Positions 1-64,000 of a stretch of DNA of 64,000 nt are shown here, in pieces. The notes below the pieces were generated by a model. It was not told the DNA's origin. It searched no databases and saw only the letters and a program-made list of their open reading frames with translations. Position 1 is the stretch's first letter; the number at the start of each line of letters is the position of its first letter. Origin of the DNA: Cinnamomum chago. Taxonomy: Eukaryota > Streptophyta > Magnoliopsida > Laurales > Lauraceae. Location: contig CP142454.1 in NCBI GenBank assembly GCA_038049695.1, positions 14,746,001 to 14,810,000 on the forward strand. The letters are read 5' to 3'. The position numbers and the translations under genes were made by a program.

Positions 1-300
1 AGATCTCTTTTGTTTATATAGAACATTTTGTTTCTAAAACTAATCAAGATATTGAAAATAGTAACATACCTATTCCTAATCAAATTAGAATTTTAGAAAG
101 CAATTCTATTTAAGTAACTAATTGATATTACTAATTTAGATGGATAGGGATTCCCTGATTGAATCAGGAATCATGTGGACCCCATTAGATGATCCCAAGG
201 TGGCCTGCGGGCCCTTAGTCTTCTGTCGGGCTGCATCACATTGTTGTGAGGACTTGGGATCTTGGAACAGTTCTTCTACTGTAATGTGCTCAATGATCTC

Positions 301-306
301 TATTAC

Positions 307-340
<34 letters not shown>

Positions 341-342
341 TT
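301..342. repeat. (ATT)n microsatellite in pyruvate kinase intron
   Basis: A run of TTA/ATT triplets lies in the intron before the first visible pyruvate kinase exon. The rest of 1-434 is intron sequence in which I recognise nothing else. Confidence 0.9.
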
Positions 343-434
343 TATTTTGTTTCTAACTGTTTGGACCCAACAACTCCATTATTGTTGATTTTCCCCTGGT
401 TCCTGCTGCTAATAATCCTCCTTGGCTTTTGTAG

Positions 435-3400
435 GTGTTTTTATTTCAAAAGGCTGCTGTTTACAAGTGCAACATGGCTGGAAAGCCTGCAGTGGTTACT
501 CGTGTAGTGGACAGTATGACAGACAACCTAAGACCCACTCGTGCTGAGGCAACTGACGTAGCCAATGCAGTATTAGACGGTAATTTCTTATTTCAGAAAG
601 TCACTTTAAAAAAAATGTTGGGGTACTCAGAAGATTCAACTAGTCTTGTATCAATCATTTTCTTTACTCGGCTAGCGCATGCACTATTGAATACTGCCTT
701 GAATCTACTAGCCCATACCTATGATGCATGGATACTTCAAAATGGGCAACGTATCGTATCCGATACTTAACTTTTTATGTGTAAAATCCGTGTCCCTGTG
801 GTGTCTATTGCGTGTTCTTGCCGTATCCATGTCGAATTTGTGCATGCCCATACTGGCATAAACCAAGTTATGCTTTAATAACAATCCTTATGTTTGAGGC
901 ATTTTTGGACTTGAATATTCTTAATATTTTCCTTAAATGGCTGCAGGAAGTGATGCAATTCTTTTAGGTGCGGAGACTCTTCGGGGTTTGTACCCTGTTG
1001 AGACTATCTCAATTGTTGGTAAAATTTGTGCTGAGGTAATTTTGATTGTACTGAGATCTATACAACCTGGAAACTCTGTGATACTCCAATATTTGGATTT
1101 GTACGGTTGTACTACATTGGAATGTGCTCTAACAATACAGGTTCACATAATTTTTGCCATGTTTGGTTTTCCTCAAGATTATGTTACATGCATGATTCAT
1201 GATCATGTGTGTTATGTAGTTTTTTGTGCAGTTTCCCATTTGGGGGGGGGGGGGGGGGGGTGGACAGATCCAATTTGTGGTGTGAGATGTCTTAAGAAGG
1301 GATAAGGATTATCATTTGTATGGGAAGGGGATTAGCTCTCACATTTTTTCTACTTGTATGCTGACATGGGCTGCTTTTGTCTTTTATTTTATTTATTTTT
1401 CTACTCTTATTTCATTTAATAATTTTTTTCTCATTGCCAATCAAGGATTAGAACTTTGTTGATTCCACACATTTTAATTGCTTTATTAAACAGTAACTTA
1501 AGATAATTTTGTTAAATGTATATGGGACTTATTTGGGTACGGATGCCTTGTACACCTGGTGGTCATATTACATTGTGTTAAATCTGGTAACATATTTCAT
1601 CTCCATTTGAGTTTATTTAAAGCAAGTGTCTAGTACCTGAGATATTATTTTGATTACATGCAATCTTCACCACCTAAGATTCTGGTTAGTCCGAAAGCTA
1701 CTCATTCGGACATCTTGCAATTCATATAAGCTGCTGTGTATCTGCAGGCAGAGAAGGTTTTCAACCAAGACCTGTATTTCAAGAAGACTGTCAAATATGT
1801 TGGAGAACCAATGACCCACTTGGAATCTATTGCTTCATCTGCGGTATGTTCTTGGTGTTCATATTTCATCTCTTTCTATGAATTTTTTATGCTTATGATA
1901 ATGGAGAGTGACCTAGTATTCAGTGCTTACACGATAATCTAGTGAAGGCAGAGAAAATAAACAATTAGGCCAAACTTTCTTATTTGCACTCCTACAATAC
2001 ACTGTTTATATGCTTGATTCTTGTTTAGGTACGTGCAGCAATCAAGGTGAAGGCTTCTGTTATTATTGTCTTTACTTCATTGGGAAGGGCTGCAAGGTAT
2101 TTCTCTGATGCTTATCCATATATAATCGAATTTATGATCATACTTATATGCTCTTGCAATTTAAAGGGCAAGCTGTTTGTTCTGCATCTTTTCTAGTTCA
2201 TGCGAACTTTACATGAGGAGAGAAAGGACAAAGGACTCTTAGAATTTTTTATTTTTTATTTTTTTTAATCAAAGACTAGGGTTTTGCTAATTTCCAAGAA
2301 AATGATGGATATTTGATATATTCTTTTGTATCAGAGAGATAGATGAGCTAGGGTTGAGATGCAAAGACAGGATCTGCTCCCATTAGAAAATGCTAAAAAA
2401 GAAAAACAGAAGCAGGAGTAAGATTTTGAGAGGTTGAGTACCTATTTTTCATAACAGTAAAATTAGAAGTAAAAATTTCAAAAAAGTATATAAAGTACAT
2501 GAAGATTTGAATATTTCAAAAAGTATAAAAGTTTTCCATAATTCTTTCAATCAAGTCCTCTCCATAAAAAAAGTTTTAAAAATGCCAAAAATCCCCTTCC
2601 CTTATGAAATGTTTTTATCTTTTATTAATCTTTTCCTCCCCAAAACCAACCATTTTGATTTGCTGAAGTGGGCCCCACTAGGTCATTTGGGTTGAACTTC
2701 ATTTTTCTTAAATGATTTGTTAAAGGGAAAATTTGAAAAATGACATAAGGGTGTTTTATCATTTTTTAAACTTTTGTTCTGGTGAGTACTTGATAGAAAG
2801 AAATATGGAAAACTTTTATGCTCTTTTGAAATAATCAAATTTTCATGTAGTTTTTTGAAAATGAGGCAGAAGTTTTATACCTTTTTGAACTTTTCCTGAA
2901 TAAGAAAGATAAGATGATAAAAGGGATGACAGAGATAATAAAAAGGGAGGTAATGCGATGAGTATATTAGAAAAATGAGCTGAATATATCAGAGGAAGAA
3001 AGAGATGGTTGACTTACGTTTGCTTGTATGGAACCTCAGGCTGTTTAGAGTGATAACTGGTACCATGAACGTTATATATAATCACTTCACTTAGTGAATT
3101 ATGTAGAACAGAGTGAACTCAAAAAAGAACATGATCTCTATTAAGACTTTTGTAGAGAGGTTACATAAATGGAAAACTGGATGAGGCAATGCCCAAATAT
3201 AAAAGGTATTCAATAGATAAATTAGGTGTAAAGGTTTTCAAATAATGAAAATGTGTCTAAAAATAGTGGTGAATGATACTATTTTCTTCTAGAATGTGCA
3301 TGTGCATTGTTCTCTAGATATCTTAGAGGTTTCTTACATATGTTTATTGTGAAAATGCAGATTGATTGCAAAATATCGGCCAACCATGCCAGTGCTATCA

Positions 3401-6400
3401 GTTGTTATTCCACGACTTAAAACAAACCAACTTCGATGGAGTTTTACAGGTGCATTCGAGGTATACCTGGGGCTTGCCTAAATATAGTGGATTACTCAGC
3501 ATGCAGTAACTGTTTTTAAGTCTCCCTCTTTTTCTAGTTCAGACATACTTTTTCTTGTTGGTTTATGACAGTTTTGTTTATTCCACTACCAGTCACGAAT
3601 AATAAAGGTGCATTTGGCCTTAAGAAAACAGGGAATCTGAGTTCCCAGCAGGTGAAACAACAGAGTTTTTATTTTGTGGGGCTGACACATGAATGCCTTG
3701 AAATATTCTAGAGTTTCATCTCTGCAAAATAGCAACTTCTTGCAGACTCTATGGAGTCCAGGGTTTCAGCAGTTGTCCATAGTCCAGGCCTGGACTTATC
3801 ATCGCCAACACTACCTGAAGTGGCTGGTTCTCATCTATATGAGAATAAAATTTACTGATTCAACCTTATTCCTAGCAAGCAATAAAAATAATTTAAAGAA
3901 AATAAAACTATAAAATCATTAACATGCTTATGATGCTTCTCATGCCTGTATTTCTTCCTCATTTTCGAGGGGGCATGGAAGTGAAGGGGTTTAAGGACCT
4001 CTGTGTTCATTTTGGATGAACTGGCATTTGAGAGGATTTTTATACCAATAAGCAGAGAGAGAGAGAGAGATGGTACCTCGCCAGGGCGATGGCTGGGCTG
4101 ACAAGCAGATGCATGGTCGTTGGTGCTTGGTGCTCTGTGAAGAGAGAAGACGAGGGAGGGCTTTGAGAGACGTGGGAACGGAATTTGAATAGAATTAATA
4201 GTAACTTGTATCCCTTATTGTCCAAAAACAATGGTTGATTAAAGAGTCCGGATCCCCTGTTTTGATTAAATTGAATAGAATTAGTAACTTCCATCTCATA
4301 AAAAACTCCAGATGTCTAAATCATCTCCAAAGCTGCAGTGTCCCACATGCCAAAACCCTTTATTTTTTTCTTTTTATGGTTTTTTTTAAAGGAGAGCTCT
4401 TTGAGTGCTGACGTGGCAAAAGAAATTCTATTATTTTAATATATATATATATAGAGAACTAGCAGTGATGACCCCGAGCCAAATAATAAAAATATATTTA
4501 ATCTGATTGGTTTCTCTAAAATACTGTATATGGATAAAAAAATAAAGTAATATAAATAAATATATTATTTAGCAAAAAAACTAAACTAATATATATAATT
4601 TAGCTTGAAATGCTACTGTCATATAACTATATAAAAAAAGTAGAACGACGATGATAATTGGAATTTTTTACTATAAAGCTAAAAAAATAAAAATAAAACA
4701 CCACTACGCATGATAGATATTTTTTCTATCATTCATCAAACAAGTCCCATAGATGATGTAAATAACTTAAAATGACAATGATCTTTATTTGGTAGGTCCC
4801 ACTCATATGGTATACGGGCCACATTTTTTGAGTTCCATAAAACTTGTATTGGATGACACATAAGTGAAAGGGTTGATATTTTTTTGTCACAAGATTTGAA
4901 TAGTCGGTCCCTTAGAAGCTTCTTTTGTGTTATATTGGCAACATTGGGTTTTAATTGCATTTTGCAACCACTTTGTGGTAGCACGTGATTTTTATAGGTG
5001 GGCCCACAAATGGATGGCCCTCTAGGCACATGATATCACATACTTCTTTTTTGGACTATTGATTACTTAAATTATGGTCCAACTAAAGTAATATCAAACG
5101 GATCCATCCATGCAACCACATTAAGTAATAATTTTCACAAAACCCTTTACAAATTTCTATAGGGAGCCCACTGATGGACGACCCTATACTTATATCGTAT
5201 CAAATGATCTTTAAAAATATTGTCCATTTAAACATGATCCACATCAGGAAAGATAAGAATCAGGAAGTAGATAATATTTGAGACGTACATTTCAAGAGTG
5301 GAGTTAAAGTTGAGTGAATGAGGTGTATAGGATTTGTAGTGATTGGTTATTTTGAGATTTGTAGAGAATGAGAGAGAGAATTATTTCTATTAGAGATTTT
5401 AGGAGTTGTTTGAGAGAGATTTAAGGTGAGGTGACATTTTAAATGAGAGAATCTTAGGAAAGGAAGATTAGAAAAGTTGCATGGCACCTTAAATAACTAT
5501 ATGTTTTTTGTTCTTATATTTTTTATTTATAGGAGAACTCTTGTGCTGCTGACATGGCACTCTCTATGACCTCCCTTCCTATTTCTTTAATATATAAAAC
5601 TATACAACATGCATGCGCCCAACGCAGGCTATGATAAAAAAATAATTAAGATTTTAAGTTGAAATATTTGTAAATATTTAAATAAATTATAAATGAATAC
5701 AAACAAAGAATTTTGAAAGAACGGGTCAAAGAAAATGGGAAAGTTGAAGAGTAATTATGAATTAGGCAATGACACAGTATTGTATTTTTGACGCAACCAC
5801 ATTCTTTTCAATGAAGTGCAAACATCTTTTGTTTTTTATTGGTAACATGACTTGAACCCACTACCTCAAGGTTGCAATAGTAAGCACCTTCCATTTTGCC
5901 ACGGGTTCTAGTTGCACCTTCCATAAATTGCTAACATCTTTTTCGAAGGGTTCATTTTGAAAAGTTAAAATAACACTTTACAATTTTCCTTTCTATCCCT
6001 CTTTGTGAGAGGATTTTCATTTCCTACCCTCTCTGATGCAAGCTGCATTAAAAAAAAAAAAAAACAGTAACTTTAAATTTTATTAAAATTGGAGAGGCTG
6101 CATTGTTTTGTAGGCCAAAAGACCAATGGTAGTTTACAACAGGAGGCCCTGGCCCCGGTGCAGCCCGATTAATTGAGAAGTAGACCCATGGCCAGGGGCG
6201 GAACTAGGATTGAGGCTATGGGGGGGCCATTGTGAAAAAAAAAAAAATTTCTTGGGGGGGCCATGTGTAAAAAACTGCTTTAAATTTTAAAATATCTAAT
6301 GGGCCTTACTGTAATTTTTGGGTTTGGGAGGCGGGGGGGGGGGGGGGTGCGCCCTAATTCTGCCCCTGCCCATGTCCATGTGCACATCCAACCTGTTGAA

Positions 6401-8770
6401 GAATAAATCTATAGAGATTTGCCCTGACTCGGTAAATCAAGAATAAAGCTGTAGAGATTTACTTTGTCTTATCTTTGCAAGTCAATAGATATTTATTTTC
6501 TTAGGGGCATGTTTGTGTAATTTTGGACTTCCATGTCTGAGGTTCCGCACCAACTCCCCACCCCCCAAATGGGAAATGGTTTTCCGTGGATTGAAAGAAA
6601 ATTGTTCTTTTTTGTTTACTCATTCCGCACAGAAAAGTACCGCACTGAACCATGAAAAAGCAAATCATTTTTTCTAGAGTCGGTGTTGCACAAACATGCC
6701 CTTTAGAGCTGTTCCTTTCTTCAAATCTTATCTTACTTAGTTCTACAAAGGATCCAATCTTATTATGATATAAACAAAAACAAATCAAAGCAATTTTCTC
6801 AATTTCTTGGAACTAAATTTAGAAAGAAGATGAATTCGGCCATTTGAAGGGATTTGCTCACATTATAAAAGGATGTCTTCAAGTGAAAGTATCTCCCTAG
6901 ACCAGTTGCCCAAAAAACTAAACTTGGGAGCGTGCAATAGTAATACTAATGATAATGATAATGATAATAACAATAATCTATAAAAAAAAGTTTAACTCAA
7001 ATTAATTCTTGCTAATACCCAATGCATATCGCTAAAACCAATGCATATCAATGGATACATATCATCTTGGGGTGGCGGCTGTTATGCCCTTTGCTGCAGC
7101 TCTTTTTTTATTATTATTATTATTGTTTGACTTTATGTAGGAAGGAATTTCAAGGGTGTACAAGCAAGCAACTGGATATGGGTTTAAAGGTGTTTTGGCA
7201 ACTCTTCTATTCCTTTTATCATTGCTTGACAAAACAGTAGTTGAAAAATAAATAAACAAAGAACTTTTCTCATAAAGGTTTAAAATTGTCAAATGAAGAT
7301 CGACTCTCCAGCACAAAAATGTTGCGGGAAACTTATAACTTGTCAAACTCCTAGGGTAGCTTTATCTCTGGTTTATCTTTTCAGCTAGTTTATTGAAGTA
7401 CCATCTTTAAAACATCTTTACTAATTGGCACAGAAAATTCTAATTCATTTAGTTTTTTGATTTTGTACACTAAAAATAGTACGTTCTGATAAAATAGATG
7501 TGCCCGGCCTATTATTCCCTCTAATTTGTTAATATTTCTTCTGTAGTTCCTTTTATGTGATTGAAATAGTTGATGAGTGCTGTGCTGTTTTACGTTATGT
7601 GTGCAGGCAAGGCAATCACTCATAGTAAGAGGACTTTTCCCCATGCTTGCAGATCCTCGACATCCAGTAAGTTCTCTTTTCAGCAGCTTCCTTGTCAAAT
7701 CATAGAGAAAACTCCTAGCTTTGGCATGAGTTTATTTCAACTTCATGGCTTTTTATAAAAGAACATGGTCTATTTGTTTATCCTGGTGTTATTGTATTCC
7801 TGATACTTTCCATCCAATACTATAGACAGAAAGGTATGAGTTGCTCCATGCCTCCCTCCATCATTGGAAACACATGGGCATGTCTATGACAGTATGGTTA
7901 TCCAGTGTTTTGACATGCTTTATTTAGTTGTCGAAGTAAAAATCCAACTAATCGGGTAGCCCTTACTGTTACTGCTCATTTAATGGATAGCATGCATAGT
8001 TGCTCCATGCCTCCATCATTGGAAACACATGGGAATGTCTCCGACAGTATGGTTATCCAGTGTTTTGGCATGCTTTATTTAGTTGTTGACATAAAAATCC
8101 AACTGATTGGGTAGCCCTTACTGTTACTGCTCATTCAATGGATAGCATGCAATCAGATGTTTAAAACCGAAGTAATCTGCCCTTCTGCACTGGATTGGTT
8201 AAAATGCATATTGGACAGTTTGGTCTATCCTCGGTATATATTTGTTTCCATCCTGGGCCCACCACTGGTTGGATCGACTCAGTGGGTGGTCCAGATCACC
8301 GTAAATCTGTCAATTTATTTGTTAAAGATGGGATGAAAAATACCAGACTTCCTAAATGCTATACTTGACACGTTATGCCTGTTTTCTTAGCCTGTACAAA
8401 CTAATATTTTAGTATCACATATTTTAAAATGTTAGCATGCTAATTTTGTATGGATTTTTCATGTTCTTTTCTTTTCTATTCTCTTTTAGTTCTCCCATGG
8501 TGATTTGTATTTTGGTTGTACTGGTAACTAAGCTCACATTGCATTAAATTTGAATCTTCCATGTGTATGACTCATTGTTGACACTTGACACGGTTCACTT
8601 TTTTGAACCTTCTTCAGGCTGAGTCTACAAATGCCACTAATGAGTCAGTTCTTAAGGTTGCTCTTGATCATGGCAAGGCATCTGGCTTAATTAAGCCTCA
8701 CGATCGAGTTGTTGTTTGCCAAAAGGTAGGAGATGCATCGGTGGTGAAGATTATTGAGCTAGAAGATTAA
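435..8770 (+). CDS. PKc: Cytosolic pyruvate kinase, C-terminal seven exons (5' part outside window)
   Basis: Pyruvate kinase transfers phosphate from phosphoenolpyruvate to ADP in the last step of glycolysis; the absence of plastid-type features and the close match to plant cytosolic isoforms point to the cytosol. Seven exons can be placed by protein continuity and GT..AG borders: 435-579, 947-1035, 1748-1843, 2029-2096, 3361-3460, 7607-7666 and 8618-8770. They total 711 nt, which is 236 codons plus a TAA stop, with all phases agreeing. Recognisable stretches are [58 protein letters not shown] and the C-terminal end [14 protein letters not shown]. The catalytic barrel start lies before the window. 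The intron 3461-7606 is 4.1 kb and transposon-filled. One residue is unusual: the motif normally written FTSSGRAAR reads FTSLGRAAR (codon TTG at about 2080), a possible C-to-T change. The open frame and splice sites look intact. Confidence 0.96.
1242..1260. repeat. G19 homopolymer in intron
   Basis: Nineteen consecutive G lie in the pyruvate kinase intron between exons 947-1035 and 1748-1843. The length may be inexact because homopolymers are error-prone in sequencing. Confidence 0.9.
2470..2896. mobile_element. Foldback MITE with long imperfect terminal inverted repeats, in intron
   Basis: The left arm, starting near 2470, contains a string around CATAATTCTTTCAATCAAGT. It reappears in reverse complement in the right arm ending near 2896, with about 80% identity over roughly 100 bases. 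This is the long-arm structure of non-autonomous Mutator-like or foldback elements. The ends and target duplication are not clear. It lies wholly within the intron 2097-3360. Confidence 0.6.
4052..4458 (-). mobile_element. Helitron 5'-terminal fragment (composite block copy 1, part 1)
   Basis: This begins at a (GA)n tract and is about 90% identical to 32884-33309. The minus strand reads an AT-rich terminus, then TTAAAATAATAGAATTTC, then a GCCACGTCAGCAC motif, which resembles the 5' end of many plant Helitrons. No matching 3' hairpin-CTAG end is seen within it, so it is a fragment. It lies in the large pyruvate kinase intron. Confidence 0.6.
4459..5603 (-). mobile_element. Non-autonomous Helitron (composite block copy 1, part 2)
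   Basis: The 3' end on the minus strand is CTAG (plus-strand positions 4459-4462, next to an A as Helitron insertion requires). The 5' end near 5595-5603 has the TATATATTAAAG-type terminus followed by a GCCATGTCAGCAGCAC motif. It is about 95% identical to 34674-35838. The other copy has a CTCG..CGAG hairpin just inside its 3' end; here about 10 bases of that hairpin are deleted, which should abolish mobility. No Rep/helicase coding sequence is present. Confidence 0.7.
5604..5757 (-). mobile_element. Helitron-like 3' end fragment (composite block copy 1, part 3)
   Basis: A GC-rich hairpin-like segment (GCCTGCGTTGGGCGCATGC on the minus strand) directly abuts the 5' end of the previous element. 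Similarity to 35839-36003 continues to 5757 and then stops at the same point in both copies, so this is the right border of the shared composite block. Confidence 0.5.
5829..5905 (-). mobile_element. tRNA-derived SINE relic
   Basis: On the minus strand an A-box-like TGGCAAAATGG (plus-strand about 5891-5902) is followed about 35 bases later by a B-box-like GGGTTCAAGTC (plus-strand 5849-5859). The part around the B box closely matches the relic at 42011-42100. Confidence 0.5.
6193..6368. mobile_element. hAT-type MITE, 176 bp
   Basis: The termini are CAGGGGCGGAACTAGG and the inverse of CAGGGGCAGAATTAGG. Flanking 8-mers CCCATGGC (6185-6192) and CCCATGTC (6369-6376) match at 7 of 8 positions, as expected for an aged hAT target duplication. 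The TIR is shared with the 1.75 kb element at 46980-48733. A G15 run lies inside at 6333-6347. Confidence 0.8.
7841..8152. repeat. Two-copy tandem duplication of about 155 bp in last pyruvate kinase intron
   Basis: The sequence from TTGCTCCATGCCTCC at 7841 is repeated from 8000, including GGAAACACATGGG and the later GGGTAGCCCTTACTGTTACT. The copies differ by a 4-base indel and a few substitutions, so the duplication is fairly recent. Confidence 0.88.
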
Positions 8771-9132
8771 CTCCTGTTTTTTCCTTGGTTGTCGTGGACT
8801 TCGGTGACGGACTTTTGAATGTTATGTAATGAGGCAATGCCACTCTTTAATCTGTTTTTGAATTCTGGTCTGTGTTAGGCTTGATGCCTAGTGCTGATTT
8901 TTAATGTGTCATCTGTAGAAGTACTGGCCCGTTTTGTTCAACATAAACAGTGGCTGTTAAACTTCATTTTATGCGTAAACCGTTCATGTGTTAGGATAAT
9001 GCAGGTAAATGGATTTACACACAACAGGAGCATTTTAATTTTTCAACTGTTGGTCTAATCACCTCAAGATTACATAAAATATTAAATCTACATCTTCCAA
9101 CTAGGATGATAATCATTTAACCATATCTTACC

Positions 9133-9325
9133 CACAATGAGACTCAGAACATCTCATCCCATTCTGTACCTTGTGGTGGTTAGATTAAACACAATGAAAT
9201 TACACAATAATGGGATCGACATATCTTACACAAAATGAGACTTGAGAACATCTTATCACATTCTGTAACTTGTGGTTGTTAGATTAAACGCAATCAAATT
9301 ACACAATCATTGGATCGAACATCAT
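9133..9325. repeat. Two-copy tandem repeat, about 97 bp unit
   Basis: The segment containing AATGAGACT, ACATCT, CATTCTGTA, CTTGTGG and GTTAGATTAAAC is repeated directly with about 85% identity. Confidence 0.8.
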
Positions 9326-10040
9326 AGGATTAATCTCTGGTAGCTATGTGGGGCACCTCCCTTCCACGTAAACAATCAGGGTTCTACGTAAACAACCAGG
9401 GATTAATCCTTGACTGTAGCAATGATGGAGGGACTTGGGTGTGTGCATGATGGGTGTTGATATTCAACCCACAGTGGCGTCTTGACTCTTGAAGCCATTA
9501 TTTATTGAGAATTATTGCTATTGTTTCCATGGGCCGGGCCAGACCCAGGTGAAAAATCATCATTTGCAGTAACATCCGACTGCACAGGTCTTATTCATAG
9601 TTTTAAAAACTAGACTAGACTACATGGTCAGGCCTGAAACCAGTGCCCTGGACTAAGCATTATGCTGGTAAATAATCAGTCCAAATATTTTATGGTGGAG
9701 CCATTATGAACCAGTGGGTTTAACCACATCTAAATTGATCCAATCTTTGATTTATCGTGCTTTTGTTTTTTGGTCATGACATCAAGGTTGGCCTCGAACC
9801 CGTTCCAACTTAACAATTCAGTCAGTTTGGACTGGACATCCAACCAATTGTTTTGACCAGTAATCTTTAACACCTAATTGCTGCTTCCTAGATGGCAGGC
9901 TTGCTAAGTAGCTGTACCTGAGTTTAAAAGCCACCCTAGTCATCCTGACTGATACCAGTCCACTTATTTGGCAAAGTACGAGGGAGGCAAGGTAATTGGG
10001 TGTAACCGAGTTAGAATTTCTTAAAACTTTATGTAATAGC

Positions 10041-10052
10041 TTATATATGTAT
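10041..10052 (+). promoter_or_regulatory. TATA-like element upstream of tRNA gene
   Basis: TTATATATGTAT lies about 12-23 bases upstream of the tRNA start, and a CAA-containing segment lies between them. Plant tRNA genes commonly carry such upstream TATA and CAA motifs. Confidence 0.55.
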
Positions 10053-10063
10053 CAGCAAGAGAT

Positions 10064-10136
10064 GCGCCCGTGGCCTAATGGATAAGGCGCTTGACTTCTA
10101 ATCAAGCGATTGTGGGTTCGAGTCCCACCGGGCGTG
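10064..10136 (+). tRNA. tRNA-Arg (anticodon UCU)
   Basis: A 73-base cloverleaf can be folded by eye: acceptor stem GCGCCCG with CGGGCGT (first pair G-U), D arm GCCTAATGGATAAGGC, anticodon stem CTTGA/TCAAG with loop CTTCTAA, and T arm GTGGG-TTCGAGT-CCCAC. The loop gives anticodon TCT, which decodes AGA. There is no intron. The A box (TGGCCTAATGG) and B box (GGTTCGAGTCC) are intact, so it should be functional. Confidence 0.97.
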
Positions 10137-10144
10137 AATGTTTC

Positions 10145-10153
10145 TTTTTTTTT
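10145..10153 (+). terminator. Pol III terminator of tRNA-Arg
   Basis: Nine consecutive T begin 9 bases after the tRNA end, a standard RNA polymerase III stop. Confidence 0.85.
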
Positions 10154-10479
10154 ATTTCCTTTCTGCCCCTTGAGCGACCCATTGGGTCCATAATGATTTT
10201 GCTAACTTTAAGTAATTTGGGTAATCTATTTGATATTGGACTGGTAAGTTTTCTTTTCATTCTGAAAACTAGAAAAATAGTTTTTAAACTAGGCCCATAA
10301 TTTATTCTTATTTCTGAGAAATGGCAAAACTATTTTCATTGAAACCCCATGATTAGCTCAATTCTGAAAAGGCCCCTTTAATGTTTGAAATTCTATGTAG
10401 GTGCCTTCTGGTTAAAAACAATTTTAAGTAAGTTGGTTTTTCTATTTTCTACTAGCGTCATAAATTTTGCCTCTTTTTT

Positions 10480-10640
10480 TTTTTTACCCCACCTTATGGG
10501 GTTGGGACCCACTAGACCTCGGAAGAGATATCAAAGCCCTTAGGTGAGGGAAGGTGGTATGCACAGGTTCGAACCCTGGGTAGCCAAGTGAGAACTACAG
10601 TGGTAAGTGGCTGTCTCATTTTACCTTAGGTGTTTTTTTT
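10480..10640 (+). mobile_element. Possible SINE-like fragment
   Basis: A perfect B-box core GGTTCGAACCC (about 10566-10576) lies within a segment that ends in a T-rich tail. No convincing A box was found, so this is a weak call. Confidence 0.3.
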
Positions 10641-10653
10641 CCTTTTTTTTAAA

Positions 10654-10745
10654 GGAAAAATGGCCATAGAATTTTGGTGGTCCATTGACGTCATAAAAAA
10701 AAAAAGGAAAAATGGCCATAGAGTTTTGGAGGTCCATCGACATTA
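10654..10745. repeat. Two-copy tandem repeat, about 50 bp unit
   Basis: GGAAAAATGGCCATAGA.TTTTGG.GGTCCAT is present twice, separated by an A-rich spacer. Confidence 0.8.
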
Positions 10746-12865
10746 TAGAAAGCAAACTGCACCCGTTGCTCTACTAACAAATTTGAGGAAATTATGCAAA
10801 TTATATTGGATGTGTTTTTTTCTCTTCTTTTAATACAGTCCTTGCCTTTTAGCCAAAAAAAATAATATATATATTGGATGTAGAGTGTTCTATCGTAATC
10901 AGATTATGGTGATTAAAAAAAAAACAGAGAGAGAAAAAAAAAAAAAAAAGAATTATCATACTTACTTCGTATGGTCATTGTGTTCTTCAAGTGCAATTTC
11001 AAATTTCAGATGAAGGGAATTTTTATAAGAAAACTACTGGGCCTAATTTGTTTTATGGAGTTGAATATTGGGAGGAAGAAGCGCAAAGAAGCGGAAGTTC
11101 AAGACACCAGGAAATGTGTGCTAGGAGGAAGGATGTTTGAAGTCACCAGAATAGTAGAATTAGGAATATAATTTAAGAATCCATTCCTTGATTTTTGGAT
11201 CTTCTTATCGCTTCTTTAATCTTTATGGTCCAACATTCAAAGTTTTGTTGTATTTATAAGATAAGACAAATGTAGCAAGATGTCAATGTGATTATCAGTG
11301 CCAGATTTAGGAATAAGAATATAACAGAAAACTTAAAAGTAGCTGCAATGAAAGAAAAAATTCAAGAACTGTTTTCTGGCAGAAGAGATGGTATGGGGTC
11401 TGCATAGAAGTCCTAAATAGGACTCGGCAGGTCAACTGAGAGAAGGAGACTGCTTAAGAAGACACTGGGCCAAGTGATGAGTAAAGACAATCACCATATG
11501 GAGTTACTAAGAGCATCATTACTAATAGGATTAAGTAGAGGAGCAATCATGTAAAGCCAATGCTGAATAGATGATTTAGGCAATGAGGACAAGGATTTTG
11601 CTGGTTTAATCTGGAATCAACTTCAGATTGATGGGATGATGCTTTTATGTCCATACCCTACCATAGTTGTTAACGGGCACCTTCAACCAGGGAAGAGCTA
11701 TGGTTTTAAGGCTCGGCAAGGCTGGGTAGAAGCTTGCGTTACCTAGTCTGCATTTCTTTATCATCCTTTTTTGTTCTAGAGCCTCCCTCAGATCGATTTC
11801 TAAGCTTCCCACGTCTCTAAATGAAAAGGTTTCAATGGACAGGCAAGGTCATGCCGAATGGGTTCGGGCTCTAGAGGCCGCAGAACAATATGCTTTAAAG
11901 GCAAAATGAGATATCGCAAGTCCATCTCAAAACTAAATATGATTCTATCAAGGGTGATGGCAACAATGATTGAAGACTTGTTACGAGTGATGGTGATCAA
12001 GAGACAAATAGGTATGCCCCATCCATTCAACATAATATGCATGCTACCCTAAACTGCACATGGATTATTGCTTTTCTTTTAGAAGGCAAGTGTCAAGTTC
12101 AAACCCAAATCTCAAGAGTTCACCACCTTAGACTAACTACTCTGCTGTGTGCAAATTGGCATCAAAGTATGCAAACACATCAGGTCTGCCTAATCTATCC
12201 AAACTCACCTTTATACCTTGGTGGTGTGGAAGAAACAATATCCCAAAAATGATTTTAAATTTCTGTATGTGCTACCTCGAAACTCAGCAGAACAAATCCA
12301 ATTCACATCCAATGCACCCTCTGCTCTGCAATAGAGCCTAATTTTAACGTATCTATTGAGCGTTAGTTACATATAAGCAATCCCAAAAGATCAGTTGATA
12401 TATATTTTTTCATCACGTATCACTCGAAAAGACGGAGAATTTACTAAATAAACTCAATTCATTAAACTAATTAAAGTCATAATAAAGTAGTAAGTATTAG
12501 TCTGAAATCCTTATTCCATAATCATTTGAATTGAAACTAATAGCTGATATATAAAATCAAAGTCACCCTTAAGCTTAAAGCTAAATTTATCTTAAGTCTA
12601 TGTAATTTTGTAATCCTTTATCAACTTCCAAGCCCAGCAGCATCTAACCTTCACAACTGAAACAGGCATTCATGACATATATAGAGTTAGTTAAATCAAA
12701 ACAAGTAAATAAAAGCACAATTAAAACATATAGAGCTAACCTTGATGGCATGTAATGCATATACGGAAAAAATGAAAAAAAAAAAATTTATGGGTTGGAA
12801 AAATTAGAACACTAAGTTATTTTGACATTATACAAATATTTATAGATAGAACATCACCTTACTAA

Positions 12866-13090
12866 TTAATGCCCCACCAACTTCTTATGTTCTTCCAAGT
12901 CAGTATTTCTTTCAAATATCTGATTGCATTTTGTGCATTTTATTTTCAGTTTTGGGTGTACGTCGTCATTGTGTGTGGAGTGAGCCGAAGGTTTGTCAAA
13001 GGATTTTGGCTCATTTTTCCACTTCTGGGAGCACAGCAGACATTTGCGCTGGTCTACATAGCGCCGGTGATCTTGTTCAGACAAAGGCAT
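12866..13090 (-). pseudogene. C2H2 zinc-finger-like coding fragment
   Basis: The minus strand encodes 74 residues from an ATG that sits directly after CTGCAG, so it may be either a start codon or the first codon after a splice acceptor. The C-terminal part has the spacing C-x2-C-x12-H-x5-H (CTKCNQIFERNTDLEEHKKL and following), a C2H2-type finger. A first pair CLLC is followed by H-x2-H. I do not recognise the protein family. No neighbouring exons could be placed, so it is either the last exon of a gene with distant exons or a captured or broken fragment. DNA binding is possible but not shown. Confidence 0.4.
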
Positions 13091-14268
13091 CTGCAGATGT
13101 TTATCAATCAATGAATAGTAAATGATACTTGTATAGTTAAAAAAATGTAAATAATCTTTTTATGAAACTGAATGGAGTGAATCTAAATTTTCAATTGTTG
13201 TTATGAAGAGAAAAAAAAAATCTGAATCTTTAAGGAAAGGTTTTAAGTTGGAGAGATAAGTTAGCATGAACTCCTTTACAAGATAATGGAGTGGGACTAC
13301 AGATTTTTTCAACTCCAATGCAATAAATTCAATGTTTTTTTTTTTTTTTTCGGGTGGGGGGAGGTTGTCACCAAAAATAGATTTTGCTGTGGCCTAAGAG
13401 GGGGGAATGGATGGACCCGAAGACCATCCACATAGCCAATTATGAATCAAGTTAAGGTGGGCTGAGAGGACCGGCTAATCTGTTAGGATGGCATGTGTGA
13501 CATGGGAACAAAGGATTGCATTATCCTCGTAGATTTACAACAGCTCACAAAGATTTACAAAATGGATAATCGGTTCAAGCTGGATTTTTCATGGGATAGC
13601 CTAATATTAGTGTGTTTTCTAGTGTTTTTTTATTTTTCTTGGAATTTTTCCACTTCAATTGGCAAGATCTTTACCCTGCTCAATAGTTTGATAGTTTTCT
13701 CACTAGTTTCTCATGAAACTTCACAAGGAATTTTATTCCAAACTCTTCATGGCTTTATATTTTATTTCATAGGACAAAAAAAAAAAAAAAACATTGCATT
13801 CAGATTTTTTTTATACTTAATGACTAATCTCATTAAATTTTGATAATCTTGATTTAATACTTTAAAAAAATTATTTGTCAAGGAAATATAAAACTACCCC
13901 TTGTATAATTGTTGATATACATGAAGAAGTTGTCTTCCCCACTACAAGGATGCCCCTCATGAGAGGAGAAACTTTTTTTTTTCTTTGCTGAGAAAAGGAG
14001 AAACGTTTTTAAGATTCGGATTGCTTGAGCCTTTCTAAAAGAAGACCAAGATTCCCTCCTATTTCTTTTGTCAGTAATTTAATCAGATTGTTTTTTTTTT
14101 TAAATTCAAACTAAGACCCATAGTTTTTTTTTTAATCTCTATCCTTACTATTGATGCCCCAAAGTTCTGGATTCGTTCATCAAATTCAAGTGGCCCCACA
14201 AGTATTCTAAATACAAATAGTAACCAATCCCTTTAATCCGCGAGTAGACCATTTTTTTCAGCCCTCTC
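13091..14268. other. Intergenic, nothing recognised
   Basis: AT-rich sequence with several homopolymer A and T tracts (for example near 13335-13350 and 13777-13790). No gene or element ends are visible. Confidence 0.5.
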
Positions 14269-14451
14269 TGTAACGACACCAAACCCGGAACCCTGACATG
14301 ATATTGTCCGCTTTGGGCCTCGGCCCGCGCAGATTTATTCCTTTGTAGCTGGCCCGCAGGCTGGCCCCAAAACACGTCATACCAAGTCAAGGGGGGTTCG
14401 CACATATAAGCCCGAGATCTGTGCGGTCTCTTGGCGATGTGGGATCTGACA
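14269..14451 (-). repeat. TRIM LTR 1 (divergent subtype, 183 bp)
   Basis: It shares the termini and the central segment (TGTCCGCTTTGGGCCTCGGCC on the plus strand, in part) with the other four but is clearly more diverged and shorter. It represents a different subfamily or an older LTR. Confidence 0.85.
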
Positions 14452-14498
14452 ATCCCCACCACTCAGAGGAGAGCTGCCCTTGGCTCTGATACCATTTC

Positions 14499-14712
14499 TG
14501 TAACGACCCGGCCCACCTGGTATAATATTGTTCGCTTTGGGCCTCGGCCTGCACGGTTTTGTTTCTTGGATCGGGCCCGCAGGCATTCACATCCAAAACG
14601 CGTTATACCAAGTTAAGAGGGGCTCGCACATATAAGCCTACTCTTCGGGCGCTTCTTAAGCGATGTGGGATTGGGTTCCCTGCCTTACTCTCGGCTGACC
14701 CGGGTTCTTACA
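14499..14712 (-). repeat. TRIM LTR 2 (214 bp)
   Basis: Full-length LTR. The minus strand contains the segment CCCACATCGCTTAAGAAGCG and a TATA-like CTTATATGTG. Confidence 0.92.
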
Positions 14713-14759
14713 ATCCCCACCACTCAGAGGAGAGCCGCCCTCGGCTTTGATACCATTTC

Positions 14760-14972
14760 TGCAACGACCTGGCCCACCTGGTATAATATTGTCCGCTTTG
14801 GGCCTCGGCCCACACGGTTTTGTTTCTTGGATCGGCCCACAAGCATCCACATCCAAAATGCGTTATACCAAGTTAAGAGGGGCTCGCACATATACGCCTA
14901 GTCTTCGGGCGCTTCTTAAGCGATGTGGGATTGGGTTCCCTGCCTTGCTCTCGGCTGACCCGGGTCCTTACA
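14760..14972 (-). repeat. TRIM LTR 3 (213 bp)
   Basis: Full-length LTR nearly identical to LTRs 2 and 5. Its plus-strand start is TGCAAC rather than TGTAAC, a single transition. Confidence 0.92.
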
Positions 14973-15019
14973 ATCCCCACCACTCAGAGGAGAGCCGCCC
15001 TCGGCTCTGATACCATTTC

Positions 15020-15167
15020 TGTAACGACCCGGCCCACCTGGTATAATATTATCCGCTTTGGGCCTGGCCCGCACAATTTTGTTTCTGGATCGGGCCTGCA
15101 GGCATCTATATCCAAAACACGTTATACCAAGTTAAGAGGGGCTCGCACACTGACCCGGGTCCTTACA
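15020..15167 (-). repeat. TRIM LTR 4 (148 bp, internally deleted)
   Basis: It lacks about 65 bases, including the TATA-like segment and the CCCACATCG motif, but keeps both termini. Confidence 0.9.
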
Positions 15168-15214
15168 ATCCCCACCACTCAGAGGAGAGCTGCCTTCGGC
15201 TCTGATACCATTTT

Positions 15215-15428
15215 TGTAATGACCTGGCCCACTTGGCATAATATTGTTCGCTTTGGGCCTCGACCCGCATGATTTTGTTTCTTGGATCGGGCCCGCAGGC
15301 ATCCACATCCAAAACGCGTTCTACTAAGTTAAGAGGGGCTCACACATATAAGCCTAGTCTTCGGGCGCTTCTTAAGCGATGTGGAATTGGGTTCCCTGCC
15401 TTGCTTTCGGCTGACCCTGGTCCTTTCA
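15215..15428 (-). repeat. TRIM LTR 5 (214 bp)
   Basis: Outermost LTR on the right. Its right terminus reads TTTCA in place of TTACA, followed by the putative target duplication CTCTC. Confidence 0.9.
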
Positions 15429-15433
15429 CTCTC

Positions 15434-18400
15434 CCTCTCCCAAAATCAAGTGGTTGAACTCTCTTACTCTCTTCTTTCTACTCTTAACATATTTCCACCT
15501 ACTTTCATGCATTTTAATTTATTTATGTTTGCTGATGTAATTTTCTCTGGTTTGATGACTATTTAATTGGCTGAACTATTTTTATTTAGTTGATATTGTA
15601 ATAAGATATACTGTTGAATGTTAAGTACTTATATATGTTTGTCATTTGATATAAATTTTTTATTGTATTTAGGGATGTAGATCTGGTCGACGTTTGATTA
15701 ATATTTTATATCCATGTCAATTAGTTTGAATTGTTCAACATGAAGTTGTGGGGGTCTTTAAATAGATTTTGACAAAGAGAAAACTGTGTGGATTGGCTAT
15801 TTTGTGGGAGATGATTAGGATTTATTTGATCTGGACTCTTTTTCTTTCTCATGCAAGTTACCATTCAAGTGGGCCATGTTGCTATAATGTTCATTTGTTT
15901 CTAGTTTCTAAACTGTTCACTCATTGATAAATTGATTTTAAAAAGAGATGCAATAACGATAGTACTTGCTATGCATTTTACAACGTTAGTTATTTGTTAT
16001 GTTATTATCTTACTTTTTTTCTTTTTTATTTTTTAAATTTAGGTCCACCAAATGCTTTTAAAAATAATAATTGGAGTTTTACATTGGAATCATTAGAAGT
16101 CAAGCTCTAGACTCCTTGATTCTAAGTGCTTCCCTTCCAAGTCTTGCTATTATCTTTTTCTATATATTTCTTTTCTATTGCTGCATTTTTGTTTTTAATA
16201 GTATATCTTGTTTAACTGTTCCTAGATCTAAACATCATCTAAAAAAAAAATGATTGCAAATTTTAACTGATTTTTCAAAAAAAAAAAAAACCCCATATTG
16301 TAAAATGAACTGGAACAAAACCTAACAAATCCAATCAAAATATATGAAGATTTTCACACAATTCTGTCAAGAAATTACCTCCAACGATCTTCAAAAGATG
16401 GGAAATGTCTATTGTGTTTCTCACGAAATTCCACAAACAGAAAGAAAATGATACAAATTAAAGAGAAGGCAAACAGACACTATAATAGAAGGAGAGAGAG
16501 AGAGAGAGAGAGAGAGCAGACTTTTTAAATGAATAACAACATGCAAAATCTACTTCTACAGTTCTACTTTCAATTTTCACATGCGTAGGATGTCTTGGTG
16601 CTTTTAAAATGTACTTTCGGCGACTGAGAGTTAATTAGTGTGCTGGTCATATTAAAAGCTTTAAACGGTCGAAGATGATCAACCTTTAATGGAATGATAT
16701 TTTACTAAGTCATTAGTTTGATTGAAATTTGAATCCACCATAAAATAGAGAATGTAAAAAAGACAGCTTTTATTTGTATGCTTTGTACATGCTCAATTTT
16801 ACCGTGTGTCCAACACCTGTTGCAGTCAAATTGGCAAAATCTCATCTAAACTTTCAATACGGACCGAACCCAACCCACTATGGTACTGTTTTAGACCAGT
16901 TCCCTCACCCATGGAATGCATGACCGAGAGACCTCCTGCCTTAATTTTCCATTAGCCCAATAACCCGTACTTAGCACGATATCTCCATGCACTGTAAAAT
17001 AAATAATCATATACTAAAAAAAATTACCTCTTTCCATAGGACAATTTGAATAAAATAGAAATAAAGAAATTGGAGCAAAAATGATATAATTACATAAGAA
17101 CAACTCAAACATGAGTGGTTTGAAGAAAAAATGAGTGGTTAGTTGCATGAGTAGTTTACATAACCATCGGTCAAAATTATAACCAACGGTCAAAATTGAG
17201 GCCAAAACCTTCTAATTTAATATATTATAATTTGTTTTTAGACATGCGTTGTATGTGACTGTGAGATACCAACATTCAACTCGATCTACGATGCTTTTTT
17301 TTTTTTTTTTTTTTTTGTAAAATTAAGTGTGGATTGAGCGGGTTACGAGTGCTAACTTTGGCCCGACCTCTCTCTCTCTCTTAAATGGAAATCGGCCAGC
17401 ACAAAGACACTCTATCAGTTCCCATTCGAATGGAGGAATCTCGAGTGCTGCTGATCCAGACATTCTATCTTATGGGTCCCGCAAATGATGTGAATATCCC
17501 TAAAATACCTAGGTGAAAGATTCCAACACCTATATATATATGCAAGGTTTAAATCCCTGAGCTAGAAATGCACATGGTCCACTCACGTAGATGTTTTGAT
17601 CGATGCACCGTGGGCCACACATGTTGCTTTGGGGAGGATAGAATAGAGAGGATAGGGCTGGCTATGGGCCTGTTCAGGCCAAACACAACCTGAATTTCAG
17701 TAAATTGGGCCGAATAAATGTGATGGATCGATGGCTATGCTTATTTCACAACCCCACGATTGTTTTCTGCCTCGCCTACTGCCCGACGATTGACTATGCA
17801 CTTTTCCTTTTTAAGTCATTGAAATTGTGGGCCGTTTATCTAGGGCTAGGATGATCAAGTGGACCCCAAACATGGTAGGACCCCAAACATGGTAGGGATG
17901 TACAACCCCTCGGATCTTCCAATCCCCAAGGAGGGGCGCTCCAGGGGGCGCATGTTAATAAAATAGCAACAACAATAATAATAACAACAACAAACACATT
18001 TGTTTAAGTAATATACATCCACTGGAAATTAAAAAATAATAATAATAATCTTTCTTTCCATGCATTAAATGAAAAGCCATAGAAACTAACCAGGGAAAAA
18101 AAAATGTTAAAATGATCCATAGTTAATACCAACATCAAATGTATTCTAATTATAATTCTCTTATTTGGAGAAAAAAAGAAAAAAAGGGGATTTTTCTATT
18201 AACATAAGAAATATAAGTATAAATAACCTAATAATTAGACATTCAATACATGCATCAACTACCCTCAGAAATACATACAGGAATGTAATAAGCATCCATC
18301 CATCCAACATCCACACATATCATGCATTCACCACTAAACCACGCCAAAAATGAAAAATAAATTCATAGAGCACCCAAAAAATGCAAGCAAAACAACTAAA

Positions 18401-18969
18401 AGGCAGTAAAATTTGTTAGACCATTGACAATAAAGAAAGATAAGCATTGAAAGGAGAGCATACAAAACAAGTTGCCGATCAAAGTCACAACAACTGTACC
18501 TCATTGAGATTGCAAATATCCCCGGCCATGCATTAAGAAATCTCACAGAACAATCAGCATCATATTTTTAGAACTAATTCCAGAACCTACACAATTTATC
18601 ATCAACATATAAGCCATATCCATGTAAGGGTGGCTTTGTGAATTCAACATCTGCAGGCCCTAAATATAACAAGTGACATCCTAGTCAAATAAAAAGATAA
18701 AATGATAATAAAAAATCCCTTGATAATAACAATAGCAAATTCATCACAACTATCAAGAATAATCATGCATTCCAACCTTACTACATTAGAGGACGAATAG
18801 AATAAAATTGCGAGTGAAAAACAATGGGAGAAATAATATAAATAAAAGTTAGAAAACATTATTTGTCCATTTGCACTTGGACATAAACACATGGGATTCT
18901 TACTAGAGTTCCACCATCTAATCTAGTTACAAATAAAGATTGCGCTAAGTAGAAACATCATGTGATTCT
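15434..18969. other. Intergenic region, mostly unassigned
   Basis: It contains a (GA)n microsatellite at 16491-16517 and a T22-class run near 17296-17317. A Helitron-like hairpin without CTAG lies near 16955-16980. From about 18810 to 18969 it is the 3' flank of the F-box gene, shared with the duplicate at 31036-31180. No genes are recognised. Confidence 0.5.
16491..16517. repeat. (GA)n microsatellite
   Basis: An uninterrupted GA dinucleotide run of about 13 units. Confidence 0.95.
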
Positions 18970-20157
18970 TCAAAGTGTGGACGAGTAAGGAGGGATTGCA
19001 ATCCATAAAGGAGGTGACCAGATAGGATGAAATCGATCCACAAAAAGTTGCTCAACAGTTCCATCCTCGAGGCTATAGACACCCAAATCACAACATCCAT
19101 ATGGATTAGTGCAATAACTTTCCCTATAATTGTCTGCAAAATATATGCAATTTCCTTTGAAGCCCGGGAATTGGCTAGCCATGACATTAATGGAAGAATT
19201 ATACCCCAAAAAGAGTACTCGGTCGCCTAAGCTTTCCACCTTGGCAGACTCTTTCAGCGTTCTATCATGTGCCCCCTCTTCCAAAGTTACCCCGTAAATG
19301 TCAAAATGGTGCGTTTGGTGAAGCTTGGATTCTCCGGTATGTTCGATTAACTCTATATCTCTAATAATCACAAACATGGTATCAGTCAACATGTCTGGCA
19401 CCAAATAACCAAAGAACGTACCGTGAGGATTCAAATCCATGGTCAGTTTTTCACCGTGCGGATTGATGGCTTCTTCCTCAATGTGGAGAAGGTAGATTCC
19501 TGCTTCCACACTAAGGGCATAAAACTGCCCCTTGTGATATATCACGTCTTCCGTCATCACATCAAGCCCGGACTCAATCTCAGTATAAGCGTCATCTCCA
19601 ATTCTGCAAAAGGCCAAAAGTCCAACTCCGTAGATGACCACCACAACTTTGCCATCATCTGATAGGGCTGCCTTGGTTATGTGGTGGTCGCGGATCCATT
19701 CCATGGAGTTGTCTCCCTCTTCAAAAAGCTGGTTTTTGAATTTGGACTGGTGAGGTAGGTCGAATTTCCTTTTAGACCAAGGATGAAAGAGACATATATC
19801 CAACTTGTCGTCCACAGTCATCAGCCACCCGTTTTGGAAAGACCCACAGCAGCGCTTCCCACGCATCTCCGGGAGACAAACGGCTTGGGTCGTCTTCTTG
19901 AAGAGACTAAAGAAAAGGCGAGTATCTGGATCTTGTTCTTCTTTTTCTTGTTTGTTGTTGTTGGGAAGCAACATGAGCCAGGGCAGTTCGCGTTGAATGC
20001 TCTTCTTTAAAACCGAGCGCCATGATTTGCATACGAACTGCATTCTAAGAATGCAATCAGGTGTAAAGCAAAAAGTGGAAATTCTCTCCAACAGATCCTG
20101 AGGAAGATCGACCCACTTGTTGGCTTTTTTTTCTTTCATCTGTTCGCAGTTAGTCAT
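18970..20157 (-). CDS. F-box / DUF295 (KIB-like beta-propeller) protein
   Basis: A single-exon gene of 395 codons. Residues about 15-60 form an F-box (WVDLPQDLLERIS, then VCKSWRSV), the module that binds Skp1 in SCF ubiquitin ligases. The rest, about residues 80-370, matches the plant DUF295/KIB domain, with phrases such as GSFQNGWLMTVD, LFHPWSKRKFDLP, YHKGQFYALS, LGDRVLFLGYNSS and GNCIYFADN typical of its propeller blades. The DUF295 family is large and fast-evolving in plants and most members have no known substrate, so a target-binding SCF adaptor role is inferred. A second ATG at codon 7 is an alternative start. A TATA-like element lies about 150 bp upstream. A broken copy lies 12 kb away at 31181-32302. 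The frame is intact here, so this copy is the probably active one. Confidence 0.92.
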   Translation of the reverse strand: MTNCEQMKEKKANKWVDLPQDLLERISTFCFTPDCILRMQFVCKSWRSVLKKSIQRELPWLMLLPNNNKQEKEEQDPDTRLFFSLFKKTTQAVCLPEMRGKRCCGSFQNGWLMTVDDKLDICLFHPWSKRKFDLPHQSKFKNQLFEEGDNSMEWIRDHHITKAALSDDGKVVVVIYGVGLLAFCRIGDDAYTEIESGLDVMTEDVIYHKGQFYALSVEAGIYLLHIEEEAINPHGEKLTMDLNPHGTFFGYLVPDMLTDTMFVIIRDIELIEHTGESKLHQTHHFDIYGVTLEEGAHDRTLKESAKVESLGDRVLFLGYNSSINVMASQFPGFKGNCIYFADNYRESYCTNPYGCCDLGVYSLEDGTVEQLFVDRFHPIWSPPLWIAIPPYSSTL

Positions 20158-20302
20158 AACAGATGCAACAAATATGAGAAATCAAAAGGAGTATAATATA
20201 ATTATTAGATATCAGGAAGAGAAGAGAAAGGATGAATGGCTACCAAGAGCTGGGAAAGAAACATACAAGGGTTTGCAGAGTCCGTCGCAAGTCGTGCTAT
20301 AT

Positions 20303-20312
20303 CATATATATA
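20303..20312 (-). promoter_or_regulatory. TATA-like element upstream of F-box gene
   Basis: The minus strand reads TATATATATG about 150 bases before the ATG. It is the only clear TATA-like string in the short upstream region. Confidence 0.45.
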
Positions 20313-20360
20313 ACAAAAAAAAAGTAAGGAGATGAAACCAAGTAGATGTAGATTTGCTTA

Positions 20361-21051
20361 CTAGCATGAAGCCCATGTGCATCGCATTGGTTTAGTCTCG
20401 TGTGACCCAAATAATATATTAAAATTAATATTTTTTTCATATAAATTTATTTATAATAAAATAATTAAAATACTCAAATCTACAATTTTTTTTTTATAAA
20501 AACCAAACAATTCTTCCCTTAATCCACGCTAGCATACACATTTCATCTTAAAAATAAAGGATCTATAAAAACTTTAAAAATAACATTTATTTATAGAGTT
20601 AGAAGGCATCCATTTAAATTTGGTTACATCCATACAAATAGGCCCAAGAGATATTTTATTGAAAAGGTACATATGTAGCCCAAGAGACACGTTTTTATTG
20701 AAAAGGCACATTTGTGTGTTTTTGAACGGACACATTCACAGACGATTATTGAAAAGGCACTATGTAGTCCAAGAGACACGTTTTATTGAAAATGCACATT
20801 TGTGTGTTTTTTAATTGACACATCAACAAACGAGCCCCAAGAGAGCCCCAAGAAGCTGATTTGACTTCTCCTAAGGCTAGAATTGAGGTTTTTTCTAGGT
20901 TTTTTTTTAACCAACGTTTAGCTTTAAAGAGAAAGAATACTTACCTTACCTAATCTAACAGACTCCGTAGAAAGCAGGGTCTGTAGAAAGAGTTTAAACT
21001 TCGAATCCTCTCGCGCTTTGAATTATACTTTTAAATCCTAATATTATAATA
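20361..21051 (-). mobile_element. Helitron-like element with 3' end at 20361
   Basis: Plus-strand CTAGCATGAAGCCCATGTGC is, in reverse complement, a GC-containing hairpin ending in CTAG next to A, the Helitron 3' signature. It may extend to about 21051, where another such end begins. The 5' end is not certain. A three-unit repeat lies inside. Confidence 0.45.
20641..20830. repeat. Tandem repeat around CCCAAGAGACACGTTTT (three irregular units)
   Basis: Units contain CCAAGAGACACGTTTT, ATTGAAAAGGCACATTTGTG and TGTTTTT. A fourth copy lies at about 21855-21932 and is cut off by the CACTA element. Confidence 0.85.
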
Positions 21052-21932
21052 CTAGCAACAAAGGCTCGAGACAAGAAAATCAAAATATATTTAATATTAA
21101 TATGACTTTTATAATAAAATTAAAAAAATAAGTAATTATTATTATAAAAAAAAAAACCACAAGCTCAGTTTCACAACTAAATTTATTTATTTATAAAAGT
21201 TAGAATGCAACTCTAATGATATTTAGCTTCGGAATTAATATAAAAGAATTATAAAAAAGGAGAGTAATGATGATAATAATTGAATATCTTATTCAAATAA
21301 AAAGATCCTAAGTGTGCTTGGATGCATGTGTTTGAGTCAACTATAAAGCCCGTAAAATAAAAACCGCTACCTTCTTATGAAAGGCCAATTTTTTCTTGGA
21401 TTAATTATGGATCCCACAGAGGGAAAGAGAGAAATTAAAGGTTAAAGCAATATCAAGAACATCCAAACATAGAGAAATTTAGAGATTTGTAGGAAAAGAT
21501 TTCGGCTAGTGCCCACTTGAATTAGAATTGGTATTAAGAAAGAAAGATGTAAGATTTGAATTTGAAATATTTAAGATTTGAATTTGAAGTATTTAAAATT
21601 TGTGATAAAAATTAAAAGAAGATTTAAATTTAAAAAGATGGAAGGAAAAAAAGCGTAACTAATCCTGTTCAATCCAGTCTTTTGCCCCCAATCCATTGAT
21701 TCATCATCGTCATTATTTTAGATTTGGGAAAATGACCGTACGGACGACCTAAAATCCAACATTTATTCAAGACAAGATGGAAAAGTACAAATTACCCACC
21801 GGCAGATTATACAAGAAATTCGGACAGTTTTACCCTTTTCCTGCAATGTAGGATATCCCAAGAGACATATGTAGCCCAAGAGACACGTTTTATTGAAAAG
21901 GCACATTTGTGTGTTTTTGAACGAACACATTC
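21052..21932 (-). mobile_element. Helitron-like 3' end and flanking repeat
   Basis: CTAGCAACAAAGGCTCGAG begins at 21052 next to A, resembling other Helitron 3' ends in this window, but the hairpin is weak. The 5' end is not identified. From about 21855 the sequence is a copy of the repeat at 20641-20830. Confidence 0.35.
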
Positions 21933-22429
21933 CACTACACCATTTGGGCGATTTTGCAACATTTGGGTTTTCTTATTAGTAACGGAAATATTTCCGTTAG
22001 GTAATTTGTCACATTTATTATCCGTTAGCAATATTCATAACCGTTAGTAAATATCTTTGCAAATACTTGAATTATTTTGTAACATTTATTGGATATTTTG
22101 TGACGATTAGTAATGCGTTACAATGGTATCAAAATAATAAAAAAAAGAAAAATCACATTATAAAATAAAAATGAAAACAGGAGGGGGAAAAGTATTACTT
22201 ATACGCGGAGGAAAGTATTACTTTTACTGGCGAAAAAGGGGCTTTTGCCGGAAAAAGATAGGATTTTTCCGGCAACATATTTTTGCCGGCAAATGTTAGG
22301 TTTTTTCCGGTGATTTGCCTTATTCGCCGACAAAGTTCAAGGTTTTCTTGACGTTTTGTTTTTCTCGCAGGCAAAAGTCAAAGGTATTTTCGGCGTTTTT
22401 TTCCGCCGGCGAAAGGGGAAGGTTTACTT

Positions 22430-23300
22430 TCCCTCTCCCGCCAGCGAAATATTTATTTCCCGCGTCTTCGTTCTCCCATTTCCCTCGTTTCGTTCTCTCT
22501 CCTCTCCCATTTCTTTCTCTCCCGCCTCCATCGCCCTCTCCCTCTGCTCACTCATTTCGTTCTCTCTCCTCACTCATTTCTCTCTCCCGCCTCATCGCCC
22601 TCTCCAGAGCCCACCTCCTCTATCTCTCCCTCCCTCTCCATTGCACGACGACCACAGCAGCGTCGCCAAGAGCTCGCAGCAGCCCCCCCGGACGCCTTCA
22701 TCTTCCTCCTCGCGCGGCGGAACCCTCCCCGGCACCAGGTACACCCCTCGCTCTTCCTGTACTCACGCACCATTCCCCCACTCCTCTCTCTTTCTTCTCT
22801 GTTCTCTCTGTCCCTCGGTCCCCATCACTCTATTTCCTCTCTGTCTGCTCTTCTTCCTTCCATTCCTCTCATCTTCCTCCCCTGTCTCCCCTCGCCTACA
22901 CTTGCTGCAGCGCCCGCGACCTGCACACCACTCCCTCGCTCCCTCGGTTCTCTCTCCCTCTCTTCTCTTCTTCCTCCCCTGTTCCTCTCCCTCTCCCCTG
23001 CTTCCTCCTCTGTTCCACCCTGCGCCCACCTGCGCACCACTCCCTCTCTCCCTCGGTTCTCTCTCTCTTCCTCTCTTCTCTTCTTCCTCCCCTGTTCCTC
23101 TCCTCTCCTCTGCCCTGCGCAGCCGCCTTTTCCTCCTCCTCCTCTTCTTTCTTTCTTCCTTATCCTTCTCCCTTATCTCCCTTTCCCCTTTCTCGTTCCA
23201 CGCTCTCAGCAGCCCTCTCCCTACTCCACTCATTCATCTCATCTCCCATCTGGTTTTCTATTCTCTCTGTCTTCCTTTCTTTATTTCCTCCTCTATAAGA
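22430..23300 (+). other. CT-rich low-complexity leader region of CACTA element
   Basis: Long open frames on both strands here come only from CT-rich low-complexity sequence and are not considered genes. Such pyrimidine-rich tracts often occur in plant 5' leaders, so this may be the transcribed leader of the transposon. Confidence 0.55.
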
Positions 23301-23960
23301 TTCTATTGAATGTTAATGTAATATCAAAACAATCCTCTTATCAAAATGTGTTGTAGGCCTCAAATCTTCAAACTAATGGTCGAGTTAAAGATGGTAATGG
23401 CCTAATGGGTCAAGTATCAGGGTAACAGTGAAAGAATTGATGGATGATTCAACAAAGAGAATGATACAGTGAAGAGATGGTGGAGCAGATTGCCATCATT
23501 AATCATCATTGACAGTGTCATATACATTTTGATTACTACGACTACTTTCCACTTGTGCCTCACATTTTCTGTTGATTCTCATTTGCCCATGTTTCAAACA
23601 GGCCACCAGTATCAGTATTCCTATCCATTCTATCATAAATGCATTGAAATATAATCAATTTTTCCTGCATCTCCATGAGCATCATAATAGTGTTCTTGCA
23701 TTAATGCTTTGATTTCAACTGAAATGTTTTAACAGCAAGACAGAAGAAACTTTTCAGGGAGAGGTGCTGTTCAGGAGATACCCAGTTGGAATTAGGATAT
23801 TATCACTTTTGGAGCATTTTCTTTAGGATATTATCACTAATGGAGTGTTTTCTTGAAGTCTTTCTAGGGTAGTTACATTCCCTTTCTCACACCCAGAGAG
23901 CCTCACTATTGTGCACCTTATTGGATTTGGTTATTACATGGTGTAGTTTTTCAATGTTAA

Positions 23961-24398
23961 TTAATAGAATTCTTTAAAATTGACCTCAGATTGATGAGAT
24001 AAGACTAAGTTGTTGATGATGATAGAAGGAACTTTTAAATAATTAATTGCCACCATAGCTTCTTCTTTGCCGCTCTGCTTATTTGTAGAAGATGTCCATT
24101 CTTGCTTTGCAGAGGTCTCAGCAACATCTAGTTGACTGTATCTGTTAGTACTTCTTACTGACTCAGAACCCTTTGATGTGTTATACCTTTTTCCAGCTAC
24201 ACTTGAACCCATTGTAGAACTAATTGCTGGTCTAGAAGCCATCACATTCTCACCTTCCCTTGGGTTTCTGTTCCCTGAGGATTGAGATGCACCAGAATGA
24301 GAGAGATTGTTGTGAGCAGTTCCAATGGTATCCTCTTGGGGATTGTATTTTGAGATGGCGCTTTTAGGATTTTCCTGTGCCTGTGTCTTCTGCACCAT
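23961..24398 (-). other. Antisense Ser/Asn-rich open frame within CACTA element
   Basis: A 145-codon frame runs opposite to the transposon. It is of mixed complexity and rich in Ser, Asn and Gly (for example SSVAGKRYNTSKGSESVRS) and looks like a disordered host-protein region. A possible splice acceptor (GTGCAG) lies at its start. It might be a host gene fragment captured by the element, but I do not recognise the family. Confidence 0.3.
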
Positions 24399-24878
24399 TC
24401 ACACTCCAAAATAAGAGTTAGTATACAAGCAAACATGATCAGTAGTAAATTAACATTTTAATACTTGATAATTGGACCAGTTGCTTCGCTGAGATAATTG
24501 GTTTGGCTTGGGGAAAAGGACCTAAATTAGATACAACAGTGGCATAAGCAACTTCTTGAATTGTCACACAAGAGCCCAACCAGCACTGAAACAAGAACAA
24601 CAGGCAAAAGGACAAGTCAATGTGCTCAAGTATATTATATGAATAGTTTGTTTATTAGTTCAAATTTTTCTTCCTTGATCTTCTCGTATTTGTTGCATAT
24701 GCAAAGCGGCACCAGTGACATGATCGTGACTTCTCTATCTTTTGTGAATCCAAAGAAATTTCTAGGTTCAAGCCAATTGGCATGTACTCTTACTCAATAC
24801 TAAATGAGAATTATCTATTTTTGGAGTTGATTTTAACTCTATTATTGTAAATAGGTTCAAGAAAGTAGTAGCAGTCAG

Positions 24879-24903
24879 TTTTTTTTTTTTTTTTTTTTTT
24901 TTT
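24879..24903. repeat. Poly-T tract
   Basis: About 25 consecutive T inside the CACTA element. Confidence 0.9.
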
Positions 24904-25050
24904 ATATTTTGGTTTTGGTAATGTGGGGTTTGAAAGGCTATAAAAATTAGAAGCCCCTTTCCTCCGCATGGGTAGGTAAATTTATTCGCTTATTTTGTTT
25001 TAAATTTCTTAAGTATAAACATTCTTGAAAGTGCTTTGTTGAATCACAGA

Positions 25051-25473
25051 ATGTCTGAGCAAATACAGAAAGATTGGATGGACGAAAGAAATAGGAGGTC
25101 CACACTTTATGAAGATGGGGTTAGGCATTTTGTTCTTTTTGCCCAAACAAAGTTGGGCGGGTCGGCTTGTCCTTGCCCATGTAAAATCTGTAGGAATAGG
25201 TTCCGATTGATATACGAGGTGGTTGAAGATCATTTGATCGCAAACGGTATAGATCTCTCATACCGTGTATGGGTTTTGCATGGTGAAAGACGCTCGAAGA
25301 CTCTGATGGAGCATCCAGTGGTGGGAAACATGAATAATGAAAACATTGAGGAAGAAGGGCTTGGAATAGGGGACCTTGTTGATGCTTATATGGGCTGCCA
25401 TGGTACTGAAACAGGAGATATTGAACCACCATTTGTTCCTGAACCAGACTTGGGTAAAAAGAATCACTTGTGT
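25051..25473 (+). pseudogene. CACTA transposase-associated domain, truncated
   Basis: The frame after the ATG at 25051, which also lies directly behind a possible acceptor CACAG, reads DWMDERNRRS, then a cysteine cluster CPCPCKICRN, then VVEDHLIANGID and YRVWVLHGE. This order (aromatic/basic start, Cys-rich centre, HL-x-x-GI, W-x-x-HGE) is that of the transposase-associated domain at the N-terminus of plant En/Spm proteins. The main catalytic transposase region is missing because the element is cut at about 25474. It can act only as a defective relic. Confidence 0.85.
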
Positions 25474-25474
25474 T

Positions 25475-26152
25475 TTTCTTTGTCAATACAAGTGATTCTT
25501 GGGCAAATGTGGCACTAGAAGGAAAGCTAGAATAAGTTCCATTCTTGGCCTGCAGGCTAGTCAATCCCAGCTCAATTACCTGGGATTTCCAATGGCTTTT
25601 GGGGCTCCTAAATGCACTCATTTCCTCCCTCTGCTGGACTCCATCAATTGTAGACTGACTGCTTGGAAAGCTAAGTTCCTCTCATTCGCTGGTCGTCTAA
25701 TCCTAATCAAGCATGTCCTATCCAGCATTCCTATGCACCTAGCTTCCATCCTCCCCCTTCCAGCTACTATCTGTAAAGGCATTGAGCGACTGATGCGTCA
25801 CTTCCTTTGGTCAGGCAATTCCCCCTCCTCCAAAATTAATCATGTCAGCTGGTCTCAAGTAACTCTCCCTAAGCAAGAAGGAAGGCTAGGCATTAGGAAG
25901 ATCTCTGAAGTAAATGAAGCTTCTCTCTTAAAGCTGGGCTGGCAAGCATCTACAACGAGTTCAATCTGGTCTTCCTAGTTCAGGAGTAGGTACTTCAAGA
26001 GCACCTCCATCTGGAATCCAGCTAACACCATCTACGGGTCATGTATTTGGAAGCGAATTAGACGTCTCTCTCACTTCATCCACCAGGGTAGTGCTTGGTC
26101 GTTTGGCAATGGAGAGAGTATTAATACATGGCACGACACTTGGCATGGACAC
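25475..26152 (+). pseudogene. LINE reverse-transcriptase-region remnant, first part
   Basis: The frame from 25499 carries phrases typical of the C-terminal part of plant L1-type ORF2: LNYLGFPMAFG, WKAKFLSFAGRLILIKHVLS, RLMRHFLWSG and EGRLGIRK. The element is 5' truncated, so endonuclease and RT palm are absent, and the frame stops at 25978. It continues in degenerate form to 26152, where a solo LTR interrupts it, and resumes at 30110. The junction with the CACTA element holds a 13-bp inverted repeat. Confidence 0.85.
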
Positions 26153-29100
26153 TGTAACGCCCCAATTCCGGATACCGATATATTCGTTCGAATACCCGAA
26201 ATTGGCGCGCTACTTCCCGGAATATCCGAGAACTTCCAAGATCGTAGGCCGCAGTGAGGTCCAATTTAAAACTTTTTGAACCATATAATAATAACATTAA
26301 ATTGCGGAAGCATAACAATTAAACAATGCGGAAGCAATAGGTATCGATATATAAAGTGTGAGCAGAACAAAGGTCTAGTTACAGTATCAGTTGTTAATCA
26401 AAACTTATACATTTGAATCTACCCAACTTGCTACAAAATTGTCTCTCAAAACCCAAATAAAAGAGTGTCCCTCAAAACCCATATAGATCGTCTCCACCCT
26501 CCGGCTCGACATCCGTGTCGGCCGGGCCCCACGCGTACTCTCCTGCAACGGGTGCCTCCACTACAGCTAGTGCATCGTCTGGGATCTCGGGATCAAGGCC
26601 TAAGCACCACTGAATGGGTCAGATCTAAACGATCTGGCAAGTTACAACATACTACTAACATAGAACATATATATCAAGGGGAATAGAGACAGGTACATAA
26701 ATTAAATGAATAGCAAAGGAAAAGAACTAGGCAGTTGTGCATTTAAATCATAAGGAATCAGTATAAATGAAAACATCTAAACTACTACAACTAGGTGGCA
26801 CATTCACACGAGCTGGAATACCGCGGGATATTATGCCGCGGCCCTCCCATACTGAACACAGTTGCTGCGGGGAAATCTCACCAGTGGGAATAACTAATCC
26901 CGAATATCACTCATCATCTCATCATCTCATCACTCCAGACCGGCACGGTATCACACCGTCCGTCAGCTCATCATGATAGCTCTACAACACTCATCTAGCT
27001 CCTACCGGGGATGATCAGTCCACAGGCTGAGCTTAAATCAACCGAGTGAATGTTCATGCCGACTCGAGAATAACTCTAAGGTCTGTGTCTGTCTAGGCTT
27101 TGCTTTGCGTGAACAAGGTCCTAACAATATCTCTAAGAGGTCTACACATCTCAATACAGTCTCTGGATCTCATTCAAGGTCCAGGCCCACTCGTTGGATC
27201 CATACCAAGGCCCATCAGTACATGGCCTGGTCTAAAACCTTCCAAACGAGGCAACTAATCCACCTATTACTGATAACAGTTCCAATTCAATCCATAACAG
27301 CTTAACAGTCCAAAAGAAACTACCTTTTCAAGCTAAAGGGTTCACATCTCCACACTTAGGCCCAATAAGGGCCCGCCTAGACACAAACACGGGTCAATGA
27401 TCTCCGAAACCACACTATCGGGTCACCTCTAGATACCCTAGGTTCAAGTCTTCCAATTATATTTAATTAATAGTAAACAACTAATCTAAAGATCTAAGAA
27501 TGACAGAATATAAATAAAGAGAAGTATAAACTTCAATGAAGGAATCAACAGGGAAATCCAACGGTCCAATCCTAGGTAAATGGGCCACGTTAGGTTCAGG
27601 TCCATCTCCGGTAATTTGATCTCTAAACGAAGTCATTGATGCCATAAGATACTGTATTTGGTGCTTAGGAAAAGTACGGGCACCATTAACAACTTTTAGA
27701 GGTCAAATCATCTTAGATTAATAACCAAAACCCTAATCGGTGGTCCCCACGAGTCAAGGTCGAGCCACGCCATTGACTCGTGCTTGGCACATTGATGGAA
27801 GTTCATTTGTATGGTTAATGGGTCCCACAATCGATTAATCATACAACAATGCTAAACTCACACCCTAGAGTTCACAGAGTAGCAGGTCGACCTGGCAAGG
27901 GTCAAGTCGATCTGCTCCACTGGAATCAAAGTTGGGACTTGGTTTGGATTCTGGAATTTCCAGTGTACCCGATCGACCAGGTGGCCAGCCGGTCGATCTG
28001 GTACACAGGTGTACCTGAGTCAACAGACTTCAGGCCAAATCTCAACTTTTACACTAAGGTCTGGGTCTGATGGAAATATCCAAGTCATGCACAAACTATT
28101 CGAATTCGGTTCGTAAAATACCCAGGGCTTAATCAAATTATAAAAACTAATGATATTTATAAAAGTGGAAAACTAAAGGGTCCAGATTAATTTAAATTAA
28201 TTTAAAGACCAAAGGGTCTGAAAATATTAATTTAAGGGGTAACAAGTTAATTTATTCTAATAGGGTTCCATAAGGCTAAGGTCCTACTCTCCTAATTTTC
28301 TAAAACCAATGGGTCCCATAGTACACATTAGAAACTAAATGTTTTGTTTAATTAATAAAGCTAACGGGTTATGGCAATAGTGGGCCCCACTGGGCCCAGC
28401 TCCGATTTGGTCCGATAAAATTAAAGGGTCTATATTTCTAGTTAATGAAAATTAATGATGCTAATAGAAGGTATTGAAAACTAAGGGATTATTCTTAATT
28501 AAGTAACTAATGGGCTATAGATTGGTGGGCCCCACTGGGCCCAAAGCCCCCATCCAGAACCTAAGTCCACTAACACTTATCCCCACTCCCTTTTTTTTTC
28601 TCTCTAATTCCCAAGCTCCCATGGACTACACAATCACCCACCCATTCCAACTTCTTACATGAAGACACATGTCTCACAAAATGCCCCTTAACTTTTTCTC
28701 TCCATGCCACATGGCAATCATCACCTCACTCATCCCCCACATGCACCCATGGACCCCACTCATTCACTCATCTCCTTCCTCACTCAACACAGCACAATAC
28801 AAGTTCTGTAACAGAACACATCGTTGCAACAGAGACCTTGCCCGCCTGATGCATGGAAAAGCAATGATCGTGGGCCCCACTGATCAAGGGCCCACGATCA
28901 GCCCTCATCGTCTGGGTCGCCCAAGGTGGTCCTATACGATGAGTGGTCCTGATCTACAGAGGTGGCCCACCTGGGCCCACTGACTACAATACAAAAAAAA
29001 AACCAAGAACATCCCTCTGTCTTCCATTACAGTGACTGTAATAGTCACTTTTCTCCACCCATCTTCAAATCAATTTGCTTCTTAAACTAAACCATAAATC

Positions 29101-30109
29101 AAATTAACAATTACAAATTGTAGAGACACTACAATGCCCATCCATCAATGTCCATTTCATCCAATCAACACAACTAGGCTCAGGTAGAATTCTAAAACTC
29201 AATAATCACAAATCATGAGATGAAACCATAGAAATCAAAGGAAACCACATACATTCTATGTTAACAGTAGGTGCACTTGCCTTAATAATGGAGAGAAGGT
29301 TTGTAGAGAGAGATAATCAGCTACAGAAGTTCCCAGGTGCAGAAAGGATAGGGGAAGAAGATGATGTAGCAACTGCTGCCCCTTAATGCAAGAATCCCAG
29401 CAGTGACAGTAGCTCCAAGGAAAGAAATTCCCAGCCCAGAATCAGTCCCGTTCAGCACACAGTAACAGTAGCTCAAGGGGAAAAATGAGAGAGGAAGGAG
29501 AAGGAAATGAAGAAGAACAATGGCTGCAGCAACAGCTTGGAGGGAGGGGAAATGAGAGGAAACCAGAGTGAATAAAGAGGGAAGAAGAGTAGTAGCTGCA
29601 GCTGCAACAGTCGTTTGGAAGAGGGAATGAGGGAGCAGGGAATTAAGATGAATAGTGGCTGGCTTAGGTTTAGGGTTTTTGGGAATGGTGCTAATTTATA
29701 GATTAGGGGGAAGTGATTAAAGACAAGTTTAGCCCTTGGGTTATCATGAAATTAGGGTTAGGGTTGGGGTTAATCTGGTCTTTTGGTAGGAAGCTTCTAG
29801 AGAGGGGCACCTTTTGCACTAACCCAACCTAATTTAATTAATTACCCCACACTAATAGCCTAGGATTAACGCAACACCCAACTAATTAAAAATACTAACC
29901 CACTAAGCTAGTCTAACTAACTTAGGAAAAATCTAACTAATCTCTCTATCAACCCCTAATTAGCACAAATAAATAGTAATTAGCTATAATTAGCAAATAT
30001 TAGCAATAATTAGCAAAGATTAGCATAATTAACCAATAATTAACATAAATTAGAATTAATTAGTCTATAAAATAGCAATTAGAGGGCCCACCAAGGGCGG
30101 GACCTCACA
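26153..30109 (-). mobile_element. Solo LTR of a Ty3/gypsy-type element, about 3.96 kb
   Basis: On the minus strand it begins TGTGAGGTCCCGCCC and ends GGGGCGTTACA. The 5-bp flanks GACAC and GAGAC match at 4 of 5 positions. No coding sequence and no repeat of one end at the other is present, so it is a single LTR left by recombination. A TATA box (CTATAAATTAG, minus) at 29691-29701 followed by AAACCCTAAACC and a CT-rich leader marks the minus-strand transcription start and so the orientation. LTRs of this size are known in the Tekay/Del branch. It splits a LINE. Confidence 0.8.
29691..29701 (-). promoter_or_regulatory. TATA box of solo LTR promoter
   Basis: CTATAAATTAG on the minus strand is followed about 20-30 bases downstream by AAACCCTAAACC, a motif often seen just after plant transcription starts. 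Confidence 0.65.
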
Positions 30110-31034
30110 GAGACAAACCTCTCTCGGCAGTCTTCCCCACTCTGAACTTCCCTCCTGACCAGCGGCTTTCCTCTTTCTTCCACTCAAACGCTTGGCACTT
30201 CCCTCACAGCCTTCCTGCTCCAATTCGTGATCTGCTATCAGCTGCAACTACTCTTCTCTCTCCCAGCCCCTCGGATAGTGATCAGCTCCACTGGAAGGAG
30301 GCCACCGATGGAAACCTGTCTCAACAACATGCTTGGGAGACCCTTAGAGTGAAAGGCTCTGTTCCCCTTTGGCCTCCGCTGATTTGGAATGGCATTTCCC
30401 AGCCAAAAGTCTCCTGCTTCGGATGGCGCTTGATGCTAAAGCGCACCCCTACTGAAGATCGTCTACAACACCTGGGCTTCTCCCTAGCTTCGAGATGCAA
30501 TCTCTACTTCAAGGAATCAGAATCTGTCAACCATCTTTTCTTCTCCTGCAACGTAGCCCAATTAGTATGGCATTGGCTGCTCCAATCCTTAAAGGCCAAT
30601 CTGCCCCCCCCCCCCCCCCCCCTACACTGCATCTTCTATCTGGACATCTATCACCAGAGACAACGACCAATATGGCAAGATCATTATGGCCTCTATTTTC
30701 CTTTCAGCTCTGCATTCTCTCTGGAAGTCCAGGAACTTAGCCACCTTTGAAGGCAAAAATACCCCCCTCCATCTTCTCTTGGCCCAGCTGAATGAAGTCC
30801 TCTGCTACTCTCTAAGGAAAATATCAAAGCCTTTTGTTAGTCTTCAGCTCAACTCCCTCATTGATTTTTTGCATTTAGAGGCTCTCTCAGCCTCTTAGGC
30901 CTCTGTTGTAGCACTGGCATTTTTTGTTTTTGGGCTCTTTCTTCTTTCTTTGTTCTTTCCTCCTTCTGGAGGCCCTGTGAATTTGTATCTCCTTTTTCTT
31001 TTTTCAATACAAGTACCATTATACAAAAAAAAAA
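30110..31034 (+). pseudogene. LINE remnant, second part with RVT zinc-binding domain and poly(A)
   Basis: The frame near 30349 shows the zinc-binding domain that ends plant LINE ORF2: PLIWNGISQPKVSCFGWRLM, then RCNLYFKESESVNHLFFSC and VWHWLL. A C19 run at 30604-30622 disrupts reading. The 3' end is TTTTTTCAATACAAGTACC followed by a short A tract at about 31025-31034, the tail of the insertion. The next base starts the sequence shared with the F-box gene 3' flank, so the LINE inserted at or near the edge of that duplicate. Confidence 0.85.
30604..30622. repeat. C19 homopolymer
   Basis: Nineteen consecutive C inside the LINE coding remnant. Confidence 0.9.
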
Positions 31035-31180
31035 GAGTGGAAAACAACAGGAGAAATAATATAAATAAAAGTTAGACATTTGCACTAGGACATAAACACA
31101 TGGGACTCTTACTAGAGTTGCTTGCCTATTTCAGACCCATCATCGGCTCTAGTTATAAATAAAGATTGCTAAATAGAACA

Positions 31181-32302
31181 TCACATAATTCTTCCAATCC
31201 ACAAAAGAGGCGACCAGATAGGATGAAATCGATCAGAAAAATGTCGTTCAATAGTTCCATCATCGAGACTATAAACACCCAAATCATGGCATCCATATGG
31301 ATGCGTGATATAACTTTCCATATAAGTGTCTCCAAAATATATGCGATTTCCTTTGAAGCCCGGGAATTGGCTAGCCATGATAATAATGGAAGAATTATGC
31401 CCCAAAAACAGTACTCGATCGCCTAAGCTTTCCTCCTTGGTTAACTCTTTCAGAGTTCTACCTTGTGCTCCCTCTTCTAATATTCTATCCTGTGCCCCAT
31501 CTTCCAAAGTGACGCCGAAAACGTGAAAATGGTACGTTTGGTGTTTAAGGGGTTTGTCGGTATCTTCGATAAAGCCTATATCTCTAATAATCACAAACAT
31601 GGTATCAGTCAACATGTCCGGTACCAAATAACTAAAGAACATACTGTGACGAGGACTCAAATCTATAGTCAGTTTTTCCCCGTGGGGATTGATGCCTTCC
31701 TCGATGTGGAGAAGGTGGTTTCCTGCTTCCACACTGAGGGCATAAAACCTCCCCGGACTTCCGTCATTGCATTAAGCCCGGACTCGATCTCAGTATACGC
31801 ATCATCTCCAATTCTACAAAAGGCCAAAAATCCAATTCCGTAAATGACCACCAAAACTTTGCCATCGTCTGATAGGGCTGCCTTGTTTATGTGCCCGTCA
31901 CGGACTCTTCCATGGAGAAGTCTTCCTCTTCACAGGGCTGGTTTTTTAGTTTGGACAGGTGAGGTAGGTTGAATTTCCTTTTAGACCAAGGATGAAAGAA
32001 ACATATATCCAACTTCTCGTCCACAGTCATCAGCCACCCGTTTTGGAAAGACCCACAGCAGCGCTTGCAGCGCATCTCCGGGAGACAAACGGCTTGGGTC
32101 GTCTTCTTGAAGAGACTAAAGAAAAGGCGAGCATCTGGATCTTGTTCTTCTTCTTCTTCTTCTTCTTCTTTGTTGTTGCTGGGAAGCAACATGAGCCAGG
32201 GCAGTTCACGGTGCATACAAACTGCATTCTAAGAATGTAATCAGGTGTAGAGACAAAATTGGAAATTCTCTCCAACAGATCCTGGGGAAGATCGACCCAC
32301 AT
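31181..32302 (-). pseudogene. Broken copy of the F-box/DUF295 gene
   Basis: It is about 88-90% similar to 18970-20157 over the whole length, including both flanks (31036-32480 matches about 18810-20290). Visible lesions: a 34-bp deletion in the F-box near 32213 (removing the KSW..SI region and shifting frame), a further shift near 31900, a deletion of about 13 bp near 31755, and an altered C-terminus that stops early. The remaining open pieces are 109 and 183 codons. A (CTT)n expansion at about 32147-32170 lengthens a Glu run. No intact product can be made. Confidence 0.9.
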
Positions 32303-32883
32303 TTTGGCCTTTTTTTTTCTTTCATCTGTTCTCAGTTAGCCAAAACGGATGCAACAAATATGAGAAATCAAAAAGAGTATAATTCTATAATTATATTAGA
32401 TATCAGGAAGAGAATAGAAAGGATGAATGGTCACGAAGAGGTGGGAAAGAAACTGAAGAAACAGATATGTCAAGGAATCGGATGACACATACAAGGGTTT
32501 GCAGTTAGCTAATCTAACAATAGCACGCCAGCATGGATGCATTCCAATTCAAAGTCGTCATCTGATGGGGCACAGTGTTTGTCACCCCACATTCCAAAAG
32601 ATATGATGATCAAGTTGCCTATCTATCCAACTGTTGGCCAACAATTGAACAATCAAAAACAACAAAAAGAAAAAAGAAAGAAATATAACTTCCAAAATTC
32701 CATACTCGATGGGTGAAATCAGAAACTGGCACTTTGGATCATCATGTCAGGATGATTTCTCCTCTCTATATCTATCTATCTATCACAGAGCCCAGAATTG
32801 GACAGATCGGAATACATACAGTGTTCTCCATGATCCTCTACAGATTTCTCAATCTGGCAAACGGCCAGATTGCAAGGTCTTTG

Positions 32884-33309
32884 GAGAGAGAGAGAGAGAG
32901 AGAGAGAGACCTCGCCAGGGTGATGGCTGGGCTGACCAGCAGATTTGAGAAACTCTGGCAGCAGATGCATGGTCGTTGGTGCTTGGTGCTCCGTGAAGAG
33001 TGAAGACGAGGGAGGGCTTTGAGAGACGCGGGAACGGAATTTGAATAGAACTAATAGTAACTTGTATCCCTTATCGTCCAAAAACAATTGTTGATTAAAG
33101 AGTCAGGATCCCCCGTTTTGATTAAATTGAATAGAATTAGTAACTTCCATCTCATAAAAAGACTCCAGATGTCTAAATCATCTCCAAAGTTGCAGTGTCC
33201 CACATGCCAAAACCCTTTATTTTTTTTCTTTTATGGTTTTTTTTTTCTTTTTAAGGAGAGCTCTATGAGTGCTTACGTGGCAAAAGAAATTCTATTATTT
33301 TAATATATA
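32884..33309 (-). mobile_element. Helitron 5'-terminal fragment (composite block copy 2, part 1)
   Basis: It begins with a (GA)n microsatellite (32884-32909) and is about 90% identical to 4052-4458, with a short extra segment near 32940-32962. It ends in the AT-rich 5' terminus at 33309. Confidence 0.6.
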
Positions 33310-34673
33310 CTAGTAACACAGGCCCATGCTAAGCCCGGGCCGAAAAAATAAAAATATTTTTTAACTTAATATTTTCTTTAGAATGTTATTGATAAATAAG
33401 ATAAATATATAAATATATTATTATAAAAAATGGCTTGGGTCGTCCCAACATACCTATTTAGGAAAAAAAGCAATGGAGAAATGAATAGAGAAAATCTTTT
33501 CTTAATAACCCAAAATAATGTGTAACATGAATCGATAAGAAAAATAAAAATAATAATAAATAACATATATATTATCCATTCACGTGCGCATTTCATAAGG
33601 TTGACTCACTAAAAATCAATAAATGAACCTCAAGAAAACACAATGACAAATGCATCAAGCAAAATCAATATATTGAGTTTTAGATATATTATTCATCTAT
33701 GAAAAATTCTTTCAAAGAAGAAAAAAAAAATTTCAATCTTCTTATTTGTGGAAAAAAAGAAAAAAAAACATAACTGATGAAGTTTTTGTCACTAAACATT
33801 AATGATTATCGAAAACATTTGAAATTTAATATATATAACTCCAACTCCTAACGATGCCTCAAAGAAGAAATTAGCATGATCAATAATATGCATTCGCAAA
33901 TGCATATTATTTTCTCTTTGGGCCTATTTGTTTCCCCATTGATTATCCGACTCCCATGGTCCTCCTCAAATCAAGGTTAATTTCTATGGATCAATGACAT
34001 GTGTGGCATGTGGTGGGCCACTTCAAATATACTTCAAGCCTTTGTGAATTAAAATCTCTCATTTGAGGCTTAGGGATTAATGGCATATGGTGGGCCACTT
34101 CAATTAGGCTTCTTGCTTTTGTGAAGTAGCAATCTCACATGTGGGGCTGTAGTACAAGCCGTGTAGCCAATTAGAAACCAAAAGACATGAAAACTAACAA
34201 CAATTGCATACCAATAATTATGTGGGCCCCACCTTGTGCATCTCAATCACATGTATGGTCCATATACTCCTAGTGAATGTAGGGGTACATCAGGGTGGGC
34301 CCTGATCTGACCTCATTTTCTCAAGTAATAATTAAATAGCATAGCAGTATGTAATATGCGTGAGAATCCATCACGTCGGTGAATCCAACCGTTTACAAAG
34401 TTAATACTAAAATTATAATGATAAGATGATTGGTTAGACACATTTTAGGATGGATGAATACTAGAGAGTGATTTGAGGATTAAGAGAAGAAGATAAAATA
34501 TAAAAGTTAGGAAAAGAGAGATTTTAGGGGAAAGTGACACACATTAAACCCAAAACTTTGTGTGATTTTATAAGTATTTTTCTTAAAAGGGAACTCACTT
34601 ACTAATGACCTGGCACTTCTCACAGCTCACTTCTCCCTTTGCTTTAATATATATAATATATAATCATATAGAA
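33310..34673 (-). mobile_element. Non-autonomous Helitron, present only in block copy 2
   Basis: The 3' end on the minus strand has a hairpin GGCCC..GGGCC, about 12 bases, then CTAG at 33310-33313 next to A. The 5' end near 34650-34670 has TATATATTAAAGC and GTGAGAAGTGCCA motifs. It sits exactly between the two parts that are adjacent at 4458/4459 in the pyruvate kinase intron. It has no coding capacity. Confidence 0.75.
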
Positions 34674-35838
34674 CTAGCAGTGATGACTCGTCTTTAGCCC
34701 GAGCCAAATAATAAAAATATATTTAATCTTATTGGTTTCTCTAAAATACTATAAATGGATAAAACAAATAAAGTAAGATAAATAAATATATTATTTAGCA
34801 AAAAAAACTAAACTAATATATATATATATAATTTAGTTTGAAATGCTACTATCATATAACTATATAAAAAAAGAAGAACGTACGATGATGATGATTGGAA
34901 TTTTTTACTATGAAGTTAAAAAAATAAAAATAAGACACCACTACACATGGTAGATATTTTTTTTTTATCATTCATCAAACAAGTCTCATAGATGATGTAA
35001 ATAACTTAAAATGACACTGATCTTTATTTGGTAGGTCCCACTCATATGGTAGATGGGCCACATTTTTTGAGTTCCATAAAACTTGTATTGGATAACACAT
35101 AAGTGAAAGTGTTGATATTTTTTTGTCACAAGATTTGAATAGTCGGTCCCTTAGAAGCTTCTTTTGTGTTATATTTGCAAGATTGGATTTTAATTGCATT
35201 TTGCAACCACTTTGTGGTAGCACGTGATTTTTATAGGTGAGCCCACAAATGGCTGGCCCTCCAGGCACGTGATATCACATACTTCTTTTTTGGACTATTG
35301 ATTACTTAAATTATGGTCCAACTAAAGTAATATCAAACGGATCCATCCATGCAACCACATTAAGTAATAATTTTCACAAAACCCTTTACAAATTTCTATA
35401 GGGAGCCTACTGATGGACGACCCTATACTTATATCATATCAAATGATCTTTAAAAATATTGTCCATTTTAACATGGCCCACATCAGGAAAGATAAGAATC
35501 AGGAAGTATATAATATTTGAGACGTTTCAAGAGTGGAGTTAAAGTTGAGTGAATGAACTTTGCATAACAGGACAGGTGTATAGGATTTGTAGTGATTGGT
35601 TATTTTGAGATTTGTAGAGAATGAGAGGGATAATTATTTCTATTAGAGATTTTAGGAGTTGTTTGGGAGAGATTTAAGGGGAGGTGACATTTTAAATGAG
35701 AGAGATCTTAGAAGAGGAAGATTAGAAAAGTTGCATGGGGCCTTAAATAAATATATGTTTTTTGTTCATATATTTTTTATTTAAAGGAGAACTCTTGTGC
35801 TGCTGACATGACACTTTTTATTGCTTTAATATATATAA
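34674..35838 (-). mobile_element. Non-autonomous Helitron (composite block copy 2)
   Basis: It is about 95% identical to 4459-5603. CTAG is at 34674-34677 next to A, and the CTCG..CGAG hairpin is intact here. The 5' end lies near 35830. Confidence 0.75.
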
Positions 35839-36003
35839 CAATACAACATGCATGCGCCCAACGCGGGCTATGATAAAAAAAAAAAATTTAAGATTTTAAG
35901 TAGAAATATTTGTAAATATTTAAATAAATTATAAATGAATACTAAGAAAGAGTTTTGAAAGAATGGGTCAAAGAAAATGGGAAAGTTGAAGAGTAATTAT
36001 GAC
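35839..36003 (-). mobile_element. Helitron-like 3' end fragment (composite block copy 2)
   Basis: It matches 5604-5757, and both copies lose similarity at the same base, so this is the right border of the block. Confidence 0.5.
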
Positions 36004-37084
36004 TGAATATAGTATAAGAATAATCAGTATGGATTTTTATGGTACGAACAGTGAACTAATTTATAAAAACTGTTCAAGCTTGGAAGACTCTATCTATTAC
36101 TTGGTCCAAAATCTTGAGTTGCCGCATTTTATTATTATTATTTATTCTACATATTTATTATTAAGTTAAATTAGTAAATATAAATGATAATAAAAAAATA
36201 TGTGATAAAGATGGAAACTTGCAAGAGAAGTTGTAGGGAGCTATGAGAGTTAGGTGAAGATCAAGTAAATAGTAGATATTTTAGGACCATAATTTGATTA
36301 TATTTGTTCTTAGGCATATATTGAATGTCAATTTCAAAATCAAATGTGGATTTTAAAATCATTGGCTTCCACAATGGGCCCCACATATTAATCCTACCAA
36401 ATATTGAAAAAAAAATATAGAAAAAAAACTAGTAAGTACAGCATATAAAAGTAGCCCCGTCAATTGTGAGTTTGGAAAGAAAAGAATCGTGCTTTCACAA
36501 TGGGACCCTTAGATTTATTTAATCAAATTAGTAAATATAAATGAAAAGAAGAAAATTAGCTCGGCAGTGGGCACCACATACTGATTAAAAATAACAAAGA
36601 TGAAGCCAACTATGACCAATAAATAACCCTTAAATTTATGCAATTTGGATCTAACCCGAGGGCCCCACAAATTGATGTGCAATAGAACTTAATACATACA
36701 TGCTCATCTATCATGAAAATAATAGCCAAAAGTGGGGCTCAATTTGTAGAGATTAGAAATTTGGGAAAACCATAGAGATTGAAATACTTTAGGACCACAA
36801 CAATTTGTACAGATTAGGAATATGAGGAAACCGTGTGGGCTGAATTTGACTATTTTTTTGAGGAAATACTTTAGGAAACCGTGTGTAGAAATTTGAGGAA
36901 ATTGTGGACTGAATTTGTAGAGTCTAATATACTTTAGGGAAGTTAGAAGTTTTCTCTCATTTGAATTTTAAAAATAAAATAAAATAACACTTGACTTATC
37001 TATTATAAGGATTGAGTGGGGTGTGTTAGATGTCATCAAGAGGGAGCACTACGTGCCGCCCTTCTGGGAAGAGGGTTGCGGTGA
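36004..37084. other. AT-rich intergenic, nothing recognised
   Basis: Short motifs such as TAGGACCACAA recur, and a TTATTATTA run lies near 36130. No gene or clear element ends are seen. Confidence 0.5.
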
Positions 37085-37093
37085 TTATATATA

Positions 37094-37581
37094 GGGAAAT
37101 TTTTAAATATGGCCTTAAGTTTTTCCCTTATTTAAAAAAATGACATAAGTTTTGAAACTTTTCAAATTAGTCCCTAAGTTTTTTAATAAATTTTCATTTA
37201 AGGAATCTGGCCATTTAAAGGTATTTTCTGGTGACTTTTACCCTTAATATTTTGAAAATACCCAAATTACCATTTATTTAAAGGCATGATATGGTTTCGG
37301 TAGCCAATCGCTTTAGGAATACTGGGTGTCCTTGATCACCGTAAGGACACCGGCGAGGGAAGTGAGGAGAATGTAGAAGAAGTGAATGAGAGTTTTATCA
37401 CAATGAAAGGTAATTTGGGTATTTAAAAAAATAGGAAAAAATTGCCGAAAAATAACTTTAAATAGATGGATGTCTTTAATTGAAAACTTTCTGAAAAACT
37501 TAGGGACTAATTTGAAAAGTTTTGAAACATGTCCTTTTTTGAAATAAGGCCGAAACTTAAGGACTTTTTTGAAATTCTCCC
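37094..37581. mobile_element. Mutator-like MITE, 488 bp, with perfect 9-bp target duplication
   Basis: Terminal inverted repeats of about 100 bp start GGGAAATTT / GGGAGAATTTC. The flanks TTATATATA (37085-37093 and 37582-37590) are identical 9-mers, the size made by Mutator-like transposases. The flanks are AT-rich, which tempers this slightly. A second, older copy lies at 49671-50525. Confidence 0.82.
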
Positions 37582-37590
37582 TTATATATA

Positions 37591-38717
37591 ATGTGGAACT
37601 GTGAAGTGAAACTTGCTGACCGAAAATATATCGGCTAAAAATAAACTCCTTCCCCATATTTTACTTTTAGGTTTAAGCCGGTTTGGCCAATCTTATATGA
37701 GTGAAATAGATGGTTTCAAATAGAATGGGTGAAAACAAATGTTTCAAATAAATTTGATCCCATGACCGTGTTTAACCTTTCAAAGAAGATGACCGGCTTG
37801 GATATTATTTTTGGGGCTCGCAAAAGTCCAAAAAAATATATCCAAGGGTCTAGAATTTTTGCAAATATCTTAAAACTTATGACCTCTTAGCTATTTTTAG
37901 TCTTTTGCATACACTCATTTTTTGGTTTCTTGAATACACTCAGCCATTTGGATCATGATTAATGGTTACACATGAATAAAAAAAAAGGATGAAGGCAGAC
38001 AAGTGCTTCATATTCTCTACTGTGAGATTTTTTTTTTTTCCCTTCAGATATCTTTCTCTAATTTAAATCTGGCCAAATATGTGACGGCATGGTCTTATGT
38101 CAATTTTTTTTTTTTTAAACGCAGGGTACCTATCCATGGTCCTATGTCCATTTGAAACAAACATCTAATATTGTACTACCAAACAGACTTAAAGCTATTT
38201 AATACGGTTTTAAGACATACAAAGGCCACACAATAGACTTGTCAAACATAACCTTTTAATTGCAACTTTAAAAGGTAAAAAAAGCACGGACCAGATCAAC
38301 ACCAACCAGGGTCAGGTTAGGTTGGGCTCCACCATACCCTGCCCTATTCGTAGTCAAGTTCACAAGGGCCAGTTCAAATGGGGTGGAACAAATTTCCTGT
38401 TCAAACAGGCCTTCAATTCACTCTCTCTCTCTCTTTCTTTCTCTCTCTCAGATTTTCTCCTCATCAAAGAGATCTGTTTATGTTTGGGAAGTGGAGTGGG
38501 GAGGGGAGGAAAAAATTGAGGAAAAAAGAAAAAAAGTGAAAAAGTAAGATTTTATTTATTTATGAGATAGAGAAAAAATTACCATTTTATCCTTACTTTT
38601 ATAAAAACTTTAAAATTATATTTTATAGCAAATGACAATTTTATAAATTTTAAAACCCCGCTCCCCCGGTAAACGAGGGATGTTCACCCTTAATGAGTAA
38701 ATGTTTCTTTTTTTCAA
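37591..38717. other. Intergenic, nothing recognised
   Basis: It contains a CT microsatellite at about 38420-38450 and AT-rich sequence. No gene is recognised. Confidence 0.5.
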
Positions 38718-39272
38718 AAAGTCTACGGACCTTGATTCTAGAGCCCGAAAAGGACTCTAGAATGGGCTGCCACTGCTTCCTGAAAATGAGACAACACAAT
38801 GTCTGAGTGACATTAACTGAAACATTTGACGCCTCAACCACCTGGGTTTTTGAGGGCTCAGGCGACCCAGGTGGGCCACCGACTGTAGATCAGATCCCTA
38901 TATTTTAAAAAGAGGGCTTAGGCGACCATGTTGATAAGGGCTGATCATAGGTTTTTGATCAGTGGGACCCACTATCTAAGTGGCCCAGTTCTATTGTACC
39001 GAGTTTCATCCAGAACTCGGTTCTGTTTACAGTGAGGGAGAGACAAGGAGAGAGAACGATGAACTGAGGGATAGGTAAGGAGCGAGAATGATGATGTGAA
39101 GAGACAAGGAGAGAGGATGATCAAGTGAGCAGTGAGAGAGAGATCAGAGAGAATGATGTTGACGTGGGACAGTGGGAGATTACAAAAAGTCTATGGAGCC
39201 TGAGAGGTCCAGCTGGACCTCCCGCTCGGACCGGGGTCCTTTTCGGGCTCTAAAATCAGGGCTGTAGACTTT
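38718..39272. mobile_element. Inverted-repeat element, about 555 bp
   Basis: AAAGTCTACGG..TAGAGCCCGAAAAGGAC at the left recurs inverted at the right end as about 37 bp of terminal repeat with few mismatches. T/C-rich flanks hide the target duplication. A partial third copy of the terminus lies near 39186. Type undetermined; Mutator-like or foldback is likely. Confidence 0.65.
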
Positions 39273-39298
39273 CTTTCTTTTTTATTCGAATTTTGCTA

Positions 39299-39380
39299 CA
39301 TGTACATACTGGGGGACCAATTCTCTGGGATCCAAGGGCTGCACTGGGGACCTGGTTAAGAATCGGTCCCAGTATGTCCA
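39299..39380. repeat. Small inverted repeat (about 80 bp hairpin)
   Basis: ACATACTGGGGGACCAATTC pairs with the inverted ACATACTGGGACCGATTC, leaving a loop of about 40 bases. It may be a mini-MITE. Confidence 0.5.
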
Positions 39381-40076
39381 AAAAGAATTTCTCTTTTTAT
39401 TCCTTTCCTTTCCTCTTTTTAGTAAAAGTACGAGCACAAGTGTCAGACTACCAAAACTTGAAAAAAAAAAAAGTCTTAGCACAAGTGTCACATCAAACCA
39501 ACACAACGTAAGCCAAGATGTTTACTGTGCAATCCATGGTCACAGTCAATTGAGAGACCTATAACCCCAGAAAACTACAACCCTTCTTCAAAGGATTTCT
39601 AACACTCTTACTAGAATAGTTGGTACTAGTTTGGCCAGCCAAGACACAGTTCGTAAAGCTGCATTCTATTCCCCACATGTAAAATCAAACACTGAAATCA
39701 AAGCAAGAAGATCTAAATGAATTAGAGGAAAAAAAATATTGTATATCCCCCTTCCCTCCCTTCAAACAAGGGAGAACTGAAGCACATTCCCAAGCAATTA
39801 TATAGAATAACGCCTCATTTATAGTGCTCCCCAACAACACAGCATATAACAAAAGAGAATATAATAATTTATTATCCCTTAGGTGGTCCAAGCCTTAATA
39901 TATTTTAAAATACAGAGATCCAAAGCATTTGGCAGCAGCTACTGAAACCAGGAAAAAATTTATATATAGCTAAACTAATATATGTATGAATCTCCCCCAA
40001 AAAAGGCAAAAAAAAAAAAAAAAAAAAAAAAGGTCTTGAAACTACAAATTAACTCTCAGACACGTGCATGTTGGCT
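39381..40076. other. AXS 3' UTR and downstream region
   Basis: It includes the probable AXS 3' UTR just below 40077 and an A-rich tract at about 40009-40032. Nothing else is recognised. Confidence 0.5.
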
Positions 40077-43000
40077 TTAGCTGGAAGCAATCGGCTTGGC
40101 AGTCGCCCGCTTGATAGCCTCGGCATATGTCCTGTGTTGATAAGTCAATGTTGATTCCAGCAAGTCCCAGAGCGATGTCTTGGGATTCCAACCTGCATAA
40201 CAACCAACAGGTTACTTCATTTGATCAAACAATTGGACTCTGACAATCCACAACCTTGAAGCTAGCAGAAGAGGTTAAAATAAACTTAAAAGAAGCCTTA
40301 ACGGTCCAGTTTAGCTTCCATTTTTGGGGAAAGGACAGTAGCAAATTTCAAGATGGAAAAGCAGATGGGGGCTAGTCTCTTAAAACTAACGAGACATTCT
40401 TAAGTTGTTCAGTGTGATATGAGACATCACATTCTTAAGTTGTTCAGTGTGATATGAGACATCAATGATGTCACAGACAACATTCATCAAGACCAAACAT
40501 CAAATGGTCATGGATTTTGGACTCAGATCTAGCTCTTTGGGTCAGTGAGTCTATTCAAAACAGACTTTAATCAAGCCCAGCACTAAAACATCCCTAAATC
40601 TAAAACCGAGAACATTCACTCGAACAATATTTTAAAAAAAAATGTGAGAGAGAGCATACCAAGCTGTTTATTTATTATGGTCATGTCAGGAATCCGTTTG
40701 TCACTGTCATCATATCCCACGCCATAGAAATCCTTAGAGCTGATATCGATTGTTGGTTGTTCTAGTACGGGTTCTCCACTTACCTTGCAGTACACCTAAA
40801 ACAAATAGGGAACATGCATTGCCAATCAGAATCAGATGGAAACAAAATGGTCATTATTACATTTGTATGCCCCTTGTTACATACCTCTGTCATCATTTCT
40901 GCAAGTTGCTTGACTGTAACTTCATTATTTGGATTTCCAACATTAAAAATATGTCCATTAGCCCTGTCTGAATTTTCCTGAAAAAAAAAAAATCAGTTGG
41001 GTCAGTTGTTATGCTTTGTAAATTTGACGAATTGTAGAAGGGTAAAATGAAAAAGTTTGACATACAATCATCAACACAACAGCTTCAATTGCATCCTTGA
41101 TGTAAACAAAAGTTCTCTGGGACTGGCCACCATCCACAAGTTTAAGTGGTTCACGGCGTAGGAGATTCTGGATGCAAGAAGGAAAAGAATTCAGGAAGAA
41201 TAGAACGTCATGGTATAACCCTTATATGGTGCACAAGAAAGGCGCAACTTACATTACTGAAGCATGCCAGAACCCTAGGTACACCCTCACTCGGACCATC
41301 AATTCCAGGGATGAAATCCATCCTTGGTCCAATCCAATTGAAAGGCCTCACAATGGTGAACTCAAGGCCATTTTCCGCACCCTCGGCTATTATAATCATT
41401 TCCAAGAAAATTAAAAAGAAAAAGGTTAGGCGAAGGATATTGCAAATATATACAAAACGTAAAAAAAGTATGGCTGCAAAAGCTATAAGTAATATTACCA
41501 TAAATTAGCCTTTCAATCAGTTGCTTTGCACATATATACAAAAGGTAAAAAAAGTATGGCTGCAAAAGCTAAGTAATATTACCATAAATTAGCCTTTCAA
41601 TCAGTTGCTTTGCACATGCATAAGACCACCTCTGTTTCTCGATGGGACCAAAAATGCATGGAGATTCATCTTCTTTAAGGACATAGAAAGAGGGGTCCTG
41701 TTTCATGGGGAAAACATCAATTATCAAAACTCCAAACACTAAAAAAGATGGATAGTCAAGATGATAGATGTCCTCGGATGTGCACCAATATCCAATTAGC
41801 CAAAACCAGATTGAAAGTTTGAAAATCATGTATATTATATACTGTTTTACCAAAGAAAGTTTGAAATGACTTATGTTGTGTACTGTTTTACCAAAAGAAA
41901 AGTTACATGTGGCTCAGATTTTCTAATTTAAAAATTGTTTCAGAGCAGATTAAATATTGTCACACTTCTTTTGGGTTTTAACTATAATAGACTTGACACC
42001 TAGGATTGTATTTTTTTACCTTTTTTATAATGGTAACATGACTTGAACCCACAACCTTGTAGGTGTGACAACAAGCAACGTCCAACTGTGCTACAGTGCC
42101 TTGTATCCATTGGTGTCAAATTTTGCACATGATTATTTAGTTAGGCTTATTTAAATATTATTTTGAATCCACATTTACTATTTTTACTAGCACAACAACC
42201 CATGCTTAGTACGGGAATGTTCACCAATAACTGAAAAGTATATTTACTAATTTGTTAAGAAAAACTCAAATTACACAAAATCAATCATCAAATACTCATG
42301 ACAATGATTTGGCGATTATAATAGAAATGAAGTTTTCTTGCAGAAAAGTAAAAGTGGGAAGAAGGGGTTGTTAAATGAAGTTTAGGAGATAAGTAGTTAC
42401 ATGTTGAGAGTGGACTGGTTACATATTTGAAGTGGGGAGTTATAACTCTCGCTCAAAATCACAGTTATGGTAAAAATCACCTAAAAAATCGTTCAGCTTA
42501 ATATAGTATGATGGATTAAAATATTACACATTCACCTCAAGCTAGCACAGATTCCAACACATACCATTACTCATACGACTTGGCCCTCAAGATACGCAAC
42601 AAAAATGATCAACATACTTTCCTATGTATTTACGTGGATTCTTTAAAACAGGTGAAATGTAGATTTTCTCCAACTACTTGGGCCCTTGCATCATTTAAGG
42701 GAATTATTTGAATGGGATTGGTGGGTGGGCAAAGAATTGGCGGCCAAAGCCATGGAGATCAAGGACCACATCCATGAAGAAAAACTTTCCCAAGGCTGGT
42801 GAAATTAAACTACTCATACAATTAATTCCAGCAGCATTTTTATATATGATAAGATCTATGAATGAAATGGTGCACTTTCTAGCAGAACCCTGTATAGAAT
42901 AGAGGGGAAGTACTTTTGTACAGCCACATCATGTCGCAGGGTATTATTCTTGCTACTGCGGGGTGGGGTGGGGTTGAGTTGTCACCTCAGCCCCTGTGCC

Positions 43001-45461
43001 TATTTTACTTTGCTTTGTATTTGTTTCTTATATTTTTTTGTATGGAAAGAAAATATAGACACCTCATCTTGCAATAAGTGGCTGTACTTTTCAAGAAGAG
43101 AATTGACTTTGAAAATATAGCTGTACAAAAGAGAACACATTGATAAAATTCCACAACTTCTATAAGACTATTAGACAATAAAAAGCAAGTGTTTAGAGAG
43201 CAAGAACAAAATAAAATGTAAAAATTATCTCGGCAATTTATCAGGAAATGAATAACAATTTTGGAGGATTACAAACAAAAACAATGGCTTTAAAAACATG
43301 AGGCATAATTTTGGAACAAGATTTGCATTCCCTGTAGCTATGGGATTCAGGTAGCTCCTCTCAAGTTCAGTTCATAACAATCTACTCTTAATGCGTAACT
43401 AGAAATCCCTAGGCACTACAGCGGGAAAAAAACAGAAGTGGCATAGTTTTGGGAACTATTGCACCTAAACTCCCCATCACCTAACAATTTCAGGAAGCTC
43501 ACTTGAGTTGAAATCATACCAATAACTCTTGGCAAGAAAGCCCTAATTATGAATACCTGCTAGAAGATTTCTATGATCATGCATTAAGAGAAGTTTCTAC
43601 AATGGGCTTATGTGGATATTTTCTAGTACATAGATCCATTTCAACATCAATGATCAGACTAATTATACAATTTAAGTCCAAGACAGCTACTTCTTTGCCT
43701 TTTTTTTACTACATAAGTATCGATTCTTTGCCAAATTATTTAGTATATTTCCAAAATTCTATCAATTTACTTTTGGAATCTATTCTTTCTCAGACATATG
43801 TTGGTAAAATTAGACACTTCCATGTTCAAACAAGTGAAAAAAAAAATACTAGAATACCGCTATAGATCATAATCAACAGTCAACAATACAATCACAATTC
43901 ACTGATATGCATCAAAGAGAAACAAAGAAACTCCCAATCCAATGCAAAAGCATGTAAACCAACAACTAGAGATTTAAATCAACAACAACAACAAGAGGAA
44001 AGAGATGTGATCATTACCTGACGCAGAGGGTGATCCTTGGGAAGATAGCTTCCAATTGTCTTACCATAAACTTCACAAGTAGAGAAGTGAATTAGGCGCT
44101 TGTTGTTCTCAGAGCAGTACTTCACCTGCAATTCACCATCATCAACATCAATGTCACCCACCATTCACAAAAAAACTTTTTTTCCATATCTAACTGGAGA
44201 TATTTTCCCTTAAGATTGATAAACAAGAAAAAAAAAAAAATACTTCATACACATCATCAACCAAGATGAGACATTTCAACTACCTATACAAAAAACAACA
44301 GTCTACACTCTACACCACACCACCACCGTCACATCATCCTACTAGAAAAAAGATCTCAAATATCAAAAACCCTATCCATTCATGGAGAGAGACCTTTCCC
44401 CATCCCAACCACATGATTCATCATCCTACTAGAAAAAAGATCTCAAATATCAAAAACCCTATCCATTCATGGAGAGAGACCTTTCCCCATCCCAACCACA
44501 TGATTCATCATCCTACTAGAAAAAAGATCTCAAATATCAAAAACCCTATCCATTCATGGAGAGAGACCTTTCCCCATCCCAACCACATGATTCATCATCC
44601 TACTAGAAAAATGATCTCAAATATCAAAAACCCTATCCATTCATGGAGAGAGACCTTTCCCCATCCCAACCACATGATTGGTCATGCGGATCCCGCAGAT
44701 TCCACATCACGGCACAAAATCCCATCTTTTCTTTCCTAACCGTTGATCAACAATCTGATCTACACACTACACAATCCCACAATGGGCCTGTGCCCAACAG
44801 ATCTACATCACCGTCAAAAAGGAACGGCAGCCGTACAGATCATAGATCCTCTCGGGCCCGTGCATTGGACGCTCCACAACAATACATCTTCCTTGCAATG
44901 CAAGAAACCACAAATTCCCAACAAATTCAGAGAAATTAATGTTAAAAAAAAAAAACAAAAGAAACGGAACCCTACCACCGGAAGCGCGTCGATGAAGTTG
45001 CTGTAAATAGTATCAAGCGGCCGCGTATTGTAGTCCGCAGGAGTACAGATCGCAGCAAGATTAATAGTCTGACGCAAAACAAATTAAAAAGAGGATGATT
45101 GACGGGACACCAGATCTACATTAACGAAACGAAAGAGATTTGCAGAGATAGGGAAAGAGAGAGAAAGAAAGAGAAAGACCAGATCTGCCATCTTGATGAG
45201 TCCCTCGAGTCTTGAATCATGCTTGATGTTGATTCGATGGAACTGGATCCTGTCTCCCCAAGGCAAGGCCGGATCGGACGAACCAGGCTCAAGTAGGTGC
45301 CTGATCTTGTCATTGTAGACATCAACGGCCAGGATCTTGTGCTGCGTCTCGGACAGCAGCTTCTCGCAAAGGTGCGACCCTATGAATCCCCCTGCCCCGA
45401 TCATGCAGATCGTCATCGGCTTGATGGGTCGACCGTCCAGATCTACTCTCGCACCCGCCAT
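40077..45461 (-). CDS. AXS: UDP-D-apiose/UDP-D-xylose synthase, nine exons, complete
   Basis: This NAD-dependent cytosolic enzyme decarboxylates UDP-glucuronate and rearranges it to UDP-apiose, also releasing UDP-xylose; apiose is needed for rhamnogalacturonan II and apiogalacturonan. Exons in coding order: 45461-45180, 45068-44976, 44125-44018, 41697-41583, 41386-41253, 41167-41066, 40977-40885, 40795-40660 and 40192-40077. They total 1179 nt (392 residues plus TAA), close to the usual 389. All borders are GT..AG and phases agree. Visible features are the dinucleotide-binding GAGGFIG near residue 23, the Y-x3-K catalytic pair in WSYACAKQL, and the conserved GPRMDFIPGIDGPSEGVPRV and IFNVGNPNNEVTV. 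The protein looks functional. Its introns hold transposon pieces, an 87-bp minisatellite and a duplicated end of exon 4. It is a member of the extended short-chain dehydrogenase/reductase family. Confidence 0.97.
41446..41614 (-). repeat. Tandem duplication of the 3' end of AXS exon 4 plus its splice donor
   Basis: A unit of about 84-86 bp occurs twice (about 41446-41531 and 41532-41614). The upper copy contains the true exon 4 end (AKQLIERLIY and G|GTAATATTAC). The lower copy repeats the same codons and donor inside intron 4. The copies differ by only a few bases. Confidence 0.92.
42011..42100 (-). mobile_element. tRNA-derived SINE relic in AXS intron
   Basis: On the minus strand an A box TAGCACAGTTGG (plus-strand 42082-42093) is followed by a B-box-like GGGTTCAAGTC (about 42040-42050). 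The B-box half matches the relic at 5829-5905. Confidence 0.55.
42187..42230 (-). mobile_element. Helitron 3' end in AXS intron
   Basis: Plus-strand CTAGCACAACAACCCATGCT and onward is, reversed, a CCCGTACTAAGCATGGG hairpin followed by about 10 bases and CTAG next to A. This is the clear Helitron 3' signature. The 5' end of this element was not found. Confidence 0.6.
42908..43135. mobile_element. Possible MITE in AXS intron
   Basis: CTTTTGTACAGC at the left is perfectly inverted as GCTGTACAAAAG at the right (near 43120), and a further inverted copy GTGGCTGTAC lies near 43080. No target duplication is evident. Confidence 0.35.
44332..44679. repeat. 87-bp minisatellite, four copies, in AXS intron
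   Basis: Four head-to-tail units of exactly 87 bp start at 44332, 44419, 44506 and 44593 (CATCATCCTACTAGAAAAA at each start). Copies are almost identical. Because 87 is a multiple of 3, the plus strand keeps an open frame through all units, which is a by-product and not a gene. Confidence 0.95.
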
Positions 45462-45590
45462 TGCTTCTTCTTCTTCCTCTTCTTTTTTTTTTTTTTTCGC
45501 CTCTGATTACACGCAGAGAAGGAGATGGAAAAAAGAGAGATTGATTTGAGAGAGAGAGCGCTTCGCCAGAATGAAAGGTACCTGACAGGG

Positions 45591-45599
45591 TTATTTAAA
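45591..45599 (-). promoter_or_regulatory. TATA-like element of AXS
   Basis: The minus strand reads TTTAAATAA about 130 bases before the AXS start codon, followed by a CT-rich leader that ends in repeated TTC/TCT triplets. Position and context suit a core promoter. Confidence 0.45.
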
Positions 45600-46431
45600 G
45601 AGCGGGTGGTTACGTGGCGTGACGAGGGCCGTTCACAAGTGGGTCCGGATGAGAAGTCTGGCCCGTTGAGGATTTTAGCTGGCATGAGCTTGCTCACGTG
45701 TTGATTGATATGTAAGGGGGAAAACCTGTAGAGGCTTCTAATTTTTTTTTTGAATGATTTGAAATCTGAGGGCTAGAGTTGGCGGAATTTACGGGGCGTA
45801 CCAGGGGGTGGGAATGAAGGGGATTGGGATGGGACGTTGATTAGGCTGGCACAAGGAGATCACCGGCAGATGCCTTGCTTGGACCTGGACGACCTTGTAT
45901 TGTTCTTGTAATAATAATAAATTAATAACTGTAATGTAAGAGAAGGTCTCAAATGCATGAATGTGATTCATAATCCTTCCTTTTTCCAAGTGTGTGTATA
46001 CTCATACACTTGTAGTTGTATTTGTGTATATGGAGGACAGGAGGGTGGAATTTGGCTGGCTGTCAGTGGGATGGGGTCACTAGGAAACTTCTCGCCCTTG
46101 TATAGTACTTTATGTTTTTTATTAAAATCCTTTCCAGCTTAACTAACATAAGGATATTTTCTTATTTAACTCCCAATGCTGTCCTTATCGAAATTAAAAA
46201 ATAACACATCATGGGGTAGGCCTGGGGATTTGATGCGTGGAGGGATATATGGTTGTAAATCTACGAGGGAATCTAGTGAGAGTCATGAAAGTCAAAATAT
46301 GTAGATTCGCAGGATTTTTAGGATTTTTTTTCCTTTTTTGTAATTTAGTGAGGCTCCTGTTTTTTTTTTTTAACAAAAATGGTGATTACATTTATGATGA
46401 AAAGATTTTTTTTCATATTAGCTTAACAGGG
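45600..46431. other. AXS upstream region, nothing else recognised
   Basis: AXS promoter region and AT-rich intergenic sequence. No other genes are seen. Confidence 0.5.
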
Positions 46432-46439
46432 GTGTTTAT

Positions 46440-46901
46440 TAGGGATGTAAATGGGTCAGTTACGGTCCAGGTCCACCGCTCATTAGAGATGTAAATGGGT
46501 CGGTTCTAATCCATGTCCATGGTGGAATCGGACTAGGACCTAGAACCGTTAAAATTAATTTCTTTTGTTCTGAACACGGAACAATCAGCGAGAATGTGGA
46601 ACCGAACCCGAAATCAAAACCATATATGGAACAAGTCGGGGTCCAGGTCTAGATAGATAATGATATCAGGGGAAAATCTAATTCTTAAAAGAGATTCTCG
46701 CAAATTGAGATAATGTGTTGAGTCTTGAGTCCACAGGTTTGACCCAAAGTGGAATTCGAACCGGACCCATATAGGTCACCGATGAAAAAAAGGGATCCAG
46801 ACTCATTTACTTAGAGGGGGCCTAAATAAGAACTTAAACTCAATTTTTAACGGGTTAGAACCTCCGGATAATTAGATAATCGAAATCCATTTACATCCCT
46901 A
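46440..46901. mobile_element. hAT-type MITE, 462 bp
   Basis: The ends TAGGGATGTAAATGG and the inverse (CCATTTACATCCCTA) are flanked by GTGTTTAT (46432-46439) and GCGCTTAT (46902-46909). These 8-mers differ only by two C/T changes. A second copy of the left terminus lies inside near 46485. Confidence 0.82.
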
Positions 46902-46979
46902 GCGCTTATGGACAATGCCTAGATGCATAATACAAGCCCCATTTAATTTGGGCTAGGCTTTGATTGGGTGATAGGCAGT

Positions 46980-48733
46980 CAGGGGCGGACCCAAGTGTAT
47001 GCCATCTGGGGCGGCTACCCCAGGTCTAATTGAGACCTCCCTTTAAAATCCCAATGGACCCTAGCCCATTCCCCACATGTACCAAAACTATCGCCCCACC
47101 TCTTGCATCCGTTTGGGAAATCCCTTCCACACCCTTTCTTTCATTCTTCCTCCCTTCAATGGCGAAAAAAAAAAACCCTCACCAGTCAGCCCTTATTCCT
47201 CCTAGAGTCCTAGTGCATGAGCGCTGCTTTAGGTAAATCTCTCCCTCCCTCGATCGCCTCTCTCTCCCTCAATCTCCCTCTTTGCTCGTCTCTTTCTTCT
47301 CTAGCGCCTCTTTTTGTTTTTTTTTTTGTTTAATGGTGCTCCTCTCTCTCCCTCTTCCTCCTATCTTCTATGATTTCATTCATTATTTTAGGCTCTACAC
47401 AAAAGAGATAGGGTTTTGTTTGTTTGATTTCTGTGTGGTGGTTAGGGTTGGAATTGTGTTGCTTTAGGGCTATAATTTATGGTTGTCTTTGTTACATTAC
47501 TTGATTTTTGTTTTTTTGTGTTGTTTGATCTGTGAATGGGTGAGATTTTAGGATTTTTATATGTTCGTTTGGTGATGGAATATCTTCCTGTAACTTGTAA
47601 GCGTTGGTAAAATTGTAATTTTGTAACATGATCATTCTGTTTTTATTATTATTTCAATTTGAGAGACTTGAATAATCATGTGAGTCTGAAATATTTATCA
47701 TTATTTTGTTCTTTTGGCTTCTATGTTTTTGAAAAGAAGAATTGTATTTGCATTTATGAGTGATTGATTGGGGCTTCATGTAGAAGTTAGGCGTGGTTTG
47801 GGTATTTCTGTGTTATGTTTTGGGGATGGAATTTTCCCCCCGGAAGGCCCACTTATGAGTAGTTATGAGAAGAGATGCAAGAGCAAAGATTGTAAGATGG
47901 GGCGGTTCTGGGGTTCGATTTCAAACCATGATGACTTCGGGGTTGTAAATTGTAAAAAGGTAATGCCAATGCTTTATGCTTCTAATTGTCTTGATCAATA
48001 GTTATTTTATTTTATTTATTTATTTTTAGATTGTTGTGACTTGTGAGCAAGTGTTCTATTGATGTCTTGTCGGTCCACGTGACTGATTGCACATGGCCTG
48101 AAGAGGAGAACTCCATTTTAATATCAATTACGAAAATCACTTAATCAATGATATCCTAGTGCTTCACTAGCCTAACCACATGAAAATGGTGTCTTTGTAG
48201 AATATTAAAATGTCCTAACTCCTATGCATATGGAATTCTCACTTGTTTTGTGTCTATTATGTGTTAGATCTAGGGTTCCTTGATTTGGTAAGATTAAGTG
48301 TGCATTTTGAATGAACTAGAGTTTCCTCCAATTCCATAATCCATGGTTGTGTCACATTATTGCCATTCCAAATCTCTTAAATTCTCCTTTACTTTTTGCA
48401 TTTTTTTTCTTAGGGAGGAAAGTAGGTAGCAACAAGATTATAGAAATCAAGCTTTAACTACTTATTTCTTTTTCTCCATTTTTCTTTGAGAAACTTTACT
48501 CTTGGCCCATAATGCGTTGTTTATGATTATGCTGACAATGTTCACTTATAAATAAATGTACTCTGATTTCGAGTTGAGATGACTTTTGATGAGAGAAATA
48601 TATGTTAGTTGATGTGGTTAAATATTTTGTGTCTATTTGAATGCAATGCATTCTCTTTTACTATTGTTAATGTGAAAAAAAAAATTAGCAAGAGTTTAGC
48701 CCCACCTAAATGAAAATCCTGGGTCCGCCACTG
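46980..48733. mobile_element. Non-autonomous hAT element, 1754 bp, perfect 8-bp target duplication
   Basis: The termini are CAGGGGCGGACCCAAG and the inverse of CAGTGGCGGACCCAGG, flanked on both sides by TAGGCAGT (46972-46979 and 48734-48741). No transposase is recognised. The left interior looks like the start of a plant gene: a CT-rich leader, an ATG at 47159, a short open frame of 25 codons, then intron-like T-rich sequence. This may be a captured host gene 5' end. The TIR is shared with the 176-bp element at 6193-6368. Confidence 0.88.
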
Positions 48734-48741
48734 TAGGCAGT

Positions 48742-49670
48742 CCAAAGCTCAGCCCCAACTTGTTAAGGAGCGCTCGTGATTTAGTGATTAATTTGTCTAA
48801 TCAATTCCTAGGAAGCTTGAACAAGTGCAAAAATAAAAGCTCGGCCTAGCCCTCCGCAACTAACTAAATGAGCGGAGTCGAGCTTGACACTCAAGGTCCA
48901 TGATGGCTTGGGTCAGAAACACTGCCCAACCTGAACCAACACTTGGCAGCCTAAAGAAAGACTTTTAAATAGCGTTATATAAATGTGTATATTAGTATCA
49001 GCTCGATTTAAAATATACAAGCAGAACGTTAAATCACCAGGGTCAATGGGTCATCAATCGCAATTATAGGAGGGGGGCCAATAGCATAGTAGTGGAAAGT
49101 GGAAACTGACAAGACTCATTATTCTTTAATGTGGCTGGTATTTGAAACCATGGACGATGGAGACCGGTAATGAGTGGATACTATTACTATCCCTCTGTAA
49201 AACATATGACCACAGCTATTTAAGAAAATTGCAAGAAGATTCTCACCTAATAAGGGCAGTCTGCATATTGTGGATATGCAGTCCAGTTGGTAGGGCCCAT
49301 TTGCATACACTCCTATCAAATATCAATGGGGTTCGGAGGATTGAAATGTCTTTTTTTTTTTTTTTTTCTTATAAAAGTCATGTAAAATGGTTTGATGAAT
49401 GTAAAATTGAACATGGTTGTAGATCAGGGTTGGAGATTTCGGATAAAGGAGTTTAGCTCGTCAAAGGTGGGCTTGAGTTTGGCCCATGGAGATGGGCTAC
49501 ACAAGCTGTCCACTTGTTGGATAAAAATCCCGGAAGATTGCATGTGCAATGTCCGAACCGGTCCCGCTGCTATAAGAAATATGTTTCATGTTAAGAATGT
49601 GAACGGTTGGCATCCTGCTGTTGTAGATATAAAAATGTGTCCTTTTCTCATAGGAACCGAGTAAGAACTT
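48742..49670. other. Intergenic, nothing recognised
   Basis: AT-rich sequence with a T-run near 49351-49367. Only short open frames without motifs are present. Confidence 0.5.
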
Positions 49671-50525
49671 GGAAAATTTTCAAATAAGGACTTAGGTTTT
49701 AGCCTTATTTAAAAAAATTACATAAGTTTTAAAACTTTTTAAATTAATTCCTGAATTTTCCATGAAGTTTTCAATTAGGTCAGTTTGGCAATTAAATCTA
49801 TAGGGAAAAGATTTTCGGTTTCCATATAATTCCCTATAATTGTAGTAAATCCATGTTTGATAATTATAAATTCCTGAGGATTTGAACGAATGAAAATCTT
49901 CATTTGATAGGATTTTTAGACCCGACCACCCCTCATAAGATTTGAAAATCCTCACTTAAGTGGATTTGTACACCGAACCCTATTTTTCTTAGTTATATTC
50001 ATCAATACATACCAATATCAATATGAAATCCTCAACTATAAAAATCCCTAGTGAGAAATCCTTATTCCAGTAGTAGTGAAGAATCATAAGATCAATGGAT
50101 TCCTCGCCTGTTACCAAACATGCCCTTAAGGACAGTTGGTAATTTAAAAGAATTTTTTATGGCACTTTTTCTCAATTTTTAAAAATACTAAAAGTACCAT
50201 CATTTAAAGTCATGACATGGTTCTGGCAGCCACAATATAATTAGCAGAAGTACCCAGTTTTCATCAATCACTACAAGGCTGCTAGTGAAAAAAAAAAGGA
50301 AGAAAATATCGAGGAAGTAAAGAGGGGTTTTATTTCATTGAATGATAATTTGGGTAGTTTAAAAAAATTGAAGAAAAAAGTTGCCGAAAAATAGCTTTAA
50401 ATTGATGAATGTCCTTAATTGAAAACTTCATGGAAAATTTAGGGATTAATTTGAAAAAAGTTTTAAAACTTATATCCTTTATTGAAATAAGATAAAATTT
50501 TAAAAACTTATTTGAAAATTTCCCC
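49671..50525. mobile_element. Mutator-like MITE, second copy, with nested insertion
   Basis: Both arms and the centre match the element at 37094-37581 (for example AAAAATTGCCGAAAAATA-type and CATGACATGGTT-type segments), with about 75-80% identity. About 325 bases at roughly 49803-50128 have no counterpart in the other copy. That inserted piece ends in CCAAACATGCCCTT and has a related inverted string near 49850, as hAT-type MITEs do. Confidence 0.7.
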
Positions 50526-50855
50526 AGTAACTCTTGATGAAAAGTTATAGTACCTAGATAATGACTACCTAAGTTAGGGATTGGTGACCAACATACTAGG
50601 TAACAAAAATAACAAATTACCCTCACAAATACCCTCTCTCCCTCTCTCTCTCTCTCTCATTAGCATACTTAATAAAATACCATTTCGCCTCATCAAAGCT
50701 CATTACGACTACTTCAAAAATGCCAGAAACCATCTAGTTTTTCACGCCTATACAATTTTGTACAGCCAATTTGTCTATTTCCTGCTAGTGAGAAACCTAC
50801 GAAGTGAATGATTCTAAAAAAAAAAAAAAAAAACAAAAGGCGTTTTGATGGCTTA

Positions 50856-51230
50856 GAGCATCTCCAAGAGATACTTTAAATTTGGATATGCTTTTTAAAA
50901 AATGAAGGCTGATGTGGCATATGTATTTTGGCAAATGTAACTTGGCAACTCCAAGAGAGATGTCAAATGCAAATGTAAGTGGGCATATGATCATTATTTT
51001 ATGCAAAAGAAAGATTTGCACCCAAAAACTCAAATGCAAGTGGGCTCTCACCATTATTTTATTCAAAAAAAAAAAATTGAAGTATGCTTTATGGTATGCC
51101 AAATTTGGCATACCACCACATACTTCAAATGCCATGTAGGATATGAAGTATCTGTTGGAGACAATCTCATATGTCATTTAGAGTTGTTGGAAGATGACAT
51201 GGCCATTTGAAGTATCTGTTGGAGTTGCTC
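50856..51230. mobile_element. Tourist-like (PIF/Harbinger) MITE, 375 bp
   Basis: The termini GAGCATCTCCAAGAGATAC and the inverse GAGCAACTCCAACAGATAC are flanked by the trinucleotide TTA on both sides (50853-50855 and 51231-51233), the typical target duplication of this group. Confidence 0.78.
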
Positions 51231-51739
51231 TTAGGTTCATAAACAATTGACTTTTGCCTAGTGGATATTGACACTTCAAAATTCTTGTGCATCGTAATAT
51301 ATTCACTCGTTGGACATCTTATGTCAATGCATATTCTTCCTAACTCAATCAACGCCCCTTTACATCATCAATTGTATGTAATATCCTAAAGACGTGATAT
51401 CATACGGTATAACGTACAAAATTATTATTTTTGCGTCGTTCTTTGTCATATAAAATGTTCTGCCTTGATTATTTAAATGTAAACATTAACAAGGTCAAAC
51501 TAAATCATAGAGGCTCCACTGAGCACCTAGAAGTCACCTAGGCTTTTGGATTGTATTCAATGAGTTTAGTCTCTTCTCTAGGTTTGTAGAACAAGGCAAA
51601 ACTAAGGTTTATGGACACCTGTATGATCAGAATTAAAAATAAAAAACTATTGCATTCAAATGTCCAAAGAAAGAAAAATCCGTTTGCTGGTCATCGACTT
51701 TTTAAAATGCATTGCAAGCAATTTTGTAAGGATTTGTTC

Positions 51740-52985
51740 TCCTTTATGCATGGAATGTAAAAATGGGTTTTACATATGTAAATCATTCAAATATTGTAAC
51801 CTTTTCATATGCAAATGATGCATATGTGGAAATCATTACCAAATATGTCCTAATTACCCTTTTCATATGAGTAAATGAGTACATTTTAAAATTTTAGATG
51901 CATTTAGAAGTATTTGCCCTTTTCTCATGGATGTGAAAATAAAATGTCTTGGTGCCTATCATTAATACGAGAATATTGAATGGTTGGAATCATGAATTGA
52001 GAGCCCGCGATAATGCAAAAAAAAAAAAAAAAAAAAGAAAGATTTAGAGGTTGATTTCTTTTTGGACTTTTTAGCGAGTTTATCAAGATCGATAAAGACT
52101 CAATATATGAAATTAATCATCTTGGGATTTTTTCTAGACATATAAAGAAGATGAACATGTTGGATCACCGATTTGGGGGCTCACGCAAGTGTAAAACGAA
52201 AAAAAAAAAAAAAAGTGATTTCAGGAGTTAAAACTTAAAACCTGGAACATGCATCAGCAGGGCACCCTATCATATATGTACCGGCACCTTTTCCCATTTG
52301 CACGTATAATGATTTACATCTTCCCATCATACGTAAGTGATCCATTGAAAAGGGCCTTACTTACATGCTATTTTAGCACCTCTTTTATGCATGAGATGCA
52401 TAAATAAGTACAAACAAGTGTGATCATGTAACATGATCACACACGTTTTTGCTCATGTTTGAAATAGTGTGTAAATGATGTCATTTTCAACTTTCCTTAT
52501 ACAAACTTGAGGAAGTAACAAATGGTTACGTATGTAAATAAAGAAAAAATAGTTGTACAAACTGCAATAGGGATTTTTGTATAAAATAGGTTGTGGGTTT
52601 GATATCTTAAATCTTCGTAGATTTTGTGGAAAAAAAAATTGAAAGAATTTCAACCTGAATACGAGTTTATACACTTTGACTTCTAATTCATGATCCGAAC
52701 CATTCAATATTCTCATATTAGTGTTAAGTGTCAAAATATTTAATTTCATATCATAACTCTTAATAGATTTTGAGAAAATGCGAAAATATGAACACATCTA
52801 TGGACATTGGGCGTACTCATTTATTCATGTGAAAATGGTGGTTTTGAAAAATATGATAACGTGTTTTTGAAAATTGTAATTTTGATAAACATGGTAATGT
52901 GTTTTTACCCACGTCACATTTGCATATGAAAATATTGCATATAAATCTTTTACATACATAAAGTCCATTTTTATACATTTGTAAA
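51740..52985. mobile_element. Long inverted-repeat (foldback) element, about 1.25 kb
   Basis: The left-arm string GAGAATATTGAATGGTT near 51970 is inverted at about 52705. The arms can be followed outward through TTTTCATATGCAAATG and AAATGAGTAC, giving imperfect arms of about 300 bases. Ends and target duplication are unresolved. A17-class A-runs interrupt the centre. Confidence 0.6.
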
Positions 52986-53418
52986 AGACAAATGACTTGG
53001 AAGTAGATTTTCCTGTAAAAGACTATTATTCCCCTTACTATTTAAAAAGAAATGGCCTTGAAGCAAAATCCTGATGTAGAAAGATATATCATTTTTTGCT
53101 TGAGAATAACCTAAACAAAAAGGAATCCAACAAAAAAGCACTATCACCGTTTGAATCATAATTGTGTGGATCTTGATGTGCAATAGACAATGAGCTATGT
53201 GGTGGGGCCTACTCATTAAGATATTATTCGACTACATTGGTAGGCCCATTGTGTTTGTATCTTTTAAAAACAAATTATGGAAGAATCTATCTATCTACTC
53301 TTATAAAAGACAACAAAATGCACTTTGCTTTCACAACACACCTGGCCCACTTAAGAACAAATGACATAACTTGTGTGGGCCCCACTCATATAATATAATA
53401 TATATAGGGAAGGGATCT
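52986..53418. other. Intergenic, nothing recognised
   Basis: AT-rich sequence without gene or element signals. Confidence 0.5.
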
Positions 53419-53627
53419 CCTGAGCTGCAGTTGATAATTGTATCAGCTGGAGCGTGCGAGAGGCTCGTGTGGGCGAATGAGAAATGCATTTGAAATTTTG
53501 TTGGACCCCGCGCTTTTCCAGTTTGCCCTTTTCATTCCCCCCTTTCATCCAAGGCAGATCTAATCGAGGTCCAACGAAATTTCTCCCTCTCGTCGAGCTC
53601 TCTCTCTCTCTCTACAAATCTGCACTG

Positions 53628-53668
<41 letters not shown>

Positions 53669-54005
53669 CTGAAGAAATGCGTTGCTGCTCACTCTCTCGT
53701 TGCTGCTCATCCCTCCATGTCTCATCGATCTCTCTCTCTCTGATGCGCTCCCTCTCTCGTCGATCAATCCAGAAAAGGGTCTCTCTCCCGGACGTCTCTC
53801 CCGCTGCAGCGACTCTTGTCGATCGATCCAGAAAAGGTTCTCCCTCTCTTGTCTTGAGCTTCTCATTGTCTCGTCTACAACGATCCTGCAACTCTTCCAC
53901 AGAAAACAAAGTAATTTGTTTGGGGTTTTTTTTTGTCTTTTGTTCATGTTGTCTTCTGAACAATAGAATTCAGTCAATCTTTGGTTCTTGAAACTGCAGC
54001 TCAGG
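53419..54005. mobile_element. Possible inverted-repeat element with 14-bp TIR
   Basis: CCTGAGCTGCAGTT at 53419-53432 is perfectly inverted at 53992-54005. Inside are a long CT microsatellite (about 53629-53666) and a duplicated segment GATCAATCCAGAAAAGG / GATCGATCCAGAAAAGG. No target duplication was found, so the mobile nature is uncertain. Confidence 0.4.
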
Positions 54006-56213
54006 GCGTTCAGTCAAACTGTTCATGTTAATGTACGTGTTTGACTAAATGTGTGACTTCTACCATTTCAAATCTTTTTTTTTTTTTATGATTTTGGAAG
54101 GGGAGATAGATGATCAAGCAACTGGTGGAAAGAAGAAGAGTCAGAAGACTTCACCTAGACATGTTAGTAAGCAATTATTTTTGCCAAATGTTCAAACAGG
54201 AAGTCATACATGCCTTCTTCCCCATTTGATTTGCAATGTGATTTTATTTTCATCTCACTCATCTGTTTTTTTTTTTTCTTTTTTTCTATCTGGAAACTAA
54301 ATCAAAATCTGAGATGATGCACTGCTACTGGCCGCCTAAAAGTTACCCAAAGATCATGTTGTCAAGTACATGAAAACAAATTGCCCTCCTCTCTCTCTCT
54401 AGTTTTTGTTTGTTGTAAGGGGAAATTTTTTCTCTTAGAACCTATCAGAGTAAGTTGAGTTTAATAAGATGAGTGAAATGAAATGGAAGAATGGATTGTA
54501 ATTGTGGAAAGTTGTAATTTTGATGAGCAGCCTTTCAAGGGGTGTAGCTCAGCATCAATCATCTCAACTCTGCCCAGCTTGGAGATGATGTCATAGCTTG
54601 TCAATGGTAACTGGTTTTTATTTATTGATTTAATAATCATAACGCACCATTTCATATATTTCCTTTTATAATGTTTTTTGTTCTTGTGGATGGTCATAAA
54701 CTTGCAGGTGATGGGGTTGAAGCTGTGGAATGGGACCTGTTAGTCTATGTTGTGGATGGTGTGGGGGATGACTGTCATGTTTGGATCAACCTGCAATATT
54801 ATCTAATAAGTTATAACAATGTCTCTAGGGCTAATATTGTCATTTTCTCCTCCAACTAAGTGTTTTCATCATGTTCGACCCATTTTTGAGGCAGTGGTAA
54901 CAAATCTCCATGGGAATTGGGTGGATGACCTGTTTGTCTATGTTGTGGATGGTGTGGGGGATGACTTGTCTATGTTGTGGATGCAAACAGAATTAATGTT
55001 GAATGTGGAGTTAATGTTATGGACGAACTTGTTATTAGTTGAACAGTGGGAGTAAAATATGCAGTGTGATTATTTTATCTCAGGCTTTTATTCTATTTTT
55101 TGTTTGGGCGGAAAGGTCATCCTGATTATTACCATTTAAAATAAAATAAGGCAGGTGTAACAGGCCACATGATCAATGCTAACCATAACATAAATTATAT
55201 GATTTGAATTGCATTTTCATTTAAAAAATACTTTAAATAAATTTGAATATAAATTTTAGCTTCGTTGGAAGGATGATGTGGTTCGATTGACAAACCTGCT
55301 TTAAATAAGTGCAGGCCTGCCTGTGGTGCCCACGTGAAACCACCACACATCACACTTTGAGATATAAACCTTGCTTCAATTATTAGCTTCAGATTTGCCA
55401 AACCCACCCATTTTTCTGAAGCTCCATAAGCTTATCCGAATGCTGACCATAGCTTCAAATTTAAGGGGTACCCATTTCTCTGATGTGGTTCCTCATGCTT
55501 TTGCTGACTTAATCCAACCTAATAGAGTTAAATCAACAATGAGGAGTCTGATTCCCCCTCATAGTGTAAATGAGTTGGCTTAAGTTTGGTTTGAGTTGAA
55601 AAGGTCGGGTTTAGTACTGTACCTCATTAGTTGTTTGTTCCCACTGAGAATCACTTCAAATGTTGGAGATCAATTCATATGTAGATAATGATCTCAGTGG
55701 ACTCCGACAGAAGTTATTTCATTCAGTTATCAAGAATGAAGTTGTCTCATTTAGGTATGTGAGTCTAAGTATGAACCTTATGAGATCCAGGGGCATTTCA
55801 TTTGAGAATATCAAGAAAATATTGGTTGTTCTGTTCTAAATGTCCATGGTGAGTGAATCATTAACAGTATGTGCCATGCGAGACTTTAACAATATATGAG
55901 TATACTGGCTGCTGTTCTAAATGTGCCATGCAAGTATTCCAATGAAAGGTGCCCATTTATGCAGCGTGCTACATCTAGTATGGTTTACCCTGTTCAATCC
56001 ATTAATCGAGACCATCATTTTCCTTGATAGATGAAACATGAAACATGTAATATCATACATAGTTTTAAGAAAGAGCTAACAATCACAAACAAGCCATTTG
56101 CTGTGGGATAAGTAGGACAATATATTCAACAAATCTGATAAAACTCTAGAGCATTGAAACAATTTTAACCATTGAAACCAAAATCCCAAGCATTTGCAAG
56201 TCTAACATTAAGG
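54006..56213. other. Intergenic; one internal duplication, no recognised gene
   Basis: GACCTGTT.GTCTATGTTGTG and the following GATGGTGTGGGGGATGAC occur at about 54737-54775 and again at 54929-54967. Otherwise no motif is recognised. Confidence 0.5.
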
Positions 56214-56218
56214 GCCCT

Positions 56219-56903
56219 TGTAAGTGCCTAAAAATTACGGACTTGGTTATTAGAGGATTAAGCTCTTCGATCTGGAAATCTTGGGAAGATGAAGGGAAAG
56301 GATCGAACCTCCGATGACCTGAAAAAGGGAAGATAAAGGTCAGAGCCCCTGACTACATGTAGCCGAAGGCACTCCGATGTTTAAGTCAGTGTGAGAACTG
56401 AAGGAAGTGGAGAAGGAGCGCCTTGTGAGGGAGAGATTATGCGTACCTTATATGGTTTTCCTTCATGCAATATATAGACGTGAGAGTCATCATTGGACTG
56501 TTCCCATGAAGGGACGGAAGTCCCATCAGTGTGTACTCTTATGTCCTGAGTGGGGGTAGGTAAAAAGGGAATGTCCCATCGGACCATCATCCCATGCCTA
56601 TGGACGTGACCCTGAGATAAGGCGTGCTCCTTATCTAGGTCCGGCGCCCACTCTGTTTGTCAGTTCGCCGTTCTCGTCACGGCAGTCGTATTTATTGCTG
56701 CATTTATGGTTGAATGACAGGAGGCTGAGATCAGGCTTGAGGCCGAGACCGATGTGGATGCTTATGATCGTGGCCACCGAGTCGGGCTTCACGTATCTCC
56801 GAGATGGTGCTATCTCCAACCTTGGGCAAGCCCGAGACCAAGGATTGCCCAAACTCAGGGGATGACCTCACATAAATCCGTGATCATGAAACGACCCCAC
56901 ACA
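56219..56903 (-). repeat. 3' LTR of the Tat element (about 685 bp)
   Basis: On the minus strand it starts TGTGTGGGGTCG right after the polypurine tract and ends GCACTTACA. The flanking 5-mer is GCCCT (56214-56218). The second LTR lies outside the window, so the boundary rests on PPT position and TG..CA ends. Confidence 0.7.
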
Positions 56904-56916
56904 ATTGCCCCCTAGC
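56904..56916 (-). other. Polypurine tract of the Tat element
   Basis: The minus strand reads AGCTAGGGGGCAAT directly before the LTR, as expected for plus-strand DNA priming. Confidence 0.7.
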
Positions 56917-57251
56917 TCTTGACCTCCATGGTTCTCCCTAAGGTCAGGAGCTAAGGTCTGAACAGATGGGATGGCCCTATCTAATCATATCTTGCTGTCG
57001 TGCGATTCTCATCATGACGCCCCTTCAGCTGCCCTAGGAAATAAATAGGGTACCATAATCGTTTGGCCTAGGTGGGCACGCGGGTGCCGCTTCGTATGCC
57101 CGAGGCGATAAATGTTGTACCAGAGGCATGGCGATAGATGGAACATCACCGCCACGTGGAACTTTTCGTGTGGCTGTTCACCGGAGTCGAGGCGATGCGT
57201 GGCGAGTCCGAAGGGACGCTTCACGTGCGCGATAATTAAGAGGGGCGTCCC

Positions 57252-57260
57252 TTATAAAAT
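57252..57260 (+). promoter_or_regulatory. TATA box of the antisense gene region
   Basis: CTTATAAAAT on the plus strand is followed by a CT-rich leader. A second candidate (AAATAAATAGGG near 57040) lies upstream. Both face the antisense frames and oppose pol transcription. Confidence 0.5.
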
Positions 57261-57559
57261 GGGGATGCCCCTTTTCCTTTCTTCTCTTACCCTAGTCTTT
57301 CTGAGAAAAAGAGTTTTCCTGAAGACGACGTCTTACTGCAGATTCGCTGAAGACATATCAACCGAACTCGGAGACTTTCTTCCTGCTTTCTGCTTCCTCG
57401 TCCTCCGCACTCCCCCACGTCCTTTCTGTGAGTTCCATTTCCTGTCTTTGCTACTTCTTTGTGCCTCTTTTTCTCTTCGTTTTTAGCAGGTTTTGGTCCC
57501 TTAGGGCTTTTCCTAGTCTCCGCTCCTTCTCCCCCGCTCTTTTCCTAGTTTTTAGAAAA

Positions 57560-58985
57560 TGGGGATTTACAGTCACTAGTTGGAGGGTCCTGGAGCCCTA
57601 GAGGGATTTAGGGCGTCGTTCAAGGTTCCGGCCGACGTCCTGGTGAAGCCTTGCGATTTCCAGGGCCTCTTTGATGGCTTCGTCACTTTCAAGGAGTGGA
57701 TGCCCTTCCCTTTGTTGTCGGTGTGCGAAAGGGGGGGTCAGGTTCTCTATCCACTCGCTTCTCCGATCCTGCCTCGGTGCGTGGAAGATTTGCCCCTTCC
57801 AGCTGATGCCAAATGGTTTCAAAATAATAATGGGCGTGGCGGAGTTGAACTGGATTCTGGACATCAATCTTGGCGTGCATAACATAGAAGATGTCTATGA
57901 CATTTGTAAGGCCGCGGGGGGCGAGGACGTCTATTATCTACGGGTGAAGGCCAGGCGTCGGCCCTTGGTGAACGCCCTAGAAGATTCGAGCAAATATGCC
58001 GAGGATGACCGGATATTGGTCTCTGGGAACTGAGAGTTCAAGGGGACCGAGACCGAAGAGGGGCGGAGAATCCAGGTCCTGCAGAAACCTGAGACCCCTC
58101 CTAGTAAATACCTGTCCTTCTGGGTTTATTTGCGTTGTCCTTGCTCGTTATTATGCCGAGCTGACATCCACTGTCGTTCTGTGCGCAGGTATTCAGCGAA
58201 GGAGGAGAGAGGCCAGTTTCGACAAGTGGAAGAGGAACGATGCGTGGTTAGAGAAGATCTATCGCTACCACGGTCACCACAACCGAGCTACCTTCTCTCT
58301 GCTCGGGTACAAGCCACGGTACCAGTCTTACACCAGGAAGACTGCCGAGGTCCCCCTTGAGCCAATAGGGGAGATCGTACTTGCGCTTGCCGAGACCAGC
58401 GGCCAAGCCTCAGAGTCCCAAGACCCGATCATCATCGCCGACAGCCCCCCCACCCGAGATCAAGAAGAGGAGGGGATGGACGGACAACCCCCTCCTTTGA
58501 AGAATCGGGGGGCTATGATCCTCGGGGACCGAGCTCCCCCCACCTCCAAGCGTGCCCCTAGTGGGCCAGGCGCCGCCCCGGGCTCCGGAGCTAGTGCTTC
58601 CTCCTCTTCGTCGAGAACAGCGTTGAGAGCAGTAGGGGCCTCCTCCACCAAAGCCAAGAGGTGGAGGTCAGAGGAGCCCCCCTGGGACATCCGGCTGCCC
58701 AAGGAGCCTCGTCCGCTCAAGGATAGCAGGCCGCGAGTGGTGGAGGCCGAGAAGAAGACTCTGCCGCCTCCGCCGCCAAAGGGGACTCAGCCTCAGACCG
58801 CGGAGGCCGAAAGGGAGGGCGAGGGCCCCCCTCCCGAGAAGAGGCCCCGCGTGGAGGGCATGGAAGAGAGGCTCCAAAAAGCGGCCCTGCATGCCCGGCC
58901 TCACAAGCCGGCGCCCTGGAGGCCCAACTTCGACCTCAACCCCAACCAGCCCATGACCATGGAGGATCGGCTGGGGAGCAGCTGA
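57560..58985 (+). CDS. Antisense ORF 1 of the Tat element (putative gypsy-type transposon domain)
   Basis: Open segments in the region 57580-58985 read, in different frames, FKVPADVLVKPCDFQGLFDG and MPFPLLSV, then ILDINLGVHN and DVYYLRVKARRRPL..LVSGNWEF, then from about 58190 FDKWKRN and a Pro/Ser-rich, basic tail ending at 58985. This order matches the plant family annotated as putative gypsy-type transposon (Transposase_28), found as antisense genes in Tat elements. Frame changes near 57700 and 58040-58190 imply introns or frameshifts (a likely acceptor GCGCAG lies near 58189). Function is unknown. A splice to the coiled-coil segment at 59179 is plausible. Confidence 0.65.
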
Positions 58986-59178
58986 GAGTCGGTCGTGGCC
59001 CTCGCCTGGGGATGTGCCCTCCCTGTGGATATGGAGAGGCATAAAAAATCCGGGACAATGGGCCTGCTCCATGCGACAATGAGGGTGTCGCTTGAGGTGA
59101 TTTTCCTTGTCCTGCATTTGAATTTCTGCCTCTTGGTTGTCTGATTTGACTCCCTTACTCTTTTTATCTTTTTGCAGA

Positions 59179-59912
59179 ACGTACAGAGGCTCCAAATAAT
59201 AATGGAGAGATGGGCGGAAACAGCTGCTCAGGTCATCGAGATGGAGAAGGAGAAGAAGAAAATGGGGGATGCGCTGGAGGCCAGCGCGGCAGAAATAAAG
59301 AAGTTGGAGGAGAAGATCGCCCAATATGCAACGGAACAACAGTCGGCGAAGACCGAGATCATTAAGTTGCGGGGCGAGAATAAGAACTTAAAGGGCGTTG
59401 TTGATGACAAGGCGAGGAGGGCGAGCCAACTGGAGGCCGAGCTCGCCAAGATGCAAATTGAATTGTCCGAGAAGAAGACCAAGCTCGAAACCTCCCGGAA
59501 GGAGTGGGCCGATGTTGAGTCCACCCTGCGAGCACAAGTTGCTAAAGCTTACCAAGATGGGGTGGACTGGGCATCGGAGGAGTATTTGGCTCAAATCACG
59601 AATCTGAGTCCGTTGCTGTTCGAGATGTGGTGCAGGGAGGCCCTTCTCAAGTACGGGATTTTTGAGGATGACCCCATATTTGCGAACCTTCCTCAGTTCC
59701 AACCTGTAGTACCGAGCTCAGAGTCAGAATCTGGCTCCAACCCTCCTGAGGCCCCTCCCGAAATCCCAGGCGCACCTCCTCTGCACCCGACCCCCGCCGA
59801 GGTCGAAACGGCCCAAGCTCCCCCTATGGCTCCTCCATCTGAGGCTTCTGGCGCCCCGGTCTCGTCCGATCCTTCAGAGCTGAAGAATAAAGATGTGGTG
59901 CCCAAGAAATAG
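59179..59912 (+). CDS. Antisense ORF 2 / 3' exon: coiled-coil protein segment
   Basis: A segment of about 244 codons begins right after a strong acceptor (TTTTTGCAG at about 59170-59178), so it is probably the last exon of the same antisense gene. About 120 residues are a heptad-rich coiled coil (EKEKKKMGDALEASAAEIKK and so on), followed by an acidic, Pro-rich tail (PPEAPPEIPG, TAQAPPMAPP) and a TAG stop. ATAAATGAAA near 59994 may serve as a polyadenylation signal. Coiled-coil ends like this are usual in antisense proteins of Tat elements; the role is unknown. Confidence 0.65.
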
Positions 59913-60340
59913 AATCCTAGGAATTAGCTCCTTTCTGTGATGTAATTTTTCCTCTCTTTCTGAAATGTACAAAGCCTTGTAACCGTTTCTCTGATAAATG
60001 AAAAACACATTTCTTTCAATTTTTAGTTGCTTATTCATTTCTTTTTGCAATGGTATGTGGATGTTCTTAGATACACAAATATGGCTAAAAGCTTTGCAAG
60101 GGACTGGGGTCGGTAAGGAAAACTGGACTGTAACTTTCTAGTTTCTGGATACTAGATGAGAACGAACCCCCTTTTTTGAATTTTCTGAGTAGCCTAGGTT
60201 GGTGACCATCTGGCCCTAAGGCAGTATATCGAAAGGAATGCCTTGAGGCAGGCCGAGCTCTGAGGCACCAGAGTGAATTTTTAGATATTTGGTTGCTCTC
60301 GCCCGAGGGGGATGGTCTTGACAAACCGTAGCCCTGTGGC

Positions 60341-60610
60341 TGATTCTGAGGAGGCTGGTGCGAGGACCGGAGCCTTGGGGAGCTGGTCCTATGATCGAAC
60401 TCAAGGAGGCTGGTGCGAGGACCGGAGTCTTGGGGAGCTGGTCCTATGACCGAACTCAAGGAGGCTGGTGTGAGAGCCGGAGCCTTGGGGAGCTGGTCTT
60501 GTGACCGAACTCAAGGAGGTTGGCGTGAGAGCCGGAGCCTTGGGGAGTTGGTCCTATGACCGAACTCAAGGAGGCTGGCGTGAGAGCCAGAGCCTTGCTC
60601 ATAACTCAAA
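60341..60610. repeat. 55-bp tandem repeat, about five units
   Basis: Units start at 60341, 60396, 60451, 60506 and 60561 with exact 55-base spacing (CGAACTCAAGGAGG.TGG and GGAGCCTTGGGGAG.TGGT). The array lies between the integrase end and the antisense gene, a region where Tat elements often carry tandem repeats. Confidence 0.93.
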
Positions 60611-60689
60611 AGACATAAGGCAGATTTCTTCCAAAGGATCATTCTTTATTGATTTATCATTTCGAGTACAACTAGAAGTAATACTTCTT

Positions 60690-61862
60690 GACGTGCGCAG
60701 CATTTCATGGTCGTGGCAATTCTTTGTCATCCATCCCCTCAAGTCTGTAGGCCGACCTCCCTGAGACCGAGACCAACTTGAAGGGGCCGAGCCAGTTTGG
60801 TGCGAGTTTGCCTTCGTTAGGTTTTTTATCTGCTGGAAGCGCTCTTTTTAAGACTAGTTCTCCAACTGAGAATCTTCTTTCTTTGACCATCTGATTGTAT
60901 CCTTTGGATAGCTGCTGTTGATAAGAGGCCAAACGCACGGATGCCGCTTCCCTTCATTCCTCGGCCAGAACGAGCTCTCTGGCGAGGTTTACCTCATTCT
61001 GCCCCTGATCGAAGAGATCCGTCCTCAAGATTGGGAGGCCGACCTCGAGAGGGATTACAGCTTCCATCCCGTAGGCCAATGAAAAAGGAGTTGCCGAAGT
61101 GGATCACCTCGGGGTGGTTCTGTACGCCCAAAGGACACTTGGCAACTCTTCGACCCACCTACCTTTAGCCTTATCAAGTCTTTTCTTGAGTCCGTCCAGG
61201 ACCACTTTGTTTGAGATCTCTGCTTGCCCGTTGCTCTGTGGGTAGGCCGGAGTCGCATAGAGGTTCCTGATATCGAGCTCCTGATAGAAGTTTTTGAAGA
61301 AACTTGAATCGAATTGGGTCCCGTTGTCCGAGACCAGAGCCCTAGGGATCCCGAACCTTGTGACGATGTTCTTCCACACAAAATTCTTCGTGTCGTGCTC
61401 GGTGATGGAGGATAGGGCCTCTACCTCTATCCATTTTGTGAAGTAATCGGTGCCCACCATCAGCCACCTTTTATTTCCTGGAGTTCGGTGAAGAGGTCCC
61501 ACGATGTCCAGCCCCCATTGAGCGAAGGGCCACGGACTGGAGAGACGACTCAGGTCCCGAGCTAGCTGATGCAAGGAGTGGGAGAACTTCTGGCATTTTT
61601 CGCACTTTTTGGCGTAGAGCTGGGCATCTTTCTGCATGTAGGGCCACCAATAGCCCTGGCTAATAGCTCTGTATGCCAGTGACCTTCCTCAGATGTGGCT
61701 TCCACAGATTCCTTTGTGGATTTCAAAGAGGAAGTCTTCCACCTTGCTTGGATGAACGCACTGGAGATATGGTCCTGAGTAGGATTTTCTATAGAGCTTT
61801 TCATCCGGGGATAACCAAAAGTGAGCCGCTTTCATCCTGACTTTGTGAGCTTCGTTCCTGTC
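60690..61862 (-). pseudogene. Integrase of the Tat element, broken
   Basis: The core catalytic region (61637-61104) has KKCEKCQKF at the end of the zinc finger, then the D-D-35-E residues in WGLDIVGPL, VSDNGTQFD and NGQAEIS; the spacing of 35 between the second D and E is exact. The C-terminal part (60938-60705) reads WLGPFKLVSVSGRSAYRL. In-frame TGA codons occur upstream of the zinc finger (about 61690), directly after the core (about 61105) and near 60945, so no full integrase is made. Confidence 0.88.
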
Positions 61863-62446
61863 CTAAGGGAGCTTATCTTCTTTCAAGAATGCCAGGATTG
61901 GATCCATCCAGCTTGGTCCGAGATCAGCACATAGGATTTGCCGAGCTGGAAGTAGCTCTATGCTTGGTTTTTCCAATGTCCCTACATCAATTGTCCTCCT
62001 TTTCCCTGCTTCTATGGCCGAGGCTAAGTTGGCTAGGGCGTCTGCGTGGCAGTTGGATTCCCTGCCGATTTGCCTGACTTCAGTTTTCTCGAACTGGGAG
62101 AGGAGCTCTTTTGAGTGGGCTAGATAGGCCGCCATTCTTTCGTCTCAGGCTTGATAATCTCCGCTCAGCTGGTTCGTCACCAACTGGGAGTCGCTGAAGA
62201 CTACAAGCTGACGTGCCCCCAATATCCTTGCACTACCGAGACCCGAGACCCGCGATCAGTGCTTCGTACTCCGCTTCATTGTTTGATGCTTTGAAGTCAA
62301 GGGTCAGTGCTTGTTCTATGACTAGTCCTTCTAGGGATTGGAGGACTACGCCGGCGCCTGCTCTCCTGGATGTTGAAGATCCGTCGACGAAGACTTTCCA
62401 AGCTGACTCAAGGAATTTTTTCCAGGACTGGTCTTCCTCGGCCTAG
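61863..62446 (-). pseudogene. Second (archaeal-type) RNase H of the Tat element, broken
   Basis: The minus strand shows KVFVDGSST, FKASNNEAEYEALIAGL and then LVVFSDSQLVTNQLSGD, followed by RESNCHADALANLAS, the catalytic D, E, D and D-type positions of an RNase H fold. A stop separates it from the first RNase H, a small frameshift lies near 62250 and a stop near 62145. A duplicated RNase H is diagnostic of the Tat lineage. Confidence 0.82.
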
Positions 62447-63870
62447 GTTTCGACTCCATTATTGCCCTTGGAGCCCCCCAGTTCGGTATCGAGCGAGGTC
62501 GGTGCCGAACTAGGAGAGGTGAATTCGACGATGAAATCTGCTAGGACCTGTGCTTTGATCGCCGTTCCGGGTTGATATCGGATGTCGAATTGCCCTAGTT
62601 CGACGGCCCACTTGGAGATTCGGCCAAAAAAGTCCACCTTTCGAAAAAGGGATTTGAGTGGGTATTCCGTGACAACTATTACCGTGTATGTCTGTAAGTA
62701 GTAGGATAGCTTACGAGAGGCGGTGATGAGTGCCAGTGCTAGCTTCTCAAGTGGCAGGTACCTGGTCTTGGCATCGAGCAAAATCTTGCTTGTATAGTAA
62801 ATAGGTTGCTGCTGCTTGTCGTTCTTTCGAACTAACACCGAGCTTACCGCATGGTCCGAGACTGCGAGGTAGAGGTAGAGGAGATCACTTGGTGATGGAG
62901 TGGACAATAGCGGTGGTGAAGAGAGATACTCTTTGAGTTTTTCCAGTGCTAGATCACACTCGGGAGTCCATTGAAATTTGAAACTCTTCTTCAGGAGCTG
63001 AAAGAAAGGGCGGCACTTATCCAAGGCCCGGCTGATGAAGCGATTGAGGGCGGCAGCCATCCCTGTGAGCCTCTGGACCTGCTTGACCGAGCTCGGGCTC
63101 TGAAGTGCCTGGATAGCTGCAATCTGCTCTGGATTGGCCTCAATCCCTCTCCTGGTCACCAGGCTTCCTAGGAACTTGCCAGAATCGACGCCAAACGCAC
63201 ACTTGGAAGCGTTTAGTTTGAGCTGGAACTTTCTGAGGACGGTGAATGTTTGGCATAGGTCAGCCAAATGGTCCTGTGACTTTTTGGACTTGACCACCAT
63301 ATCATCAATGTAGACCTCCATTGTCCTCCCGAGCTGGTCCTGAAACATCTTCGTGACCAGCCTCTGATATGTCGCCCCGACATTTTTCAACCCAAAGGGC
63401 ATCACCTTATAACAGTAGATGCCTCGAGGTGTTATGAATGCAGTTTTTTCTCCATCAGGCCCGTGCAGTGAGATTTGGTGGTAGCCTCGGTAGGCGTCTA
63501 AGAAGCTCATTCTGTCATGCCCCGAGGTGGCGTCGATCATCTGGTCGATCTTTGGGAGGGGAAAACTGTCCTTAGGACAGGCCTTGTTGAGGTCGGTGAA
63601 GTCCACGCAGACCCTCCACTTACCATTCTTCTTCTTCACCACCACTGTGTTAGCCAACCACTTTGGGTAGTGCACTTCGCGGATCGCCCCAGCCTCGAGG
63701 AGCTTGTCGACTTCTTCGAGCACTGCCTCTGTTTGTGGGACTCCTGTCCTGCGGGCATTCTGCACCACGGGTTTGTGTCCGGGATCAACATTCAGCTCGT
63801 GACACATGACTTCGGGGTTGATCCCGGGCATCTCATATGGAGTCCAAGCGAAGACGTCCTTGTTTTGCAA
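62443..63870 (-). CDS. Reverse transcriptase and first RNase H of the Tat element
   Basis: An uninterrupted frame of 475 codons. The RT part holds VCVDFTDLNKACPKDSFPLP, DAYRGYHQI, VMPFGLKNVGATYQRL and the catalytic box YIDDMVV; the connection and RNase H region follow (LYLYLAVSDHAVSSVLV, LPLEKLALALITASRKL). Upstream, the same frame has a stop near 63910 that separates it from the rest of the polyprotein (which continues as RINPPDPERYFLLG). It is therefore part of a broken polyprotein although this stretch is open. Confidence 0.93.
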   Translation of the reverse strand: MQNKDVFAWTPYEMPGINPEVMCHELNVDPGHKPVVQNARRTGVPQTEAVLEEVDKLLEAGAIREVHYPKWLANTVVVKKKNGKWRVCVDFTDLNKACPKDSFPLPKIDQMIDATSGHDRMSFLDAYRGYHQISLHGPDGEKTAFITPRGIYCYKVMPFGLKNVGATYQRLVTKMFQDQLGRTMEVYIDDMVVKSKKSQDHLADLCQTFTVLRKFQLKLNASKCAFGVDSGKFLGSLVTRRGIEANPEQIAAIQALQSPSSVKQVQRLTGMAAALNRFISRALDKCRPFFQLLKKSFKFQWTPECDLALEKLKEYLSSPPLLSTPSPSDLLYLYLAVSDHAVSSVLVRKNDKQQQPIYYTSKILLDAKTRYLPLEKLALALITASRKLSYYLQTYTVIVVTEYPLKSLFRKVDFFGRISKWAVELGQFDIRYQPGTAIKAQVLADFIVEFTSPSSAPTSLDTELGGSKGNNGVET

Positions 63871-64000
63871 TAGGAAGTCTAGTAGCTCGGCCCTCTCATT
63901 GTTGGGGAGCTAGCTACCCAGCAGGAAATAGCGCTCGGGGTCTGGTGGATTGATTCTGATTTCGGTGAGATCTTCGACGCTCTTCTGCCCCGCTGTCTGT

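Follow-up and report, generated by a model that had tools for sequence, protein, structure and literature searches.

The 64-kb stretch of DNA analysed here, hereafter the window, contains a TRIM array at 14269-15428 on the minus strand, in which five LTRs alternate with four 47-bp spacers. The question raised by this locus is whether the array was inserted as it now stands or was put together from parts of different origin.

Anatomy and classification of the array

An earlier note had placed the structure at 14264..15433, and this range is correct for five LTRs and four spacers lying between two copies of CTCTC. Read from one window of one assembly, the left CTCTC, an apparent copy of the target-site duplication (14264..14268), is followed by LTR1 (14269..14451, 183 bp), spacer 1 (14452..14498), LTR2 (14499..14712, 214 bp), spacer 2 (14713..14759), LTR3 (14760..14972, 213 bp), spacer 3 (14973..15019), LTR4 (15020..15167, 148 bp), spacer 4 (15168..15214), LTR5 (15215..15428, 214 bp) and the right CTCTC, which lies within a CT-rich stretch (15429..15433). 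All LTRs and spacers are on the minus strand, and the order in the sense of the element is LTR5, spacer 4, LTR4, spacer 3, LTR3, spacer 2, LTR2, spacer 1 and LTR1, with LTR5 as the 5' and LTR1 as the 3' outer LTR. LTR1 is divergent and is named A-type here, and LTR2 to LTR5 are named B-type. The junctions between LTRs and spacers are clean and all units have the same orientation. Tandem Repeats Finder reported a period of 260 over 14441-15149 with a score of 1222, indicating that the repeat structure is not due to chance. The consensus of LTR2 to LTR5 starts with TGTAAGGACCC and ends with GTCGTTACA. Compared to LTR3, LTR4 has lost 64 bp, including a TATATG string that is kept by the other four LTRs and that we infer to be the promoter TATA box; LTR4, which had been described as deleted, is thus shortened and not missing altogether.

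Each spacer, or internal domain, starts with four bases followed by a primer-site 13-mer, TGGTATCAGAGCC, and ends in the purine-rich tract GAGTGGTGGGGAT. The 13-mer, which we take to correspond to the 3' terminus of the initiator methionine tRNA of plants, is exact in three of the four spacers and carries one mismatch in spacer 2, and the purine-rich end, which contains three Ts, is the same in all four. The spacers do hold a primer site of the tRNA-iMet type and a purine tract, as the earlier note had claimed. Its description of the four domains as identical holds for their length, which is exactly 47 bp in every case, but not for their sequence, since any two of them agree at 43-46 of 47 positions and none is identical to another. 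A conserved hairpin in the spacer was not supported by the z-scores of the four spacers (0.67, -0.35, -1.28 and 0.35). At 47 bp, the spacer is shorter than the published ones that we met (67-72, 85 and 122 bp), which are a set of encounters and not a survey.

By its anatomy, the array is a tandemly arrayed TRIM (TA-TRIM), a non-autonomous plant LTR retrotransposon of an already published kind. As in other TRIMs, its short LTRs flank an internal domain that is likewise short and non-coding and that carries a primer site and a purine tract. With five LTRs alternating with four internal domains, it exceeds the minimum of three LTRs in a TA-TRIM. Among the frames of at least 110 aa that were scanned, a single one overlaps the array; it had no Pfam match, and its translation gave no match at E values up to 10. 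A search of Rfam over 14100-15600 at E values up to 10 returned four matches, all below the gathering scores and none of them to 5S rRNA, tRNA or a hammerhead, and the only tRNA found by ARAGORN in the window is at 10063-10137. Cassandra and Helenus were rejected as identities of the element because these searches revealed neither 5S rRNA nor tRNA in the LTRs, and a retrozyme because no hammerhead was among the four Rfam matches. With blastn, the array had no second copy anywhere in the 64 kb of the window, and exact patterns had no copies in viral contigs or prokaryote genome contigs, collections that are not expected to hold plant nuclear DNA. When words of the LTR sequence were searched in literature text, one match was obtained, in a Neisseria paper, and no paper in the searched collection combined the wording 'retrotransposons in miniature' with 'Lauraceae'.

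Divergence of LTR1 and decay of LTR2 to LTR5

Among the ten LTR pairs, LTR1 and LTR5 show the lowest similarity by each of three measures, with 67.0% identity in the MAFFT alignment, 74.8% over 131 shared columns and a K2P distance of 0.302. In the same alignment, LTR1 shares 67.0-72.2% identity with each of LTR2 to LTR5. The substitution spectra also differ: C>T or G>A changes account for 8 of 37 differences between LTR1 and the LTR2-5 consensus and for 28 of 35 within LTR2-5 (Fisher p=1.3e-6). In this test LTR1 settled three tied sites of the consensus; when these sites were dropped, the shares were 5/31 and 22/29, respectively (p=5.4e-6). The number of differences counted for LTR1 (32, 37 or 31) varies with the alignment and the handling of ties. 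The consensus CpGs are kept at 10 of 14 aligned positions in LTR1, and at 15/16, 12/16, 8/11 and 11/16 in LTR2, LTR3, LTR4 and LTR5, respectively. The spectrum opposes LTR1 being a decayed B copy, and LTR1 instead looks like a member of another subfamily; together with the low identity, it lends support to the earlier description of LTR1 as a different subtype.

We also looked at LTR2, the neighbour of LTR1, as a possible chimera of A-type and B-type sequence. LTR2 has the base of LTR1 at only one of the 32 sites where LTR1 departs from the others, and a visible A/B chimera was thus rejected; the body of LTR2 gives no sign of a crossover, as it contains no A-type block. LTR1 and LTR2 have the LTR end GTCGTTACA in common. 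Spacer 1 differs from spacer 3 at two positions and spacer 4 differs from it at three; spacer 1 is thus no further from spacer 3 than spacer 4 is, and the A-type spacer is not picked out by its sequence.

The four B-type LTRs look nearly simultaneous in origin. They contain three parsimony-informative sites, one for each possible tree, and the three quartet trees, which were compared by likelihoods only, lie within 0.21 log units of one another; their internal branches measure 0.002-0.005 and their tips 0.026-0.069. When LTR1 was added, the five-LTR tree grouped LTR3 with LTR5 at weak support (73/0.806) and this pair with LTR2 at less (73/0.535), so that a star-like relationship of LTR2-5 is not proven. 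Such a relationship is compatible with one burst of formation, either by concatemeric insertion or by fast unequal exchange, both of which the sequences fit alike.

The decay in LTR2-5 is of the deamination type and affects both strands (G>A 16, C>T 12), and the substitutions from the consensus number 6, 7 and 7 in LTR2, LTR3 and LTR4, respectively, and 15 in LTR5, the most among the four. Relative to spacer 3, the other three spacers carry six differences, all of them G>A. Strand-biased editing, which such a pattern could suggest, was rejected in view of the two-stranded changes in LTR2-5, and we treat the G>A changes of the spacers, which are few, as ordinary decay of methylcytosine.

Origin of the array

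A normal cycle of reverse transcription uses one template for both outer LTRs, and a newly inserted element carries them as identical copies. In this array, the outer LTRs are the least alike and LTR1 appears to be of another subfamily, suggesting that the array in its present form probably did not arise by a normal one-cycle insertion. Outer LTRs that resemble different subfamilies thus make a case against such an insertion from sequence alone. Sabot and Schulman 2007 (PMC1950507) recognised template-switch complexes by highly similar outer LTRs together with flanking duplications, and told them apart from recombinants, in which the outer LTRs differ and flanking duplications are lacking. The array studied here combines outermost LTRs of the lowest similarity among the ten pairs (67.0%) with CTCTC on both sides, in a CT-rich flank. 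Insertion of the whole present array as a unit via template switching, one proposal of the earlier note, is contradicted by this low similarity. The two mechanisms that it named, template switching and unequal recombination, are compatible with the star-like pattern of the LTR2-5 block, but template-switch insertion does not suit the array as it stands.

The CTCTC that had been read as a shared target duplication does stand directly at each end of the array, but it carries less weight as evidence than had been stated, because of the 46 five-base words in the 50 bp next to the array on the right, four read CTCTC, one of these being the right-hand copy itself. For random pairs of five-base words, one from each 50-bp flank, a match has p=0.0033, and for 25-bp flanks p=0.0091. 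In such a CT-rich flank, the match may be coincidental. We regard the matching flanks as the weaker of two opposing signs, the other being the dissimilarity of the outer LTRs, although the match need not be due to chance.

Based on these data, we favour, with a probability of about 0.6, an origin in which the four-LTR B block came from one burst, the A-type end was joined to it afterwards by DNA recombination or gene conversion, and the copies then decayed independently. We infer the order of events, the mobilisation in trans and the site of joining as follows. Reverse transcriptase and integrase would be supplied in trans by an autonomous element, the array itself contributing a primer site and a purine tract in its 47-bp internal domain and the promoter and ends in its LTRs. 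The B-type block (LTR5-LTR4-LTR3-LTR2) would have formed in a single brief burst, either when a concatemeric cDNA inserted or when unequal crossing-over proceeded rapidly. To this block the A-type end, consisting of LTR1 and perhaps the adjoining spacer, may have been joined after integration, when the locus recombined with, or was converted by, an element of another subfamily. The join probably lies in a short, well-conserved stretch made up of the LTR end and the primer site, since GTCGTTACA is common to LTR1 and LTR2 and the spacers vary little. Thereafter, the copies would have decayed mainly by C-to-T changes on either strand. The flanks form a counterpoint to recombination: a simple crossover between neighbouring insertions should give unmatched flanks, but the flanks match, so that either the CTCTC match is a coincidence or conversion must be invoked.

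Stepwise unequal crossing-over, by which the array would have grown unit by unit from a single element, is a doubtful alternative that nonetheless fits the uniform orientation and the clean LTR-spacer junctions, and unequal crossing-over has been proposed for tandem members of Wukong in the accessible part of PMC4528315. Slow growth of this kind predicts nested similarity within LTR2-5, against which the informative sites are spread one per topology, and LTR1 would be left unexplained.

It is unlikely that the whole five-LTR array represents one insertion of a concatemeric cDNA formed by template switching between two subfamilies, with an intermolecular second strand transfer giving rise to unlike outer LTRs. 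Such an insertion would account for the 5-bp CTCTC at both flanks and for the star-like LTR2-5, and an intermolecular second-strand transfer is suggested by HIV-1 database sequences in the accessible text of PMC5651808. It would require a non-standard transfer, the second transfer being generally intramolecular according to the same text, and the four template-switch complexes on record were known by similar outer LTRs (PMC1950507), whereas the outer LTRs here are the least similar pair. A joint reading, in which no working internal domain known is shorter than this one of 47 bp and the array derives from a heterodimeric TRIM cDNA of two subfamilies, with intermolecular second-strand transfer and hence unlike outer LTRs, appears improbable; if the heterodimeric cDNA were true, TRIM concatemers would be a record of the co-packaging of different RNAs.

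That the array is part of a satellite not made by retrotransposition, as its period of about 260 bp could suggest, is very improbable, as its units carry LTR-like ends, a primer site and a purine tract, and it is short and bounded, with no other copy within the 64-kb window by blastn.

Known tandem elements and other features of the window

Tandem TRIM and LTR-retrotransposon arrays are common, and whether they originate by insertion or recombination is still called open in the available text of PMC11899658. Tandem TRIM arrays were found in 129 subfamilies and in 35 of 43 genomes by Gao et al. 2016, among them a maize array with five LTRs, four internal domains and a single target duplication, ATAAT (PMC4717578, as far as its accessible text goes). 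By description and not by sequence comparison, this maize TA-TRIM resembles the array studied here: it is non-coding and has as many LTRs and internal domains, and its 5-bp target duplication has an apparent counterpart in CTCTC. Two LTR subfamilies within one array appear to be a feature of the present locus, and the accessible part of the same paper contains no mention of this for TA-TRIMs (PMC4717578).

Wukong, a maize TRIM, has members with 3, 4, 6 and 7 LTRs, which were attributed to recombination (PMC4528315, in part). Compared by description and not by sequence, it is like the present array in its LTRs of 230-232 bp, its multi-LTR members and its TGGTATCAGAGCC primer site, and differs in its spacer of 67-72 bp, as opposed to 47 bp here (PMC4528315 and PMC8003530, both in part); in the accessible part of PMC8003530, the primer site of a Wukong copy includes the string TGGTATCAGAGCC. 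Cassandra arrays of 13 LTRs were detected by PCR, and they too consist of LTR and internal domain in tandem, with recombination and template switching both discussed for them. Different from the present array, which has no 5S match and whose units differ, Cassandra LTRs contain 5S rRNA sequence and no differences among the repeat units were observed by the authors (PMC7215508, accessible part). The template-switch complexes of Angela, Squiq and Opie share with the present array more than two LTRs and flanking 5-bp repeats. They have three LTRs, belong to far larger elements and have highly similar outer LTRs, in contrast to the least similar outer LTRs here (PMC1950507).

Other repeats and mobile-element sequences were also found in the window. 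At 44332-44679, an 87-bp unit is repeated four times in tandem, nearly perfectly (99% matches), and its copies resemble each other more than the TRIM array's units do; a 55-bp repeat is present in 4.5 copies at 60349-60597. An LTR retrotransposon, Ty3/gypsy-like by our reading, is represented at 61107-63909 on the minus strand by its reverse transcriptase, RNase H and integrase domains. A transposase-associated domain (24976-25515) and a zf-RVT domain (30076-30747), both on the plus strand, are likely remnants of mobile elements. Among the chosen frames scanned, the nearest identified gene to the array is an F-box/KIB1-4 gene at 18973-20181 on the minus strand, whose best relative, the first of 63 proteins, is from avocado (Laurales, Lauraceae), with 73% identity over 94%, followed by other avocado and Cinnamomum proteins. 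Judged from this one gene, the DNA probably comes from a Lauraceae-like plant. A second gene of the KIB1-4 F-box type, at 31184-32228 on the minus strand, occupies two separate open frames and appears to be disrupted.
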